A DNA stretch of 64,000 nucleotides, taken from the NCBI RefSeq assembly GCF_006438825.1, contig NZ_RCZP01000001.1, positions 125,056 through 189,055 of the forward strand, read 5' to 3'. A program made the position numbers and the translations under genes. This document shows, piece by piece, positions 1-64,000 of this stretch. The notes beneath the pieces are model-generated. The model was not told where the DNA came from and searched no databases. It saw only the letters and a list, made by a program, of their open reading frames with translations. Source of the stretch: Muricoccus nepalensis. Its GTDB lineage: Bacteria; Pseudomonadota; Alphaproteobacteria; Acetobacterales; Acetobacteraceae. Every line of letters begins with the position of its first letter. The stretch's first letter is position 1.

Positions 1-2
1 TC

Positions 3-1376
3 GGCTACGTGCCCGACCCCCACTGCATCTACCAGGACATCCTGAAGCTGCCGGCCGCGCATTTCCTGCTGCTGAGCCAGGACGCCCCGCCCTCCGCCCC
101 GCCGCCCCCACCCCAGGCCTACTGGCGCCCGCCGACCGCCGCCTCGGCGGCGCCGGCCGACGCGGTGGGTGACCTCGCGGGCCGGCTGCGGGCGAGCGTG
201 CGGGACCGGCTGATGTCGGACGTGCCGCTCGGGGCCTTCCTCTCCGGCGGCGTCGATTCCGGCACCGTGGTCGCCATGGCGGCGGAGGCCTCGACCACGC
301 CGCTGGCCACCTTCACGATGGGCTTCCCGGGTAGCGCGGACGAGCGGCCGCGGGCGGCGCAGATCGCCGAGGCGCACGGCACCCGCCACCACGCGGAGGT
401 CGGCAGCGCCGACTATCTCGCCGCCGCGCGCCGCCAGGCCGCGATCTTCGGCGAGCCCTTCGGCGACCACTCCGCCGTGCCGACCCTCGCGGTCTGCGCC
501 ATGGCCCGCAAGCACGTGACCGTCGCGCTGTCGGGCGACGGCGGCGACGAGGTCTTCGCGGGCTACCGGCGCTACCGCTTCCACACCCTGGCCGAGGCCG
601 CGCGGCGGCTCCTGCCGGCCTCGCTCCGCCGGAGCGCCGTCGCGGGGCTCGCCCGCGCCTACCCGACCTTGGCACGCGCCCCGCGCTGGCTGCGCGCCAA
701 GAGCACGCTGACGGAGCTGAGCCTCGACAGCGCGGCGGGCTACTACCGCACGGTCTGCAAGCTGCAGGACGAGCGGCGCCGCGCCCTGTTCTCCCCGGGC
801 CTGCGGTCGGCGCTGGCCGGGCACGACCCCTCGGACCGCTTCGTGTCGCTCATGGCCGAGTGCGACCCGGACGAGCCGCTGCTGCAGGCGCAGTACGCAG
901 ACCTCCACACCTACCTGCCCGGCGACATCCTGACGAAGGTGGACCGCACGAGCATGGCCGTCTCGCTCGAGGTGCGGCCGCCGCTGCTCGACCCGGACCT
1001 CGTCGGCTTCGGCCTCGCCCTGCCCGCCTCGCTCAAGCTGCGCGGCGGGGTCGGCAAGCAGCTCCTGCGGGAGGTGGCCGCGCCGCTGCTGCCGCCGGCG
1101 GTGCTCTCCGCCCCGAAGCAGGGCTTCGCGGACCGCATCGGCGACCAGTTCCGCAGCCGGGCCGCCGAGCTGCGCGCCCGCTTCGCCGGCGAGGCGATGA
1201 TGGATTCCGGCCTCTTCGACGGCGCCCGGCTCACGGCGCTCGTGGACGAGCACGAGACGGGGGGGGCCGATCACTCCCAGGCGCTGTGGCAGCTCCTCGT
1301 CTTCGAGGGGTTCCTGGCCGGCGAGGCGCCCGATCTCGGCGGCCTAGCGCGGGAGCGGGACGTGGTCCAGGCATGA
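3..1376 (+). CDS. Asparagine synthase-type amidotransferase, C-terminal part (5' end outside window)
   Basis: The reading frame is open from the window edge and begins inside the protein (GYVPDPHCIY), so the N-terminal glutaminase domain lies upstream. The visible part is the ATP-pyrophosphatase synthetase domain: the PP-loop SGGVDS lies at about residues 80-85 of the visible part, followed by LSGDGGDEVFAGYRRY and the LTKVDR and EVRPPLLD blocks typical of AsnB-like enzymes. Enzymes of this family amidate a carboxylate using glutamine and ATP. In glycan clusters such as this one they are thought to act on sugar or lipid-linked substrates (the exosortase-associated XrtA amidotransferase type) rather than to make asparagine for protein synthesis. 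That role is inferred from the neighbouring glycosyltransferases. A 33-codon ATG frame overlaps the stop codon but looks non-coding. Confidence 0.85.
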   Translation, partial: GYVPDPHCIYQDILKLPAAHFLLLSQDAPPSAPPPPPQAYWRPPTAASAAPADAVGDLAGRLRASVRDRLMSDVPLGAFLSGGVDSGTVVAMAAEASTTPLATFTMGFPGSADERPRAAQIAEAHGTRHHAEVGSADYLAAARRQAAIFGEPFGDHSAVPTLAVCAMARKHVTVALSGDGGDEVFAGYRRYRFHTLAEAARRLLPASLRRSAVAGLARAYPTLARAPRWLRAKSTLTELSLDSAAGYYRTVCKLQDERRRALFSPGLRSALAGHDPSDRFVSLMAECDPDEPLLQAQYADLHTYLPGDILTKVDRTSMAVSLEVRPPLLDPDLVGFGLALPASLKLRGGVGKQLLREVAAPLLPPAVLSAPKQGFADRIGDQFRSRAAELRARFAGEAMMDSGLFDGARLTALVDEHETGGADHSQALWQLLVFEGFLAGEAPDLGGLARERDVVQA

Positions 1377-1473
1377 GCGAGGCGGCGCCGATCCATCGCG
1401 CGCGATGCTGCCGCCGCGCCGTCGTCCCGGCCGGTGGCGGGCGGGCGGGGCAGCCCCGGCCGTGGGCGGCGTG

Positions 1474-2466
1474 ATGGATTCCGTTCCGCAGAGGCCGCTC
1501 GCCGATTTCGGCAGACGGCAGGCCAGCACGCAGGACAGCGCGCCCTGGAGCGTCGCGATCTTCGCGCGCGACGAGGCGGACTCGCTCGGCCGCTGCTTCG
1601 AGGCGCTGTCGGTGGCCCTGGCAGGCGCGCGGGCGGAGGTGACCCTCGTGCTGAACGGCTCGAGCGACGGCTCGGAGGGGGTCGCGCCGGGGCTGATGCG
1701 CTCGGCCGGCCTCCAGGGGCGGGTCTGGTCCATCCGGCACGCCGACAAGTCCAACGCGATCAACCAGTATCTCCACCGGCTGCGGCCACCGGCGGAGATG
1801 CACGTCTTCCTCGACGCCTACGCCGCCGTGAAGCCCGACGCGCTGCGCCGCCTCGCGGCCCGGCTGGCGGCGGAGCCCCTGGCGCGCGCCGTCGCAGCGG
1901 TGCCGAGCTCGGGCCGCAGCGCCGCCGCCCTTCGCGCGGAGATGCTGCAATTCCCGGGGCTTCACGGCTCCCTCTTCGCGCTGCGTGGCAGCTTCGTGGA
2001 GCGCATCGTGGCGGCCGGGCTGCGGCTGCCGGTGGGGCTCTACCGCGGCGACGGGCTGATCGGCTCCTTCGCCATGCACGACCTCGACCCCGTGAGCAGC
2101 CCCTGGCGCCCGCCGCATATCGCGGTGGAGGGGGAGGCGTCCTGGATTCTCCGCCCGCTGCGCCCCTGGCACCCCGCGGATCTGCGCCGGCACTGGCGGC
2201 GCCTCATCCAGCAGGGGCGCGGGCGCCTGGAATCAGCGGCGATCCGGGCGACGATCTACCCGGGCAAGCTCGGGCGGGGCGGCTTCGACTCCATCCCGGG
2301 AAGCGCGGACCAGCTCATCCTGAACTTCCTGGCCGTCACGCCCGAGGCCGTGCCCGACCCGTTGCGTGACCCCTTTGGGGCGATCGTCCTCCGGCGCATC
2401 CGCCGGGCGGTCCCGCCGGCCGCCGAGGCGCTGGAGCCCCACCTCGTCGCGACGGTGCGGCCTTGA
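1474..2466 (+). CDS. Family 2-like glycosyltransferase
   Basis: A protein of about 330 residues with a GT-A type N-terminal half: a SVAIFARDEADSLGRCFEAL opening, VTLVLNGSSDGSE (nucleotide-binding region), DKSNAINQYL, and VFLDAYAAVKPDAL in place of the usual DxD segment, where only one Asp of the pair is obvious. This order is characteristic of GT2-like transferases that use nucleotide sugars. I chose the ATG at 1474, directly after a GTG at 1471, because the family's conserved part begins soon after it. The codons upstream read as non-coding Arg/Pro/Gly-rich sequence. It lies about 100 bp after the amidotransferase gene, on the same strand, and ends 14 bp before a convergent acyltransferase gene. 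The sugar donor and acceptor cannot be told from sequence. Confidence 0.75.
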   Translation: MDSVPQRPLADFGRRQASTQDSAPWSVAIFARDEADSLGRCFEALSVALAGARAEVTLVLNGSSDGSEGVAPGLMRSAGLQGRVWSIRHADKSNAINQYLHRLRPPAEMHVFLDAYAAVKPDALRRLAARLAAEPLARAVAAVPSSGRSAAALRAEMLQFPGLHGSLFALRGSFVERIVAAGLRLPVGLYRGDGLIGSFAMHDLDPVSSPWRPPHIAVEGEASWILRPLRPWHPADLRRHWRRLIQQGRGRLESAAIRATIYPGKLGRGGFDSIPGSADQLILNFLAVTPEAVPDPLRDPFGAIVLRRIRRAVPPAAEALEPHLVATVRP

Positions 2467-2480
2467 GCGCGGGGCTGTTC

Positions 2481-3581
2481 CTAGGCGGGCCGGACAGCGC
2501 TGGCCGCCCGGCGGGCGCGGGCGGCCAGGCCGAGCAGGGAGCGCGGCCGCGCCGCCTCGGCCCAGGCGAGGGTTTCCACGCCGGTCGCGAGGCTCCGCTT
2601 GTAGCGGTCGTCGCCCGCCAGGAAGTCGTAGGTGCGGTCCCCGGCCGCGCGGGCCCGCTCGATGGCGAGGTGGTGGCTGGTCAGCCCCGGCTTCGCGTAG
2701 GGGTCGGGCACCGCGTAGTCGAAGCCGCTCTGGTAGGCGCAGACATGGCCGCCGCGGCGGAAGTTGTAGAGGTAGCCGATGACGCGGCCGCCGGCGGTGG
2801 CGCGCAGCAGGTCCACCTCGTCGCGCGGCACGCCGCGGGCGACGAGCGCCTGGTGGAAGCGGACCATGAAGGGGCTGGCGAAGGCGCCCGGCCGGCCCCG
2901 CGCGCGCCAAGCGGCGCCGTGCAGGACGATCAGCGCGTCGAGCCATTCCAGCGCCTCGGGCACGCTCCGCGCGCGCTCGATGGCGAGCGCGCCCCCGGCG
3001 GCGTAGCGGCGGTTGGAACGGCGGAGCTGCTGCCGGGTGTTGGCGCTCAGCGCCTCGAGGTAGGCGCCCTCGCCGGCCGGCAGGTCGTCGAGCCGCACCC
3101 GGGGCGCCGGGCGCTCGTGCAGGCCCGCCAGGACGGACCCGGCCTCCCGCGCGGCCTGGAGGAGGGAGGGTTCCACCCCGCTCAGCCGCAGGCCGGCGAT
3201 GCCGGGCAGGGCGAGCGCGGCGCGGAGGATCGCCAGCTCCGCCGCCCGCCCCTCGCCGACCGCAAGGAGCGGGCCGTTGTGCTCCACGAAGGGCGAATCG
3301 AGCTCCGGGTCGCCGCTCTCGCCGAGGGAGAGGCGGCGGGCCCAGCGGCCCCCGTGCCGGTTGAACAGCGCGAGCCCGACAAGGCGGCCGTCTCGCAAGG
3401 CGCGCGCCAGGACGGGATCGGCGAATCGCTCGGCGGCGAGGCAGCCTACCCAGGTCCAGCTCCGGAAGAAGGGCGCGTCGGAGCGGGCCTCGAGCTCCCG
3501 CCAGGCGGCCTCCACCCCCGACAGATCGCCCACCGGCGACAGAGTCACCCTGAGTGCAGACCTCGTGCCCGTCCCGTCCAT
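2481..3581 (-). CDS. FemAB/BioF2-like GNAT acyltransferase
   Basis: A 366-residue protein. Its C-terminal half has the fingerprint of BioF2-like GNAT proteins found in polysaccharide clusters: a VIGYLYNFRRGGHVCAYQSG strand, then DFLAGDDRYKRSLA near residues 320-335. These proteins transfer acyl or aminoacyl groups, often onto sugars or cell-wall precursors; the substrate here is unknown. The ATG at 3581 is chosen because upstream in-frame sequence becomes low-complexity and would run through the divergent gene. It is divergent from the glycosyltransferase-deacetylase gene, with 59 bp between the starts, so the two may share a promoter region. A second, diverged relative is encoded at 6605-7726. 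Confidence 0.75.
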   Translation of the reverse strand: MDGTGTRSALRVTLSPVGDLSGVEAAWRELEARSDAPFFRSWTWVGCLAAERFADPVLARALRDGRLVGLALFNRHGGRWARRLSLGESGDPELDSPFVEHNGPLLAVGEGRAAELAILRAALALPGIAGLRLSGVEPSLLQAAREAGSVLAGLHERPAPRVRLDDLPAGEGAYLEALSANTRQQLRRSNRRYAAGGALAIERARSVPEALEWLDALIVLHGAAWRARGRPGAFASPFMVRFHQALVARGVPRDEVDLLRATAGGRVIGYLYNFRRGGHVCAYQSGFDYAVPDPYAKPGLTSHHLAIERARAAGDRTYDFLAGDDRYKRSLATGVETLAWAEAARPRSLLGLAARARRAASAVRPA

Positions 3582-3640
3582 CGCGCCCAACGGAACACGG
3601 CGCCGCCGCCGCGGAAAGCGGTGGAGCGGAGAAATCGTCC

Positions 3641-5788
3641 ATGAGCCGTGTTCTCCACGTTCTGAACGACTACCGCCCCGCCCTGACGCCCGAGGGCGAG
3701 TTCCTCGAGCGCTGCTCCGCGGCGATGCAGGAGATCGACCCAGAGGTCGTGCATGACCTGCTGGTGATCCGCACGCCCCGGCCCGCGCAGCCCTGGGAGG
3801 CGGCGGGCTGCTCCACCCTCGCGCGCGTGGCCTACCTCGCCCGGCGCCCGCGCGGCGCGGCGCTGCAGGGCGCGGCGCTGTCCTGGTGGCTCCTCCGGAA
3901 CCTTCGGCGCTACGACGCCGTGCACTTCCGGGAGGGCGCGCGCCCGGGCCGCCTGGACCATCTCGTCGCCCGGCTCCTCGGCCGCCGCCTCCTGCTCCCC
4001 GCGCCAGGGCCGGCCGGTGCGGCCCTCCCGGCGCTCCCCGCGCCCTGGGGCAACGCCCCGGAGCGTCCCGGCGCCGCCGCCCGGCTGCGGGAGAGGCTGG
4101 GCCTCGCGGCGGACGCTCTGGTGCTCCTCCTGCCCGCCGTGCCGGCGCGCCCGGAGGAGGCCCTGTTCCTGGTCGACCAGCTGCCCGCGGTGACGGCGGA
4201 GGCCCCGCGCGCGCGCCTGCTCCTGGGGACGCCCGTTGGGGCCGAGGCCTTCCGGGCACGGGCGCGGGAGCTCGGCGTCGAGGGCCATCTGGCCGTCGCG
4301 GGCGAGGCGGGCGGGCCGCTTCCGGCGCCGGCGGCCGACATCCTCGTCCTCGCCGAGCGCGTGGAGGAGCCGGGCGGCGCACTGGCCGAGGGCATGGCGC
4401 GCGGCCTGCCGGTGGTGGCGCCCCGGGGAACCGTGCTCGTCGCCGACGGCGAGACCGGCAGCCTCTACGACACGCCCGCGGGCTACGCGGCGGCGGTGGT
4501 GCGGCTCGCGGCCGACGCCGCGCTGCGCGATCGCCTCGGCAAGGCCGGGCGGGAGCGCGCGCGGCACCTGTCCGGCCTCGGTGGCCTGGCCCGTCGCCAG
4601 CTCGAGATGTACCGGGCCGGCGCGCCGGCGCGGCCGGGCGCCGGCCTTCCCGCCCCCGCCCTGCGGCGTCCGGAGGACGGCGAGACCGGGCTCGGGGCGA
4701 CCGCCTCCGTGCTCGACGAGCGCTTCCACCGGCCCGTCCCCGTCGCCGCCGACGCGCCGCCGCGCGTGCTGACGATGGTGGACGCGGAGGAGGCCTTCGA
4801 CTGGTCGGAGCCCTTCTCGAGCAGCGCCTCCGACGTCCGCTCCATGGGGCAGCAGCACCTCGCGCAGCGCGTCTTCGCGCGCCACGGCGTGGTGCCGCTC
4901 TACCTCGTGGACTACCCGGTCGCGAACCAGGAGGCCGGGCGCGGGCCGCTGCGCGAGTTCCTCCGCGACGGCGCCTGCGAGATCGGGGCGCAGATGCACC
5001 CCTGGGTGACCCCGCCCTTCGAGGAGCTGGTCTGCGACCACAACTCCTACGCGGGCAACCTGCCGCCCCGGCTCGAGCTGGAGAAGGCGCGCCGCCTGAC
5101 CGATCTGCTCGGCGAGGCTTTCGGCGAGCGCCCCCTGATCTACCGCACCGGGCGCTTCGGCGTCGGCCCGCGCACCGCCGACGTGCTGCGCCACCTCGGC
5201 TACCTCGCCGACACGAGCGTCATGCCGGGCTGGCAGCCCGACCGGAAGGGCCACTGGGGACACTGGGGGCTGACCCCCCGCCCCTACTGGTGCGACCGCG
5301 AGCGGACGCTGATGGAGATCCCCGTCACCGGCGCGCTCGTCGGCCGGCTCGCGCGGCGGCACGGCGCGCGGGTCGCCGGGCTCGCTTTCCACCCCACGGC
5401 CCGGCGGATGGGACTGACCGGGACGCTTTCCCATCTCGGCCTGCTGGAGCGCATCCGGCTGAGCCCGGAGGGCATGACGCTCGACGAGGGCAAGCGCCTC
5501 GTGCGGACCCTCCTCGCGGACGGGCACCGCACCTTCGTGCTGACCTACCACTCGCCCTCGCTGGCGCCGGGGAACACGCCCTACGTCAGCAGCGAACCGG
5601 AGCGGGACCGCTTCCTCGACTGGCTCGACGGCTTCTACAGTTTCTTCCGCGAGGAGGTGGGCGGGCGCCCCGCGTCCTGGCGGGAGGTCCGCGGCCTCTC
5701 GCCCGCACCGCCCCGCGCCGGCGAGGCCGCGCGCGCGGCGCTTCGCCACCCGGCCGAGCCGGCGCTGGAACCGCCGTCCCCCGCATGA
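3641..5788 (+). CDS. Fusion: GT4-type glycosyltransferase plus WalW-like polysaccharide deacetylase
   Basis: A 715-residue two-domain protein. Residues 1 to about 340 form a GT-B glycosyltransferase: a VLHVLNDYRPAL start, and a C-terminal GLPVVAPRGTVLVADGETGSLYD donor-binding region followed by DAALRDRLGKAGRERA. After a linker, residues from about 376 (VLTMVDAEEAFDWSEPFSSS) resemble the WalW branch of carbohydrate esterase family 4, with EIGAQMHPWVTPP, LIYRTGRFGVG and VLTYHSPSL motifs that carry the likely metal-binding and catalytic residues. It may add a sugar and also deacetylate or otherwise hydrolyse the same glycan. The ATG at 3641 has a GGAG Shine-Dalgarno about 9 bases upstream; earlier in-frame codons are unlikely to be translated. 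The C-terminal tail is Ala/Pro/Arg-rich. Confidence 0.8.
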   Translation: MSRVLHVLNDYRPALTPEGEFLERCSAAMQEIDPEVVHDLLVIRTPRPAQPWEAAGCSTLARVAYLARRPRGAALQGAALSWWLLRNLRRYDAVHFREGARPGRLDHLVARLLGRRLLLPAPGPAGAALPALPAPWGNAPERPGAAARLRERLGLAADALVLLLPAVPARPEEALFLVDQLPAVTAEAPRARLLLGTPVGAEAFRARARELGVEGHLAVAGEAGGPLPAPAADILVLAERVEEPGGALAEGMARGLPVVAPRGTVLVADGETGSLYDTPAGYAAAVVRLAADAALRDRLGKAGRERARHLSGLGGLARRQLEMYRAGAPARPGAGLPAPALRRPEDGETGLGATASVLDERFHRPVPVAADAPPRVLTMVDAEEAFDWSEPFSSSASDVRSMGQQHLAQRVFARHGVVPLYLVDYPVANQEAGRGPLREFLRDGACEIGAQMHPWVTPPFEELVCDHNSYAGNLPPRLELEKARRLTDLLGEAFGERPLIYRTGRFGVGPRTADVLRHLGYLADTSVMPGWQPDRKGHWGHWGLTPRPYWCDRERTLMEIPVTGALVGRLARRHGARVAGLAFHPTARRMGLTGTLSHLGLLERIRLSPEGMTLDEGKRLVRTLLADGHRTFVLTYHSPSLAPGNTPYVSSEPERDRFLDWLDGFYSFFREEVGGRPASWREVRGLSPAPPRAGEAARAALRHPAEPALEPPSPA

Positions 5789-5851
5789 CGCGGCCCGCGA
5801 CGACGCGCCTTCGACACGCCCCGGCGGCGTGCCCCGCCTGATGGGCCGGGC

Positions 5852-6589
5852 ATGACGCTCCAGGCCGTTCTGACCGCGCTCCTCCTGCCGCCCCTGCTGC
5901 TCGTCCTGCTGCAGATGGCCGGGGCGGGGCTCGCCTGGCGGGGCTCGCGGGGCGGGCTGGCCGTCGCCGTCCTGGCGGGCGGCGCGCAGCTCCTGCTCGC
6001 CACCCCCTTCGCGGCGGGGATGCTGCTCGCCTCCCTGCCCGTGCCGCCGCCGGTGGCCGGCGCGTCGCCGGGCGCGATCGTGGTCCTGGGCGGCGATGGC
6101 GTCCGCACCGGACCGGGCCCGGGGGGCGGCACGGATGTCGGCGCGCTCACGCTCGAGCGGCTGCGCGCGGGGGCCGTCCTGCACCGGGCGACGGGGCTGC
6201 CGCTCCTCGTGACCGGCGGGCCGAACTCGCCCGGCGCCGAGCCCCTCGGCACCGTCATGGCGCGGAGCCTCGGGACGGATTTCGGCACCCCCGCGCGCTG
6301 GGTCGAGCCGGCCGCGCGGGACACGCGCGACAACGCCGTTCTCAGCGCCGCCCTGCTGCGGCCGGAGGGGATCGGCACCGTCCTCCTGGTCACCCATGCC
6401 TGGCACATGGCCCGGGCGGTGGAGGCCTTCCGCCGCGCCGGGCTCGTGCCGCTTCCCGCCCCCGTGCGGCTGGAGCGCGTCCCGGACGGGCAGGCCGGCG
6501 ACTGGGTGCCGCGCCCGGACCACCTTGCGGCGAGCTGGTTCGCGCTGCGCGAATGGGCCGGGCGGCTCGTCTATGCGATCCGCGACTGA
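5852..6589 (+). CDS. YdcF-family (DUF218) membrane-associated protein
   Basis: A 245-residue protein. Two hydrophobic segments near residues 5-22 and 38-60 are followed by a DUF218 domain: AIVVLGGDGVRTGPG, LERLRAGAVLH, LPLLVTGG, EPAARDTRDNAVLSA and VLLVTHAWHMARAVEAF. This order matches the ElyC/SanA/YdcF family, whose members affect envelope integrity and undecaprenyl-phosphate-linked metabolism, although the biochemical activity is poorly defined. Its position inside a glycan-synthesis cluster fits an envelope or polysaccharide role. It starts 63 bp after the fusion gene and ends 15 bp before the next gene, so it is probably co-transcribed. Confidence 0.8.
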   Translation: MTLQAVLTALLLPPLLLVLLQMAGAGLAWRGSRGGLAVAVLAGGAQLLLATPFAAGMLLASLPVPPPVAGASPGAIVVLGGDGVRTGPGPGGGTDVGALTLERLRAGAVLHRATGLPLLVTGGPNSPGAEPLGTVMARSLGTDFGTPARWVEPAARDTRDNAVLSAALLRPEGIGTVLLVTHAWHMARAVEAFRRAGLVPLPAPVRLERVPDGQAGDWVPRPDHLAASWFALREWAGRLVYAIRD

Positions 6590-6604
6590 CGGGCGGGCGA
6601 TTCC

Positions 6605-7726
6605 GTGAACCCTTCCTCTCTCCCGGCGCCGGGCGCCGGTCCCGGCGCGGCCGTGCTGGAGGCGCTGCCGCCCGGCGCCCCGCTCCCGCCCTGGTGCGAC
6701 CGTCACCTGCCGCCCGCGCGGCGCGACGCGCTCGGCGGCCGCGCCTGGTACGACACGACCCTTACCGCGGGCCTGCCGCCGGGCGCGGCGCCGGTGCTGG
6801 CCCTGGGGGCCGGGGGCGCGGTGCTGATGCCGCTGATGCGCCAGGGCGGCGCGCTCCGGAGCCTCACCACGCCCTACTCGCTGGGCTGGCGACCCCTCGC
6901 GGCGGGGGAGCACGACCCCGCCGCGATGCACGCCGCCGGGGAGGAGCTCGGGCGGGCGCTGCGCGGCGGGCCGCCCGCGGTGCTGGACTGCCTGCCGGCC
7001 GAGGAGGGCTGGCTCGCGGCGCTCACCGCGGGGCTTCGCGCCGCGGGGCTCGTGCCGCTCGCGTTCGATCACTTCGGCAACTGGCACGAGCCGGTGACGC
7101 CCGAGGACGGCTGGGACGGCTACCTGTCGGACCGGGCCTCCGCCCTGCAGTCGACCATCCGCCGCAAGACACCGCGCTGCCTCCGGCGCGCCCGCTTCGA
7201 GTGGATCGACCGGCCGGGCGCGCGGCTGGAGGCCGGCATCGCCGCCTACGAGTCCGTGCGGGCGCGGAGCTGGAAGCCGCACGAGCCCTCGCCCGGCTTC
7301 GACGGCGCGCTCATGCGGGCGCTCGCGGCCGAGGGCGCGCTCCGGCTCGGCGTGCTGCGGCCGCGGGACGGCGAGGCGGCGATGGCCGCCCAGTACTGGG
7401 TGGTCTCCGGCGGCCGCGCCGTGGTGCTGAAGCTGGCGCATGACGAGGCCCAGCGCGATCTCTCGCCGGGCACGGTGCTGACCGCGCTGATGATGGCCGG
7501 TATCCTCGACGGCGACGACGCGGTGCACGAGGTCGATTTCGGCCGCGGGGACGACCCCTACAAGCGGCTCTGGGCCGGGCGCCGGCGGCAGCGGCTGGGC
7601 CTGGTGATCGCCGATCCCCGCCACCCCGCGGGGCTGCTGGCGATCGGCCGGCAGGCGGCGGGGCGGGCTCGGCGGCTCGGCAGGCAATGGTGGGAGGCGC
7701 GGCCCTGGGGCCGTCGAGGCGCATGA
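6605..7726 (+). CDS. FemAB/BioF2-like GNAT acyltransferase (second copy)
   Basis: A 373-residue protein with a GTG start. The C-terminal half has the BioF2-like GNAT pattern: AAQYWVVSGGRAVVLKLAHDE, then a DFGRGDDPYKRLWAGRRRQR motif near residues 310-330, equivalent to DFLAGDDRYKRSLA in the protein encoded at 2481-3581. The first half is variable. It probably transfers an acyl or aminoacyl group to a glycan intermediate; donor and acceptor are unknown. Its stop codon overlaps the ATG of the following glycosyltransferase (ATGA), which supports one operon. Confidence 0.75.
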   Translation: MNPSSLPAPGAGPGAAVLEALPPGAPLPPWCDRHLPPARRDALGGRAWYDTTLTAGLPPGAAPVLALGAGGAVLMPLMRQGGALRSLTTPYSLGWRPLAAGEHDPAAMHAAGEELGRALRGGPPAVLDCLPAEEGWLAALTAGLRAAGLVPLAFDHFGNWHEPVTPEDGWDGYLSDRASALQSTIRRKTPRCLRRARFEWIDRPGARLEAGIAAYESVRARSWKPHEPSPGFDGALMRALAAEGALRLGVLRPRDGEAAMAAQYWVVSGGRAVVLKLAHDEAQRDLSPGTVLTALMMAGILDGDDAVHEVDFGRGDDPYKRLWAGRRRQRLGLVIADPRHPAGLLAIGRQAAGRARRLGRQWWEARPWGRRGA

Positions 7727-8901
7727 TGAGAATTCTGTACAGCCACCGGATCGGGTCGCGCGACGGCCAGGGCGTCCACCTCGAGGAGATGGTCGCGGCC
7801 ATGCGCGCGGAGGGCCACGAGGTGCGCCTCGTCGGCCCCTCCTTCTACGGCCAGGGCGGCTGGGGCGGGGAGAGCCGCGCCGTGGGGCTCGCCCGCCGCC
7901 TGCTGCCGGGCTGGGCGGCGGAGGGGGCGGAGCTCGCCTACAACATCCCCGCCTACCGCCAGCTCGCCCGGGCCGCGGCCGAGTTCCGGCCGGACGTCAT
8001 CTACGAGCGCGCGAACCTCTACTTCCTGGCGGGCGCCATGCTCGCGCGGCGCCTCCGCCTGCCCTACCTGCTCGAGGTGAACGCGCCGCTGGCCGACGAG
8101 CGCGCGCGGCACGGCAACCTCCGCCTCGCCCGCCTCGCCGCCGCCGCCGAGCGCCACACCTGGCGCGCCGCCGACCGCGTGCTGCCGGTGACGGAGGTGC
8201 TGGCCGACCGCATCGCCCGGGAGGGCGTGCCGCGGGAGCGGATCACCGTCATCCCCAACGGCATCCAGCTCGCCCACTACCCCGAGCCCGCGCCGCGGCC
8301 GGAGGGCGGGCCGCTCACCCTCGGCTTCGTCGGCTTCATCCGGGAGTGGCACGGGATGGACAAGGTGGTCGCCGCGCTCGCGACCTGGAGGGGCGAGCAG
8401 GCGCTGCGTCTCCGCGTCGTCGGCGACGGCCCGGCGCGGCCGGGGCTCGAGGCGCAGGCGGCGTCGCTCGGCATTGCCGACCGCGTCGTCTTCGACGGCG
8501 TGGTGGACCACGAGGCGATCCCCGGCCTCGTGGCCGGCTTCGACATCGCGCTCCAGCCCGCGGCGGTGCCGTATGCCTCCCCGCTGAAGGTCTTCGAGTA
8601 CATGGCGGCCGGCCGCGCGATCGTGGCGCCCGACCAGCCCAACCTCCGCGAGGTGCTGGAGGACGGGCGGACCGCCCTTCTCTTCGACCCCGCGCGGGAG
8701 GGCAGCCTGTGGGAGGCCATCGCGCGCTTGGCCGCCGATCCCGCGCTGCGCGCGCGCCTCGGCGCCGCGGCGCGGGCGGAGGTGCTGCGGCGCGACCTCA
8801 CCTGGACCGGCAACGCGCGGCGCGTGGCGGCGCTGGCGGAGGAATTGCGCGCGAAGGGCACGGGCGCGGCCGGCCGCTTCGCCCCGGCCTCCGCGGCGTG
8901 A
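7723..8901 (+). CDS. GT4-family glycosyltransferase
   Basis: A 392-residue GT-B enzyme. The N-terminal half has RILYSHRIGSRDGQGVHLEEM and IYERANLYFLAGAMLA; the middle has ITVIPNGI; the C-terminal half has LGFVGFIREWHGMDKVV, LRVVGDGPARPGLEAQA and the donor-binding PYASPLKVFEYMAAGRAIVAPD, where the glutamate of the family 4 EX7E motif is visible. These retaining enzymes transfer sugar from a nucleotide donor to a growing lipid-linked or polymer chain at the inner membrane. ATGA overlap with the preceding gene and GTGA overlap with the following one indicate translational coupling. Confidence 0.88.
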   Translation: MMRILYSHRIGSRDGQGVHLEEMVAAMRAEGHEVRLVGPSFYGQGGWGGESRAVGLARRLLPGWAAEGAELAYNIPAYRQLARAAAEFRPDVIYERANLYFLAGAMLARRLRLPYLLEVNAPLADERARHGNLRLARLAAAAERHTWRAADRVLPVTEVLADRIAREGVPRERITVIPNGIQLAHYPEPAPRPEGGPLTLGFVGFIREWHGMDKVVAALATWRGEQALRLRVVGDGPARPGLEAQAASLGIADRVVFDGVVDHEAIPGLVAGFDIALQPAAVPYASPLKVFEYMAAGRAIVAPDQPNLREVLEDGRTALLFDPAREGSLWEAIARLAADPALRARLGAAARAEVLRRDLTWTGNARRVAALAEELRAKGTGAAGRFAPASAA

Positions 8902-10019
8902 GCGGGACCGCCGCGCCGCCGGACGCGCCGCTGCTGCTGCACGTCTTCCCGACCTTCGCGGTCGGCGGCGCCCAGGTGCGCTTCTGCGCGGTCGCGAACC
9001 GCTTCGGCCCGCGCTGGCGCCACGCGGTCGTCTCGCTGGACGGCCACGCGGACTGCGCGGCCCGCCTCGCGCCCGAGGTGCCGCTGGAGCTGGTTCCCTC
9101 GCCGGCCGCCAAGGGATCGGGGCTGAAGGGGATCGCGCAGATCGCGGCGCTGCTCCGCCGGCTGCGGCCCGCGACCCTGGTGACGAGCAACTGGGGCAGC
9201 ATGGACTGGGTGATGGCCGGCCTGCTGGTGCCGGGCCTTCGCCACGTCCACACCGAGGACGGCTTCGGCCCCGAGGAGAGCACCGGGCAGAAGCCGCGCC
9301 GCGTCATCGCGCGGCGCGTCCTGCTGCGGCGGAGCACCGTGGTGCTGCCCTCCGAGACCCTGCTGCGCTCGGCCACCGACCTCTGGCGCCTGCCGCCCGC
9401 GCGCCTGCACCACATCCCCAACGGGCTCGACATCGGGCGCTTCCGGCCGGACGGCCCCGCCGCGCTGCCGCCGGCGCCGGGCGAGGGGCCGCTCGTCGGC
9501 ACGGTCGCGGCGCTGCGGGCGGAGAAGAACATCGCGCTGCTGATCCGCGCCGCCGCCGTGCTCCTCCGCGAGGGCACGCTGCTCCGCCTCGCGGTCATCG
9601 GCGACGGCGAGGAGCGCGCCTCGCTCGAGGCGCTCGCGCGGGAGCTCGGCATCGAAGGCTCGGTCCTCTTCGCGGGCGCGATCCCGGACCCGGCCTCGGC
9701 CTACCGGGCGCTCGACGTCTTCGCCCTCTCCTCCACGACGGAGCAGATGCCCTTCTCGATCCTCGAGGCGATGGCCACGGGCCTGCCGGTCGCCTCGACC
9801 GACGTGGGCGATGTCGGCGTGATGCTCGCGCCCGAGAACCGGCCGCACCTCGTCGCCGCCACGGGGACGCCGGAGGGCATGGCCGCGGCGCTCCGGCCGC
9901 TGCTGCTCGACGCCGCGCTGCGCGACCGCCTGGGCCGCGCCAACCGGGCGCGGGCCGAGGCGCGCTACGACCAGGAGACGATGTTCCAGGCCTACGCGGC
10001 CCTCTTCGACCCCCGCTGA
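8898..10019 (+). CDS. GT4-family glycosyltransferase
   Basis: A 373-residue GT-B enzyme starting at a GTG that overlaps the stop of the previous gene. It has LLHVFPTFAVGGAQVRF (acceptor side), HHIPNGLDIGRF, LVGTVAALRAEKNIALLIRA, LAVIGDGEERASLEALA and the EX7E-bearing SSTTEQMPFSILEAMATGLPVASTDVGDV donor site. The N-terminal pattern is the one common in exopolysaccharide and exosortase-linked glycan clusters. It is the last gene of the cluster; a 115-bp gap then separates it from the nuclease pair. Confidence 0.88.
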   Translation: MSGTAAPPDAPLLLHVFPTFAVGGAQVRFCAVANRFGPRWRHAVVSLDGHADCAARLAPEVPLELVPSPAAKGSGLKGIAQIAALLRRLRPATLVTSNWGSMDWVMAGLLVPGLRHVHTEDGFGPEESTGQKPRRVIARRVLLRRSTVVLPSETLLRSATDLWRLPPARLHHIPNGLDIGRFRPDGPAALPPAPGEGPLVGTVAALRAEKNIALLIRAAAVLLREGTLLRLAVIGDGEERASLEALARELGIEGSVLFAGAIPDPASAYRALDVFALSSTTEQMPFSILEAMATGLPVASTDVGDVGVMLAPENRPHLVAATGTPEGMAAALRPLLLDAALRDRLGRANRARAEARYDQETMFQAYAALFDPR

Positions 10020-10134
10020 CCCCGCGCCCGCCCGAAGCCCCTGGCGGCGCGGGCGCGATGGATTAAACAGGGGGGCTTCGAGCCATCCCGGCCGGCGCCC
10101 GCGCCGCCGGGCGGCCCCGCAGCACAGGCGCGCC

Positions 10135-11409
10135 GTGACCAGCTTCCGCTTCCTCCACGCCGCCGACCTTCACCTCGACAGCCCGCTCCGCGGCCTCGCC
10201 GGCGACGCGCCCGCGGACCGCATCCGGCGCGCGACGCGGGACGCGCTCGACAACCTCGTCGACCTCGCCATCGCCGAGGCCGTGGATTTCGTCGTCGTCG
10301 CCGGCGACCTCTACGACGGCGACTGGCCGGACTTCCGGACGGGCCAGGTGCTCGTCGCGGGTTTCGCGCGGCTGACGCGCGCGGGGATCCGGGTCGTCGC
10401 CATCCGCGGCAACCACGACGCGGAGAGCGTCCTCACCCGCAGCCTCCGCCTGCCGGACGGCGCGACCCTCCTGCGCGCGGACCGGCCGGACACGGTGGAG
10501 TGGCCGGAGCTCGCGGTCGTCCTCCACGGCCAGAGCTTCGAGACGCGGGACGTGCAGAGCAACCTCGCCCAGGCCTATCCCGCGCCGCTCGCCAACCGCT
10601 TCAACATCGGCCTTCTCCACACCGCCGCGACCGGCCGCCCCGGCCACGCCGCCTACGCGCCCTGCACGGTCGAGCAGCTGGCCGCGCACGGCTACGACTA
10701 CTGGGCGCTCGGCCACATCCACACGCGGGAGGAGGTGCTGCGGGACCCCTGGATCGTCTTCCCGGGCAACCTCCAGGGCCGCCACGTCAACGAGCCCGGC
10801 GCGAAGGGCGCGAGCCTCGTCACCGTGCGCCACGGCCGGGTCGCGGGGGTGGAGCACCGGGCGCTTGACGTCGTGCGCTGGCACGCGCTGGCGGTGGACT
10901 GCGCGGGCGCCGCGGACGAGGAGGCGGTGCTCGAGCGCTGCCGCCGGGCGATCGGCACGGCCGTGGACGGGGCGGAGGGGCGGTTCCTCGCGCTCCGCCT
11001 CCGCCTCGACGGCCCCTGCCCCGCCCATGCCGCCCTCGCGCGCGACCCGGCCGCGCTCCGCCAGAAGCTGATCGCCGCCGGGCTGGAGGTCGCGGAGGCC
11101 GGGGCCTTCTGGATCGAGGAGGTGCGGGTCGCCACGCGCGCCATGCTCGACCTCGGCGTGCTGCGGGCGCGCGACGACGTGGTGGGCCGGCTGGTAGGCG
11201 CGATCGAGGCCCTGGCGGAGAGCCCGGACGCCGCCCCCGCCGCCGCGGCCCAGGCCTACGCGAGCGCGATGCTCGACCGCGGCGCGGGCCGGCTCCGCCA
11301 GGCGCTGGGACCCGACCACCCCGCCGTCCTCGCCGCCGAGGGGCGGCTGCCGCCCGAGCTGCTCCAGCGGGCACGCGACCTGCTGCTGGCCCGGCTGGCG
11401 GGGGGCTGA
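10135..11409 (+). CDS. YhaO-like DNA repair exonuclease (SbcD/Mre11-type metallophosphoesterase)
   Basis: A 424-residue protein with a GTG start. It carries all the calcineurin-like phosphoesterase motifs in order: LHAADLHLDSPL (residues 6-17), VVVAGDLYDG, RGNHDA and ALGHIHTRE, which supply the Asp, His and Asn ligands of a two-metal site. The C-terminal third, with few motifs, resembles YhaO, the Firmicute and proteobacterial counterpart of SbcD. The gene ends 10 bp before a large ATPase gene of YhaN type, the usual partner, so the two probably form a nuclease complex acting on DNA ends or hairpins. Confidence 0.85.
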   Translation: MTSFRFLHAADLHLDSPLRGLAGDAPADRIRRATRDALDNLVDLAIAEAVDFVVVAGDLYDGDWPDFRTGQVLVAGFARLTRAGIRVVAIRGNHDAESVLTRSLRLPDGATLLRADRPDTVEWPELAVVLHGQSFETRDVQSNLAQAYPAPLANRFNIGLLHTAATGRPGHAAYAPCTVEQLAAHGYDYWALGHIHTREEVLRDPWIVFPGNLQGRHVNEPGAKGASLVTVRHGRVAGVEHRALDVVRWHALAVDCAGAADEEAVLERCRRAIGTAVDGAEGRFLALRLRLDGPCPAHAALARDPAALRQKLIAAGLEVAEAGAFWIEEVRVATRAMLDLGVLRARDDVVGRLVGAIEALAESPDAAPAAAAQAYASAMLDRGAGRLRQALGPDHPAVLAAEGRLPPELLQRARDLLLARLAGG

Positions 11410-11419
11410 GGGACCTGCC

Positions 11420-14400
11420 TTGCGCCTGACCGGCCTCACCCTGAGGCGCTACGGCAGCTTCGCCGAGACGCGCCTCGCCTTCGACCCCGCGCCCGGGCGG
11501 ATCAACCTCGTCCTCGCGCCGAACGGGGCCGGGAAGTCCGTGCTGCGCCAGGCCCTCGGGGAGCTGCTCTTCGGGATCGGCGGGCAGACGCCGATGGGGT
11601 TCCGCCACGGCTACGCGGGGATGCAGCTCTCGGCCGAGGGCCTGGCGGCGGACGGGACGCCCTTCGCCTTCACCCGGCGCAAGGGGCTGAAGAACACCCT
11701 CGTCGGCCCGGACGAGGCGCCGCTCGACGCCGCCTGGATGGAGCAGCTGACGGGGCGGGCGGACGGGCGGCTGCTCGTCCAGCTCTTCGCCCTCGATACC
11801 GAGCGCCTGCGCCAGGGTGGGCGCGACCTGCTGAGCTCCGGTGGGGCGCTGGCCGACGCGCTGCTGGCCGCGGCGGGCGGGCTGCGGGAGGCGACGGCGC
11901 TCCGCCGCAGCCTCGAGGAGGAGCGCGACCGGCTCGCGCCCACGCGCAAGACCGCCCAGCGCCCCTTTTACCTCGCGCTCGAGCGCTGGTCGGAGAGCCG
12001 GCGGCAGCTCAACGCGAGCCTCGTCCGCCCGCAGCAATGGGACGAGCAGGAGCGCGCCCTGCGGGACGCCGTGGCCCGGCGCGAGGCCGCCAACGCCGCG
12101 GCGCGCGAGGCCGGGGAGCGGCTGCGGCGGCTGGAGCGGACCCGCCGGGTGCGCCCCCTCCTCGCCCGGCACGCGGCGGCCGCGCGGTGGCTCGCGGAGA
12201 ACCCGGGCGCGCCGCGGCTTCCCGCGGGCCTGACCGGGCGCCTGCCGGAGGCGCGCGGCGCCGTCGCGCGGGCGGCCCACGCGCGGGAGACGGCGCGCGG
12301 CTTCCTGGATCGCCTCGACGCCGACATCGCGGCCATCGCGACCGACGACGCGCTCCTCGCCCGGGGGGAGGAGCTGGCGGCGCTAGTCGCGGACACCGCG
12401 GCCGCGGCCAGGGCGCGGGACGGGCTTCCCGAAGCCGGGCGCGCGCTCGCCGCGGCGCGGGTGCGGGTGGCCGAGGGGGTGGCGGCGCTCGGCGGCGGCG
12501 AGGCCGACCCGGCCGGGCTGGTGCCGCCGGCGGCGCTGGTCGCCGAGATCCGGCAGCTCGCGGCCGAGCAGGCGGCCCGGCTCTCCGCCTCGGCCAGCCT
12601 GCCGCGGCGGGAGGCGGAGGGGGCCGCGCGGCTGGCGGAGGCGGAGCGGGCCCTCGCCGCCCTCCCGCCCGCCGGCGACTCCGAGCGGATCGAGGCGCTT
12701 CTCCGCGACCTACGGCGAGACGGCGACCCGCTCGCCCGCCTGGCCGCGGCCCGGCGCGGGCTTGCCGAGGCCGAGGCGCGGCTCGCCGGCGCCCTCGCGC
12801 GCCTGGCGGCCGGGCCCGACCCCGCCGCCCCGCCGCTCCCCGCACTGGAGCGCCTCTCGGCCGCGCTCGAGGAGGCGCGGTCCGCGCTGGCCCGGCGGCG
12901 GGAGGCGCTCGGCCGCGCGGAGGCCGCGCTGGCGGCCCTGCGGGAGGAGCGGGCGGCGCTGGAGGCCGGCGGCGCGCCGCCCACGCGCGACGCCCTGGCC
13001 GCTGCCCGGGCGCGGCGGGAGGAGGGCTGGGCACTGGTCTTCCGTCGCCTCGGCGGCGAGGCCCTGCCCGTGCTGGAGCGCGCCTTTGCGGGCGACCGCC
13101 CGATCGCCCTCGCCTATGCCGGGGCCGTCGCCGAGGCCGACCGCCTCGCCGACGCGCGCCTGGCCGACGCCGAGCGCGCCGCGCGGGCCGAGGCGCTGCT
13201 GCGGGCGCTGGCGGAGGAGGAGGCGGCGCTAGCGGAGGCCCGCGCCGCCGCGGAGGGGGCAGAGGCCGGCTGGGAGGAGGCCCGCTCGGCCTGGCGCGAC
13301 GCGGTGCGGCCGCTGGGCCTCGACGCCGGCGCGACGCTCGCGGAGGCGAGGCAGGCCGTCGCCGCGCGGGACGAGGCGCTGGCCGCGCGCGAGGCTCGGT
13401 CGCTCCTCGCCGCCGCCCTCGCCGAGCTGGAAGAGCGGGCCGCGGCCGACGCCGCCCGGCTGGCCGACGCGCTGGACCTGGACCCGGCGCTGGCCCTCGC
13501 CGCGCTGCTGGACCGCGCCGAGGAGGCGCTCCGCGGGCAGCGGGCGGTGGAGGGGGAGCGGCAGCGCGCCCGGGCGGCGGCCGGCGCCGCGCGCGAGGCC
13601 CTCCGCGAGATCGCGGGCGAGCGGGAGGCCGGCCTCGGGGAGCGGGCGCGCTGGGGCGAGGCCTGGGAGGCGGCGCTCGGGCGGCTGGGCGAGGCGCCCG
13701 GCCTCCCCCCGGAGGCGGTGGTCGAGCGGCTGGGCCTGCGCGAGGCGCTCGGGGAGGCGCTGCGCGAGGCGCGGCGGATGGAGGCGGCGGTGGAGGACGG
13801 CCAGGCCTTGCTGGCGCGCTTCGCGGCCGGTCACGCCGCGCTTGCGGAGGCGCTCGGCCTGCCCGCGGGGGACGACCCGGTCGCCGGGCTCCGGAAGCTG
13901 GACCGGCGTTACCGGGCGGATGCGGCGCTTGCCGAGGCCCGCGCCGCCCTGCTCCGCCAGCGCGCGGCGGAGGAGGAGGCGCTGCGCGGGCACGAGGCCG
14001 CGCTGGCGGCGGCGGAGGCCGGGCTGCGCGAGGTGGTGGCCGCGGCCGGGGCGGCGTCGGCGGAGGCGGCCGAGGAGCGCCTCGCGCTCGGCGCCGAGCG
14101 GGCGCGGCAGGAGGCGCTGCGGGTGGCGGCGGAGGCCGAGCTTTCCGAGGCGGGGGACGGCCTGCCGCTCGCGGCCTTGCGCGACGAGGTCGAGGCCCTG
14201 CCGCCCGAGGCGCTCGAGCCCGCCCTCGCCGAGGCGGGGGAGGCGCAGCGCCGCCACGCGGCCGAGGCGCAGGAGGCGGTGGCGGCGGCCACGTCGCTCG
14301 AGCTCGACATGCGCCGGATGGCCGGGGACGACCTCGCCGTGCGGGCCGCGGCGGAGGAGGCGTCGGCCGCGGGGATGATCGGGCAGACGCTCGACGACGC

Positions 14401-14896
14401 CCTGCTCATGCAGGTGGCCGCCGGTCTGCTCGGGGCCGCGCTGGAGGCCGTGCAGGAGGGGACGGACGACGCCCTGCTCCGGCGGATCGGCGCCGCCTTC
14501 GCGGGGCTGACGAACGGCGCCTACACGGGGCTCTCCTCGCAGCCGGACGAGCGCGGCACGGCGCGGCTGGTCCTCCGCTCCCGCGACTTCCCGGAGGAGG
14601 AGACGACCGTGGAGGGGCTTTCGGAGGGGACGCGGGACGCGCTCTTCCTCGCGCTCCGCCTTGTCGCGATCGAGGACCACGCGGCGGGCGGCACGGTGCT
14701 GCCCTTCCTCGGCGACGACATCCTCCAGAGCTTCGACGACGCGCGCGCGGGCGCCGCCTTCCGCGCGCTGCTGGGGCTGAGCGGCACGGCACAGGTGATC
14801 CTGCTGAGCCACCACGAGCACCTGCTGGAGGTGCTGCGGGCCAGCCTGCCGGCCGGGGCCCTGCACCTGCAGCGGCTGGAGGCCGCGCCGGCCTGA
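11420..14896 (+). CDS. YhaN-like AAA/SMC-type ATPase (SbcC/Rad50 counterpart)
   Basis: A 1158-residue protein with a TTG start directly after the nuclease gene. The N-terminus RLTGLTLRRYGSFAETRLAF leads to a Walker A LAPNGAGKS near residues 33-42. The middle 800 residues are Ala/Arg/Glu-rich and strongly helical, fitting a long coiled coil. The C-terminus has the ABC-type signature region VEGLSEGTRDALFLALRL, then a Walker B-like LPFLGDDILQSFDD and a switch-like ILLSHHEHLLEVL. This is the architecture of Rad50/SbcC-type proteins that regulate an attached Mre11-type nuclease. YhaN-type proteins have been annotated as DNA repair factors with little direct biochemistry. Confidence 0.85.
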   Translation: MRLTGLTLRRYGSFAETRLAFDPAPGRINLVLAPNGAGKSVLRQALGELLFGIGGQTPMGFRHGYAGMQLSAEGLAADGTPFAFTRRKGLKNTLVGPDEAPLDAAWMEQLTGRADGRLLVQLFALDTERLRQGGRDLLSSGGALADALLAAAGGLREATALRRSLEEERDRLAPTRKTAQRPFYLALERWSESRRQLNASLVRPQQWDEQERALRDAVARREAANAAAREAGERLRRLERTRRVRPLLARHAAAARWLAENPGAPRLPAGLTGRLPEARGAVARAAHARETARGFLDRLDADIAAIATDDALLARGEELAALVADTAAAARARDGLPEAGRALAAARVRVAEGVAALGGGEADPAGLVPPAALVAEIRQLAAEQAARLSASASLPRREAEGAARLAEAERALAALPPAGDSERIEALLRDLRRDGDPLARLAAARRGLAEAEARLAGALARLAAGPDPAAPPLPALERLSAALEEARSALARRREALGRAEAALAALREERAALEAGGAPPTRDALAAARARREEGWALVFRRLGGEALPVLERAFAGDRPIALAYAGAVAEADRLADARLADAERAARAEALLRALAEEEAALAEARAAAEGAEAGWEEARSAWRDAVRPLGLDAGATLAEARQAVAARDEALAAREARSLLAAALAELEERAAADAARLADALDLDPALALAALLDRAEEALRGQRAVEGERQRARAAAGAAREALREIAGEREAGLGERARWGEAWEAALGRLGEAPGLPPEAVVERLGLREALGEALREARRMEAAVEDGQALLARFAAGHAALAEALGLPAGDDPVAGLRKLDRRYRADAALAEARAALLRQRAAEEEALRGHEAALAAAEAGLREVVAAAGAASAEAAEERLALGAERARQEALRVAAEAELSEAGDGLPLAALRDEVEALPPEALEPALAEAGEAQRRHAAEAQEAVAAATSLELDMRRMAGDDLAVRAAAEEASAAGMIGQTLDDALLMQVAAGLLGAALEAVQEGTDDALLRRIGAAFAGLTNGAYTGLSSQPDERGTARLVLRSRDFPEEETTVEGLSEGTRDALFLALRLVAIEDHAAGGTVLPFLGDDILQSFDDARAGAAFRALLGLSGTAQVILLSHHEHLLEVLRASLPAGALHLQRLEAAPA

Positions 14897-14903
14897 GGGC
14901 CGG

Positions 14904-15692
14904 CTAGCCGCCCCCCGCCCGGCCGGAGGCGCCGATCCGCCCGGCGCCCACGCGGCGGATGGAGACCTCGAGCCGCGCCTCGGCCTCGCGGATCTCGCGC
15001 AGGGCGGCGTGGGTGAAGCCGATATGCCCCGCCGCCGCCGCCTCCGCCGCCGCGGGATCGCGCGCAGCGATGGCGTCGTGGATCGCGCGGTGCTGCCCAC
15101 GGAGCAGCTCGCGCACCTCCGGGCGGGCGTAGAGCTTCGTGCGGTTGTAGAAGACGCCGGCGCGCAGCATGCCCGACAGCGCCCGCATGACGTGGAGCAG
15201 GACGACGTTGTGGGTGGCCTCGTAGATGGCGACGTGCAGGTCGGCGTCGGCCTCGGCCTCCTCCGTCGGGTCCTGCAGCCCGTGGGCGCGGTCGATGCGC
15301 GCCATGCAGCGCCCGAGCTCCGCCAAGTCCACCGGGGTGGCGCGCCGCGCGGCCAGGGCGGCGGCCGGCCCCTCGGAGAGGGCGCGGAACTCGAGGTAGT
15401 CGTCGGTGGTCTCGAGGCGGGAGGCGAGGAGGGGCAGCAGCGGGTCGGTGATGCTGGTGCCGATGGGCGCGACATGGGTCGCCCCGCCGGCCTCGCCCCG
15501 CAGCAGGCCCCTCTCCTCGAGCGCGCGCACCCCGTCCCGCAGGGTCGGCCGGGAGACGCCGAGGCGCTCGGCCATCTCGCGCTCGGGCAGGAGCCGCTCG
15601 CCCGGGCGGAGCGAGCCCTCGAGGATGAGCCCCTCGATGTGCCGGGCCACGGCGTCGGCGGCGCGGCCCGGTCGGGTTGTGTCGTTCGGCAT
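14904..15692 (-). CDS. FadR-type (GntR family, FCD domain) regulator, probably of lactate genes
   Basis: A 262-residue protein. Residues about 10-75 form a winged helix: LRPGERLLPEREMAERLGVSRPTLRDGVRALEERGLL is diagnostic of GntR proteins. The C-terminal FCD ligand domain shows the metal/ligand positions D-x3-H in DADLHVAIYEATHN, then HRAIHDAI and GHIGFTHAAL. It is transcribed away from lldP across a 313-bp gap containing a perfect inverted repeat of the type FadR-group proteins bind. The E. coli relative LldR controls lldPRD in response to L-lactate; by analogy this protein may repress or activate lldP-lutABC and itself. Its effector has not been tested, so no symbol is given. Confidence 0.85.
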   Translation of the reverse strand: MPNDTTRPGRAADAVARHIEGLILEGSLRPGERLLPEREMAERLGVSRPTLRDGVRALEERGLLRGEAGGATHVAPIGTSITDPLLPLLASRLETTDDYLEFRALSEGPAAALAARRATPVDLAELGRCMARIDRAHGLQDPTEEAEADADLHVAIYEATHNVVLLHVMRALSGMLRAGVFYNRTKLYARPEVRELLRGQHRAIHDAIAARDPAAAEAAAAGHIGFTHAALREIREAEARLEVSIRRVGAGRIGASGRAGGG

Positions 15693-16005
15693 GAGCTCCT
15701 CGGCTTGGGCGCGGACTCGGGTGCGTAGCCCTGCCGTCGCGGCATGGTTCCTCGTTGCGGCATTGCTGAGAAACCTAATTTTCCAACTTGACCCCCTTGG
15801 TCAATTCAAATTACCAGTCTCGCAAGGTTTGAAGAAACCGTGACCGCCCCTTGAAGGCGGCCTGCCCCGGGCGGGGCGACCTTCTGGGGGACCGGACCGG
15901 CGCCCAAGCTCCGCCGCCCCGGCTCCCGCCTTCCTCGCCGCGTGCGCGCGGCGAGCCGCGTTCCCGTGCCGTCCCGCCGAACCTCACGAGAGGAGGAAAC
16001 GTCCC
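15693..16005. other. Divergent intergenic region between the FCD regulator and lldP
   Basis: 313 bp without a gene. An AT-rich patch, marked against its very GC-rich surroundings, spans about 15770-15815 and contains the palindromic operator. The remaining roughly 190 bp up to lldP hold no clear open frame. It ends with a strong Shine-Dalgarno (GAGGAGGAAAC at 15990-16000) just before the lldP ATG, so the lldP transcript probably has a long leader. Confidence 0.6.
15788..15804. promoter_or_regulatory. Candidate operator for the FadR-type regulator
   Basis: The sequence TTGACC-CCCTT-GGTCAA is a perfect 6-bp inverted repeat with a 5-bp spacer, centred in the AT-rich patch between the two divergent genes. 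FadR-subfamily proteins bind short palindromes with a GGT-N-ACC-type core, and LldR operators are of similar size. On the minus strand TTGACC can also serve as a -35 for the regulator gene, with AATTAG 18 bp downstream as a weak -10, which would allow autoregulation. No convincing -10 is visible for lldP. Assignment to this regulator is inference. Confidence 0.5.
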
Positions 16006-17673
16006 ATGGTCTGGTCGCAGATCTACGACCCCATGAACAACATGTGGCTCTCCACCTTGCTGGGGGCGATCCCGATCGTCGTCCTGCTGGGCGGGATCGG
16101 GCTGCTGCACATGAGCGCGCATGTCGCGGCCGGGCTCGGCCTGCTGACGGCCGTCGTCGTCGCCATCCTCGGCTTCGGCATGCCGGCCGGCATGGCCGGC
16201 GCGACCGCGGTCTACGGCGCGGCCTACGGGCTGATGCCGATCGGCTGGATCATCCTCAACGTCATCTTCCTCTACCGCCTCACCGACGCGACGGGGCAGT
16301 TCGACATCCTGCGGGACAGCATCGCGGGGCTGACGAGCGACCGGCGGCTGCAGCTCCTCTTCATCGCCTTCTCCTTCGGCGCCTTCTTCGAGGGCGCGGC
16401 CGGCTTCGGCACGCCCGTCGCGGTCACCGGGGCGATGCTGATCGGCCTCGGCTTCGCGCCGCTGGCGGCCTCCGGCCTCTCGCTCATCGCCAACACCGCG
16501 CCGGTGGCCTACGGCGCGCTCGGCACGCCGGTCATCGCGCTCGCGGCCGTCACCGGGCTCGACCTGCTGCAGCTCTCCGGCATGATCGGGCGCCAGCTTC
16601 CGGTCTTCTCGCTGATCGTGCCCTTCTGGCTCATCGCCGCCTTCGCGGGCTGGCGCGGCATGGTGCAGGTCTGGCCGGCGCTGCTCGTCTCGGGCTTCGC
16701 CTTCGCGCTGCCGCAGTACCTCGTCTCCAACTTCCACGGGCCCTGGCTGGTGGACGTGGTCGCGGCCATCTGCTCGATGGCCTGCCTCGCCGGCTTCCTC
16801 AAGATCTGGCACCCGAAGGAGCTCTGGCTCTCGGTCAGCCGCGACCGGAGCGACGTCCCGCCCTCCTCGGCGGTGTCGGTCGGCGCCGCCGTGGCGCGCC
16901 CCTCCTACACCAGCGGCCAGGTTCTGCGGGCCTGGCTGCCCTGGATCATCCTCTCGGTCTGCGTCTTCGCCTGGGGCGTGCCGCAGGTGAAGGCCTGGCT
17001 CGACGGGCTGTGGATCTACCGCCTGCCGGTGCCGGGGCTGCACAACCTCGTGCTGAAGGCGCCGCCGGTCGTGCCCGCGCCGCATCCCGAGCCCGCGGTC
17101 TTCGCCTTCAACATCATGTCCATGACCGGCACGAGCATCCTGCTGGCGTCCATCGTCTCGGGCTTCCTGATGGGCTTCTCGCCGCTCGGGCTGATCAAGG
17201 AGTACGGGCGCACCTTCTACGCGATCCGCTACTCGCTGATGACCATCGCGGCCATGCTCGCGCTGGGCTTCGTCACGCGCTACTCCGGCACGGACGCGAC
17301 GCTCGGCATCGCCTTCGCGCAGACCGGCTGGATCTACCCGCTCTTCGGCACGATGCTCGGCTGGCTCGGCGTCGCGCTCACCGGGTCGGACACGGCGTCA
17401 AACGTGCTCTTCGGTGGGCTGCAGAAGGTGACGGCGCAGCAGCTCGGCCTCTCGCCGCTGCTGATGGCCGCCTCCAACTCCTCGGGCGGCGTCATGGGCA
17501 AGATGATCGACGCGCAGTCCATCGTCGTCGCCTCCACCGCCACCAAGTGGTACGGGCACGAGGGCGACATCCTGCGCTACGTCTTCGTCCACTCGGTCGT
17601 GCTGGCGGTCCTGGTGGGGCTGCTCGTGATGCTCCAGGCCTATGTCTGGCCCTTCACCCTCATGGTGTTCTGA
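16006..17673 (+). CDS. lldP: L-lactate permease (LctP family)
   Basis: A 555-residue, very hydrophobic protein with about 12-14 membrane segments and the family's conserved stretches: LFIAFSFGAFFEGAAGFGTPVAVTG, ANTAPVAYGALGTPV and GSDTASNVLFGGLQ near the C-terminus, which includes ASNSSGGVMGKMI. Length matches E. coli LldP (551). It imports lactate (and often glycolate) with protons across the inner membrane. The ATG follows a GAGGAGGAAAC ribosome-binding site with 5 bases between. The lutABC oxidase genes follow after a 66-bp gap containing a strong hairpin, so uptake and oxidation are genetically linked. Confidence 0.93.
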   Translation: MVWSQIYDPMNNMWLSTLLGAIPIVVLLGGIGLLHMSAHVAAGLGLLTAVVVAILGFGMPAGMAGATAVYGAAYGLMPIGWIILNVIFLYRLTDATGQFDILRDSIAGLTSDRRLQLLFIAFSFGAFFEGAAGFGTPVAVTGAMLIGLGFAPLAASGLSLIANTAPVAYGALGTPVIALAAVTGLDLLQLSGMIGRQLPVFSLIVPFWLIAAFAGWRGMVQVWPALLVSGFAFALPQYLVSNFHGPWLVDVVAAICSMACLAGFLKIWHPKELWLSVSRDRSDVPPSSAVSVGAAVARPSYTSGQVLRAWLPWIILSVCVFAWGVPQVKAWLDGLWIYRLPVPGLHNLVLKAPPVVPAPHPEPAVFAFNIMSMTGTSILLASIVSGFLMGFSPLGLIKEYGRTFYAIRYSLMTIAAMLALGFVTRYSGTDATLGIAFAQTGWIYPLFGTMLGWLGVALTGSDTASNVLFGGLQKVTAQQLGLSPLLMAASNSSGGVMGKMIDAQSIVVASTATKWYGHEGDILRYVFVHSVVLAVLVGLLVMLQAYVWPFTLMVF

Positions 17674-17681
17674 GGGCAGCC

Positions 17682-17713
17682 GGCGCCGCGCGGGCCATCA
17701 CCCGCGCGGCGCC
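17682..17713 (+). terminator. Intercistronic hairpin between lldP and lutA
   Basis: A perfect 13-bp stem (17682-17694 with 17701-17713, GGCGCCGCGCGGG paired to its complement) closes a 6-base loop (CCATCA). It begins 9 bp after the lldP stop codon. No run of T follows, so it is not a textbook intrinsic terminator. It could cause partial termination, stabilise the lldP end of the message, or both. The lutA ribosome-binding site lies 15-20 bp downstream. Confidence 0.65.
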
Positions 17714-17739
17714 CTCCGCCATTTGAGAAGGAGAGGTCC

Positions 17740-18519
17740 ATGGCCGGCGACCCTACCGCAAGCCCGCGCGTCGCCCTCTTCGTCACCTGCCTGGCGGACA
17801 CGATCCGCCCGCGCCTCGGCTTCGCCGCCCTCGACCTGCTGGAGGCCGCCGGGTGCCGCGTCGAGGTGCCGGAGGCGCAGACCTGCTGCGGCCAACCCTC
17901 CTTCAACAGCGGCGACCGCGCCGGCGCCGCGGCCCTCGCGCGCCGGATGATCGCGGCCTTCGAGGGTTACGACTATGTCGTCGCCCCCTCCGGCTCCTGC
18001 GCCGCCATGGTGTGCGCCCATTACCCCGAGGCGCTGGAGGGCGACGCCGAGTGGGCACCGCGGGCGGCCGAGCTCGCCGGGCGCACGCACGAGCTGCTGA
18101 GCTTTCTCGCGGATGTTCGGGGCTGGCGGCCCTCCGGCGTCGCCCTCCCGGCCACCGCCACCTACCACGACAGCTGCTCGGGCCTGCGTGAGCTCGGCGT
18201 GCAGGCGCAGCCCCGCGCCCTGCTCGGCGCGGTGGAGGGGCTGGAGATGCGGCCGCTCGCGGGCAACGACGTCTGCTGCGGCTTCGGCGGCACCTTCTGC
18301 GTGAAGTACCCCTCCATCTCCAACGCCATCGTCGGCGAGAAGGCCGCCGCCATCGAGGCGACGGGCGCCGGGCTGCTGCTGGGCGGCGACCTCGGCTGCC
18401 TCATGAACATGGCGGGCGCCATGCACCGCCGTGGCACGACGGTGCGCGCCTTCCACGCGGCCGAGATCCTGGCGGGGATGGGCGACGGCCCCGCCATCGG
18501 GGAGGAGGACGGGGCATGA
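17740..18519 (+). CDS. lutA: Lactate utilisation Fe-S protein LutA (LldE)
   Basis: A 259-residue protein with two cysteine-rich CCG domains: QTCCGQPSFNSG at residues 48-59 and DVCCGFGGTFCVKY at 177-190, plus DSCSGLREL in between. Such pairs bind an Fe-S cluster in LutA/GlpC/HdrB-type proteins. With LutB and LutC it forms the cytoplasmic or membrane-attached L-lactate oxidising complex that replaces flavin LldD. It has a good Shine-Dalgarno (AAGGAGAGG) before the ATG. Its last codons overlap the start of lutB. Confidence 0.93.
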   Translation: MAGDPTASPRVALFVTCLADTIRPRLGFAALDLLEAAGCRVEVPEAQTCCGQPSFNSGDRAGAAALARRMIAAFEGYDYVVAPSGSCAAMVCAHYPEALEGDAEWAPRAAELAGRTHELLSFLADVRGWRPSGVALPATATYHDSCSGLRELGVQAQPRALLGAVEGLEMRPLAGNDVCCGFGGTFCVKYPSISNAIVGEKAAAIEATGAGLLLGGDLGCLMNMAGAMHRRGTTVRAFHAAEILAGMGDGPAIGEEDGA

Positions 18520-19922
18520 AGGTCGACCTCTCCTTCAAGGGCGTGACCGGCCGCGCCATCGCGGACCGCCGGCTCAAGACCGCGATCGACCGCACGACGA
18601 TGACGGCCGAGACCAAGCGCCGCCTGGCGCTGATGGACTACCCGCAGTTCGAGGCGGCGCGCGCGCGCGGCACGGCCATCAAGGACCACGTCGTCGCGAA
18701 TCTCGACCACTACCTCGAGGAGTTCGAGCGCAACGCGGTGGCCAGCGGCGCGGTGGTCCACTGGGCCGCCACCGCCGAGGAGGCCTGCGGCATCGTCGTC
18801 GGCCTCTGCCGCCAGGCGGGCGCGCGCCACGTGACCCGGGCGAAGTCCATGCTCGGCGAGGAGATCGGCCTGCCGCACGCGCTCGAGGCCGCGGATATCG
18901 AGCGCGTCGAGACGGACCTCGCCGAGCACATCATCCAGCTCGCGAAGGAGGCGCCGTCCCACATCGTCTGGCCCGCGCTGCACAAGACGCGGGAGGAGGT
19001 GGCCGAGCTGTTCCGCGTCGCCCATGGCCGCCCGCAGGACAGCGAGGACGTGCCGGCCATGGTCGAGAGCGCGCGCCGGCAGCTCCGGAGCCTCTTCCTC
19101 GGCGCCGATGTCGGCATCTCCGGCGCGAACTTCCTCCTCGCGGACACGGGCGGCGTCTGCACCGTGACGAACGAGGGCAACGCGGAGCTGACGACCACGC
19201 CGCCCCGGATGCACATCGTGACGGCGGGCATCGAGAAGCTAGTGCCCTCGCTCCCCCACGCCTACGCGCTGCTGCGCCTGCTCGTGCGCTCCGCGACGGG
19301 CGCGGACATCACGCAGTACACCACCTTCCACACCGGCCCGAAGCGCGCGGGCGACCGCGACGGACCGGAGGAGTTCCACATCGTCCTCGTGGACAACGGG
19401 CGCAGCCGCATGCTGGCCACGGGGCTGCGGGACATGCTCCGCTGCATCCGCTGCGGCGCCTGCATGAACCATTGCGTCGTCTACCGGCAGATCGGCGGCC
19501 ACGCCTACGGCGCGACCTACCCGGGGCCGATGGGCGCCGTCCTCACCCCCGCGTTGGAGGGGGTCGAGAAGACGCGCGACCTTCCGCACGCCTGCACGCT
19601 GAACGGCCGCTGCCAGGAGGTCTGCCCCGTCGGCATCCCCCTGCCCACCCTCCTGCGGGGCTGGCGGGACACGAGCTGGAAGGAGGGGCTGGTGCCCGGC
19701 TCCGTCCGCGCGGGGCTGTGGGCCTGGCGCTTCGTGGCGGAGCGGCCCCGGCTCTACCGGCTGGCGACGGCGGCCGCCGTGCGCGCCATGCGCCTCTTCG
19801 GCCGCCGCGGATGGATCGCCGGGATGCCCGGCGCGGGCGGCTGGACGGATTACCGCGACCTCCCGGCCCCCGCCGGCCGCACCTTCATGGAGCAGCTGCG
19901 GGACAGGAAGACGGGCCGGTGA
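18516..19922 (+). CDS. lutB: Lactate utilisation Fe-S protein LutB (LldF)
   Basis: A 468-residue protein. The N-terminal two thirds are a LUD domain (TAEEACGIVVGLCRQ, GISGANFLLADTGGVCTVTNEGN). The C-terminal part has two ferredoxin-like motifs: Cys310, 313, 316 and 320 in CIRCGACMNHC, then Cys360, 366 and 370 in CTLNGRCQEVCPVGIPLP. It transfers electrons from lactate oxidation to the quinone pool. ATGA overlaps at the lutA end and GTGA at the lutC end show tight translational coupling. Confidence 0.93.
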   Translation: MKVDLSFKGVTGRAIADRRLKTAIDRTTMTAETKRRLALMDYPQFEAARARGTAIKDHVVANLDHYLEEFERNAVASGAVVHWAATAEEACGIVVGLCRQAGARHVTRAKSMLGEEIGLPHALEAADIERVETDLAEHIIQLAKEAPSHIVWPALHKTREEVAELFRVAHGRPQDSEDVPAMVESARRQLRSLFLGADVGISGANFLLADTGGVCTVTNEGNAELTTTPPRMHIVTAGIEKLVPSLPHAYALLRLLVRSATGADITQYTTFHTGPKRAGDRDGPEEFHIVLVDNGRSRMLATGLRDMLRCIRCGACMNHCVVYRQIGGHAYGATYPGPMGAVLTPALEGVEKTRDLPHACTLNGRCQEVCPVGIPLPTLLRGWRDTSWKEGLVPGSVRAGLWAWRFVAERPRLYRLATAAAVRAMRLFGRRGWIAGMPGAGGWTDYRDLPAPAGRTFMEQLRDRKTGR

Positions 19923-20560
19923 GCGCGCGCGACACCATCCTCGGCATGCTCCGGGCGGCGCTCGGGCCGCACCGGCCGGACCGCGCGGCGATCGCGGCGG
20001 AGGCGGCGGCGCTGCTCGCCGATCCCGCGCTGATCCGCCCCGCCCTGGCCGCGGAGGACCCGGTGGAGGCCTTCGCCGCCCGCGTCGTCTCGCCGAAGGT
20101 GAACGCGACGCTCGACCGCATCGGCGCGCTGGCCGGGCTTCCCGCGGCGGTCGGGCGCTACCTCGCGGCGCAGGGGCTCGCCCCCGAGATCACGGTCCAG
20201 CCCGACCCGGTGCTCCGCGCGCTCGACTGGACGGGCTTCGCGGTCCGCGAGACGGCGCTGCCGGACGAGGCGGTGGCGCTGGGCCGCGCGCGCTGGGGCA
20301 TCGCGGAGACGGGCTCGCTCGTCTTCGAGTCCGGGCCGGAGACGGCGGTGCTGAACCACTTCCTGCCCCTGCACCACCTCGTGGCCGTCGCGGCGGGGGA
20401 CATCCTGCCCTATCTCGAGGACCACGCGGCGGTGATGGGCGCCGCCCCGCGCAACCTCAACCTGATCACGGGCGCCAGCGGCACGACGGACATCGAGGGA
20501 AGCTACGTCCGCGGCGCCCACGGGCCGCGCTTCCTCCACATCCTGCTCATCGGGCCCTGA
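19919..20560 (+). CDS. lutC: Lactate utilisation protein LutC (LldG, LUD domain)
   Basis: A 213-residue LUD-domain protein (DUF162): the conserved block GRARWGIAETGSLVFESG and the C-terminal HGPRFLHILLIGP identify it. It starts at a GTG overlapping the lutB stop codon. It is the third subunit needed for L-lactate oxidation, with no cluster-binding cysteines of its own. Its last 14 bp overlap the convergent gene on the other strand, so no separate terminator space exists between the two. Confidence 0.92.
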   Translation: MSARDTILGMLRAALGPHRPDRAAIAAEAAALLADPALIRPALAAEDPVEAFAARVVSPKVNATLDRIGALAGLPAAVGRYLAAQGLAPEITVQPDPVLRALDWTGFAVRETALPDEAVALGRARWGIAETGSLVFESGPETAVLNHFLPLHHLVAVAAGDILPYLEDHAAVMGAAPRNLNLITGASGTTDIEGSYVRGAHGPRFLHILLIGP

Positions 20561-21224
20561 CCGGGCGGAGCGGCAGGCCGCGCAGCCAGCGGAGGAGCGC
20601 CGCCTGCTCCGGCACGGGGGCGTCGAGCGCGGCCAGGGCGTCGCGCACGGCGGCCAGCTCGGCCGCCGTGTCGGCGTCGAAGAGGCGCGGCAGCCGCGCG
20701 ACGGGCGCGCCGAGCGCGGCCAGGAACCGCTCCGCCGTGTCGTCCCGCGAGTAGGCGACGTCGGTCCAGACCGCCTCCGGCACCGCCGCGCGCCCGCCGA
20801 AGAGCCAGAAGCCGCCGTCCTCCGAGGGGCCGATCGCATAGGGCTCGCCCCCGGCCGAGACCGCCGCCGCGGCCTCCGCGAGAAGGGCGGGCGTCATCTG
20901 CGGCGAATCCGCGCCGACGAGGATCGCCGAGCCGTGCCGGGCGAGCAGCGCGGCGTAGACCCGCGCCATCCTCTCCCCGAGCCCGCCCTCGCCCTGCAGG
21001 AGGCAGGGCAGCCCGGCCCAGGCCGGGTGGCCGATCGCCTCGGGCTCCGCCACCGCCCAGGCCGGCGCCAGCGCGGCCCCCGCTGCCCGGGCGACGCCGG
21101 CCACGGCCTCCGCCGCCATCCGGTGGAAGGTCACGGCGGCCTCCGTCCCGATCTCGGCGCCGAGGCGGGTCTTCACCGGCGAGAGGCCGGGCGTCTTCAC
21201 GAAGATGGCGAGGCCCGTCGTCAT
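20547..21224 (-). CDS. TIGR04282-type glycosyltransferase (DUF2064)
   Basis: A 225-residue protein: LAIFVKTPGLSPVKTRLGAEIG at residues 4-25, then AILVGADSPQMTP and the acidic GPSEDGGFWLFG. These are the hallmarks of the DUF2064 glycosyltransferases annotated as arsenosugar-biosynthesis-associated. The family name comes from gene neighbourhoods; the activity is not established, and no arsenic methylase or radical SAM partner is visible in this window. The start overlaps the upstream gene by ATGA, so the pair forms an operon. The 3' end overlaps lutC by 14 bp. Confidence 0.85.
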   Translation of the reverse strand: MTTGLAIFVKTPGLSPVKTRLGAEIGTEAAVTFHRMAAEAVAGVARAAGAALAPAWAVAEPEAIGHPAWAGLPCLLQGEGGLGERMARVYAALLARHGSAILVGADSPQMTPALLAEAAAAVSAGGEPYAIGPSEDGGFWLFGGRAAVPEAVWTDVAYSRDDTAERFLAALGAPVARLPRLFDADTAAELAAVRDALAALDAPVPEQAALLRWLRGLPLRPVRAR

Positions 21225-21940
21225 CCCCGGCGCCACTCCCCCCAGGCCTGGGCGAGGGTGAGCCGCCAGTGCAGCCAGGTCGTCGCCCCCCAGCCGTGCT
21301 GCGCGTATTTCCGAGCGGAGGTCGAGAGGCCCGCGCCCACGCGCCGCAGCGGCAGCCGCCCCCGGCGCGCGGCCCAGACGAGGAGGTGGTCCTCCCCGTA
21401 GGCGGCGCCCTCGTCGTAGCCGCCGAGCCGCGCGAAGTCGGCGGCCGGCAGAACGAGGCCCTGGTCGCCGAAGGGGAGGCCGAGCAGGGCGGAGCGGCGG
21501 TTGGCCCCCCAGGCGTTGAGCCGCGCGAGCCGCGGCCCGTCCCGGAAGGCGAGGTCGAACCAGCCCATCGCCGCCTCCCCGCGGCCGAGGAAGCGGAGGA
21601 GCGCGGGCAGGCTGTCCGGCGCGAGGCGGCTGTCGGCGTGCAGGAACCAGAGCCAGCGGCCCCGCGCGGCACGGGCGGCGGCGTTCATCTGCCGTGCCCT
21701 CCCGCGGGGCGCCTCCACCTGGCGGAAGGCGGTGGCGGCGGGCCACCCGGCCGGCGCCGCGCGGGGCCGGGCGTCGGCGCAGGCAAGGATGACCTCGCTG
21801 CCGGGCGGCAGGGCGTGCAGGGCCGCGAGGAGGGGCCCCTCCTCCGTCTCTCCGGGCGCCAGCGGCACGATGACGGAGAGAAGCGGCTCGGTCGTTTCCA
21901 GTCCTGCGCTCCTTGGCCGGCTTCGGGCATCCGCCCGCAT
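21221..21940 (-). CDS. TIGR04283-type GT2 glycosyltransferase
   Basis: A 239-residue protein: LLSVIVPLAPGETEEGPLL, GRARQMNAAARAARGRWLWFLHADSRL (a nucleotide-sugar/metal site with HADS in the DxD position), LPFGDQGLVLPAADFARLGGYDE and EDHLLVWAARRG. This is the short GT2 class usually paired with the DUF2064 protein, as here. The only plausible in-frame ATG is at 21940. It lies immediately beside a tandem repeat holding TATAAG on this strand, so the leader may be very short. Substrate unknown. Confidence 0.82.
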   Translation of the reverse strand: MRADARSRPRSAGLETTEPLLSVIVPLAPGETEEGPLLAALHALPPGSEVILACADARPRAAPAGWPAATAFRQVEAPRGRARQMNAAARAARGRWLWFLHADSRLAPDSLPALLRFLGRGEAAMGWFDLAFRDGPRLARLNAWGANRRSALLGLPFGDQGLVLPAADFARLGGYDEGAAYGEDHLLVWAARRGRLPLRRVGAGLSTSARKYAQHGWGATTWLHWRLTLAQAWGEWRRG

Positions 21941-21941
21941 G

Positions 21942-21969
21942 GCTTATAGGGCCGGGCTTATAGCGCCGG
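21942..21969. repeat. Tandem 14-bp direct repeat between divergent genes
   Basis: Two adjacent copies of GCTTATAGNGCCGG (21942-21955 and 21956-21969) differ at one base (G or C at position 9). They fill most of the 53-bp gap between the divergent glycosyltransferase and flavoprotein genes. Each copy carries TATAG, or TATAAG on the other strand, in an otherwise GC-rich stretch, so they could supply -10 elements or be paired binding sites for a regulator. Confidence 0.55.
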
Positions 21970-21993
21970 ACGGACCGGCTTGAGGATTCCTCC

Positions 21994-23097
21994 ATGGGCG
22001 GGCGCATCCTGCTGCTCGGCGCCGGGCACGCGCATCTGCTTCTCCTGCGGCGCGCGGCGGCGATCCGGCGGCGGGGCCACGCGCTGGCGATCGTGGCGCC
22101 CGGCCCGTTCTGGTACTCCGGCCTGGCGACGGGCGTGCTGAACGGCGAGCGCGCGCCGGAGGAGGACCAGGTGGACGTCGCCGCCCTGGCCGCCCGCGCC
22201 GGCGCCGCCTTCCACCGGGGGCGGGTGGCCGGGCTGGACCGCGCCGCGCGCCTCGTCCGCCTGGAGGACGGCACCGCCCTGCCCTACGACGCGCTTTCGC
22301 TGGCCCTCGGCAGCGAGACGGCGCCGCTGCCGGGGGCGGAGGCGCTGCCGGATCGTGTCTTCCCGGTCAAGCCGATCGCCAACCTCTGGGCGCTCCGCCA
22401 GGCGTTGGAGGCGCGCTTCGCAGCGGGCCGGGCGGCGAAGGTGGTCGTGGCGGGGGTCGGGATCACGGGGGTGGAGCTGGCGGCCAGCGTCGCGGGGCTC
22501 GCCGCGCGGCGCGGCGGGCGGGCGCGCGTCACGATCCTCGCCGGCGAGGGGCCGCCGCTGAGGGGCGTGCCGGACTCCGCGGCGGGGCCGCTGCTGCGGA
22601 GCCTCCGGGCCCGCGGCGTCGCGCTCGCGTCGGGTCGCGCCACCGCCGTCCGGGCCGACCACGTGGAGACCACGGCCGGTCCCCTCCCCTTCGACCTGCT
22701 GGCGGTCGCGACCGGGCTCCGCCCGCCGCCGGTCCTCGCGGAACTCGGGCTGCCGCTGGCGGCAGACGGCGCGCTGGCCGTCGACGCCCGTCTCCGCTCC
22801 CCCGCCGATCCGCGCGTTCACGGCGCGGGGGACTGCGTGGCGTTCGAGGGGCACGCGCTGCCGCGGGCGGGGGTCTTCGCCGTGCGGCAGGCGCCCGTGC
22901 TGCGGCACAACCTCCTGGCGGCGGTGGAGGGCGGCGCCCCCCGCCGCTTCCGGCCGCGGGCGCGCTACCTCTGGATCATGAACCTCGGCGACGGCACCGG
23001 ATTCGCCAGCTACGGCCCGCTCCACGCCCGGGGGCGCCTCGCGCTCCGCTGGAAGGACTGGCTCGACCGGCGCTTCCTCGCGGGCCTGGGGCCGTAG
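21994..23097 (+). CDS. NDH-2-like FAD/NAD(P)-dependent oxidoreductase
   Basis: A 367-residue flavoprotein. The N-terminal FAD-binding motif is RILLLGAGHAHLLLLRR (residues 4-20), the second nucleotide motif is VVVAGVGITGVELAASVAGLA near 150-170, and the FAD motif ADPRVHGAGDCVAF lies near 270-283. The GHAHL start is typical of the pyridine nucleotide-disulfide oxidoreductases related to the N-terminal half of selenide-water dikinase fusions and to type-2 NADH dehydrogenases. It lacks an active-site CxxxxC pair. It probably passes electrons from NAD(P)H to a quinone or small molecule. It is the first of three same-strand genes with a TVP38 protein and a MerA-like enzyme. Confidence 0.8.
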   Translation: MGGRILLLGAGHAHLLLLRRAAAIRRRGHALAIVAPGPFWYSGLATGVLNGERAPEEDQVDVAALAARAGAAFHRGRVAGLDRAARLVRLEDGTALPYDALSLALGSETAPLPGAEALPDRVFPVKPIANLWALRQALEARFAAGRAAKVVVAGVGITGVELAASVAGLAARRGGRARVTILAGEGPPLRGVPDSAAGPLLRSLRARGVALASGRATAVRADHVETTAGPLPFDLLAVATGLRPPPVLAELGLPLAADGALAVDARLRSPADPRVHGAGDCVAFEGHALPRAGVFAVRQAPVLRHNLLAAVEGGAPRRFRPRARYLWIMNLGDGTGFASYGPLHARGRLALRWKDWLDRRFLAGLGP

Positions 23098-23176
23098 CCC
23101 CGGCCGGGGCTGCGCTCGGCGCCGGGCGTCCTATTTCAGGGGCAGGCCGGCGATCCCGCGGGCCGGAGGAGGGGCC

Positions 23177-23911
23177 ATGGCGCCGCAACCCGCCGGGGAG
23201 GCCGCGGCGCCCAGGGGCGCGCTCGCCCGCGCCTGGCCGCTGCTGCTGGTGATCGGCGCCCTCGGCCTCGCCTACGCGCTGGGGCTGCACCGCTATCTTT
23301 CTTTCGAGGCGCTGGGGCGGCAGCAGGCGGCGCTGCAGGAGCTCGTCCGGGCCCATCCCCTGCTCGCGCCGCTCGCTTATGTCGCGGCCTACGCGGCGGC
23401 GGCGGCTCTCTCGCTGCCGGGGGCGGTGGTGATCACGCTGGCGGGCGGGCTGCTCTTCGGCACGCTGCTCGGCGGCGCCGCGGCGGTGGTGGGCGCGACC
23501 CTTGGCGCGACCCTGCTCTTCCTCGCCGCGCGCCATGCCCTCGGCGGCTGGCTCGCGGGCCGCGCGGGGCCGCTGATGGAGCGGATCCGGCCGGGGCTGG
23601 AGCGGGACGGCTTCTCCTACCTTCTCGCGCTCCGCCTGCTGCCGCTGTTTCCCTTCTGGCTGGTCAACCTCGCGCCCGCCCTCGTCCGCATGCCGCTGCG
23701 GACCTTCCTCGGGGCAACGCTTCTCGGCATCCTGCCCGGCACCTTCGTCTTCGCCTCGGTCGGCGCCGGGCTGGGCACGGTGCTGGCGGAGGGTCGGCAG
23801 CCGGATCTTTCGATCATCCTCCGCCCGGCGGTGCTGCTGCCGCTGGTCGGGCTCGCCCTGCTCTCCCTGCTGCCGGTCGCTTGGCGGCGCTGGAAGGAAC
23901 GCCATGCCTGA
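23177..23911 (+). CDS. TVP38/TMEM64-family membrane protein (VTT domain)
   Basis: A 244-residue membrane protein with about 5-6 hydrophobic segments and the VTT core: SLPGAVVITLAGGLLFGTLLGGAAAVVGATLGATLLFLAAR (residues about 77-117), then LALRLLPLFPFWLVNLAPALVRMPLRTFLGATLLGILPGTFVF. Relatives of this DedA-like group are scramblases or transporters of lipids, although the role of bacterial members paired with flavoproteins is unknown. It has a strong Shine-Dalgarno (GGAGGAGGGG). Its last 8 bp overlap the next gene. Confidence 0.87.
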   Translation: MAPQPAGEAAAPRGALARAWPLLLVIGALGLAYALGLHRYLSFEALGRQQAALQELVRAHPLLAPLAYVAAYAAAAALSLPGAVVITLAGGLLFGTLLGGAAAVVGATLGATLLFLAARHALGGWLAGRAGPLMERIRPGLERDGFSYLLALRLLPLFPFWLVNLAPALVRMPLRTFLGATLLGILPGTFVFASVGAGLGTVLAEGRQPDLSIILRPAVLLPLVGLALLSLLPVAWRRWKERHA

Positions 23912-25331
23912 CGCGCCCGAGCTGGACCTCGCGGTAATCGGCGCCGGCTCGGCCGGGCTGTCCATCACCTATGTCGCGGCGCGCCTCGGGCTGCGGGTCG
24001 CGATCATCGAGCGCGAGCGGATGGGGGGCGACTGCCTCAACACCGGCTGCGTCCCGAGCAAGGCCCTGCTGGCCGCCGCCCACGCCGCCTCCGCCGCCCG
24101 CCGCGCCGGACGCCTCGGGGTGCGGCTGCCGGAGCCGGAGATCGACTGGGCGGCCGTGCGCGCCCATGTCCACGGCGCCATCGCCGCCATCGCGCCGCAG
24201 GATTCGGAGGAGCGCTACCGCTCCCTCGGCGCCGAGGTCATCCGGGCGGAGGCGCGCTTCACCGGGCCGGGCACGCTCGAGGCCGGGGGCCGGCGGCTGA
24301 CCGCCCGACGGATCGTCGTCGCGGCCGGCAGCCGGGCCAGCGTGCCGGACATCCCCGGCCTCCGCGACGTGCCCTTCCACACCCACGCGACGATCTTCGG
24401 GATGGAGGAGAAGCCGGAGCACCTCCTCATCCTCGGCGGCGGCGCGATTGGGGTGGAGATGGCCCAGGCCCATGCCGCGCTCGGCTGCCGCGTCACGGTC
24501 GTCGAGCACGGCCGCGTCGCGGGGCGGGAGGACGCGGAGCTTGCCTCCGTCGTCCGGGACGCGCTGCTCACGGAGGGCGTCGTCCTGCGGGAGGGCGTGA
24601 CGGTCGCGGCCGTCGAGCCCGGCCCCGTGCTGGTGCTGGGGGACGGCACCCGTCTCCGCGGCAGCCACCTGCTCGTCGCCGCCGGCCGCACGCCGAACCT
24701 CGGGGGACTGGGACTGGAGGCGGCGGGCGTCCGCGCCACGGCCCGGGGCATCGCGACCGACACGGGGCTGCGCAGCCTGACCGCCCGCCACGTCTACGCC
24801 GCCGGCGACATCGCGGACCCCGAGGGGATCGGCCCGCGCTACCTCACCCATGTCGGCGCCTACCACGCGGGCATCCTCGCCCGCCGCATCCTCTTCCGGC
24901 TGCCCGCGCGCGTCGACTACCGCGCCCTGCCGCGCGTGACCTACACGGACCCGGAGCTCGCGCAGGTCGGGATGACCGAGGAGGAGGCACGGGCGGCCGG
25001 GCGCGAGGTCCGCGTCCTCCGCTGGCCCTTCGCCGAGAACGACCGCGCGATCGCCGAGGGGCGGACGGAGGGGCTCGCCAAGCTCGTGGTCTCGACGGGC
25101 GGGCGGCTGCTCGGCGCCGGCATCGCCGGGGCCCATGCGGGGGAGATGATCGGCCTCTGGACCGCGGCCATCGGCCGGCGCCTCTCCGCGGACGCGGTGG
25201 CGGGGATGGTCCTGCCCTACCCGACGCGGGCGGAGGTCGGGAAGCGCGCGGCCTCCACCTTCTCGCTCGACCGGCTCTTCGCCCCGCGCACCCGCTGGCT
25301 CGTGCGCGCCCTCGGGCGGCTTCCCGGCTGA
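23904..25331 (+). CDS. MerA/dihydrolipoamide dehydrogenase-like flavoprotein
   Basis: A 475-residue class I pyridine nucleotide-disulfide oxidoreductase: FAD motif VIGAGSAGLS (11-20), redox disulfide GGDCLNTGCVPSKAL (Cys44, Cys49), NAD motif LLILGGGAIGVEMAQ and VYAAGDIAD. At the C-terminus the His of the lipoamide-dehydrogenase HPT-x-SE signature is replaced (PYPTRAE), as in mercuric reductase-like enzymes, and there is no N-terminal heavy-metal domain. The natural substrate is therefore unclear. Overlap with the VTT gene (start inside its last codons) indicates the two work together; this pair recurs in many bacteria. Confidence 0.85.
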   Translation: MPDAPELDLAVIGAGSAGLSITYVAARLGLRVAIIERERMGGDCLNTGCVPSKALLAAAHAASAARRAGRLGVRLPEPEIDWAAVRAHVHGAIAAIAPQDSEERYRSLGAEVIRAEARFTGPGTLEAGGRRLTARRIVVAAGSRASVPDIPGLRDVPFHTHATIFGMEEKPEHLLILGGGAIGVEMAQAHAALGCRVTVVEHGRVAGREDAELASVVRDALLTEGVVLREGVTVAAVEPGPVLVLGDGTRLRGSHLLVAAGRTPNLGGLGLEAAGVRATARGIATDTGLRSLTARHVYAAGDIADPEGIGPRYLTHVGAYHAGILARRILFRLPARVDYRALPRVTYTDPELAQVGMTEEEARAAGREVRVLRWPFAENDRAIAEGRTEGLAKLVVSTGGRLLGAGIAGAHAGEMIGLWTAAIGRRLSADAVAGMVLPYPTRAEVGKRAASTFSLDRLFAPRTRWLVRALGRLPG

Positions 25332-25373
25332 AGCACGGGGCCGCGAGGCTGCCGACGATCGCCACTTCCCGGC

Positions 25374-25390
25374 GTTCTGTCTGACAGAAC
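25374..25390. promoter_or_regulatory. 17-bp palindrome upstream of the Mfd-like gene
   Basis: A perfect 7-bp inverted repeat with a 3-bp centre (GTTCTGT-CTG-ACAGAAC), ending 16 bp before the GTG start. It could be an operator. It contains GTTC and GAAC, the half-site of SOS boxes, but neither the alphaproteobacterial direct-repeat GTTC-N7-GTTC nor the Gram-positive spacing is present. No T tract follows, so a terminator for the upstream flavoprotein gene is less likely. Confidence 0.45.
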
Positions 25391-25406
25391 TCTTGGGGAA
25401 CACACG

Positions 25407-28400
25407 GTGGCACTGGTGGCGGAACCGGAGGGCCTGCTGGCGGCCCGGCTCGTTGAACTCGGCGCGGCGGGCGGCGCGGTCCATGTCGCCCGGAGCGAGG
25501 CGCGCGCCGCCCGTCTGGCGCGCGCGGCCCGGGCGCTGGAACCCGGGCTTCCCGTGACCATGCTGCCGGCCTGGGACTGCCTCCCCTACGACCGCAGCTC
25601 GCCCTCCCGCGGGGTGATGGGCGCGCGCATGGCGGCGCTTCGCGCCCTCTCGTCCCGCCCGGGCGGGCCCGGCCTCGTCCTGGCGAGCCTCGACGCCGCC
25701 ACCCAGCGCCTGCCGCCGCCCGAGGCGCTGGCGGAGATCGCCTTCCGCCGGGGCGACGCCTTCGACCCCGCGCGCGTCGGGCAACGGCTGGAGAGGCTCG
25801 GCTTCCTTCTCGACGAGCGCGTGGACGAGCCCGGCGAGGCCGCGCTGCACGGGGCCGTGCTCGACGTCTTCCCGGCCGAGGAGGGCGCCCTGCCCTGCCG
25901 CGTCGAGCACGCGGAGGGCCGGATCGCCTCCATCCGCCACTACGACCCGCTGACCCAGCGGAGCCTCGACGAGACCGAGGCGGTGATGCTCGGCCCGGCC
26001 TCCGAGGTCGTGCTGGCCGCGGATGCCGGCGACGCCCACGCGCCCGGCATCGAGCACGGCCTCGCCGGCTTCTACCCGCGCCTCGTCACGCTGTTCGACC
26101 TCGTGCCCGGCGCGGCGGTCGTGCTCGACCCCGAGGTGGAGGCGATGCGCCCGCCGCGCGCGGTGGAGGTGGCGGAGGCCTTCCGCAGCCGCCTGGCCCT
26201 TCTGCCGCCCGGCGAGGAAGCGCGCCCCGCCTCCCCGCCCGACGCGCTCTTCCTCGACGAGGCGGCCTGGGCGCGGGCGCTGGAAGGCCGGCGGGTGGTC
26301 GCCCTTCCGGAGCCGCCCGAGCCGCCACAGGGCACCCTGCCTCGCCTCCTGGAAGCGTCCGACCCGGAGGAGGCCTGCCTCGATCTCCTGGAGGCGGCGC
26401 GCGAGGGGGGGGCGCGCGTGGCCGTCGCCGGCGGCGGCACCCGCCGCGCCCGGGCGCTCCTCCGGCTCGCGGAGGGGCGGCCGGGTCTGCGCCCGCAGCG
26501 CTTCCCGGGCTGGCTCGCCTTCCGGGCGGCGCCGCCCGGCGGCCTCGGCGTGCTCGACGGGCCGCTCGAGGCCGGCTTCCGGGAGGAGGGGGCCGTCGTC
26601 GTCGCGCCCGGCGACCTCCGCCCCTCCCGCCCGGTCCCGGAGGGCACCGGGCCGCGCGGGCTTCCCGGCCTGGCGGAGCCCGGGCTTCGCCCCGGCGACG
26701 CCGTGATCCACCTCGACCACGGCCTGGGGGCGCTGCGCGGGGTGGAGGCGGTCACGGTGGGGGAGACGACGCTCGACTGCCTTCGCCTGGACTACGCGGG
26801 CGGCGCGACGCAGCTCGTGCCGCTCGACGAGACGGACCGGCTCTGGCGCTACGGCGCCGAGGCCGGCGCGGTGACGCTCGACCGCCTCGGCGGGGAGTCC
26901 TGGCCGAAGCGCCGGGCCGGGGTGGAGGCGGCGATCGACGAGACCGCCCGCAGCCTCGTCCGCCTGGCGCGCGAGGCCGCGGCGCGGACCGCGCCCGCGC
27001 TGCGGCGGCGGAGCGGCGCCTATGACCGCTTCGCCGTGCGCTTCCCCTACGTGCTGACGACCGACCAGGCGGAGGCGATCGACGCGGTGCTGGCCGACCT
27101 CGCCTCCGGCCACCCGATGGACCGGCTCGTCTGCGGCGATGTCGGCTTCGGCAAGACCGAGGTCGCGCTGCGGGCGGCCGCCGTGGCGGCGCTGGCCGGG
27201 AAGCAGGTGGCGGTGCTGGCGCCGACGACCGTCCTCGTGCGCCAGCACCTGAACACCTTCCGCCGCCGCTTCGCCGGCCTGCAGGCGGGCGGGCGGCCGA
27301 TCCGCGTCGAGCAGCTCTCCCGCCTCTCCTCCGCCGCCGAGGCGAAGGCCGTGAAGGCGGGGCTGGCGGAGGGCGAGGTCCGCATCGTCGTCGGCACCCA
27401 GGCCCTGGCGGCCAAGGGGGTGCGCTTCCGGGACCTCAGCCTCGTCGTCATCGACGAGGAGCAGCGCTTCGGCACGCGGCAGAAGGCCGCGCTGCGGCGG
27501 CTGGCCGAGGGGGCGCATGTCATGGCCATGACGGCGACGCCCATCCCGCGCACGCTGCAATCCGCGCTCGTCGGGCTGCAGGCGCTGAGCGTGATCGCGA
27601 CGCCGCCGGCGCGGCGCCAGCCCATCCGGACCGTGCACGTCCCGCTCGACGACGCCGTCCTCGTGGGCGCGCTGACCCGCGAGCGGCGGCGCGGCGGGCA
27701 GAGCTTCGTGGTCTGCTCGCGCATCGAGGACCTGCCGGCGCTGCGCGCGCGGATCGCCGCCCTGCTGCCGGATTTCTCCCTCATCGAGGCCCATGGCGAG
27801 CTGCCGGCGGCGGAGGTGGACAGCGCGCTGGTCCGCTTTGCGGAGGGAGAGGGCGACGTGCTGCTCTCCACCAACATCGTCGAGACCGGGCTCGACGTGC
27901 CCCGCGCCAACACGATGCTCGTCCACCGCGCCGACCGCTTCGGCCTCGGCCAGCTCCACCAGCTCCGCGGCCGCGTCGGGCGCGGGCGGGTGCGGGGCTC
28001 GATCTTCCTGGTGACCGACCCGGCGGAGCCCCCCTCGCCGCTCACGGAGAAGCGCCTGAAGACGCTCGAGGCCTTCGACCGCGTGGGCGCCGGCTTCGCC
28101 ATCAGCGCGCAGGACATGGACCTCCGCGGCGCCGGCGACCTGCTGGGGGAGAGCCAGGCGGGGCACCTGAAGCTCATCGGGCTCGACCTCTACCAGCACC
28201 TCCTCGACCGCGCGCTCCGCGCGGCGCGGGGCGAGGCCGTGGCGGAGGACTGGACGCCCGCGCTCTCGATCGGCGTCTCCGCCTGGATCCCGGCCGACTA
28301 CGTCGAGGACGAGGCCGCGCGGGTGGAGCTGCACGCGCGCCTCGCCGCCATCCTCCGACGCGGCGACGGCGACGCGCTGGAGGACCTCGCCGACGAGATC

Positions 28401-28688
28401 GCCGACCGCTTCGGGCCGCTGCCCGAGCCCGTGGAGAACCTCCTCACCCTCGCGCGGCTCCGCGCCCGCTGCCGGCGCCTCGGCATCGCGCGGCTGGAGG
28501 TCGGCCCGAGCGCCGCGGCGGCAAGCTTCCGCGACGAGCCGCCCGCGGTGCGGCCCCCGCTTGAGCGGCGCGGGGAGCGGGTGGTGCTGCCGCGCCGCGC
28601 CGACGGGGAGGAGGGGCTGCTGGCCACGGCAGAGGCGCTGCTCGCCGCGCTCCGCCCACGCCGGGCGGGCGCGGCCCGGGCGGCGTGA
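25407..28688 (+). CDS. Mfd-type transcription-repair coupling translocase (possibly a paralogue)
   Basis: A 1093-residue protein with a GTG start and the Mfd layout. The UvrB-like N-terminal module has MLPAWDCLPYDRSSPSRGVMG and TQRSLDETEAV; the RNA polymerase interaction domain opens with GDAVIHLDHGLGALRGVE; the RecG-like motor has Walker A CGDVGFGKTEVALRAA near residue 577, DEEQRFG near 683, MTATPIPRTLQSAL, ETGLDVPRANTMLVHRAD and LRGRVGRGRVRGSI; the C-terminal domain ends the protein. Canonical Mfd pushes stalled RNA polymerase off lesions and recruits UvrA. This copy is somewhat short and differs from the usual sequence at several conserved places (for example GRVGRGRVRGSI for GRVGRSxxRAYAY), so it may be a second, specialised Mfd. 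I leave the symbol blank for that reason. Confidence 0.8.
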   Translation: MALVAEPEGLLAARLVELGAAGGAVHVARSEARAARLARAARALEPGLPVTMLPAWDCLPYDRSSPSRGVMGARMAALRALSSRPGGPGLVLASLDAATQRLPPPEALAEIAFRRGDAFDPARVGQRLERLGFLLDERVDEPGEAALHGAVLDVFPAEEGALPCRVEHAEGRIASIRHYDPLTQRSLDETEAVMLGPASEVVLAADAGDAHAPGIEHGLAGFYPRLVTLFDLVPGAAVVLDPEVEAMRPPRAVEVAEAFRSRLALLPPGEEARPASPPDALFLDEAAWARALEGRRVVALPEPPEPPQGTLPRLLEASDPEEACLDLLEAAREGGARVAVAGGGTRRARALLRLAEGRPGLRPQRFPGWLAFRAAPPGGLGVLDGPLEAGFREEGAVVVAPGDLRPSRPVPEGTGPRGLPGLAEPGLRPGDAVIHLDHGLGALRGVEAVTVGETTLDCLRLDYAGGATQLVPLDETDRLWRYGAEAGAVTLDRLGGESWPKRRAGVEAAIDETARSLVRLAREAAARTAPALRRRSGAYDRFAVRFPYVLTTDQAEAIDAVLADLASGHPMDRLVCGDVGFGKTEVALRAAAVAALAGKQVAVLAPTTVLVRQHLNTFRRRFAGLQAGGRPIRVEQLSRLSSAAEAKAVKAGLAEGEVRIVVGTQALAAKGVRFRDLSLVVIDEEQRFGTRQKAALRRLAEGAHVMAMTATPIPRTLQSALVGLQALSVIATPPARRQPIRTVHVPLDDAVLVGALTRERRRGGQSFVVCSRIEDLPALRARIAALLPDFSLIEAHGELPAAEVDSALVRFAEGEGDVLLSTNIVETGLDVPRANTMLVHRADRFGLGQLHQLRGRVGRGRVRGSIFLVTDPAEPPSPLTEKRLKTLEAFDRVGAGFAISAQDMDLRGAGDLLGESQAGHLKLIGLDLYQHLLDRALRAARGEAVAEDWTPALSIGVSAWIPADYVEDEAARVELHARLAAILRRGDGDALEDLADEIADRFGPLPEPVENLLTLARLRARCRRLGIARLEVGPSAAAASFRDEPPAVRPPLERRGERVVLPRRADGEEGLLATAEALLAALRPRRAGAARAA

Positions 28689-28697
28689 GGCGCCTCC

Positions 28698-29999
28698 TCA
28701 GAGAAGGGTCTCGACGAGCTTCGCCCCCAGTTCCTGCAGCCGCGGGCCGAGGCCGCGCGCGCGCCAGGCCTCGAGGTCGATGCGGTGGGAGGCCGCCACG
28801 TCGCGCTGGAAGAGCGCCTCCATGCGGCCGCCGAACTCCTCGCCGAGGATGATGGCGTCGATCTCGTTGTTCCAGACTGTGCTGCGCCAGTCGAGGTTGG
28901 AGGAGCCGACGGCGGACCAGGCGCCGTCCACCACCGCGGTCTTGGCGTGCAGGACGCGCCCCTGTCGCTCGTGGATGCGGACACCGGCCTCGAGGAGCTC
29001 GTCGTAGCCGGCGCGCCCGGCGGCGACGGCCGCGTTGCTGTCGCTCTGGCCGGGCACCACGATCTGCACGTCCACGCCGCGGCGCGCGGCGGCGATCAGC
29101 GCGCGGGAGAGGTCCGGCGTCGGCACGAAGAAGCCGGTGGTGAGGTGGATGGACTTCTGCGCGAGCGCGATGGCCGCGAGCAGCGTGCGGTAGATGAGCG
29201 GCTGGTCGCTGTCGGGCGCGCCGTCGATCGCCTGCACCGTGACGTTGCCGACGGGCCCGCGGGGGGCGGGCGGCGGCTCGGCGATCGGCGAGCCGTTCTG
29301 CTGCCGCCAGGTCTCCATGAAGTAGCGCGAGAACTGCGCGACGACCGGCCCCTCGATGCGGACGTCCGTGTCGCGCCAGGCCTGGTCCTCGGCGTCGGCG
29401 CCCGCCGGCTGCGGGGCGTTGTGGTAGACGCGGCTGATGTTCACCCCGCCGGTGATCGCGATCCGCCCGTCCACGAGGAGAAGCTTGCGGTGGTCGCGCT
29501 TGTTCAGCGCCACCGGCACGCGCTCGTTCGGGCGGAGCGGGTTGAACTCGAGCACGCGGACGCCGCCCGCGCGCAGCCGGTCGAAGAAGGCCTTGGAGGT
29601 CTCCACCGCGCCCCAGGCGTCGTAGACGAGGTTCACCTCCACCCCGCGCGCCCGGGCGGCGAGGAGGAGGTCGGCGAAGCGCCCGCCCGCCGCCTCGTCG
29701 AACTCGTAGCTCTCCATGTCGATGCGCGTGCGCGCGCCGCGGATGGCCTCGGACAGGGCGGCGAAGGTGGCCGGGCCGTCCACGAGGAGGTCGACGCGGT
29801 TGCCGTCCACGAAGGGCACGCCGGCGAAACGCTCCCCCTGGCGGCGGATGAGGTCGATGCTGTCGCCCGGCCGGGCCGCGGCGGAGGCCGCTAGCAGGTC
29901 GCGGCTGACGCCCGGCGTGGGCGCGGAGACGCAGCCCCCGAGGGCGGCGGCGCCGAGAAGCGCGAGGAGCGGGATCGCGGCGGGAGGGGGGCGGTTCAT
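28698..29999 (-). CDS. Phospholipase D / cardiolipin synthase-like lipoprotein
   Basis: A 433-residue protein. The N-terminus has a lipoprotein signal with lipobox LGGC (Cys23). Two complete HKD motifs are visible: His170-Lys172-Asp177 in HRKLLLVDG and His351-Lys353-Asp358 in HAKTAVVDG, each followed by the usual GG or GSSN. This is the two-lobed phospholipase D fold of cardiolipin synthases and related phosphodiesterases. The lipobox suggests it is anchored in the periplasm, unlike Cls proteins with N-terminal helices. It converges on the Mfd-like gene with a 9-bp gap. Confidence 0.87.
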   Translation of the reverse strand: MNRPPPAAIPLLALLGAAALGGCVSAPTPGVSRDLLAASAAARPGDSIDLIRRQGERFAGVPFVDGNRVDLLVDGPATFAALSEAIRGARTRIDMESYEFDEAAGGRFADLLLAARARGVEVNLVYDAWGAVETSKAFFDRLRAGGVRVLEFNPLRPNERVPVALNKRDHRKLLLVDGRIAITGGVNISRVYHNAPQPAGADAEDQAWRDTDVRIEGPVVAQFSRYFMETWRQQNGSPIAEPPPAPRGPVGNVTVQAIDGAPDSDQPLIYRTLLAAIALAQKSIHLTTGFFVPTPDLSRALIAAARRGVDVQIVVPGQSDSNAAVAAGRAGYDELLEAGVRIHERQGRVLHAKTAVVDGAWSAVGSSNLDWRSTVWNNEIDAIILGEEFGGRMEALFQRDVAASHRIDLEAWRARGLGPRLQELGAKLVETLL

Positions 30000-30110
30000 G
30001 ACCCGTCTGTGCTGTTCGTCTGGGGCTAAATTAGGACTTCCCCGGGGCAGAACAGACGGATCACGGAATGATGTTTCCCCGTTGCGAGCGCCGCTGGGCG
30101 GGCGGCGGCC

Positions 30111-30539
30111 TCAGCGGTCGGCCGGCGAGCCGCCGCGGGACGCCGCGCGGTCGCCGAGAAGGCTCTCGAGCGTGCTGCGCAGGTGGCGGAAGCCGTCGGG
30201 CTTCTCCAGCAACGCCTGGGGCTGCACGCCGAGGCTGAGGAGCGTGCGGTTCTGCTCCTCGGTCATGTAGCCGCTGAGGACCACGATGGGCATGCCGGGC
30301 CAGGTCGAGACGATCTTCCGGACGAGGCCGACCCCGTCGAGGTTGGGCATGCGCACGTCCGTCACCACGGCGTCGAAGGGCTCCGCGTCGAGCGCCGCCG
30401 CCGCCACGGCGCCGTCGGGCGCGCAGGTCACGTGGTAGCCGCTCTCGCTGAGGTCGAGGTCGATGAGCAACGCCACCGCCTCCTCGTCTTCCGCAACCAG
30501 GACGCGCGCTGACCCGTCTCGGGCCGGTTCATCGGGCAT
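30111..30539 (-). CDS. Single-domain response regulator (CheY-like)
   Basis: A 142-residue receiver domain without an output domain: acidic pocket Asp18-Glu19, phosphorylation site Asp61 in VVTDVRMPNLDG, the Ser of VVLSGYM, and Lys of LLEKPDGF. In alphaproteobacteria such stand-alone receivers often exchange phosphate with HWE/HisKA2 kinases in the general stress network. It is divergent from an HWE kinase gene 413 bp away, which suggests, but does not prove, a partnership. Confidence 0.87.
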   Translation of the reverse strand: MPDEPARDGSARVLVAEDEEAVALLIDLDLSESGYHVTCAPDGAVAAAALDAEPFDAVVTDVRMPNLDGVGLVRKIVSTWPGMPIVVLSGYMTEEQNRTLLSLGVQPQALLEKPDGFRHLRSTLESLLGDRAASRGGSPADR

Positions 30540-30952
30540 GTCGTCTCACCTGATACTTATGCCGGTTCAACGCGGAATACCGATTGGACGCAAGGCCGCT
30601 GCAACCCCTGGTGGCACATGGTGAGACGAATCGGGAGAACCGGTGCGCAATCCACCAACGAAACGCGGATCGGGGGTGGCGCGGAGGTTCTAGCCGCGTT
30701 TCGATCCGAGATGAAGCCGTGACGGATGCGCTTCGAGGCCCGTTTTCCGGCCCTTTCCGCTTGCCGCGATTCGTCCGGGTTGAACGGCGGCCCGGTGTTG
30801 CACGCCTGCCCTCCGGCTTGTTGCGGCCCGCGCAACGGCAATATCATCCATGACGAACGGAGGGACCGTGCCGGCATGCCCCCGCGGCATGGCGGCCGGT
30901 TCCCCCGGCACCCGGGGCTCGTGGGAGCGGGCCAGGAAGGATCGGCGAGGCA
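30540..30952. other. 413-bp non-coding region between response regulator and sensor kinase genes
   Basis: No convincing gene was found; open frames on both strands are short and lack ribosome-binding sites. Base composition is visibly less GC-rich than its neighbours, as expected of a regulatory region. I looked for EcfG-type (GGAAC-N16/17-CGTT) and sigma-54 motifs and saw none. On the minus strand CATAAG at about 30558-30553 is a possible -10 for the response regulator, with no good -35. A small RNA cannot be excluded. Confidence 0.5.
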
Positions 30953-33430
30953 TTGGACGGCATCGACGCCCCCACGCGACTAATAGGAGAGGCCCGGGCC
31001 GTCGCCGAACCGGCGGGCCGGGGAAGGGAGCGTTGGCTCATCGCCGCGCTGGTCCTTCTGCCCTTGCTGGTCATGGCGGCCGGCGTCTGGTCGGCCTGGC
31101 GGGAAACCTGGCGCGCCGCGGCGGGCGAACTCGAGCGGAGCGCGGCCGCGGGGGCGGAGTTCGGCCTGCGCGTCCTCACCTCCTACGCCGTTGCCGCCGG
31201 GCGGGTGGACGCGGTGCTGCGGGGCCTGTCCGACGAGGAGATCCGGGCGCGCGAGAGCGATCTCCACGTCGAGCTCAACGCGCTGGTGGTCGAGGTGCCC
31301 CAGGCCGAGGCGAGCTACGTCGTCGACCGCGGCGGCTACCCGCTGGTCAGCGCCAACCTGTACCCCCTGCCCCGGGGGCGGCCGGTCGCGGCCGACCGCG
31401 ACTTCTTCGCGGCCCTGCGCGACCCGAAGGCGCCGGCCCTGCATGTCAGCCGCGTCCAGGAGGGGCGCTTCGACGGCCTCCCCTTCTTCGCCGTCAGCCG
31501 CCGGCGCACCCGCACCGGCAACCGCGGCCTGCCGCCCGGCGCCTTCGACGGGCTGGTGAACCTGTCCGTCTACCCGGACCGGCTGCGCGGGGCCCTCTCC
31601 CGCGTGGCAGGCCATCCCCGGGACGTCGTGGCCCTCCTCCGGGACGACGGCGAGGTCCTCGTGCGCGGCGGCCCGGAGGGCGCGGCCGGCCTTCCGCGGG
31701 ACGGGCGGGCGCTCGCCGAGGCGGAGGCGGCGCCGGAGAGGGCGCTCTACCGGGAGGGCGGCGCGGAGGGGGCGGAGCCGTCGCTCGTGGCGGTCCGCCG
31801 GATCGAGGGATGGCCCGTCCTCGCCGTTGCCGGCCGGACCCGCGGCGCCATCCTGGCGGACTGGCGGGCGGAGGTCGCGGCGCAGCTCGCGGTCGGGCTG
31901 CCCGCCTCGCTCGCCCTGCTCGGCCTCGCGCTCCTCCTCTACCGGAGCCAGGGCCGGCTGGCCCAGGCGAACGCCGGGCTGGAGGCGCGGGTCGCGCAGC
32001 GGACCGCCGAACTCGCGGGCAGCAAGGCCCGCTCCCGCGCCACCTTCGAGCAGGCGGCGATCGGCATCGCCCATGTCGGGCTCGACGGGGCCTGGCTGCG
32101 GGTGAACCGCCGCCTCTGCGGGATGCTGGGCTTCGCGGAGGAGGAGCTGCTGGCCCGCTCCTTCCAGGAGATCACGCATCCCGACGACCTCCCGGCGGAC
32201 ATGGAGGCCGTGCGCCGCCTGATCGCCGGCGAGATCAGCACCTGCACCCTCGAGAAGCGCTACCTCCGCCGCGACGGGTCGCTGATCTGGGTGGACCTCA
32301 CCGTCTCCCTCATGCGGGACGAGGGCGACCGGCCCTTCGCCTTCCTGGCGGCGATCGGCGACAACTCGGCGCGCAAGGCGGCGGAGGCCGCGCTGGCGGC
32401 GCGCGAGGCCGAGTTCCGCGCGATCTTCGAGAGCACCCTCATCGGCATCGTCCAGGCTGAATCGCGGACGGGCCGCCTCCTCCGGGTGAACCCGCGCTTC
32501 TGCGAGATCGTCGGCTACGGCGAGGGGGAGCTCCTCGGCGGGATGTCCCTGCCCGCCCTCACCCACCCCGACGACCTCTGCGCGAGCCCCACGAGCGTCC
32601 GGCAGGCGCTGCAGGCGAGCGGCCGCTACGAGGGCGAGCGGCGGCTGCTCTGCAAGGACGGGCGGGTGATCCAGGTCGTCATGCACGTCTCGCTGGTCGA
32701 CCAGGACGCCGGCGGGGGCTGCCCGGACCTCGCCGCCTCGGCCCGCAGCGTCGCGGCCATCCAGGATGTTACCGAGCGGCGCCGGGCCGAGGAGCGCCAG
32801 GCGCTCCTCGCGCGCGAGGTGGACCACCGGGCGAAGAACGTCCTCACGGTCGTGCAGGCCGCGCTGCGGCTCACGCCGAAGGGCGATGCCGCGGCCTATG
32901 CCCGCGCGGTCGAGGGCCGCGTCCTCGCCCTCGCCCGCGCGCACACCCTTCTCTCGGAGGCGCGCTGGCACGGCGCCGCGCTGCGCGGGGTGGTGGAGGC
33001 GGAGCTGTCCGCCTTCCTTCCGAGCCCGGCCGCGCCTCTCGGCGCGACGCCAGGCGGGCCGCCCTGCGCGCTCCTCGAGGGGCCGGACCTCGTGCTCGCG
33101 CCGGTCGCGGTGCAGCCGCTGGCGATGGTGCTGCACGAGCTGGCGACGAACGCGACGAAGCACGGCGCCCTCTCCGTGCCCGGCGGGGCCCTTCGTCTGG
33201 CCTGGCGGGTGGACGAGGCCGCGGGGCTGCTCCGGCTGCGCTGGGAGGAGCGGGGCGGGCCGGCGCCGGGACCGCCGCCGGCGCGGCCGGGCTTCGGGTC
33301 CCGCGTGGTGGAGGCGACGGTGCGCGAGCAGCTCGGGGGGGCGCTGCGCCGCCACTGGGAGGCGGCGGGACTCTCCTACGACATCGAGGTCCCGCTCGCC
33401 CGCGCCCTCGCCGGGCGGGCCGCGGCTTGA
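30953..33430 (+). CDS. HWE-family sensor histidine kinase with periplasmic sensor and two PAS domains
   Basis: An 825-residue protein. It has a membrane segment at about 28-47, a periplasmic region of about 260 residues resembling a dCache/PDC sensor (YVVDRGGYPLVS, ADRDFFAALRD), and a second membrane segment at about 310-330. A first PAS domain (FEQAAIGIAHVGLDGAWLRVNR) and a second (IFESTLIGIVQAESRTGRLLRVN) follow. The HWE kinase has phosphoacceptor His625 in REVDHRAKNVLTVVQA, HELATNATKHGALS and the WEERGGP motif that names the family. The TTG at 30953 is the only usable start: no ATG or GTG precedes it in frame. Such kinases usually phosphorylate stand-alone receivers or PhyR. The ligand is unknown. 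Confidence 0.87.
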   Translation: MDGIDAPTRLIGEARAVAEPAGRGRERWLIAALVLLPLLVMAAGVWSAWRETWRAAAGELERSAAAGAEFGLRVLTSYAVAAGRVDAVLRGLSDEEIRARESDLHVELNALVVEVPQAEASYVVDRGGYPLVSANLYPLPRGRPVAADRDFFAALRDPKAPALHVSRVQEGRFDGLPFFAVSRRRTRTGNRGLPPGAFDGLVNLSVYPDRLRGALSRVAGHPRDVVALLRDDGEVLVRGGPEGAAGLPRDGRALAEAEAAPERALYREGGAEGAEPSLVAVRRIEGWPVLAVAGRTRGAILADWRAEVAAQLAVGLPASLALLGLALLLYRSQGRLAQANAGLEARVAQRTAELAGSKARSRATFEQAAIGIAHVGLDGAWLRVNRRLCGMLGFAEEELLARSFQEITHPDDLPADMEAVRRLIAGEISTCTLEKRYLRRDGSLIWVDLTVSLMRDEGDRPFAFLAAIGDNSARKAAEAALAAREAEFRAIFESTLIGIVQAESRTGRLLRVNPRFCEIVGYGEGELLGGMSLPALTHPDDLCASPTSVRQALQASGRYEGERRLLCKDGRVIQVVMHVSLVDQDAGGGCPDLAASARSVAAIQDVTERRRAEERQALLAREVDHRAKNVLTVVQAALRLTPKGDAAAYARAVEGRVLALARAHTLLSEARWHGAALRGVVEAELSAFLPSPAAPLGATPGGPPCALLEGPDLVLAPVAVQPLAMVLHELATNATKHGALSVPGGALRLAWRVDEAAGLLRLRWEERGGPAPGPPPARPGFGSRVVEATVREQLGGALRRHWEAAGLSYDIEVPLARALAGRAAA

Positions 33431-33449
33431 GGGCCGGGCCGGCCCCGCG

Positions 33450-34427
33450 TCAGGCCGGCACGTCCAGCACGTGGATGCTGAACAGCGCGGCGGGGTCGGT
33501 CCAGACCTCGGCCGGGCAGTAGCCGGCCGCGCGCGCGAGGCCGGCGAAGGCGTCGCGCCCGTACTTGTAGGAGTTCTCCGTGTGGATCGTCTCGCCCTCC
33601 GCGAAGGCGAAGCGGTGCGGGCCGAGCGGGACCTCCTGCGCGCGAAGGCTGACGAGGTGCATCTCCATCCGGCTCTCGGCGGGGTTCCAGCGGGCCTCGT
33701 GGCGGAAGGCGGCGAGGTCGAAGCCGGCGCCGAGCTCGCGGTTGATGCGGCGGAGGAGGTTGAGGTTGAAGGCGGCCGTCACCCCGGCGGCGTCGTCGTA
33801 GGCGGGCACGAGGATAGATGGGTCCTTCGGCAGGTCGGCGCCGACGATCATGAGCGAGCCGGGCCCGAGCAGCCGCGCGGCGCCGCGCAGGAAGGCCGTC
33901 GCCTCCCCCGGCGTGAAGTTGCCGATGGTCGACCCCGGGAAGAAGCCGACGCGCCGACGCGGCCCGACGCCGGGCACGGGCGGAAGCGAGAAGGGCGCCG
34001 TGTAGTCGGCGCAGACGGGGGCGATCGGCAGGTCCGGGAAGTCTTCCGCCAGGCTGTCGGCCGCGGCCGAGAGATGGTCGCGCGAGATGTCCACAGGAAC
34101 GTAGAGCGCAGGCTCCCGCAGAGCTTCGAGAAGGAGGCGGATCTTCACGCCGGCGCCCGAGCCGAACTCGACGAGCACCGCGCCCGGCCCGGCCAGGGCC
34201 GCGATGTCGCCGGCGCGCGACCGCAGCAGCGCCACCTCGGTCCGCGTCGGGTAGTATTCGGGAAGATCGCAGATCCGGTCGAAGAGGCGCGAGCCCTCGG
34301 CGTCGTAGAGGAACTTGCAGGGCAGCGTCTTCGGCGAGGCCGAGAGGCCGCCGACGACGCTCTCCCGGAACTCGTCGAGCCCGGGCGAGAGGTCCTGGAG
34401 CTCACGGAGGGACCGGGCGACGTTCAT
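33450..34427 (-). CDS. egtD: L-histidine N-alpha-methyltransferase EgtD
   Basis: A 325-residue SAM-dependent methyltransferase of the EgtD (DUF2260) family. LPCKFLYDAEGSRLFDRICDLPEYYPTRTE is highly characteristic, followed by VEFGSGAGVKIRLLL (SAM site), RVGFFPGSTIGNFTPGEA and the C-terminal IHTENSYKYGRDAF. It trimethylates histidine to hercynine, the first step of ergothioneine synthesis. Its ATG overlaps the stop of egtB (ATGA), so the two are translated from one message. Length agrees with the family. Confidence 0.93.
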   Translation of the reverse strand: MNVARSLRELQDLSPGLDEFRESVVGGLSASPKTLPCKFLYDAEGSRLFDRICDLPEYYPTRTEVALLRSRAGDIAALAGPGAVLVEFGSGAGVKIRLLLEALREPALYVPVDISRDHLSAAADSLAEDFPDLPIAPVCADYTAPFSLPPVPGVGPRRRVGFFPGSTIGNFTPGEATAFLRGAARLLGPGSLMIVGADLPKDPSILVPAYDDAAGVTAAFNLNLLRRINRELGAGFDLAAFRHEARWNPAESRMEMHLVSLRAQEVPLGPHRFAFAEGETIHTENSYKYGRDAFAGLARAAGYCPAEVWTDPAALFSIHVLDVPA

Positions 34428-35734
34428 GCATCCTCCGCGAGGCGAAAGCCCGAGAACTGCCAGCGCGCGTGCGGCGGGAAGAAGTTCCGGTAGCTGGGAC
34501 GGTCATGGCCCTCCGCCGTGGCGCAGGGCCGGCCGCGGAGCACCATCTGGTTGATCATGAACTTGCCGTTGTACTCGCCGAGCGCCCCGGGTTGGGGTCG
34601 GTAGCCGGGGTAGGGCGAGTAGGGGCTCGCGGTCCATTCCCAGACATCCTGGCGGATGCCGGGGCGGAGGGGGCGCGGGTGCGGGCGGGCGCCGCCGGGG
34701 GGCTGGCCGGTGCCGGCGTGGCGCCGCGCCGCGACCTCCCACTCGAACTCCGTCGGCAGGCGCTTGCCCGCCCATTCCGCGTAGGCCGCCGCCTCGTAGA
34801 AGCTGACGTGGCAGACGGGCTCGTCGTCCCGGACGGGGAGAAGGCCGTGGAGCGTCTGGACGTGCCATTCCCCGTCCCGGCGCTGCCAGTAGCCGGGCGC
34901 CTCCCAGCCCGCGGACTGCGCGAGCGCCCAGCCCTCGGAGAGCCAGAGCTCGGGCCGGCGGTAGCCGCCCCCCTCCATGAAGGCGCGGAACTCGCCGTTG
35001 CTCACGGGGCGGTCGGCGATCGCGTGGTCGCGCAGCAGCACCTCGTGCCGCGGCCCCTCGTTGTCGAAGGCGAAGTCGAGGGGATCGCCGCCGGGCTCGT
35101 AGCCGGCCTCGTGGATGCCGCCGGGCCCGTGCCACCACCCCGCCGGGGCGAGCGCCGCCGGGGCCGCGGGCGTCGGCGGCGGGAGGTAGGCGGGGTGGAG
35201 CGGCGAGAGGGAGAGCGCGTGCTTGATGTCGGTCAGCAGCAGCTCCTGGTGCTGCTGCTCGTGGTGCAGGCCCATGACGACCAGGGCGGCGACCGCCTCG
35301 TCGCCGCGCGCGAGGAGGCGCTCCATCGCCGCGTCGACATGCGCCCGGTAGGCCGCGACCTCGGCGATCCCGGGGCGGCTGAGCATGCCGCGGGAGGGCC
35401 GGGGATGCCGTGGCCCGACGGCCTCGTAGTAGGAGTTGAAGACGTAGCCGAAGGCGGGGTCGAAGGCCGCGTAGCCCGGCAGGTTCGGCGCGAGGACGAA
35501 GGTCTCGAAGAACCAAGTCGTATGCGCGCGGTGCCACTTCGCCGGGCTGGCGTCGGGCATGGACTGGACCGTCTGGTCCTCCGCCGAGAGCGGCGCGGCC
35601 AGCGCCTCCGTCTCCGCCCGGACGCGCCGGTAGAAGGCCGCCGTCCGGGACGCGGGAGTGCCGGCCGCGCTCTCGTCGGCGGCCGGCCTAGGGGGCCGAT
35701 GCGGCAGGGGATGGTCGGGCATTGGGCTTCCCAT
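34424..35734 (-). CDS. egtB: Ergothioneine biosynthesis sulfoxide synthase EgtB
   Basis: A 436-residue protein. The DinB-like N-terminal part has QSMPDASPAKWHRAHTTWFFETF and MGLHHEQQHQELLLTDIKH, which supply the three-His iron site. A C-terminal FGE-sulfatase (formylglycine-generating-like) domain has VSNGEFRAFMEGGGY, RLPTEFEWEVAAR, DVWEWTASPYSPYPG and RNFFPPHARWQFSGFRLAED. EgtB joins hercynine to a thiol (gamma-glutamylcysteine or cysteine) with oxygen. No egtC or egtE is visible nearby, so later steps must be encoded elsewhere or done by other enzymes. ATG at 35734 and 35722 are both possible starts. Confidence 0.93.
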   Translation of the reverse strand: MGSPMPDHPLPHRPPRPAADESAAGTPASRTAAFYRRVRAETEALAAPLSAEDQTVQSMPDASPAKWHRAHTTWFFETFVLAPNLPGYAAFDPAFGYVFNSYYEAVGPRHPRPSRGMLSRPGIAEVAAYRAHVDAAMERLLARGDEAVAALVVMGLHHEQQHQELLLTDIKHALSLSPLHPAYLPPPTPAAPAALAPAGWWHGPGGIHEAGYEPGGDPLDFAFDNEGPRHEVLLRDHAIADRPVSNGEFRAFMEGGGYRRPELWLSEGWALAQSAGWEAPGYWQRRDGEWHVQTLHGLLPVRDDEPVCHVSFYEAAAYAEWAGKRLPTEFEWEVAARRHAGTGQPPGGARPHPRPLRPGIRQDVWEWTASPYSPYPGYRPQPGALGEYNGKFMINQMVLRGRPCATAEGHDRPSYRNFFPPHARWQFSGFRLAEDA

Positions 35735-35777
35735 GGCTGGACAGGTGCAACGCGCCAGGGCGCCGGCAAGGTCTCAG

Positions 35778-35806
35778 GCTATGTTCGTGAACACCGCCTC
35801 CGTGAA
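35778..35806 (-). promoter_or_regulatory. Candidate housekeeping promoter for egtBD
   Basis: On the minus strand TTCACG (35806-35801) and CATAGC (35783-35778) are 17 bp apart, in an AT-richer stretch 44 bp upstream of the egtB ATG. The -35 matches 4 of 6 and the -10 matches 3 of 6 consensus bases. It was found by eye and is plausible but weak. Confidence 0.35.
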
Positions 35807-35837
35807 AAGTACGGAATGATGGACGATCACGATCGGG

Positions 35838-37610
35838 TCATCCCGCGGTGACCCGCGTGGCGCCGGGGGCCTCCAGCGGCTCGGGGCGGACGATGAAGGG
35901 CTCGCCGGGCACGGTCGGCACGCCCGCCGCCTGGGCGTCCAGCCGCTCCCGGTCGCGGCGGCGGACCTCGCGCTCCACCGCCTCCGCATCGTCCTCGGGC
36001 ACGCCGAGGCTCACGAGGGCCTCGCGCCCGAGGGCGAGGGCGGATTCGATGGTTTCGCGGACCTCCACCACCCCCATCGCGCGCAGGCGCAGCGCGTGGC
36101 GGCGATCGAAGGAGCGCGCGACGAGGGGCGTGTCCGGGAAGGTCTCGCGCACGAGCTCCACCACGCGATCCGTGACCTCCGGCTCGTCCGTGCAGACCGC
36201 GATGAGCTGGACGCGGCCCGCGCCGGCTGCCCGCAGCACGTCGAGGCGCGTGCCGTCGCCGTAGTGGATCCGCGCGCCGAAGCGGGCGGCGGCCTCGATC
36301 TGCTCGACGTCGGCGTCGATGATCGTGAGCGCGACGCCCCGCCGGATGAGGACCTGCGCGACGAGCTGCCCGACGCGGCCGAAGCCGATGACGAGCACGC
36401 TGCCGCGCGCGTCCGAGTAGTCCTCCTCCGGCGCCGCGCCCGCCTGGCCGCGGATGAACAGGGGCGCGAGGCGCACGACGAGCGGCGTGAGGGCCATGGA
36501 GAGGGTGACGAGGGCCACGAGAAGCGTCGCGTGGTCCGCCGTCATGACCTGCGCCGCCGCCGCGGTGGCGTAGAGGACGAAGCCGAACTCGCCGCCCTGG
36601 GCGAGCAGCAGGGCCGCGCGGACGGCGGCGGGGTGCGAGTGCCCGAAGGCGCGCGAGACGCCGTACATGGCCAGCGCCTTCGTCAGCGTCAGGAAGGTGG
36701 CCGCGGCGAGCAGCGCGCCGATGTTCGCGCGCACCACCGCAAGGTCCACGCTCATGCCGACCGAGAGGAAGAACAGGCCCAGCAGGAGGCCGCGGAAGGG
36801 CTCGATATCCGCCTCCAGCTCGTGCCGGTAGGTCGATTCCGCGAGCAGGAGGCCCGCGAGGAAGGCACCGGTGGCCATGGAGAGCCCGACCGCCGCCATC
36901 AGCCCCGCCGCGCCGAGCACCACGAGCAGCGCCGCCGCCGTCATGATCTCGCGCGCGCCGCCGCGGGCCAGCAGGCCAAAGAGCGGGCTGAGGAGGAAGC
37001 GGCCCGTGAGCACGACGGCCGCGACGGCGCCGAGCATCTCGGCGACCGCGATCCAGACCGGGCCGTCATCGGCGCGCGGGAGCGGCGAGAGGAAGCCGAC
37101 GAGGGCGAGCAGGGGCACGATCGCCAGGTCCTGCATGAGCAGCACGGCGAAGGCCGTCCGCCCGTGCGGCGCCTCCACCTCCCGCCGCTCCTCGAGGAGC
37201 TGCATGACGAGGGCGGTGGAGGAGAGGGCGAGGCCGAGGCCCGCGACGATGGAGGCCGGTAGGCTCCGCCCGACGACGAAGTAGGGGTAGAGGGCGATGA
37301 GCGCGCCCGAGACGGCGATCTGCGCCGTGCCGAGGCCGAAGATGTCCCGCCGCATGGACCAGAGGCGCGAGAGGTTCAGCTCCAGCCCGATGACGAAGAG
37401 CAGGAGCACGATGCCGAGCTCCGCGACCCCCGTCACCCGCCCCGGCTCCGCGAAAAGGCCGAGGACGGAGGGGCCGACGGCGATGCCGGCCGCGATGTAG
37501 CCGAGTACCGAGCCGAGCCCGATCCGCTTGGCGATCGGCACCGCGACGACGGCGGCGGCGAGCAGGACGATGGGCTCGAGAAGAACCGTTGCGTGGGCGG
37601 CTTCGGCCAT
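35838..37610 (-). CDS. Monovalent cation:proton antiporter-2 (CPA2/KefB-KefC-like)
   Basis: A 590-residue protein with about 12 membrane segments in residues 1-390 (VLGYIAAGIAVGP, GIVLLLFVIGLELN, GLGLALSSTALVMQLL, GAFLAGLLLAES, FFLSVGMSVDL) and a cytoplasmic TrkA-N/RCK domain from about 405, with the Rossmann motif LVIGFGRVGQLVAQVLIRRG and later CTDEPEVTDRVVELVRE. This is the arrangement of Kef/YbaL K+/H+ antiporters; Kef systems are gated by glutathione adducts. The neighbouring ergothioneine genes suggest a shared thiol or oxidative stress context, but that link is inference. Confidence 0.9.
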   Translation of the reverse strand: MAEAAHATVLLEPIVLLAAAVVAVPIAKRIGLGSVLGYIAAGIAVGPSVLGLFAEPGRVTGVAELGIVLLLFVIGLELNLSRLWSMRRDIFGLGTAQIAVSGALIALYPYFVVGRSLPASIVAGLGLALSSTALVMQLLEERREVEAPHGRTAFAVLLMQDLAIVPLLALVGFLSPLPRADDGPVWIAVAEMLGAVAAVVLTGRFLLSPLFGLLARGGAREIMTAAALLVVLGAAGLMAAVGLSMATGAFLAGLLLAESTYRHELEADIEPFRGLLLGLFFLSVGMSVDLAVVRANIGALLAAATFLTLTKALAMYGVSRAFGHSHPAAVRAALLLAQGGEFGFVLYATAAAAQVMTADHATLLVALVTLSMALTPLVVRLAPLFIRGQAGAAPEEDYSDARGSVLVIGFGRVGQLVAQVLIRRGVALTIIDADVEQIEAAARFGARIHYGDGTRLDVLRAAGAGRVQLIAVCTDEPEVTDRVVELVRETFPDTPLVARSFDRRHALRLRAMGVVEVRETIESALALGREALVSLGVPEDDAEAVEREVRRRDRERLDAQAAGVPTVPGEPFIVRPEPLEAPGATRVTAG

Positions 37611-37694
37611 GGGGTCTCCCGGGATGGGCTGCGTCCTCGGGGGTCATAGGTGGCGGAGGCCCGGCGGCTTGGCAATGACGGGGGAAACCGTTCC

Positions 37695-37710
37695 AGGCAC
37701 GGGGTTTGCT
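37695..37710 (+). promoter_or_regulatory. Sigma-54 (RpoN) promoter for the transporter-atzGE operon
   Basis: The sequence AGGCACG-GGGT-TTGCT matches the -24/-12 consensus TGGCACG-N4-TTGCW at every defined position but the first, with the invariant GG and GC at the right spacing. The expected transcription start is near 37721, about 30 bp before the ATG at 37751, and a good ribosome-binding site (GGAGG at 37739-37743) lies between. Sigma-54 promoters commonly drive nitrogen-scavenging operons under NtrC. I saw no clear NtrC binding sites upstream. Confidence 0.65.
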
Positions 37711-37750
37711 TGGCGACGGGTCCCCGCGCCCCATTCCCGGAGGACGACCC

Positions 37751-39349
37751 ATGCGTCGCCGCACCCTGATCGCCTCGGCCTCCGCCGCGCTGGCCGCCCC
37801 CGCCCTGCGCCCGGCCGCGGCCCAGCCCGCGCCCACCCGGGCCGAGACGCTCCTGCTGGTGCAGGAATACGGGCCGAACAGCCTCGACATGCAGGGGATC
37901 GGCTCCTCCCAGCCGGTGAACGGGGTCGCGCTGAACTGCTACGACCGGCTGGTGCGCTACAAGCGGGTCGCGCTGCCCGGCGAGGGCAACGGCAGCACCT
38001 TCGACATCACCTCCCTCGAGCCCGAGCTGGCGGAGAGCTGGCAGGAGGCGAGCGACGGGATGAGCTGCACCTTCCGCCTGCGGGAGGCCCGGTTCCACTC
38101 CGGGCGCCCGGTCGCGGCCAAGGACGTGAAGTGGTCGCTCGACCGTGCCGTCTCGATCGGCGGCTTCGCGACGACGCAGATGAACGCGGGCAGCCTCGAG
38201 AAGCCCGAGCAGTTCGTGGCGCTGGACGACCGCACCTTCCGCGTCGACTACGTCCGCAAGGACAAGCTGACGCTGCCCAACCTCGGCGTCACCATCCCCT
38301 TCGTCTTCGACAGCGAGCTCGCGATCCGCAACGGCGGCGGGGACCCCTGGGCGAAGGAGTGGCTGAAGAACAACGTCGCGGGCTCCGGCGCCTTCCGGGT
38401 GGAGGCCTTCCGGCCGGGCACCGAGACCATCTACGTGCGCAACGACGACTGGAAGTCGGGGCCCCTGCCCTCGCTCCGCCGCGTCATCGCGCGCGACATC
38501 CCCTCCCCCTCGACCCGCCGCGCGCTGATCGAGCGCGGCGACACCGACATCTCCTACGGCCTGCCGCCAAAGGACTTCAAGGACCTCGCCGAGGCGCGCC
38601 GCGTGAAGGTGGTGGGCGTGCCCGTGCCGAACGCGATCTGGTACGTGGCGCTGAACGCGACGACCGGGCCCTTCACGGATGTCCGGCTCCGGCAGGCCGT
38701 GGCCTGGGCCCTGCCCTACGAGGCCATCATGCAGGCCTCGCTGTTCGGCCGCGGCGTGCCGATGTGGGGCGCCCTGGGCGGTCCCACCACCGCTTGGCCG
38801 CAGCCCTTCCCCTACAGCACAAACCTCGCCCGCGCGCGGGAGCTCGTGCAGCAGGCGGCGCCGGGCGGGGTGACGACCAGCCTGCTGTTCGACGCGGGCT
38901 CGGGCACCATCGCCGAGCCCATGGCGGTGCTCGTGAAGGAGGCGCTGGCGCCGATCGGCATCAACGTCGAGCTGAGCAAGATCCCCGGCGCCAATTTCCG
39001 GGGCGAGCTGAACAAGAAGACGGCGCCCATGGTCATCAACCGCTTCGGCGGCTGGCTCGACTGGCCCGACTACTTCTTCTTCTGGAACTATCACGGCAAC
39101 AACTCGATCTTCAACATCGCCTCCTACCAGAACCCGGCGATGGACCGGCTGATCGACGCCGCCCGCTTCGCCGCCGACGCCGACACCTACGCGGGCGCGG
39201 TGAAGGGCTTCATCGGCCTGGCCGAGCAGGAGGTGCCGATGATCCCCATCGCCCAGCCGCTGCACGACGTGGCGATGCAGCGCTCGATCGGCGGCTACCA
39301 GTTCTGGCCCTGCCGCGAGCCCGACTTCCGCTTCCTGACGAAGGGCTAG
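37751..39349 (+). CDS. ABC transporter substrate-binding protein (family 5, peptide type)
   Basis: A 532-residue periplasmic protein with a Sec or Tat-like signal (MRRRTLIASASAALAAPAL...AAA). The mature part has ESWQEASDGMSCTFRLREARFHSGRPVAAKDVKWSLDRAVS and DVRLRQAVAWALPYEAIMQASLFGRG, both signatures of SBP_bac_5 proteins that deliver peptides, opines or similar compounds to Dpp/Opp-type permeases. It is the first gene of a six- or seven-gene unit with two permeases, a fused ATPase, atzG and atzE. The amide hydrolase suggests the ligand may be an amide-containing nitrogen source. Confidence 0.9.
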   Translation: MRRRTLIASASAALAAPALRPAAAQPAPTRAETLLLVQEYGPNSLDMQGIGSSQPVNGVALNCYDRLVRYKRVALPGEGNGSTFDITSLEPELAESWQEASDGMSCTFRLREARFHSGRPVAAKDVKWSLDRAVSIGGFATTQMNAGSLEKPEQFVALDDRTFRVDYVRKDKLTLPNLGVTIPFVFDSELAIRNGGGDPWAKEWLKNNVAGSGAFRVEAFRPGTETIYVRNDDWKSGPLPSLRRVIARDIPSPSTRRALIERGDTDISYGLPPKDFKDLAEARRVKVVGVPVPNAIWYVALNATTGPFTDVRLRQAVAWALPYEAIMQASLFGRGVPMWGALGGPTTAWPQPFPYSTNLARARELVQQAAPGGVTTSLLFDAGSGTIAEPMAVLVKEALAPIGINVELSKIPGANFRGELNKKTAPMVINRFGGWLDWPDYFFFWNYHGNNSIFNIASYQNPAMDRLIDAARFAADADTYAGAVKGFIGLAEQEVPMIPIAQPLHDVAMQRSIGGYQFWPCREPDFRFLTKG

Positions 39350-39353
39350 GCGC

Positions 39354-40364
39354 GTGCTGCGCGTCGCCCTCTCGCGCCTGGGCACCGCGGTGCCGAGCCT
39401 GATCGGCGTCGTGGTCGTCACCTTCCTGCTGACGCGCGTGCTGCCCGGCGACACCGCCACCTACTTCGCGGGGCCGGTCGCCTCGGCCGAGGCCATCGCG
39501 CAGATCCGCGCCCAGCTCGGCCTCGACCAGACGCTGCCCGTGCAGTTCGGGCGCTACGTCGCGGACCTCGCGCGGGGCGACCTCGGGACGTCGCTCGGCA
39601 CGGGGCAGCCGGTGCTGCACGAGATCGCGACGCGGCTGCCGGCCTCGGCCGAGCTGACCCTGAGCGGGCTGCTGCTCGCCGCCCTGGCCGCGGTGCCGCT
39701 CGGCATCCTGGCCGCGCTCCGCCAGGGGTCCTGGGTGGACCATCTCTGCCGCGTGGTGACCACCGCGGGGGTCTCGCTGCCGGTCTTCTTCACAGGGCTG
39801 CTCGCGGTCTACGTCTTCTACTTCCTGCTCGGCTGGGCGCCCTCCCCGGTCGGGCGGCTGGACGCCTTCGCGACGGCGCCGCCCGCCGTCACCAACTTCC
39901 TCCTGATCGACAGCCTTCTCGCGGGCGACACCGAGACCTTCCTCGCCGCGCTGTCGCAGATCGCGCTGCCCGCCCTCACCCTCGCCCTCTTCGCGCTCGC
40001 GCCCCTCGCGCGGATCACCCGCGCCTCCATGCTCGCCGCCCTCGATTCCGAGTTCATCCGCACGGCGCGCGCGAGCGGCCTCAACCGGCGCACAATCGTC
40101 CTCACCTACGCCTTCCGCAACGCCATGCTGCCGGTGGTGACGACGCTCGGCATGGTCTTCTCCTTCCTGCTCGGCGCCAACGTCCTCGTGGAGAAGGTCT
40201 TCGCCTGGCCGGGCATCGGCTCCTACGCGGTGGAGGCGCTGATCGCCTCGGACTTCGCGCCGGTGCAGGGCTTCGTGCTCACCATGGCGGTGCTCTACAT
40301 CGCGCTGAACCTCGCGATCGACCTTCTCTACGGCCTGATCGACCCGCGGGCGAAGGAGGGATGA
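39354..40364 (+). CDS. ABC transporter permease (DppB type)
   Basis: A 336-residue inner-membrane protein with a GTG start 4 bp after the binding-protein gene. It has the DppB features: an N-terminal segment with VVVVTFLLTRVLPGD, the extracytoplasmic LGLDQTLPVQFGRYVADLARGDLGTS, and the EAA loop near residues 225-245 (EFIRTARASGLNRRTIVLTYAFRNAMLPVVT), which contacts the ATPase. It pairs with the next gene to form the channel. Confidence 0.92.
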   Translation: MLRVALSRLGTAVPSLIGVVVVTFLLTRVLPGDTATYFAGPVASAEAIAQIRAQLGLDQTLPVQFGRYVADLARGDLGTSLGTGQPVLHEIATRLPASAELTLSGLLLAALAAVPLGILAALRQGSWVDHLCRVVTTAGVSLPVFFTGLLAVYVFYFLLGWAPSPVGRLDAFATAPPAVTNFLLIDSLLAGDTETFLAALSQIALPALTLALFALAPLARITRASMLAALDSEFIRTARASGLNRRTIVLTYAFRNAMLPVVTTLGMVFSFLLGANVLVEKVFAWPGIGSYAVEALIASDFAPVQGFVLTMAVLYIALNLAIDLLYGLIDPRAKEG

Positions 40365-41251
40365 TGCCGGAGAACCCTGCCCTCGCGCTGCCGCGGCCCT
40401 CCGCCGCGGGCAACCTCCTCCGCCACGCGCGCTACGTGCTCGCCGGCAATCCCGTGACCGCCTTCTCCTTCCTCCTGCTGCTCTTCCTCCTCGGCTGCGC
40501 GCTGCTCGGGCCCTCGCTGGTGCCGCACGACCCGCAGGCGAGCAACGCGCTGCGCGCGCTGCAGGCTCCCTCGGCCCAGCACCTCTTCGGGACGGACCAG
40601 CTCGGGCGCGACATCCTCAGCCGCGTGGTCGTCGCGACGCGGCTCGACCTCGGGATCGCCTTCTTCTCGGTCGCGCTCGTCTTCGCGGTCGGCGGGCTGG
40701 CCGGGGTCGCGGCCGGTTTCTTCGGCGGCTGGACGGACCGGATCGTGGGCCGGCTGGCCGACACCATCATGGCCTTTCCCCTCTTCGTGCTCGCGATGGG
40801 GGTGGTGGCGGCGCTCGGCAACACCGTCACGAACATCGTCATCGCGACGGCGGTCGTGAACTTCCCCCTCTACGCCCGCATCGCGCGCGGCGAGGCGCTG
40901 GTGCGGCGGAACGCGGGGTACGTCCAGGCCGCGCGCCTCACGGGCAACGGCGAGCTCCGCATCCTGCTCACGACGATCCTGCCGAACATCCTGCCGATCA
41001 TGGCCGTGCAGATGTCGCTGACCATGGGCTACGCCATCCTCAACGCGGCCGGGCTCTCCTTCATCGGCCTCGGCGTCCGCCCGCCCACGCCCGAATGGGG
41101 GATCATGGTCGCGGAGGGGGCGAGCTTCATCGTCTCGGGCGAGTGGTGGGTCGCCCTCTTTCCCGGCCTCGCGCTCATGCTCGCGGTCTTCTGCTTCAAC
41201 CTTCTCGGCGACGGGCTGCGCGACATCGTCGACCCGCAGCGCCGCACATGA
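40361..41251 (+). CDS. ABC transporter permease (DppC type)
   Basis: A 296-residue permease. HLFGTDQLGRDILSRVVVATRLDLGIAF is the DppC signature, and the EAA loop RNAGYVQAARLTGNGELRILLTTILPNILPIM lies near residues 185-215. About six membrane segments are present. It overlaps the DppB-type gene by ATGA and is overlapped in the same way by the ATPase gene, so the whole unit is translationally coupled. Confidence 0.92.
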   Translation: MMPENPALALPRPSAAGNLLRHARYVLAGNPVTAFSFLLLLFLLGCALLGPSLVPHDPQASNALRALQAPSAQHLFGTDQLGRDILSRVVVATRLDLGIAFFSVALVFAVGGLAGVAAGFFGGWTDRIVGRLADTIMAFPLFVLAMGVVAALGNTVTNIVIATAVVNFPLYARIARGEALVRRNAGYVQAARLTGNGELRILLTTILPNILPIMAVQMSLTMGYAILNAAGLSFIGLGVRPPTPEWGIMVAEGASFIVSGEWWVALFPGLALMLAVFCFNLLGDGLRDIVDPQRRT

Positions 41252-42918
41252 GCGCCGTCCCCCTCCTTGACGTCCGGGACCTGACGGTCGAGTTCGCGAC
41301 CCGCCGCGGCACCGTGCGCGCGGTGGAGCGGGTCGACCTCTCCATCGGCAAGGGCGAAACCCTCGCGGTGGTCGGGGAGTCCGGCTCGGGCAAGTCCGTC
41401 ACCTCCTACGCCGTCATGCGCATCCTCGACCGCGCCGGGCGGATCGCGGCCGGCACCGTCACCTTCTCCGGCATGGCGCTGCGCGACCTTCCGGAGGGCG
41501 AGATGCGCGACCTGCGCGGGTGGGAGATCTCGATGATCTTCCAGAACCCGCGCGCGGCGCTGAACCCGATCCGCCCGGTCGGCCGCCAGATCGAGGACGT
41601 CCTCCTCCAGCACGGCCAGGCCGGCCGGGGGAACGCGAGGGCGCGCGCCGTGGAGGTGCTGGAGAGCGTGCGCATCGCGCGCCCGGCCGAGCGCTACCAC
41701 GCCTATCCCTTCGAGCTCTCGGGCGGCATGTGCCAGCGGGTCGTCATCGCCCTCGCGCTGGCCTGCCGGCCGCAACTCCTCATCGCGGACGAGCCGACCA
41801 CGGGGCTCGACGTCACCACCCAGAAGTCCGTCATGGAGCTGGTGACGGAGCTGACGCGCGCGCGGGGCATGTCGACCCTGCTGATCACCCACGACCTCGG
41901 CCTCGCCGCCGCCTATTGCGACCGGGTGGTGGTGATGGAGAAGGGCCGCGTGGTGGAGACGGCGTCCGCATCCGCGATCTTCCGCGCGCCCTCCCACGCC
42001 TACACGCGCCGCCTGATGCGGGCGACGCCCCGGCCCGGCGCCGGGCTGCGGGACCTGCTGCCGGAGGGCGCGGCGCCCTTCCCGCCCGCGCCGATCCCCG
42101 GCGCCCCGCTGCTGGTGGTGGAGGGGCTGGTGAAGGAGTACCCGCGCGCGGGCGGCAGCCTTCTCGGGCGCCTGGCGGGACGCGCCCCGGCGGAGGCCCC
42201 CTTCCGCGCGGTGGACGGCATCGGCTTCGAGATCCGGCGCGGCGAGAGCGTCGGGCTTGTCGGCGAGTCCGGCTGCGGCAAGTCGACGACCTCGATGATG
42301 ATCATGCGCCTGCTCGACCCCACGGCCGGCCGCATCGCCTTCGACGGGGAGGACATCGGCGCCATCCCCGCCCGCCGCTTCGCTTCCTCGGCGGCGCGGC
42401 GGCGCATCCAGATGGTTTTCCAGGACCCGACCGACAGCCTCAACCCGCGCCACAGCGCGGCGCGCGCGATCGCCGACCCGATCCGGCGCCTGGGCACGCT
42501 CCGCGGCGCGGCGCTGGCCGCCCGGGTGGAGGAGCTCGCCTCCCTCGTCGGCCTGCCCGCCGCGCTGCTCGACCGCTTTCCCCACCAGCTCTCGGGCGGG
42601 CAGAAGGCGCGGGTCGGCATCGCCCGCGCGATCGCGCTGAACCCGGAGCTGGTCGTGCTGGACGAGCCGACGGCGGCGCTGGACGTCTCGGTGCAGGCCG
42701 TGGTGCTGAACCTGCTGCACGAGCTCAAGCTGCGGCTGGGCATGAGCTACCTCTTCGTCAGCCACGACCTGAACGTCGTGCGCCTCCTCTGCGACCGCGT
42801 GCTCGTCATGCGCGCCGGCGCAATCGTGGAGGAGGGGCCGGTCGAGCGGGTGCTGGGCAACCCCGCGGCCGCCTACACCCGCGAGTTGCTCGCCGCCATT
42901 CCCCACCCTCCCGCCTGA
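41248..42918 (+). CDS. Fused dual ABC ATPase (DppD-DppF type)
   Basis: A 556-residue protein carrying two complete ATPase domains that are separate in most Dpp systems. Domain 1 has Walker A GESGSGKS (43-50), signature LSGGMCQR (157-164) and Walker B with DEP at 181-183. Domain 2 has Walker A GESGCGKS (339-346), a signature LSGGQKAR and DEPTAALDVS. The region after domain 1 (FRAPSHAYTRRLMRATP) is the oligopeptide-transporter C-terminal element. It energises import through the two preceding permeases. The ATG overlaps the DppC-type stop. Confidence 0.92.
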   Translation: MSAVPLLDVRDLTVEFATRRGTVRAVERVDLSIGKGETLAVVGESGSGKSVTSYAVMRILDRAGRIAAGTVTFSGMALRDLPEGEMRDLRGWEISMIFQNPRAALNPIRPVGRQIEDVLLQHGQAGRGNARARAVEVLESVRIARPAERYHAYPFELSGGMCQRVVIALALACRPQLLIADEPTTGLDVTTQKSVMELVTELTRARGMSTLLITHDLGLAAAYCDRVVVMEKGRVVETASASAIFRAPSHAYTRRLMRATPRPGAGLRDLLPEGAAPFPPAPIPGAPLLVVEGLVKEYPRAGGSLLGRLAGRAPAEAPFRAVDGIGFEIRRGESVGLVGESGCGKSTTSMMIMRLLDPTAGRIAFDGEDIGAIPARRFASSAARRRIQMVFQDPTDSLNPRHSAARAIADPIRRLGTLRGAALAARVEELASLVGLPAALLDRFPHQLSGGQKARVGIARAIALNPELVVLDEPTAALDVSVQAVVLNLLHELKLRLGMSYLFVSHDLNVVRLLCDRVLVMRAGAIVEEGPVERVLGNPAAAYTRELLAAIPHPPA

Positions 42919-42927
42919 GAGACGCCC

Positions 42928-43134
42928 TTGCCCGCTGACCTCCCCCCGCTGCCCGACGACGCCACCCTGCTCGCCCTTCTCGACGCCGCCGCGCTGGCGA
43001 ACGGCATCCCCGTCGATCCCGCCTGGCGCCCGGAGGTGCTGGCCAACTTCCGCGCCGTCGCGAACGCCGCGCGCGCCTTCCTGCCCTTCCCGCTCGAGGA
43101 CGAGTCCGAGCCCGCGCCGGTGTTTAGAGCATGA
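42928..43134 (+). CDS. atzG: AtzG-like small subunit (DUF4089)
   Basis: A 68-residue protein with a TTG start. LANFRAVANAARAFLPFPLEDESEPAPVF is the DUF4089 signature. In cyanuric acid degraders AtzG is a GatC-like subunit that binds and stabilises the amidase AtzE. Its stop codon overlaps the atzE ATG (ATGA), as expected for subunits made in equal amounts. It is separated from the ATPase gene by 9 bp. Confidence 0.85.
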   Translation: MPADLPPLPDDATLLALLDAAALANGIPVDPAWRPEVLANFRAVANAARAFLPFPLEDESEPAPVFRA

Positions 43135-44543
43135 GCGTTCCGGGCATGAGCGATCCGACGGGCCCGGACGCGACCGCGGCCGGCATCGCCGCCGCCGTCG
43201 CCGCGGGCGAGGTCACGGCGCAGGCGGTGACCGAGGCCGCCCTCGCGCGCGTCGCGGCGCGGAACGGGCTGCTCAACGCCTTCACCGACGTCCTCGCCGC
43301 GCGCGCCCTCGCGACCGCCGGGCGGGTGGACGCGCGGCGGGCGGCGGGGGAGCGGCCCGGCCCCCTCGCCGGCGTGCCCTTCGCCGTGAAGAACCTCTTC
43401 GACATCGAGGGGCTGCCGACCCGCGCGGGCTCCCTCATCAACCGCGAACGGGCGCCGGCCGCGCGCGACGCGGCGCTGGTGCGGCGGCTGGAGGCGGCGG
43501 GGGCCGTGCTGCTCGGCGGCCTCAACATGGGCGAGTACGCCTATGACTTCACCGGCGAGAACGCCCATGACGGTCCCTCGCGCAACCCGCACGACCCCTC
43601 CCGCATGACCGGCGGCTCCTCGGGCGGCTCGGGGGGCGCGGTCGCGGCGGGCATGGTGCCGCTGGCGCTCGGCTCCGACACCAACGGCTCCATCCGCGTG
43701 CCCGCCGCCTTCTGCGGCCTCTTCGGGCTGAAGCCGACCTACGGGCGCCTGAGCCGGGCCGGCAGCTTTCCCTTCGTCTCCTCCTTCGACCACCTCGGCC
43801 CGCTCGGCCGCTCCGTCGACGACCTCGCCCTCGCCTACGACGCCCTGCAGGGCGAGGACCCCGACGACCCCGCCCAGGCGCCGCGGGGCGCGGAGCCCTT
43901 GCGGGGCCTCGTCGAGGCCGGGGCGGAGGGGCTGCGCATCGCCGTCGCGGGCGGGCATTTCGCGCGCAACGGCGATCCCGAGTGCTTCGCGGCCGTCGCC
44001 CGCGCGGTCGGCGCGCTGGGCGCCGCCGCCACGGTCGAGATCCCGGAGGCGCCGCGCGCCCGCGCCGCCGCCTTCGTCATCACCGCCGCCGAGGGGGCGG
44101 CGCTGCACCTGGACCGCCTGCGCGAGCGGCCGGCCGACTTCGACCCCGCGACCCGCGACCGGCTGATCGCGGGGACGGCGATCCCCGCCGTCTGGGTGAT
44201 GCGGGCGCAGCGCTTCCGCCGGTGGTACCGCGAGCGGGTCCTCGCCCTCTTCGAGGAAGTCGACGTCATCCTGGCCCCCGCCACCCCCTGCCGCGCGCCG
44301 GCGCTCGGCCAGGCGACGATCGTCATGGACGGCGCCACCCTGCCGCTGCGGCCGAACATCGGCGTCTTCACCCAGCCGATCTCCTTCATCGGCCTGCCCG
44401 TCTGCGCCGTGCCTGTCTGGGTCGACGAGGGGCTGCCGCTGGGCGTGCAGGTGATCGCGCCGCCCTGGCGGGAGGACCTGGCCCTGCGCGTGGCGCGGGC
44501 GCTCGAGCGCGCCGGCGCGGCGGGCTGCCGCGCGGCGCCCTGA
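43131..44543 (+). CDS. atzE: AtzE-family amidase
   Basis: A 470-residue amidase-signature enzyme. The catalytic triad is visible: Lys87 in VPFAVKNLFDIEG, cis-Ser163 in GGSSGGSGG, and nucleophile Ser187 in GSDTNGSIRVP. The SDTNGSIR variant and the partner DUF4089 gene are typical of AtzE, which deaminates 1-carboxybiuret in the cyanuric acid pathway. No atzD or atzF is visible here, and homologues outside that pathway act on unknown amides, so the true substrate may differ. It ends the sigma-54-headed operon. A second ATG at 43146 is an alternative start. Confidence 0.85.
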   Translation: MSVPGMSDPTGPDATAAGIAAAVAAGEVTAQAVTEAALARVAARNGLLNAFTDVLAARALATAGRVDARRAAGERPGPLAGVPFAVKNLFDIEGLPTRAGSLINRERAPAARDAALVRRLEAAGAVLLGGLNMGEYAYDFTGENAHDGPSRNPHDPSRMTGGSSGGSGGAVAAGMVPLALGSDTNGSIRVPAAFCGLFGLKPTYGRLSRAGSFPFVSSFDHLGPLGRSVDDLALAYDALQGEDPDDPAQAPRGAEPLRGLVEAGAEGLRIAVAGGHFARNGDPECFAAVARAVGALGAAATVEIPEAPRARAAAFVITAAEGAALHLDRLRERPADFDPATRDRLIAGTAIPAVWVMRAQRFRRWYRERVLALFEEVDVILAPATPCRAPALGQATIVMDGATLPLRPNIGVFTQPISFIGLPVCAVPVWVDEGLPLGVQVIAPPWREDLALRVARALERAGAAGCRAAP

Positions 44544-44636
44544 GGCCCCGCCCCGCTCACGCAACCGGGACGCGGAACGCGCGTGACCTTTCGCGCGCGC
44601 CGGCCCTAGGCTGGCCGCGAAGAAGGGGAGACGGCC

Positions 44637-44852
44637 GTGGACGACCATGTCGAGGACTACCCGACGGCGGAGGGCGACTACCTGCCGCACGTCATCAACC
44701 GCTGCGTCGAGAAGGCCAACCGGCACGGCCGCCCGCACCGCTTCCGGCTGAACGGCGCCGAGGTGGTGGTGCGGCCGGGCCAGACCGCCGAGGCGGTGAA
44801 CGACGAGGTGCAGCGCCAATGGCAGGCCGGCCGCTCCCTGGCGGCGGGCTGA
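44637..44852 (+). CDS. Small hypothetical protein
   Basis: A 71-residue protein with a GTG start and an AAGGGGAG ribosome-binding site. Sequence: acidic N-terminus (DDHVEDYPTAEGDYLPHV), a basic centre (KANRHGRPHRFRLNGAEVVV) and an amphipathic C-terminal helix (AEAVNDEVQRQWQAG). I do not recognise a family. A weak promoter is possible (GTGACC at 44583, TAGGCT at 44607, 18 bp apart), so it is probably not part of the atzE operon. Confidence 0.6.
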   Translation: MDDHVEDYPTAEGDYLPHVINRCVEKANRHGRPHRFRLNGAEVVVRPGQTAEAVNDEVQRQWQAGRSLAAG

Positions 44853-45073
44853 ACGGCCGCGCGAGGAAGGTTTCACCGGCTTTCGCCGCAAAACGGGCGG
44901 ACGCGCGCGCCTGACGAAGAAGTGACCTCCTCTCAGGGACCGGAATGCTTCTCCCGGGGCGGCAACCCGTCTCTTGTGCCGGGGCAGTCGAGCGTCACGC
45001 TGAGACGGCGGGGGGCCGTGATCCGGCGCCGGTCCGGGGGCCGGCCGGGACGGCATGTTTGGGGGTTGGTCCG

Positions 45074-46648
45074 ATGGTGAATGTTCCGCTCTGGCCGCGA
45101 CCGGCCGTCCTGGCCATGGTCCCGGCGCTGCTCGCGCCGCTGGCGGGATGCGGCGGCGCGCTGCAGTCGGACTCGCGCCTCGCCACGATGGAGAGCTCGC
45201 TCCAGGCCTCGCAGGCGCGCGGCGGCTTGCTGCAGCAGCGGGTCGCGGAGCTCGAATCCACCCTTGCCGCGGAGCGCCGCGCCGCCGGGGAGCTGGTGGT
45301 GCTGGAGCAGCGCCTGGCGCTCGCCCGGACGGCGCTCGGCACCTCGCAGCGTGCGCGGGCCGCCGCCGAGGGGCAGGCCCGCGCGCTGCGCGAGCGCCTG
45401 GCGGCCGAGGAAGGCCGCGTGGCCGGGTTGCAGAGCGAGGCCGGGGAGCTCCAGCAGGTGAGCGAGGCGCGCCGCGGCACGATCTCGGAGGCCGAGCGCA
45501 ACCTCGCCGGCCTGCAGGACCAGGTCGGCGCCGCCGAGCGCCGGCTGGCCGCGCTGCGCGAGCAGTCGACCGCCCAGGACGGCCGGCTGGCCGCGCTCTC
45601 CGAGCGCGCTGCAGCCGAGGAGCGCCGCCTGGCCGGGCTGCGCCAGGCCGCCGCCGCGGAGGAGCGCCGACTGGCCGACCAGCGCCAGCAGGGCGTGGCC
45701 GAGAACGGGCGCCTCGCCGCGCTCCGCACCTCCATCGAGGAGGCGCAGCGCTCGCTCAACGAGCGCCAGCAGGCAAGCGCCGAGACCGAGCGCCGCCTCG
45801 CCGCGCTGCGCAACGACACCACGGCGGCCGAGCGCGACCTGGCCGCGCGCCGCGCCTCCATCGGCGAGGCGGACGGGCGCCTTGCCCGGACGAACCAGGC
45901 GGCCGAGGAGGCCACGGGCCGCGTCCGCGCCCTCGAGGCGCGCGCCTCCGGCCTCACGGATTCGACCGGCACCGCCGAGCGGCGCTTGGCCGAGCTGCGC
46001 GCCTCCCTCGCCACCGCCGAGAGCAGCGTGAACGACCGGCAGACGGCGGTGACGCAGGCGCAGGCGGAGTTGACGCGCATCTCCGCCGCGCGCGACGAGG
46101 CCGCCAACACGTTGCGCGGGCTGGAGGCGCGGACCGCCGAGCTCCGCACCCAGGTGGGCGCCGCCGAGCGCCGCCTCGCCGAGCTGCGCGAGGGCGCCAC
46201 GGCCGAGGAGCGCCGCCTGCAGGCCGCGCGCTCCCAGGCGCAGGCCGCGGAGGCGGAGCTGGCCACGCGCCAGGCCGCGCTGCGCGAGGCCGAGGGGCGG
46301 CTGGCGGGGGTGAACCGCGCCTCCGACGAGGCCGGCGGCCGCGTCCGCACCCTCGAGGCCCAGGTCCAGCAGATCGCGGCGAGCAGCGACACGGCGCGCC
46401 AGGAGCAGGGCCAGCTTCGCGAGCAGGCGCAGAGCCTGCGCAACGAGGTCCGCGGCCTGGAGCAGCGCCGCCAGGAGCTGAGCGGCCAGATCGCCGAAGC
46501 GCAATCCCGCCTCGAGCAGCAACGCCGCGAGCTGGCGGAGCTCGGCGCGCAGCTCACGCGCGACCGGCAGGCGGCGCCGCAGCGCCTGCTGCCGACCAAC
46601 GGCAGCGGGCCGGAGCAGCCCCCGGCCGGCCAGTCCGCCAGCCCCTGA
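45074..46648 (+). CDS. Long coiled-coil lipoprotein of unknown function
   Basis: A 524-residue protein. Residues 1-26 form a lipoprotein signal ending in lipobox LAGC (Cys26). Residues about 50-480 are almost pure Ala/Arg/Glu/Gln helix, with a regular 14-residue repeat from 153 to 432. The tail (residues 490-524) is Pro/Gly/Ser-rich and flexible. It is probably anchored in the periplasm by its lipid and forms a rod tens of nanometres long. I do not recognise a named family. Coiled-coil periplasmic proteins include cell-shape, division and adaptor proteins, but nothing here decides between them. It ends 6 bp from the convergent putA gene. Confidence 0.75.
   Translation: MVNVPLWPRPAVLAMVPALLAPLAGCGGALQSDSRLATMESSLQASQARGGLLQQRVAELESTLAAERRAAGELVVLEQRLALARTALGTSQRARAAAEGQARALRERLAAEEGRVAGLQSEAGELQQVSEARRGTISEAERNLAGLQDQVGAAERRLAALREQSTAQDGRLAALSERAAAEERRLAGLRQAAAAEERRLADQRQQGVAENGRLAALRTSIEEAQRSLNERQQASAETERRLAALRNDTTAAERDLAARRASIGEADGRLARTNQAAEEATGRVRALEARASGLTDSTGTAERRLAELRASLATAESSVNDRQTAVTQAQAELTRISAARDEAANTLRGLEARTAELRTQVGAAERRLAELREGATAEERRLQAARSQAQAAEAELATRQAALREAEGRLAGVNRASDEAGGRVRTLEAQVQQIAASSDTARQEQGQLREQAQSLRNEVRGLEQRRQELSGQIAEAQSRLEQQRRELAELGAQLTRDRQAAPQRLLPTNGSGPEQPPAGQSASP
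45530..46369 (+). repeat. Array of degenerate 42-bp (14-residue) repeats inside the coiled-coil gene
   Basis: Residues 153-432 break into consecutive 14-residue units, for example AAERRLAALREQST, AQDGRLAALSERAA, AEERRLAGLRQAAA and AEERRLADQRQQGV. Half-length 7-residue units (GLTDSTG at 293-299 and ELRTQVG at 356-362) interrupt the array at two points. A 28-residue pair is duplicated: EADGRLARTNQAAE with EATGRVRALEARAS, and EAEGRLAGVNRASD with EAGGRVRTLEAQVQ. The repeat therefore grew by duplication at more than one scale. Confidence 0.7.
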
Positions 46649-46654
46649 GGCGGC

Positions 46655-49600
46655 CTAGAGGCTCATCAGGCTGGCGTTGCCGCCGGCGGCCGCCGTGTTG
46701 GTGCTCGTCGAGCGCTCGGCGGCGAGCATGTCCAGCGGGTAGACCTCGCCGCGCGCGAGGGCCCCGGGCGCGAGGGCCAGGACGGGCCGGATCGGCCCCT
46801 CCATCGCCGCGACCTCGCGGTTAAGGGCCCGCAGGCCCGCCTCCTCGCCCTCGAACAGCACGGCGTCGAAGGAGGTTCCCTCCGGCGCAAGGCGAGCGGC
46901 GACGCCGGCGGGGAGCCCGACCGGCCGCCTCGCCAGCAGGGCGCGGTTGCCCGTGGCGAGGCAGGCCGCGAGCTGCAGGGCCGTGCCCTCCTCCGAGGCG
47001 GCCTCGCAGCGCACCACGCCCCGCGGGTGCAGGGCGTAGCGGTTCACCTCCCCGACCGGCCCCGGCAGGACAATCCCGAGCCCGGCGCGGCCCGCCGAGA
47101 CCTGGCGCGCGCAACGCGCGGCCAGGGCGTCCAGGCCCCGCTCCTGCAGCCAGTCGACGAAGGCGGTGGCCTCCGCCGGGGGCTCGACCGTGGGCAGCGG
47201 CGGATCGGCGGGCGCGGCGGCCAGGAGGCGCCGGAGGTAGAGCGGCCCGCCGGCCTTGGGGCCCGTGCCCGAGAGCCCGTGGCCGCCGAAGGGCTGCACG
47301 CCCACCACGGCGCCGATGAGGTTCCGGTTGACGTAGACGTTCCCCGCCGAGGACAGGCCCACGAGGCGCTCGATCGTCTCGTCGAGGCGGGAGTGCACGC
47401 CGAAGGTCAGGCCGTAGCCGGTGGCGTTGATCGAACGCACCAGCGCCTCGGCGTCCGCGCGGCGGAAGCGCAGGACGTGCAGCACGGGGCCGAAGACCTC
47501 GCGCTCCAGCTCCTCCAGCCCGCCGATCTCGATGATGGTGGGCGCGACGAAGGTGCCGTCGCGGCAGGCCTCCGGCAACGGTGCGGCGTACACCTTCCGC
47601 CCGCGCGCGCGCATCGCCTCGACATGCGCCTCGATGCCGCGCCGCGCCTCCTCGGTGATGACGGGGCCGATGTCGACGGAAAGCCGGTCGGGGTTGCCGA
47701 GGGAGAGCTCCGCCAGCGCGCCGCGGAGCATGGCCAGCACGCGGTCGGCGACCTCCTCCTGCAGGCAGAGCACGCGGAGCGCGGAGCAGCGCTGCCCCGC
47801 GCTGTCGAAGGCGGAGGCGAGGACGTCCGCCACCACCTGCTCGGCGAGGGCGGAGCTGTCGACGACGAGCGCGTTCTGCCCGCCCGTCTCGGCCACCAGC
47901 GGCACGGGCTGCCCGTCCGGGTTCAGGCGGCCGGCGAGCTGGCGCTGGATGAGGCGCGCGACCTCGGTCGAGCCCGTGAACATCACGCCCCGCACGCGCG
48001 CGTCCGCGACGAGCCGCGCGCCGACCGCACCATCCCCGGGCAGGAGCTGCAGCGCGGCGGGCGGCACCCCGGCCTCGCGCAGGAGGCCGGTGGCGAGGGC
48101 CGCGATAAGCGGCGCCTCCTCCGCGGGCTTGGCGAGGACGGGGTTGCCCGCGGCGAGCGCCGCCGCGACCTGGCCGGTGAAGATCGCGAGCGGGAAGTTC
48201 CAGGGCGAGATGCAGGCGACGGGGCCGAGCGGCCGGTGCGCGCCCGCCGCGAGGTCCTGCGCCCCGGCGGCGTAGTAGCGGAGGAAGTCGACGGCCTCGC
48301 GCACCTCCCCGATCGCGTTCGGGATGGACTTGCCGGCCTCGCGGACGATGGGGCCGATCAGCGCGTCCATCCGCGCCTCCATCAGCGCGGCGGCGCGCTC
48401 CAGCATCGCCGCGCGGTCGGCCGGAGGGGTCGCTGCCCAGGAGGCGGACGCCTCCTCCGCCGCGGCGAGGGCGGCCTCCACCGCCGCCGGGGAGGCGTCG
48501 GTGACCTGGCCGACGAGGTCGCGGCGGTCCGCGGGGTTGCGCGCCTCCCGCGCCTCGCCCTCCCTCTCTCCCCCGGCCAGCATCGGCGCCGCGCGCAGCG
48601 GACGCGTGTCCAGCGCGGCGGCGAGGGCCGCGAGGCGGTCCTCGTTCGTCAGGTCGAGGCCCGCGGCGTTCGCGCGCGCGCTCCCGAACAGCGCGCCCGG
48701 CTGCGCGATGCCGTCATGCGGCCGGCCCGGCGGCACGAGGGCTGCGGCCTCGGCCACGGGATCGGCGAGCAGCGCCTCGATCGGCACGGAGAGGTCGTTG
48801 ATGCGGTTCACGAAGGAGGAGTTGGCGCCGTTCTCGAGCAGGCGGCGGACGAGGTAGGCGAGCAGCGTCTCGTGCGTGCCCACGGGCGCGTAGATGCGGC
48901 AGGGGCGGTCGAGGCCCTTCGGCCCCACGACCTCCTCGTAGAGCGGCTCGCCCATGCCGTGCAGGCACTGGAACTCGTACTGGCCCGGCGTGAAATGCGG
49001 CCCGGCCATCTCGTGGATGGCGGCGAGGGTGCGCGCGTTGTGGGTGGCGAATTGCGGGAAGACGGCGTCGGGCGCAGCCAGCAGCCGGCGCGCGCAGGCG
49101 AGGAACGACACGTCCGTGTGGATCTTGCGCGTGAAGACGGGGAAGCCCTCCAGCCCGTCCATCTGCGCGCGCTTGATCTCGCTGTCCCAGTAGGCGCCCT
49201 TCACCAGCCGGACCATCACGCGGCGGCCGGTGCGGCGGGCGAGGTCGACCACGAAATCGATCACGAAGGGCGCGCGGCGCTGGTAGGCCTGGACGACGAA
49301 GCCGATGCCGTCCCAGCCCGCCAGCCGCTCGTCGTGGCAGAGCGCCTCCAGCAGGTCGAGCGAGAGCTCCAGCCGGTCCGCCTCCTCGGCGTCGATGTTG
49401 AGGCCGATGTCGTACCGGCGCGCGCGCAGCGCGAGCCCGGCCAGGCGGGGCAGCAGCTCCGCCATCACGCGGTTGCGCTGGGCGCGGGCGTAGCGGGGGT
49501 GCAGCGCGGAGAGCTTGATCGAGATGCCCGGCCCCTCCTGGATGCCGCGCCCCGCGGCGGCGCGCCCGATGGCGTCGATCGCGCCCTCGTAGTCCCGGAG

Positions 49601-50302
49601 GTAGCGGGCGGCGTCCTCGGCCGTCGTCGCGGCCTCGCCAAGCATGTCGTAGGAGTAGCGGAAGCCCTTCGCCTCCATCGCGCGGCTGTTCGCGAGCGCC
49701 TCCTCGATCGTCTGGCCCGTCACGAAGCGCTCGCCCATCATGCGCATGGCGAGGTCCACGCCGCGGCGGATCACGGGCTCGCCCGCGCGCGCGACGAGCC
49801 GCGTCAGCGCCGCGCCCAGCCCCGCCTCGCCGCCGGTGGAGGCAAGGCGGCCGGTGACGACGAGCCCCCAGGTGGCCGCGTTCACGAAGAGCGAGGGCGA
49901 GTGGCCGAGATGCGCCCGCCAGTCGCCGCCGCCGATCTTGTCGCGGATCAGGGCGTCGCGTGTGGCGTCGTCGGGGATGCGCAGCAGGGCTTCCGCGAGG
50001 CACATCAGCGCGACCCCCTCCTCGCTGGAGAGGGAGAACTCCTGCACCAGCGCCTCCACCCCGCCCGGGCGGCGGCGGCCGCGCAGCGCCGTGACCAGGC
50101 GCCGCGCCAGGGCGACCGCCCGCGCCTCCGCATCGGGCGGCAGGGCCGCGGCCTCGATCAGCGGCGGCAGGCACCGCTCCTCCGGGCGCCGGTAGGCCGC
50201 CGTCACCGCCGCCCGCAGCGGGGATTGCGGCCGGAGGTCGCGGCGGGAGGCCTCGAAGGGGCGCGACGCGGCGACGGGCGCCAGGGTGTCGGAGATGCTC
50301 AA
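46655..50302 (-). CDS. putA: Bifunctional proline dehydrogenase / delta-1-pyrroline-5-carboxylate dehydrogenase
   Basis: A protein of about 1215 residues. The N-terminal proline dehydrogenase barrel has GISIKLSALHPRYARAQ, NIDAEEADRLELSLDLL, VRLVKGAYWDSEIKRAQ and FATHNARTLAAI. The C-terminal aldehyde dehydrogenase has ACISPWNFPLAIFTGQVAAALAAGN, LVAETGGQNALVVDSSALAEQVV and the catalytic Cys in AGQRCSALRVL. The protein ends in the PutA-specific NTAAAGGNASLM. It converts proline to glutamate. No ribbon-helix-helix DNA-binding domain is present, so it does not self-repress as E. coli PutA does. I prefer the TTG at 50302 (AGGAAG Shine-Dalgarno 7 bases upstream). A GTG at 50416 also has a good GGAGG but adds 38 Pro/Arg-rich residues unlike PutA. 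Confidence 0.92.
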   Translation of the reverse strand: MSISDTLAPVAASRPFEASRRDLRPQSPLRAAVTAAYRRPEERCLPPLIEAAALPPDAEARAVALARRLVTALRGRRRPGGVEALVQEFSLSSEEGVALMCLAEALLRIPDDATRDALIRDKIGGGDWRAHLGHSPSLFVNAATWGLVVTGRLASTGGEAGLGAALTRLVARAGEPVIRRGVDLAMRMMGERFVTGQTIEEALANSRAMEAKGFRYSYDMLGEAATTAEDAARYLRDYEGAIDAIGRAAAGRGIQEGPGISIKLSALHPRYARAQRNRVMAELLPRLAGLALRARRYDIGLNIDAEEADRLELSLDLLEALCHDERLAGWDGIGFVVQAYQRRAPFVIDFVVDLARRTGRRVMVRLVKGAYWDSEIKRAQMDGLEGFPVFTRKIHTDVSFLACARRLLAAPDAVFPQFATHNARTLAAIHEMAGPHFTPGQYEFQCLHGMGEPLYEEVVGPKGLDRPCRIYAPVGTHETLLAYLVRRLLENGANSSFVNRINDLSVPIEALLADPVAEAAALVPPGRPHDGIAQPGALFGSARANAAGLDLTNEDRLAALAAALDTRPLRAAPMLAGGEREGEAREARNPADRRDLVGQVTDASPAAVEAALAAAEEASASWAATPPADRAAMLERAAALMEARMDALIGPIVREAGKSIPNAIGEVREAVDFLRYYAAGAQDLAAGAHRPLGPVACISPWNFPLAIFTGQVAAALAAGNPVLAKPAEEAPLIAALATGLLREAGVPPAALQLLPGDGAVGARLVADARVRGVMFTGSTEVARLIQRQLAGRLNPDGQPVPLVAETGGQNALVVDSSALAEQVVADVLASAFDSAGQRCSALRVLCLQEEVADRVLAMLRGALAELSLGNPDRLSVDIGPVITEEARRGIEAHVEAMRARGRKVYAAPLPEACRDGTFVAPTIIEIGGLEELEREVFGPVLHVLRFRRADAEALVRSINATGYGLTFGVHSRLDETIERLVGLSSAGNVYVNRNLIGAVVGVQPFGGHGLSGTGPKAGGPLYLRRLLAAAPADPPLPTVEPPAEATAFVDWLQERGLDALAARCARQVSAGRAGLGIVLPGPVGEVNRYALHPRGVVRCEAASEEGTALQLAACLATGNRALLARRPVGLPAGVAARLAPEGTSFDAVLFEGEEAGLRALNREVAAMEGPIRPVLALAPGALARGEVYPLDMLAAERSTSTNTAAAGGNASLMSL

Positions 50303-50499
50303 GCGGACGCTTCCTCGCTCGCGGGCCGTGCCTCGTCGCGGCCGGGGAAAAGGCACCGCGCTCCCCGCCCGTCCCGGAATATAGGCGCGCGCGCCCGGCG
50401 GGGCACCGTCCGCCACGCTTGACCTCCTCCCGGCACCGACAACCTCTGGCCAGCGCTCGCCGGACCCAGGGCGCGAAGCGCGCGGGGAGCGAGGCAGGC

Positions 50500-51606
50500 A
50501 TGGCGGAGACGGAGGCGACCGGAAGCGGCCCGGACGCGGCGTGGATCGCGGCGCGCGGGGCGGCGTTCCGCGAGGCGCTGGGCCGCTTCGATCCGGCGTG
50601 GCCGGTGCTGGTCCTCGGCCACCACGACGCCGACGGGCTCTCCTCCTCGGCCATCCTCGCCCGCGCCCTCGCGCAGGCCGGGCGGCGGGCGGAGGTGCGG
50701 GTGCTCGGCCGGGGCGAGAACGCCTGGTCGGAGGAGATGGCAGCCGAGCTTCGCGAGCGCGCGATGGGCGGGCTGATCGTCGCCGACCTCGGGACCCGCG
50801 CGGAGCCGCCGCTTCCCGGGATGCCCACGATCCTGATCGACCACCACGTCCCCACGGGCGTGCCGGCGGAGGCGACCCTGATCGGCGGCCACGGCCTGCA
50901 GCCGACGCCGACCACCTCGCTCCTCGCCTGGTGGTGCGGCTCGGCGATCGGGGAGGCGGAGAGCCTCCTCTGGCTCGCGGCGCTCGGCATCATCGGCGAC
51001 ATGGAGGAGGGCGCTGGCTTCGCCGAGATGGTGGCGGCGCGGGCGCGCTGGGGCATCACCGCGTTGCGCAACGCCGCCTCCCTCGTGAACGCGCCGCGGC
51101 GGGCGAGCGCGGGCGATGCGGGCCCGGCCCTCGCGCTGCTGATGAAGGCGGACGGCCCTAAGGCGGTGCTGTCCGGCGAGCACTCGGAGACCGCGGTGCT
51201 CCGGGCCGCCAAGGAGGAGGTGCAGCAGGCCCTGGCGGAGGGGCGCCGCGCCGCGCCCCGCATCCGGGGGGAGGTCGCCGTCATCCCCCTCCACTCCGCC
51301 TGCCAGATCCACCCGCTGATCGCGCAGCAATGGAAGGGACGGCTGCGGGACAAGGTCGTCATCGCCGCCAACACGGGCTACCGGCCGGGCTGGGTGCATT
51401 TCGCGGCCCGGGCCGGGACGGGCACGGACCTCATCCGCTTCTTCGCCGAGCACCGGCCGGAGGGCGCCGATCCCGTGCACTACGGCAACGGGCATCCCCA
51501 GGCCTCCGGCGGGGCGCTGCCGCCCGAGGCCTGGGACCGGTTCCTCGCGGGGCTCGGCTTCGGGGCCGAGGCGGGGCTTGCGGCTCCGGCGGGCGGCGCC
51601 GACTAG
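50500..51606 (+). CDS. DHH-family phosphoesterase (RecJ-like)
   Basis: A 368-residue protein with a DHH domain (GHHDADGLSSSAIL at 40-53, IVADLGTR, DHH at 114-116, GIIGDMEEG) and a C-terminal DHHA1 domain ending in GNGHPQASGGALPPE, the degenerate GGGH motif. Proteins of this size are metal-dependent nucleases or nucleotide phosphodiesterases that act on single-stranded nucleic acid or short oligonucleotides. The ATG at 50500 is chosen; the in-frame GTG upstream at 50419 lies in the promoter-proximal region of the divergent putA gene. No operon partner is visible. Confidence 0.8.
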   Translation: MAETEATGSGPDAAWIAARGAAFREALGRFDPAWPVLVLGHHDADGLSSSAILARALAQAGRRAEVRVLGRGENAWSEEMAAELRERAMGGLIVADLGTRAEPPLPGMPTILIDHHVPTGVPAEATLIGGHGLQPTPTTSLLAWWCGSAIGEAESLLWLAALGIIGDMEEGAGFAEMVAARARWGITALRNAASLVNAPRRASAGDAGPALALLMKADGPKAVLSGEHSETAVLRAAKEEVQQALAEGRRAAPRIRGEVAVIPLHSACQIHPLIAQQWKGRLRDKVVIAANTGYRPGWVHFAARAGTGTDLIRFFAEHRPEGADPVHYGNGHPQASGGALPPEAWDRFLAGLGFGAEAGLAAPAGGAD

Positions 51607-51785
51607 TCCCGCCCGCGGACCCCTGGGCACCAGGACCCGCGCGGCACCGAAGCCGACGGGACACACCCCGCGCGCACCCGCCGCAAAGAGCACCGGGGCG
51701 CGAGAAAACGCTTCAACGGATTGTGATCTCCCGATAACGTGTCCGTGAGCGAGGCGGGGGCCTTGCGGGGACAGGGACCAGGGTG

Positions 51786-53057
51786 ATGCTGGACTTCGTT
51801 GAGGCGGCTTCCGCGCGGTTCGCGGCCCTCGAACCGGCGCCGCGCCCGGGCTTCATGTTCGCGACGGGGATCGAGAACAGCGCCCCCACCATCGGGGGCG
51901 GCCGGATCCGGCGCGACCAGCTCGCCGAGTGCGGCCACTACGACCGCTGGCGGGAGGACTTCGCCCTCGTGCGGGAGGTCGGCTGCGGCTACCTCCGCTA
52001 CGGCCCGCAGCTTCACCGCTGCCTCGTGGCGCCCGGCGTCTACGACTTCAGCTTCGCCGACGAGGCCTTCGCCGCCCTTCGCCGCCAGGGCACGGTCCCG
52101 ATCGTGGACCTCTGCCACTTCGGCGTGCCCGACTGGATCGGCGACTTCCAGAACCCGGACTTCCCCGAGATCTTCGCCGACTACTGCGGCGCCTTCGCGC
52201 GCCGCTTCCCCTGGGTGCAGCTCTACACCCCCGTGAACGAGATGTTCATCACGGCCGTCTTCTCCGCGAAGTACGGGTGGTGGAACGAGGAGCGGAAGGA
52301 CGACCGCTCCTACGTCACGGCCATCAAGAACATCGTGCGCGCGAACGTGCTGGCCATGCACGCGATCCTCGAGGTGCGGCCGGACGCGCTCTTCGTGCAG
52401 TCGGAGTCGACCGAGCACTTCCACCCGGAGTGCCCGGCGGCCCTCGCCCACGCGGAGTTCCGCAACGGGGAGCGCTTCCTCACGCTCGACCTCAACTACG
52501 GCCAGCGCGTCTGCAGCGCGATGTACGAGTTCCTGCTCGACAACGGCATGACCCGCGACGAGTACCGCTTCTTCATGACGCAGGACCTTCGCCGCCACTG
52601 CATCATGGGCAACGACTGGTACGCGACCAACGAGCACCTGATCACCGGCGAGGGCACCAGCCGCTGGGCCGGCGAGGTCTTCGGCTACGGCCCGGTCACG
52701 CGCCTCTACCACGACCGCTACCGCCTGCCGGTCATGCACACCGAGACGAACTGCGACGAGGGGCCGAACGGCGACGAGTCCGAGCGCTGGCTGTGGAAGC
52801 AGTGGGCCGGCATCATGCGGCTGCGCCAGGACGGCGTGCCGATCCTCGGCTTCACCTGGTACTCGCTGACGGACCAGGTGGACTGGGACGTCGCACTCCG
52901 CCAGCAGCGCGGGCGGGTGAACCCGCGCGGCCTCTACGACCTCGACCGTCGCCCGCGCGCGGTCGGCCGCGCCTACCAGAAGCTCATCCGCGGCTGGTCC
53001 GAGGTGCTCTCCCGCCAGAGCTCCTGCCTCCACCCGGTGCTCGCCTCCATCGCCTGA
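51786..53057 (+). CDS. Family 1 glycoside hydrolase (beta-glycosidase type)
   Basis: A 423-residue protein. The acid/base region is LYTPVNEMF (Glu152, aligned with the usual TxNEP) and the nucleophile region is MHTETNCDEG (Glu320, aligned with TENG). A GYLRYGPQLHRCLVAPGVYDFSFADEAF start and FTWYSLTDQVDWDVAL near residue 360 are family 1 features. Both motifs deviate from the classic ones, so the sugar specificity is uncertain; members of this branch are often annotated as beta-glucosidase or sugar-utilising hydrolases. No signal peptide is seen, so it is probably cytoplasmic. No sugar transporter lies nearby. Confidence 0.8.
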   Translation: MLDFVEAASARFAALEPAPRPGFMFATGIENSAPTIGGGRIRRDQLAECGHYDRWREDFALVREVGCGYLRYGPQLHRCLVAPGVYDFSFADEAFAALRRQGTVPIVDLCHFGVPDWIGDFQNPDFPEIFADYCGAFARRFPWVQLYTPVNEMFITAVFSAKYGWWNEERKDDRSYVTAIKNIVRANVLAMHAILEVRPDALFVQSESTEHFHPECPAALAHAEFRNGERFLTLDLNYGQRVCSAMYEFLLDNGMTRDEYRFFMTQDLRRHCIMGNDWYATNEHLITGEGTSRWAGEVFGYGPVTRLYHDRYRLPVMHTETNCDEGPNGDESERWLWKQWAGIMRLRQDGVPILGFTWYSLTDQVDWDVALRQQRGRVNPRGLYDLDRRPRAVGRAYQKLIRGWSEVLSRQSSCLHPVLASIA

Positions 53058-53088
53058 GCGGGCCGTCGCGCGGGGTCGCCGCCGCCGC

Positions 53089-53106
53089 CGGGGGAAAGTG
53101 CCCCCG
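53089..53106 (+). terminator. Possible terminator of the GH1 gene
   Basis: CGGGGG (53089-53094) and CCCCCG (53101-53106) enclose a 6-base loop (AAAGTG), giving a short GC stem 31 bp after the stop codon. There is no T tract, so the activity is uncertain. It sits immediately upstream of the EcfG-type promoter. Confidence 0.3.
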
Positions 53107-53110
53107 CCGG

Positions 53111-53135
53111 GGAACGACGGGGGCGCCGCCACGTT
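53111..53135 (+). promoter_or_regulatory. EcfG-type (general stress response) promoter
   Basis: GGAAC (53111-53115), a 16-bp spacer and CGTT (53132-53135) match exactly the alphaproteobacterial EcfG/SigT consensus GGAAC-N16/17-CGTT. The expected start is about 53145, and a GGAGG Shine-Dalgarno (53149-53153) precedes the ATG at 53162. EcfG promoters depend on the PhyR-NepR partner switch, none of which is encoded in this window. Confidence 0.7.
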
Positions 53136-53161
53136 CTGCCGGGACAGTGGAGGACACCCTC

Positions 53162-53791
53162 ATGGCCCCGATTTCCGAGCAGCGCCTCTTCGACGCCCTC
53201 GCCACCATCACCCACTCCTTCGCCGACGGCGGCGTGCCGGGCGTGGAGGGGCCGGGCGCCGGCGCGGCGACGGAGAGCGGCGAGGGTCCCTCCCCCGCCA
53301 TCGAGGCGCTCAGCCCCCACACGCGCGAGGTCCTGGGAGAGGCCGCCCTGGCCGTCGCCTACGGCGCCTTCGCCTCCCGGGGCGGCGAGGGCGGGGCGAT
53401 GCACACGCTCATCGCGGCGATGGGGCTGATGGCGCACCTCTCGGGCGAGGAGCCCGACCCGCCCGCGGAGATCCTGGCCATCGGCGCGCAGGACGGCCGC
53501 GTGGAGGAGGAGATCGACCGCGCCGGAGACGCCGTGGACGAGGAGTTCGGCCGCGACGCCTCGCCGGAGGCTCTCGTGGCCGCGCTGGAGGCTCGGATCG
53601 TCGGGACCGCCATCACGCTTGCGGGCTGCACGCTGCCCGAGGGGGCAGGCGGCCAGGCGGCGGTCCGCCTGCGGGCGGCGCGCGCCCTGGCGCGGCTCTC
53701 GGCGGGGCTGATGGCGATGAACGTCGCCGGCGGCGTGGGGGCGGCGAGGCCCGCTTCCGATGCGGCGCCGCAGCCGGCCGAGGCGCGGTAG
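53162..53791 (+). CDS. Hypothetical protein under an EcfG-type promoter
   Basis: A 209-residue, acidic, mostly helical protein. A Gly/Pro-rich linker covers residues 23-45 (GGVPGVEGPGAGAATESGEG). Helical stretches follow (EVLGEAALAVAYGAFASRG; TLIAAMGLMAHLSGEEPD; EEEIDRAGDAVDEEFGRD; VGTAITLAG), and the C-terminal tail is Ala/Pro-rich. One cysteine is visible (AGCTLPEG). I do not recognise a family or a catalytic motif. The exact stress promoter and a well-placed ribosome-binding site make it a real gene and probably a stress protein. It converges with the CsbD gene. Confidence 0.8.
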   Translation: MAPISEQRLFDALATITHSFADGGVPGVEGPGAGAATESGEGPSPAIEALSPHTREVLGEAALAVAYGAFASRGGEGGAMHTLIAAMGLMAHLSGEEPDPPAEILAIGAQDGRVEEEIDRAGDAVDEEFGRDASPEALVAALEARIVGTAITLAGCTLPEGAGGQAAVRLRAARALARLSAGLMAMNVAGGVGAARPASDAAPQPAEAR

Positions 53792-53810
53792 ACCGTACCG
53801 CCGCAACGAG

Positions 53811-53834
53811 CCGGCGGGGACTTAGCCCCGCCGG
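53811..53834 (+). terminator. Terminator hairpin of the 53162-53791 gene
   Basis: A perfect 9-bp stem (CCGGCGGGG, 53811-53819, with 53826-53834) and a 6-base loop (ACTTAG), starting 19 bp after the stop codon. Few T residues follow, as is usual in GC-rich genomes. Confidence 0.6.
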
Positions 53835-53877
53835 TCAGGAGTCTCCGCGCCGGGCGCGAAGACCGGTGACACGAGAA

Positions 53878-53902
53878 GGCGGCGGACCGGAAGCCCGCCG
53901 CC
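53878..53902 (-). terminator. Terminator hairpin of the csbD-like gene
   Basis: A perfect 8-bp stem (53878-53885 with 53895-53902; GGCGGCGG and its complement) around a 9-base loop, starting 8 bp past the stop of the minus-strand gene. On that strand the stem is followed by TTCTCGTGTC. It stands back to back with the hairpin at 53811-53834, insulating two convergent genes. Confidence 0.55.
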
Positions 53903-53910
53903 CGTCGCCG

Positions 53911-54096
53911 TCAGCGCTTGTCGGCCGCGTCGCGGAGGGTGTCCTTGGCGCCGCCCATGGCGTTCTCGCCGGTGCCCTTCGCCTTGTCCATCTTGCCCTC
54001 GGCCTGCATCTTCGAGTCGCCTGTGGCCGAGCCGACAGCGTCCTTTACAGCGCCCTTGGCCTTGTCGACCGCGCCGGAAATCCGATCCTTGTCCAT
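53911..54096 (-). CDS. CsbD-family stress protein
   Basis: A 61-residue, charged, low-complexity helical protein: DRISGAVDKAKGAVKDAVGSATGDSKMQAEGKMDKAKG is the CsbD signature. CsbD and its relatives are stress-induced in many bacteria, with unknown molecular activity. In alphaproteobacteria they are commonly in the EcfG regulon, and here an EcfG-type promoter lies 43 bp upstream of the ATG. The protein is too short to carry a known enzymatic domain. Confidence 0.87.
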   Translation of the reverse strand: MDKDRISGAVDKAKGAVKDAVGSATGDSKMQAEGKMDKAKGTGENAMGGAKDTLRDAADKR

Positions 54097-54138
54097 CTCG
54101 CGTCCCCTTGCTGCCCGTTGATTCGGGTCATGGGATAG

Positions 54139-54164
54139 AACGCCCCCCTCTTCCCGCGGTTTCC
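54139..54164 (-). promoter_or_regulatory. EcfG-type promoter for the csbD-like gene
   Basis: On the minus strand GGAAA (54164-54160), a 17-bp spacer and CGTT (54142-54139) match the EcfG/SigT consensus except for the last base of the -35. The spacing to the ATG (about 43 bp from the -10) is reasonable. It is weaker than the exact match at 53111-53135, but two such sites flanking convergent genes are unlikely to be chance. Confidence 0.55.
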
Positions 54165-54277
54165 CCGGCCCCCCGGCCCGGCTTGCGCACCGGCCCCTCC
54201 TGCCCGGATGCTGGCGCCCGTCCCTCCCGCGCCCCTGGGTCCCGCCACCGCGCGGCGGGAGGGAGGAGGACGCCGCC

Positions 54278-55228
54278 ATGCTTCGCCGAGCCCTGATCGC
54301 GGCCGCCGCGCTGCCCCTCGCCCGGCCCTCGGTGGCGGCCGAGGCCTTGCCCGTGCTGAACGTCCTCGTCCCCGCGGCGCCCGGGGGCGGGTGGGACGGG
54401 CTCGGGCGGGCGGTCGAGCGCGCGGCGGTCGCGGCCGGGCTGGTTGGCCGCTTCGCCTTCGAGAACGTGCCGGGCGGCTCCGGCACGGTGGGGCTCGCGC
54501 GCTTCGTCAACCAGCGGCGCGGCCGGGCGGAGAGCCTTCTCGTCGCCGGCGCGAGCGTCGTCGGCGCGGCCATCGCCAGCCGCTCGCCGGTCAGCCTCAA
54601 GGACGTCGTGCCGGTCGCGCGCCTGACCGAGGAGGCGGGCGTCATCGTCGTGCCCGCCGGAAGCGAGTACCGCAGCATCGGCCAGCTCGCCGAGGCGCTG
54701 CGGGCGGAGCCGCGGGGCATCCCTATCGCCGGGGCGGGCGGCGGGTCGGTCGACCACGTCATCCTCTGCCTCCTGCTGAAGGCGCTCGGCCGCCGGCCGC
54801 TCGAGGCGCAGCTCGTCGCCTTCCCGGGCGGCGGCGCGACGCAGGCGGCGGTGATCGGCGGGCAGGTGAAGGCCGCGGTGGCGGGCTGGGGCGAGTTCGC
54901 CGAGCAGGTCGCCTCCGGCCGCGTCCGCGCGCTGGCGACGAGCGGCGAGCGGCGCCTGCACCCGGAGGTCCCGACGCTCCGGGAGAGCGGCTACGACGTC
55001 GCCGCGACGAACTGGCGCGGCCTCTTCGCGGCGCCCGGCGTGAGCGAGGCCGCGCGGCGGGCGCTGGTGGACCTCGCCACCGCCCTGCACGGCACCCGCG
55101 CCTGGCAGGAGACGCTCGCGGCCCGCGGCTGGGACGACGCCTTCCTCGCCGGCCCCGACTTCGCGGCCTTCGTCGCCCGCGACCAGGCGGACACCGAGGG
55201 CGTGCTGCGGGAGCTCGGCCTCGCCTGA
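54278..55228 (+). CDS. TctC/Bug-family periplasmic binding protein
   Basis: A 316-residue protein with an N-terminal signal (RRALIAAAALPLARPSVAA). The mature part has the Bug fold landmarks: LVPAAPGGGWDGLGRAVE, VENVPG-type FENVPGGSGTVGLARF, and GQVKAAVAGWGEFAEQVASGRVRALATSGERRLHPEVPTL. These proteins bind small carboxylates for tripartite tricarboxylate transporters. No tctA or tctB is nearby, so it must work with distant membrane partners or be an orphan sensor. GGGAGGAGG precedes the ATG. Confidence 0.87.
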   Translation: MLRRALIAAAALPLARPSVAAEALPVLNVLVPAAPGGGWDGLGRAVERAAVAAGLVGRFAFENVPGGSGTVGLARFVNQRRGRAESLLVAGASVVGAAIASRSPVSLKDVVPVARLTEEAGVIVVPAGSEYRSIGQLAEALRAEPRGIPIAGAGGGSVDHVILCLLLKALGRRPLEAQLVAFPGGGATQAAVIGGQVKAAVAGWGEFAEQVASGRVRALATSGERRLHPEVPTLRESGYDVAATNWRGLFAAPGVSEAARRALVDLATALHGTRAWQETLAARGWDDAFLAGPDFAAFVARDQADTEGVLRELGLA

Positions 55229-55250
55229 GCCCCGGCCCTCAGCCTCGCTC

Positions 55251-55838
55251 TCAGCTTGGGCGCCGCTGGTAGAAGGGCACGCCGCCCGTGCTCATCAGCG
55301 CGTGGTCCGTGGCGAAGAGGTCGGCGTAGTGCAGCAGCCAGGCCTCGGTTGTGGAGCCGTGGAAGGGCGCGTTGGTCGCGTGGGTCGCGACCGTGTTCAC
55401 CACCCGCGGCGCGAAGCCCATCTCCCGCAGCATCATCGCCCCGGGCACCCCGTGCGGCAGCTCGGCGGCGAGCGGCGACGCCCGCACCACCCCGTCCTCC
55501 CGCCGCATCAGCAGCGGCTTGTCGATGTCGTGCAGCACGAGGATGGGCACGAGCACCTCGGGGTCGGTCTCGCGCCCCCAGTCGCGGGCGGCGCGGCGCG
55601 CGAGGTCGATCCCCGCCCGCGTCACCTCGTTGACGTGGTCCATCAGCCGGTAGGCGGGCGCGATCAGCGAGTAGGGCATCTCCTCCAGCGTCTCGAAGGG
55701 GCTCGCGGCCCAGCTCGACACCCAGGCGGTGACGATGGCCTCGCGCGTCTCCGGCCGGACGCCCTGCAGCCCGTCCAGCCAGCCCGCGACGCGCTGGCGG
55801 CGCGCGGGATCGCCGCGCTCGATCCTGTAGAAATCCAT
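55251..55838 (-). CDS. HD-domain phosphohydrolase
   Basis: A 195-residue protein with an HD metal site: His68 (DHVNE), His103-Asp104 (VLHDIDKP), His129 (PHG), His153 (ATHA) and Asp173 (HYADLF). HD hydrolases cleave phosphates or phosphodiesters of nucleotides and related molecules; the substrate is not evident. The ATG at 55838 with an upstream AGGGGGG is preferred; an ATG at 55868 would add 10 residues. It converges with the TctC gene and is divergent from the CitE-type lyase gene, with an intervening 10-bp palindrome (TTGTCGACAA, 55868-55877). Confidence 0.82.
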   Translation of the reverse strand: MDFYRIERGDPARRQRVAGWLDGLQGVRPETREAIVTAWVSSWAASPFETLEEMPYSLIAPAYRLMDHVNEVTRAGIDLARRAARDWGRETDPEVLVPILVLHDIDKPLLMRREDGVVRASPLAAELPHGVPGAMMLREMGFAPRVVNTVATHATNAPFHGSTTEAWLLHYADLFATDHALMSTGGVPFYQRRPS

Positions 55839-55905
55839 CGGCCCGGCCCCCCTGCCATCCGCCGGCATTGTCGACAACTTCGGGCGCGCGGCCTAGACCG
55901 GCGCC

Positions 55906-56814
55906 ATGGAGACGCCGCGCCTCGCCCTCATGCGATCGAAGCTCTTCGTGCCGGGCAGCCGGCCGGAACTGTTCCCCAAGGCGCTCGCCTCCGAGGCCGA
56001 CGCCCTCTCCCTCGACCTCGAGGACGCCGTCACCCCCTCGCGCAAGGAGGAGGCCCGCGCGGCCGTCGAGGCCTTCCTGCGGGGCCGGCCGGAGGGAGGG
56101 GACGGCAAGATCGTGATCGTGCGGGTGAACGGCCCCGCGACGCCCCTCTTCGAGCCGGACCTGCGGGCGGTGCTCGGCCGGGGGCTGGATGTTGTGAACC
56201 TGCCCATGGTGGAATCGGCCGCGGACATCCAGCGGGCGGTCGACGCCATGCAGCGCGTCGAGCATCTCGGCGGCCTCTCCTCCCGCGCCCGGATCCTCGC
56301 CAACATCGAGACGCCGCGCGGGCTCCACGCGGCGGCGGAGATCGCGGCCGCCCACCCGCGCGTGGCCGGCCTGCAGGTCGGCTACGGCGACCTCTTCGAG
56401 CCCGCGGGCATCGCGCGCGACCACGCGGCGGCGCTCGACCACGTCCGGCTCGTCGTGCGCTTCGCGGCGGCAGCGGCGGACATCCCCTGCTTCGACGGCG
56501 CGCTGGCGGACGTGGCCTCGCCCGAGCGCTGCCGCGCCGAGGCGGAGGCGGCGCGGCGGCTCGGCTTCGCCGGGAAGTCCTGCATCCACCCGTCCCAGGT
56601 GCTGGTCGTGAACGCCGCCTTCGCGCCGACGCCCGGGGAGGTCGCCCGCGCGCGCCGGCTGCTCGACGCCGCGCGCGAGCGGATCGGCAGCGGCACCGGC
56701 GCCTTCCTCGTGGAGGGGCAGATGGTCGACGCGCCCTTCATCGAGAGCGCCCGCGCGCTCGTCGCGCTCGCGGCGCGCCTCGGGATGCCGGAAGCGCGCG
56801 GGGAGACGCCGTGA
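55906..56814 (+). CDS. CoA ester lyase (CitE/HpcH-HpaI family)
   Basis: A 302-residue TIM-barrel enzyme. RSKLFVPGSRPELFPKALASEADALSLDLEDAV is the CitE signature, and GRGLDVVNLPMVESAADIQRAV and IETPRGLHAAAEIAA carry the Mg-binding acidic residues. GKSCIHPSQV near residue 225 is the conserved C-terminal block. Relatives cleave citramalyl-CoA, malyl-CoA or related esters. It overlaps the CoA transferase gene (GTGA), so the transferase probably makes the CoA ester that this lyase splits; the acid is not known. Confidence 0.88.
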   Translation: METPRLALMRSKLFVPGSRPELFPKALASEADALSLDLEDAVTPSRKEEARAAVEAFLRGRPEGGDGKIVIVRVNGPATPLFEPDLRAVLGRGLDVVNLPMVESAADIQRAVDAMQRVEHLGGLSSRARILANIETPRGLHAAAEIAAAHPRVAGLQVGYGDLFEPAGIARDHAAALDHVRLVVRFAAAAADIPCFDGALADVASPERCRAEAEAARRLGFAGKSCIHPSQVLVVNAAFAPTPGEVARARRLLDAARERIGSGTGAFLVEGQMVDAPFIESARALVALAARLGMPEARGETP

Positions 56815-58052
56815 GCGCGCCGGCGGGCGGCCCCTCCCTGCATCGGCGCCGCTTCGACCCCGGCGCGCGGGGCGCGCTCGACGGGGTGCGCGTGGTGGAC
56901 CTCTCGCGCCTCGTCGCGGGCAACCTGCTGACCAAGGTTCTCGCCGACCACGGGGCCGAGGTGGTGAAGGTCGAGCCGCCGGAGGGGGACTCGCTCCGCG
57001 CCTGGAAGGTCCAGGGGGTCGAGACCTCCTGGAAGACCTGGTGCCGGAACAAGCGCAGCGTCTGCCTCGACCTCCGCCGCGCCGAGGCCCAGGCGATCGT
57101 GCGGCGCCTCGCGGCCGGCGCGGCCATGCTGGTCGAGAGCTTCCGCCCCGGCGTCCTGGAGGCCATGGGCCTCGACCCCGACGCGCTTCTGGCGGCCAAC
57201 CCCGCCCTCGTCGTCGTCCGCGTCTCCGGCTGGGGGCAGACGGGTCCCTACCGGCACAAGCCGGGCTTCGGCACGCTGGTGGAGGGCTATTCCGGCTTCG
57301 CGGCCATCAACGGCTTCGCCGACCGCGAGCCCGTGCTGCCGCCGATGTTCCTGGGCGACGCCTATGCCGGCCTCTACGGCTCGGCGGCCGCCCTCGTCGC
57401 GCTTCGCCACGCCGAGGCGACCGGGCAGGGCCAGGTGATCGACCTCTCGCTCTTCGACCCGATGCTGGCCGTGCTCGAGCCCCAGGCGGCCAGCTACGCG
57501 GTCACGGGGCGGCTGAAGCAGCGCACGGGCAGCCGCTCTACGAACACCGCGCCGCGCAACGCCTACCGGACGAAGGACGGCGGCTGGGTCTGCCTCTCCT
57601 CCTCCACCCAGGGCATGACGGAGAAGCTGTTTCGCTCCATCGGGCGGTCGGACCTGATCGAGGACCCGCGCTTCCGCACCAACCCCGACCGGCTGCGGAA
57701 CTGGGAGGTGCTGGACGGCATCGTGGCCGGCTTCGTCGCGGCGCGGAGCACGGCGGAGAACCTCGCGCATTTCGACGCGGCGGGCGTCACGATCGGTCCC
57801 ATCAAGGACGCCGCCGGGCTGCTGGAGGACCCCTTCGTGGCGGAGCGGGAGTCCCTCATCGAGGTGCCCGACAGCGACATGCCCGGGGGCTGGCTGCCGA
57901 TGCACGGGGAGGTGCCGCGCCTCTCCGCCACCCCCGGCATCCTCGCCCGCCCCGCCCCCCGCCTCGGCGAGCACAACGAGGAGGTCCTCTCCCCCCTCCT
58001 CGGCCCGGAGGAACTCGCCCGCCTTCGCGAGGCGGGGGTGATCCGGGGCTGA
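56811..58052 (+). CDS. CaiB/BaiF (family III) CoA transferase
   Basis: A 413-residue protein with a GTG start overlapping the lyase gene. It has the N-terminal GVRVVDLSRLVAGNLLTKVLADHGAEVVKVEPPEGDSLR, ETSWKTWCRNKRSVCLDLR, and the catalytic Asp region PMFLGDAYAGLYGSAAA, which forms the aspartyl-CoA intermediate in this family. It moves CoA from succinyl-CoA or another donor onto an organic acid. Pairing with a CitE-type lyase recalls itaconate/citramalate or malate breakdown, but no MaoC-type hydratase is present, so the pathway is only suggested. Confidence 0.9.
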   Translation: MSAPAGGPSLHRRRFDPGARGALDGVRVVDLSRLVAGNLLTKVLADHGAEVVKVEPPEGDSLRAWKVQGVETSWKTWCRNKRSVCLDLRRAEAQAIVRRLAAGAAMLVESFRPGVLEAMGLDPDALLAANPALVVVRVSGWGQTGPYRHKPGFGTLVEGYSGFAAINGFADREPVLPPMFLGDAYAGLYGSAAALVALRHAEATGQGQVIDLSLFDPMLAVLEPQAASYAVTGRLKQRTGSRSTNTAPRNAYRTKDGGWVCLSSSTQGMTEKLFRSIGRSDLIEDPRFRTNPDRLRNWEVLDGIVAGFVAARSTAENLAHFDAAGVTIGPIKDAAGLLEDPFVAERESLIEVPDSDMPGGWLPMHGEVPRLSATPGILARPAPRLGEHNEEVLSPLLGPEELARLREAGVIRG

Positions 58053-58124
58053 GGGACGGGCTTGCACCGGGGCCGCCGGGCGTGCACCCCATCCGCCCAG
58101 CAGCGTCGAGCAGGAGCATCCGCA

Positions 58125-59039
58125 ATGAAGGCCCAGAGCGTCCTCGAAACCATCGGCGGCACGCCGCATATCCGCCTCAACCGCCTCTTCCCCGACCACG
58201 AGGTCTGGATCAAGTCGGAGCGCTCGAACCCCGGCGGCTCCATCAAGGACCGCATCGGCATCGCGATGATCGAGGCGGCGGAGGCGGCGGGCACGCTCCG
58301 CCCCGGCGGCACCATCATCGAGCCGACCTCGGGCAACACCGGCGTGGGGCTGGCCATGGCCGCGGCGGTGAAGGGCTACACCCTCGTGCTCGTCATGCCC
58401 GAGAGCATGTCGATCGAGCGGCGCCGCCTGATGCAGGCCTATGGCGCGACCTTCGACCTGACCCCGCGCGAGAAGGGGATGAAGGGCGCGATCGCCCGCG
58501 CGGAGGAGCTCGTGGCGGCCACGCCCGGCGCCTGGATGCCCCAGCAGTTCGAGAACCCCGCCAACATCGACGTCCACCTCCGCACCACCGTGCCGGAGAT
58601 CCTGGCGGACTTCCCGGAGGGGGTGGACGCCCTCGTCACCGGCGTGGGCACGGGCGGGCACATCACGGCCTGCGCCCAGGCGCTGAAGCCGAGATGGCCG
58701 GGGCTGAAGGTCTTCGCGGTGGAGCCCTCGGCCTCGCCGGTGATCTCGGGCGGCGCCCCCGCCCCGCACCCGATCCAGGGAATCGGTGCGGGCTTCGTGC
58801 CCGCCAACCTCCACGCCGCGCTCCTCGACGGCGTCATCCAGGTCTCGGCCGAGGACGCGAAGGAGTACGCGCGCCGCTCCGCCCGGGAGGAGGGGCTGCT
58901 CGTCGGCATCTCCTCCGGAGCCACCCTCGCGGCCATCGCGCAGAAGCTGGCCGAGCTGCCCGCGGGGGCGCGCGTGCTCGGCTTCAACTACGACACGGGC
59001 GAGCGCTACTTCTCCGTGCCGGACTTCCTGCCGGGCTGA
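58125..59039 (+). CDS. cysK: Cysteine synthase A
   Basis: A 304-residue PLP enzyme. The PLP lysine is Lys41 in [12 protein letters not shown]; the phosphate-binding and substrate loops are [13 protein letters not shown] and [16 protein letters not shown], and the C-terminal block is [15 protein letters not shown]. It makes cysteine from O-acetylserine and sulfide. The sequence is intact and the ATG at 58125 has a GGAG upstream. Just past the stop lie overlapping GC palindromes (59043-59061) that may help termination. Confidence 0.92.
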
Positions 59040-59078
59040 GGCGGGGCGCCCCGGCCGGGGGGCAGCCCGAGCCGGCAA

Positions 59079-59107
59079 TTGACCTTTCGGGCCGGCCGTG
59101 CGGCAAT
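59079..59107 (+). promoter_or_regulatory. Candidate promoter of the broken binding-protein gene
   Basis: TTGACC (59079-59084) and GGCAAT (59102-59107) are 17 bp apart, 75 bp upstream of the ATG. The -35 matches 5 of 6 and the -10 matches 3 of 6 consensus positions. The layout resembles the TTGACG/CGGAAT pair upstream of pqqA. Confidence 0.4.
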
Positions 59108-59181
59108 CCCGGAAGGCGTCGCCGGCAACAAGGGGACCCTTTGGGCAGGGCGCCGTCACCCCCCTCGTGACGGAGACTTCC

Positions 59182-60804
59182 ATGGCCAGCACAAACACCC
59201 GGCTGCCGCGCCGTGCCTGCCTCGCGCTCCCGGCGCTCGCCCTGCTGCCGCGCGGCGCGGCCCTCGCCCAGGGGAGCGGGGCGCAGGGCGCCTCGGCCGC
59301 CGGGTCGTCGACGCTGAACCTGGCCGTCGCGGCCCCGCCGACGACGCTCGACCCGCACTACCACACGCTCTCGCCCAACAACATGATGGCCGAGCACTTC
59401 TTCGACCGGCTGGTGGGCCTCGACTCCCGCGCGCAGCTCCGCCCCGGCCTCGCGGAGAGCTGGAAGCTGGTGGACGACAGCACCTGGGAGTTCAAGCTCC
59501 GCCAGGGCGTGAAGTTCAGCAACGGGGACGACTTCACGGCCGAGGACGTGCTGACGACGCTGCGCCGCATCCCCAACGTCGTGAACAGCCCCGGCTCCTT
59601 CTCGATCTACACGCGCGGCATCGCGTCGTCCGAGGTGGTGGACCCCCACACGATCCGGTTCCGGACGAACGGCGTCTACCCGCTGCTGCCGCAGGACCTG
59701 AGCCAGATCTACATCATCTCCCGCTCGGTGGGCGACCGCGTCTCGACCGGCGACTTCAACAACGGCCGCGCGATGATCGGCACCGGCCCCTTCCGCCTCG
59801 TCTCCTTCTCGCCGGACGACCGCGTGGTGATGGCCCGGAACGACGCCTACTGGGGCGAGAAGCCGGACTGGTCCCAGGTGACCTACCGCTTCATCGCGAA
59901 TGACGGCGTGCGGGTCGCGGCCCTTCTCTCGGGCGACGTCCAGCTCATCGACGTCGTGCCGCCCGCCGACATGCCGCGCCTGCGCACCACCCCCGGCATC
60001 ACCTTTGCCGAGACCCCGAGCCTGCGCTCTATCTACATCAAGCTCGACATGGAGCACGAGGTCTCCCCCTAGATCACCGGGCCGGACGGGGGGAAGCTGG
60101 ACCGGAACCCGCTGCGCGACCTCCGCGTCCGGCAGGCGCTCTCCATCGGCATCAACCGCCAGGCGATCGTGGACCGGGTGATGCAGGGGGCGGGCGTCCC
60201 CAGCGGGCAGATGATGCCGGCCGGCGCCAACGGCTACGTCGCCGACCTGCCGGCCCCCGCCCTCGACATCGAGCGGGCCAAGGCGCTGCTGGCCGCGGCC
60301 GGCTACCCGCAGGGCTTCGGCATCACGCTCCTTGGTCCCAACAACCGCTACGTGAACGACGCGCAGATCATCCAGGCCGTGGGGCAGATGTGGCAGCGCA
60401 TCGGCGTCCGCACGCGGGTGGAGGCAGTGCCCTTCTCGGTGCTGGCGCAGCGCCAAGCGCGCAACGACATGTCGGCCATGCTGATCGGCTGGGCCACGGC
60501 GGGCGAGCCCTCCACGGCGTTGCGGGGCAACCTCACCACCCGCATTCCGGACAAGGGCTTCGGCACGGTGAACTTCAGCGGCTACTCCAACCCCAAGGTC
60601 GACGACCTCGTGGAGGAGGGGCTGCGGACCGCGGACGACGAGAAGCGGGAGGACACCTTCAAGCGGGCGATGCGCATGGCGATGGAGGACGTCGCGCTGA
60701 TCACCCTGCACATGCAGAAGAACATCTGGGCGCTCCGCAGCGGCCTCTCCTACGAGGCACGGGCGGACGAGTACACCCTGGCCATGGGGGTGAAGCGCGC
60801 CTAG
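59182..60804 (+). pseudogene. ABC substrate-binding protein (family 5) interrupted by an in-frame TAG
   Basis: Two frames, 59182-60072 (296 codons plus stop) and the rest to 60804, lie in the same reading frame and together make one 540-residue SBP_bac_5 protein with a signal peptide (ending AALAQ), ESWKLVDDSTWEFKLRQGVKFSNGDDFTAEDVL, and, after the stop, LRDLRVRQALSIGINRQAIVDRVM. The only break is TAG at 60070-60072 (after ...DMEHEVSP). No frameshift or deletion is seen, so the lesion is one base change or a sequencing error. Without readthrough the product lacks its second lobe. The gene is an orphan: no permease or ATPase genes adjoin it. Confidence 0.85.
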
Positions 60805-60845
60805 CGCCCGCCGGGCGGGAAGGGTGGCGGCGGGGTTTGAAATAG

Positions 60846-60874
60846 TTGACGCGTGGGGCCAAATGCCGCGGAAT
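60846..60874 (+). promoter_or_regulatory. Candidate pqq promoter
   Basis: TTGACG (60846-60851) and CGGAAT (60869-60874) are 17 bp apart. The start would lie about 35 bp before the pqqA ATG, with the ribosome-binding site GAGGAAAG (60900-60907) between. The -35 matches 5 of 6; the -10 is weak (3 of 6). Confidence 0.45.
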
Positions 60875-60915
60875 AGGAAGGGCGCCACCGCGCCCAACAG
60901 AGGAAAGAGAGCCGC

Positions 60916-60993
60916 ATGACCTGGAAGACCCCCAAGATCGTCGAGATCTCCGTCGCCATGGAAATCAACTCCTACGCCTGCGCCGAGGTCTGA
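60916..60993 (+). CDS. pqqA: PQQ precursor peptide PqqA
   Basis: A 25-residue peptide with the conserved cross-linked pair Glu16 and Tyr20 (MEINSYACAE). PqqE joins the two residues, and the rest of the operon turns them into pyrroloquinoline quinone, a cofactor of periplasmic alcohol and sugar dehydrogenases. The gene has a strong ribosome-binding site. It is followed by a hairpin, then pqqB. Confidence 0.95.
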   Translation: MTWKTPKIVEISVAMEINSYACAEV

Positions 60994-61003
60994 CACGGGC
61001 TCT

Positions 61004-61024
61004 CCCCGGCCCTCGCGGCCGGGG
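61004..61024 (+). terminator. Hairpin between pqqA and pqqB
   Basis: A perfect 8-bp stem (CCCCGGCC, 61004-61011, with GGCCGGGG, 61017-61024) and a 5-base loop (CTCGC), 10 bp after the pqqA stop. Only one wobble pair extends it. There is no T tract. In other PQQ producers such an element lets pqqA be transcribed in excess over the enzyme genes; that function is inferred here. Confidence 0.6.
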
Positions 61025-61048
61025 GAACCGACCCGGCCCGGGACAGCG

Positions 61049-62008
61049 ATGCTGCACCTGATCGTGCTCGGCTCCGCGGCCGGGGGAGGCTTTCCGCAGT
61101 GGAACTCCGCCGGCCCGGGGTGTCTTCGCGCGCGCGCGGGCGACCCCGCGGCCAGGCCGCGGACCCAGTGCTCCCTCGCGGTGAGCGCCGACGGGGAGCG
61201 GTGGGTGCTGCTGAACGCCGCGCCCGAGTTCACGAGCCAGATCGCCGCCACCCCCGCCCTTCACCCGCGCCCGGCACCCGGCCAGGTGCGCCATTCCCCC
61301 ATCGCCGCCGCCGTCCTGACGGGCGCCGAGGTGGACACGGTGGCGGGGCTCCTCTCGATGCGCGAGCGACACCCCTTCGCCCTCTACGCGGCGCCCTCGG
61401 CGCTGGCCGTGCTGGACGATAACCCGATCTTTCGCGCGCTGGACCCCGCGCTCGTCCCGCGTCGCGCGCTGACCGTCGCCGCACCGCTCCCGCTGCGCGA
61501 CGCCGGCGGGACGCCCCTTGGCCTGACGGTCGAGGCCTTCCCGGTGCCCGGCAAGGTGCCCCTCTTCCTGGAGGAGGGCGAGGACCCCGGCCGCGACGAG
61601 GAGGGCGCCACCATCGGCCTCGCGATCCGGACCGGCGACGGGCCGGCCGCCTACTTTATCCCGGGCTGCGCGGCGATGACGCCCGCGCTGCGCGAGCGGC
61701 TGCGCGGCGCCGCCCTCGTCCTCTTCGACGGCACCCTCTGGCGCGACGACGAGATGCCGCGCGCCGGCGCCGGGCCCAAGACCGGCGCGCGCATGGGCCA
61801 CATGAGCGTGGACGGCCCCGACGGCGTCATCGCCGCCTTCGCCGACCTCGGCGTCGCGCGGCGCGTGCTCATCCACGTCAACAACACCAACCCCGTCCTT
61901 CTCGCCGACAGCCCCGAGCGCGCGACCGCGCGGGCCGCCGGCTGGGAGGTGGCGGAGGACGGCATGAGGATCACCCTTCGCGCCATGACTGCGGCCGAAC
62001 CCGCATGA
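61049..62008 (+). CDS. pqqB: PQQ biosynthesis protein PqqB
   Basis: A 319-residue metallo-beta-lactamase-fold protein. It begins LIVLGSAAGGGFPQWN, contains RTQCSLAVSADGERWVLLNAAPEF, and has the C-terminal MGHMSVDGPDGVIAAFADLGVARRVLIHVNNTNPVLL typical of PqqB. PqqB is thought to hydroxylate or otherwise process the cross-linked intermediate. The last codons overlap pqqC (ATGA). Confidence 0.94.
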   Translation: MLHLIVLGSAAGGGFPQWNSAGPGCLRARAGDPAARPRTQCSLAVSADGERWVLLNAAPEFTSQIAATPALHPRPAPGQVRHSPIAAAVLTGAEVDTVAGLLSMRERHPFALYAAPSALAVLDDNPIFRALDPALVPRRALTVAAPLPLRDAGGTPLGLTVEAFPVPGKVPLFLEEGEDPGRDEEGATIGLAIRTGDGPAAYFIPGCAAMTPALRERLRGAALVLFDGTLWRDDEMPRAGAGPKTGARMGHMSVDGPDGVIAAFADLGVARRVLIHVNNTNPVLLADSPERATARAAGWEVAEDGMRITLRAMTAAEPA

Positions 62009-62772
62009 GCGGCCCCCTTCTCCCGCGCGAGGAGCTGGAGGCGCGGCTCCGCGCCATCGGCGCCGAGCGCTACCACAGTCTGCACCCCTTCCACCGCCTG
62101 CTGCACGACGGCCGGCTCAACAAGGGCCAGGTCCAGGCCTGGGCGCTGAACCGCTACTACTACCAGGCGAGCATCCCCGCGAAGGACGCCTCCCTCCTCG
62201 CCCGCCTGCCGACGACGGCGCTTCGCCGGGAGTGGCGCCGGCGGCTGGAGGACCATGACGGGGACGGCAGCAAGCCCGGCGGGGTGGAGCGCTGGCTGCG
62301 CCTCACCGGCGGCCTCGGGCTGGACGAGGGCTACGTCACCTCGCTCCAGGGGCTGCTTCCCGCCACGCGGTTCGCGGTCGACGCCTATGTCCACTTCGTC
62401 CGCGAGCGCACGGTGCTGGAAGCCGTGGCCTCCTCGCTGACCGAGATGTTCTCGCCCGCCATCATCTCCGAGCGGGTGAGCGGCATGCTGCGCGCCTACG
62501 ACTTCGTGGACGAGGCGACGCTCGCCTACTTCACGCCGCGCCTCACCCAGGCGCCGCAGGACGTCGCCTTCGCGCTCGACTACGTCGCCGAGGAGGCGCG
62601 CACGCGCGAGCAGCAGGAGGCCGTCATGGCCGCGCTCCGCTTCAAGTGCGACCTTCTCTGGGCGCAGCTCGACGCGCTGCACCACGCCTATGTCGCGCCC
62701 GGCCTGCCCCCGCCCGGCGCCTTCGTGCCGGAGGCCTTCGCGCCGGGCGCGCGCGTCGCCGAGCCCGCATGA
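62005..62772 (+). CDS. pqqC: Pyrroloquinoline-quinone synthase PqqC
   Basis: A 255-residue helical protein with [40 protein letters not shown] at residues 17-56, followed by EHD-type EDHDGD and [15 protein letters not shown]. PqqC carries out the final eight-electron oxidation and ring closure. It overlaps pqqB before and pqqD after by ATGA. Its C-terminus is a little longer than some family members. Confidence 0.95.
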
Positions 62773-63044
62773 CGGTGGAAGGTGCCACCGTGCTCCGCCT
62801 CGCGCGCGGCATGCGCCTGCGCGAGGACACGGCGCGCGGCCGCTGGGTGGTCATGGGCCCCGAGCGGCTCTTCGTGCCCGACGAGATCGCCCTCGAGATC
62901 CTCCGCCTTCTCGACGGCGCCCGCAGCGTGGACGCGATCGTGGACAGCCTGGCCGCCCGCTACGACGCCCCGCGGGACGCCATCGGCAACGACGTCACGG
63001 CGCTGCTGCAGGACCTTGCGGGTCGCGGCGTGGTGGCGGCGTGA
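62769..63044 (+). CDS. pqqD: PQQ peptide chaperone PqqD
   Basis: A 91-residue protein: [44 protein letters not shown] is the PqqD/RRE signature. It binds PqqA and presents it to PqqE. The ATG overlaps pqqC and the GTG start of pqqE overlaps its stop, so the chaperone and the radical SAM enzyme are made side by side. Confidence 0.94.
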
Positions 63045-64000
63045 CGGAGCCCCCCGCCCCGCTCGGCCTGCTCGCGGAGCTCACGCACCGCTGCCCGCTG
63101 CGCTGCCCCTACTGCTCGAACCCGACCGAGCTCTCCCGCGCCTCCGAGGAGCTCGACGCCGCCACCTGGGGCCGCGTCTTCCGCGAGGCCGCGGCGCTGG
63201 GCGTGCTCCAGCTCCATCTCTCCGGCGGCGAGCCCGCCGCGCGGCGCGACCTGCCGGAGATCGTCGCCCACGCGGCGGCGGCGGGCCTCTACAGCAACCT
63301 CATCACCTCCGGCGTGCTGCTCGACGCGCCCCGCCTCGCGGCCCTGGCCGCCGCCGGGCTGGATCACGTCCAGCTCTCCGTGCAGGACGCCGAGGAGGGA
63401 TCGGCCGACCGCATCGGCGGGCTGCCCGGGGGCCACGCGCGCAAGCTGCGCTTCGCCGAGGAGGTGCGCGCCACAGGGCTGCCGCTGACGCTCAACGCCG
63501 TGGTCCATCGGCAGAACCTGGACCGGCTGCCAGCGCTCATCGACCTCGCCCTCGCGCTCGGCGCGGGTCGGCTGGAGGTCGCGCACGTGCAGTACTACGG
63601 CTGGGCGCTGCGCAACCGCGACGCGCTGCTCCCCACCCGCGCGCAGCTCGACGCCGCGACCGAGGTGGTGCGGGCCGCGCGGGTCGCGCTCAAGGGACGC
63701 CTCGTCATCGACTACGTCGTGCCCGACTACCACGCGCACCGGCCGAAATCCTGCATGGGTGGCTGGGGGCGCCAGTTCATCGCCGTCTCGCCGGCCGGGC
63801 GCGTCCTGCCCTGCCACGCGGCGGAGAGCCTGCCGGGCTTCCGTTTCCCGAGCGTGCGCGAGCACTCGCTCGCCGAGATCTGGTCCGGCTCGGACGCCTT
63901 CCAGCGCTTCCGCGGCACCGCCTGGATGCCCGAGCCCTGTCAGGGCTGCGAAAGGCGGGAGCTCGACTGGGGAGGCTGCCGCTGCCAGGCCTTCGCGCTG
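63041..64000 (+). CDS. pqqE: PqqA peptide cyclase PqqE (3' end outside window)
   Basis: A GTG start overlapping pqqD, then 320 codons to the window edge with no stop. The radical SAM cluster is [11 protein letters not shown] (CxxxCxxC), followed by [19 protein letters not shown] and [12 protein letters not shown]. The C-terminal auxiliary cluster begins with [12 protein letters not shown], then LPCHAAE and [20 protein letters not shown]. It forms the C-C bond between Glu16 and Tyr20 of PqqA. The last visible residues (FAL) belong to the C-terminal region, so only a short part is missing. Confidence 0.94.

Follow-up and report, generated by a model that had tools for sequence, protein, structure and literature searches.

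A likely new member of the EcfG general stress regulon in Muricoccus nepalensis

In Muricoccus nepalensis, a 209-aa acidic protein, referred to here as P0001, is likely a new member of the known EcfG regulon, and we consider it probable, judging from sequence, that its gene and the neighboring csbD gene belong to the PhyR-NepR-EcfG general stress response (GSR) and are transcribed as separate units. This membership, proposed in a preliminary description of the 64-kb window (the whole stretch of DNA analyzed, to which positions refer), is supported because the genome carries a GSR locus with phyR, nepR and two probable ecfG genes, because a box recognized by a matrix built from other genes lies at promoter distance from P0001 and precedes many of its orthologues with little change in distance or spacing, and because csbD is a known kind of EcfG target. 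The features of the locus are listed below.

53111-53115, plus strand: putative -35 element GGAAC of the P0001 promoter, by direct reading; TGAAC at the same place in loci L068 and L069
53132-53135, plus strand: putative -10 element CGTT of the P0001 promoter, spacer N16; CGTT kept in L068-L072
53162-53791, stop codon included, plus strand: P0001, 209-aa acidic protein, from the ORF, homologues, dN/dS and an all-helical model
53810-53835, no strand assigned: first hairpin, 10-bp stem (53810-53819/53826-53835), no T-run
53877-53903, no strand assigned: second hairpin, 12-bp stem (53877-53888/53892-53903), minus-strand reading, no T-run
53911-54096, stop codon included, minus strand: csbD, 61 aa, PF05532 match
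54139-54142, minus strand: putative -10 element CGTT of the csbD promoter, by direct reading and matrix
54159-54163, minus strand: putative -35 element GAAAC of the csbD promoter, spacer N16; box score 10.81, the best in the window

The GGAAC-N16-CGTT box described ahead of a 209-residue ORF is present with its spacer and its gene, and the two genes are convergent, P0001 on the plus strand and csbD on the minus strand. The P0001 ATG at 53162, preceded by GGAGG, is 51 nt from the first base of GGAAC, and the whole box scores 9.30 with a matrix trained on csbD upstreams; the csbD start is 67 nt from its own box. With an E value of 1.9e-16 and 60.1 bits against PF05532 (cut-off 40), CsbD is a plain member of its family. 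The promoter proposed for this gene was borne out as a box in front of a CsbD gene, but not in its original register: GGAAA (54164-54160)-N17-CGTT and GAAAC-N16-CGTT are one box in registers one base apart, and GAAAC-N16 fits the matrix of the clade better.

The excess of these boxes over chance lies in their placement and conservation. Exact GGAAC-N16/17-CGTT occurs 58 times genome-wide, compared with 62 times for the reversed pattern used as a control; mere presence of the box is therefore not significant. When both strands of the window were scanned with the trained matrix, the csbD and P0001 boxes gave the top two scores and the third was 8.38; Markov-1 sequence would yield 1.1 matches of at least 9.29 per window, and one such match occurs in the reversed window. 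The third-best box, GGAAC-N17-TGTT at 46879 on the minus strand, is inside an ORF (46655-50416) that is putA-like by eye and is probably a chance match.

The box of the clade was derived from csbD genes of related genomes, for which we surveyed 30 genomes, 26 with P0001 and 4 of the same genus without it; five further P0001 genomes (G177, G186, G209, G245 and G287) were outside this survey. All 30 contain csbD. Upstream DNA of 75 csbD genes, from about 100 listed and including those adjoining P0001, yielded 73 distinct upstreams, and the best box, NNAAC-N16/17-NGTT, occurred in 64 of the 73, with GCAAC (25) and GGAAC (16) at -35 and CGTT (49) at -10; in 67 of the 73, the box was 50-110 nt from the start. 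Scores of 8 or 9 out of 9 were reached by 42/75 upstreams, whereas shuffles would give 2.6. The clade's box is thus NNAAC-N16/17-CGTT, most commonly with GCAAC at -35, and it can serve to search this group for further stress genes. The csbD orthologues in L068 and L069 have GCAAC-N17-CGTT (score 12.51). According to the available part of one report, csbD and ecnAB are direct EcfG targets, and the commonest two -35 elements of EcfG promoters are GGAAC and GCAAC, with an almost invariant AAC and a flexible -10 element (PMC7083833); GCAAC boxes are also found among EcfG-dependent genes in the part available of another (PMC6599016). On these two sources, GCAAC is an ordinary element for EcfG.

To score the P0001 orthologues, we built a matrix from 81 csbD and csbD-like upstreams, excluding those adjoining P0001. 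The test set comprised 32 upstreams from 31 genomes, G298 contributing two; L099, a second and broken copy in G275, and L033, judged to be the same locus as L074, were dropped. Under dinucleotide shuffling, 18/32 upstreams reached p<0.05 (Fisher 1e-12, which is not a true probability, as the rows are related). A score of at least 6 at 45-70 nt was found before 13/32 P0001 copies versus 4/196 other genes of the same loci, a comparison that can favor P0001, since each control gene was taken to begin at its first start codon by a mechanical rule that can depress the control count at this distance; within 120 nt, the figures are 15/32 and 11/196. Three of the five controls scoring at least 8 are stress-like neighbors of P0001, namely a 193/182-aa ORF (twice) and the small ORF of L076. 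Conservation of the promoter in relatives, which had been put forward as a check, accordingly holds for the box and not for its letters: GGAAC precedes P0001 in this genome only, and 9/32 copies have no assigned box. Relatives have TGAAC, TCAAC, GCAAC or GCATC, mostly with N16, and the variants, listed here by locus, track the protein tree.

TGAAC: L068, L069
TCAAC: L070 (score 5.94), L071
TCGAC, by eye and below threshold: L072
GCAAC-N16-GGTT: L073, L083, L087, L088
GCATC-N16-CGTT: L079, L082, L086, L094
CCAAC: L091
Box before a small upstream ORF, 279-301 nt ahead of P0001: L074, L076, L077 (score 9.65)
Weak box only: L084, L089, L090
Box at about 100 nt only: L092, L095
None assigned: L075, L078, L080, L081, L085, L093, L096, L097, L098

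Among the last group, L081 and L096 have matches 180 and 153 nt out. The strict pattern GGAAN-N15-18-NGTT was absent from all 29 homologous loci searched. The N16 spacing and the distance recur across five genera (g1, g24, g36, g95 and, weakly, g44). Leader identity between the window and L068 is 0.80 over positions -1 to -55 and falls to 0.46 and 0.37 in the next two blocks, so the conserved leader starts at the box.

The genome also encodes the expected regulators. Its GSR locus, L161 on contig C82, contains phyR, a csbD-like gene, two ECF genes, nepR and a HisKA_2/HWE kinase gene; PhyR scores 256.4 against the cut-off of 240 of NCBIfam NF006623, NepR is above its cut-off, and the csbD-like product, with 29.5 bits against PF05532, is below the cut-off of 40. 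The two ECF genes, which are consecutive between phyR and nepR (L161:4516-5931) and are also found in relatives, are probably two EcfG paralogues; we take them as EcfG because they are beside nepR and phyR and both match PhyR_sigma2. PhyR is present in 18/18 genomes searched and NepR in 27/30, and the three that lack a NepR match (G271, G248 and G278) all have PhyR. A csbD-like gene was found beside phyR in 11/21 GSR loci, and GCAAC-N16/17-CGTT precedes it in 11/11. No NNAAC-N16/17-NGTT was found before phyR, ecfG1 or ecfG2-nepR in 21 loci each, ecfG1 starts being badly set in several. Inspection by eye of the DNA preceding ecfG2-nepR, in L161 (5150-5285) and in relatives, shows a conserved G[TC]AAC-N17-CATT, possibly an autoregulatory box with CATT as its -10 element.

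The PhyR-NepR-EcfG switch is established in other alphaproteobacteria. Were it to operate here in the same manner, the HisKA_2/HWE kinase would phosphorylate PhyR upon stress, phosphorylated PhyR would remove NepR from EcfG, and RNA polymerase with EcfG would initiate at both boxes, so that csbD would be transcribed leftward and P0001 rightward, with transcripts converging on the two hairpins. That EcfG is the sigma factor using both boxes, and that stress induces the genes, we infer from sequence. The type of box, its spacing and its distance from the start are as in the EcfG regulon, as are the presence of csbD and of the regulators; this clade differs in favoring GCAAC, and the P0001 -35 element varies more (GGAAC, TGAAC, TCAAC, GCAAC, GCATC). 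Among the matches listed, no published EcfG regulon for Roseomonas or Acetobacteraceae was found, which is not proof that none exists.

A different ECF sigma factor, one that recognizes an AAC-type -35 element, could serve these boxes in place of EcfG. The AAC triplet is, in the available part of PMC7083833, nearly invariant for ECF factors generally, the restriction of GGAAC before P0001 to this genome would suit such a factor, and the box rule failed upstream of phyR and ecfG. We nevertheless regard this explanation as unlikely, for the matrix derives from csbD genes, a known kind of EcfG target, the csbD-like gene has the box in every locus where it was found beside phyR, and PhyR was present in every genome searched. 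A chance match at the P0001 box, with the gene served by another promoter, would be consistent with the genome-wide counts, with the number of matches expected per window, with the failure of relatives to keep GGAAC and with the unboxed copies. This reading is improbable, given the excess of boxed P0001 copies over control genes, the recurrence of spacing and distance in several genera and a conserved leader that begins at the box itself.

Membership of both genes in the EcfG regulon as separate units is also to be weighed against the idea that P0001 and CsbD form a two-gene functional module instead of merely being adjoining, independent members. The convergent pair with both boxes is common to this genome and its two nearest relatives, G302 and G299, only; of the 26 P0001 genomes in which csbD was sought, the remaining 23 have, by our reading, no csbD match closer than 30 kb to P0001 on its contig, although several of these contigs are short or break off close to the gene. 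The neighbors of P0001 vary between loci, and csbD is found in all genomes surveyed, whereas P0001 is patchy; a module is therefore very improbable. The "small stress island" of the preliminary description stands insofar as both genes are boxed and convergent here, but beyond this genome the pair is limited to those two relatives, where a third boxed ORF separates its members.

That third ORF, of 193/182 aa (L068:6374-6955, plus strand; L069:5243-5791, minus strand), lies between P0001 and csbD with its own GCAAC-N17-AGTT box (scores 10.66 and 9.94); the ORF is missing from the window and has no match in Pfam (one copy searched) or NCBIfam (both copies). Directly ahead of P0001 in L076 (6473-6691, minus strand), and in the corresponding position in L074 and L077, is a small lipoprotein-like ORF with a GAAAC-N17-GGTT box, which suggests that the two genes form an operon in these loci. 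By eye, this ORF is entericidin-like, and it recalls ecnAB, which in Sphingopyxis granuli is targeted directly by EcfG according to the available part of PMC7083833; the likeness is incomplete, as the L076 copy has no Pfam or NCBIfam match and no such ORF is found in the window. The neighbors of P0001 otherwise vary and include, among those scanned, BrkB/YihY, YidB and a short-chain dehydrogenase; a neighbor common to all P0001 loci was considered and rejected, as the neighbors differ between loci. Transposases were noted by eye near P0001 in L072, L096 and L098. L096, L097 and L098, together with L099, form a divergent P0001 clade, in part on short contigs beside transposase-like ORFs.

Between the stop codons of P0001 and csbD, two stems are present where "two back-to-back terminator hairpins" had been described, but their status as terminators did not hold: neither has a T-run, and no terminator-like site was found in 52400-55000. 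The second hairpin alone is clearly better than shuffles (z -2.4 on the plus and -2.8 on the minus strand; -1.5 and -0.3 for the first). The hairpins may protect or end the mRNAs, although they are not textbook terminators.

P0001 had been called unrecognised, and it is: searches against Pfam, NCBIfam, PHROGs and PADLOC returned no family at E<=1, and the 32 members searched against Pfam gave five families, each for one member, the best being DUF998 at E 0.013. Many EcfG-regulon members elsewhere are also of unknown function, as far as the available part of PMC7083833 goes, and the placement of an annotation-free family under a probable regulator means that defined stresses can be used to look for its role. 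The AlphaFold model consists of helices only (pLDDT 74, pTM 0.59); this model gave no Foldseek hit in the PDB at E<=0.001 and, in a second fold comparison, a best Z of 5.1, which is middling; no PDB chain matched by sequence. An internal duplication suspected by eye was rejected after hhalign of the halves (probability 0.6%, one column). No relatives were confirmed in viral contigs, and none were found in PLSDB.

P0001 is carried by 25/299 genomes and 9/102 genera of the family, and by 11/15 same-genus genomes; a match in G134 (E 4e-6; L100), a MarR/GNAT-like protein by eye, was dropped, reducing the counts from 26 genomes and 10 genera. With profile A2, it was found in 29/395 genomes of the order, all in one family, f1 in our scheme (NCBI places Roseomonas populi CN29, L033, in Roseomonadaceae and Sabulicella rubraurantiaca, L032, in Acetobacteraceae, both Acetobacterales; both count as f1 here), and in 1/385 genomes drawn across the class, which was its own genome. 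The 32 copies have a pI of 4.05-4.60, the window copy contains zero lysine, C156 is invariant in the 32-row alignment, and dN/dS is 0.15-0.26 in six homologue pairs. P0001 is most likely a soluble cytosolic helical protein; as a guess from this composition and a middling model, it might act by binding a partner or itself during stress. More speculatively, it might constitute its own protein family, confined to one bacterial family, whose helical fold could be undescribed, and act as a dedicated stress effector that retained an EcfG promoter of its own through changes in its surroundings, in several lineages beside other boxed genes (csbD, the entericidin-like ORF and the 193-aa orphan). Two genomes have more than one copy: G298 has two, and the second copy in G275 is broken.
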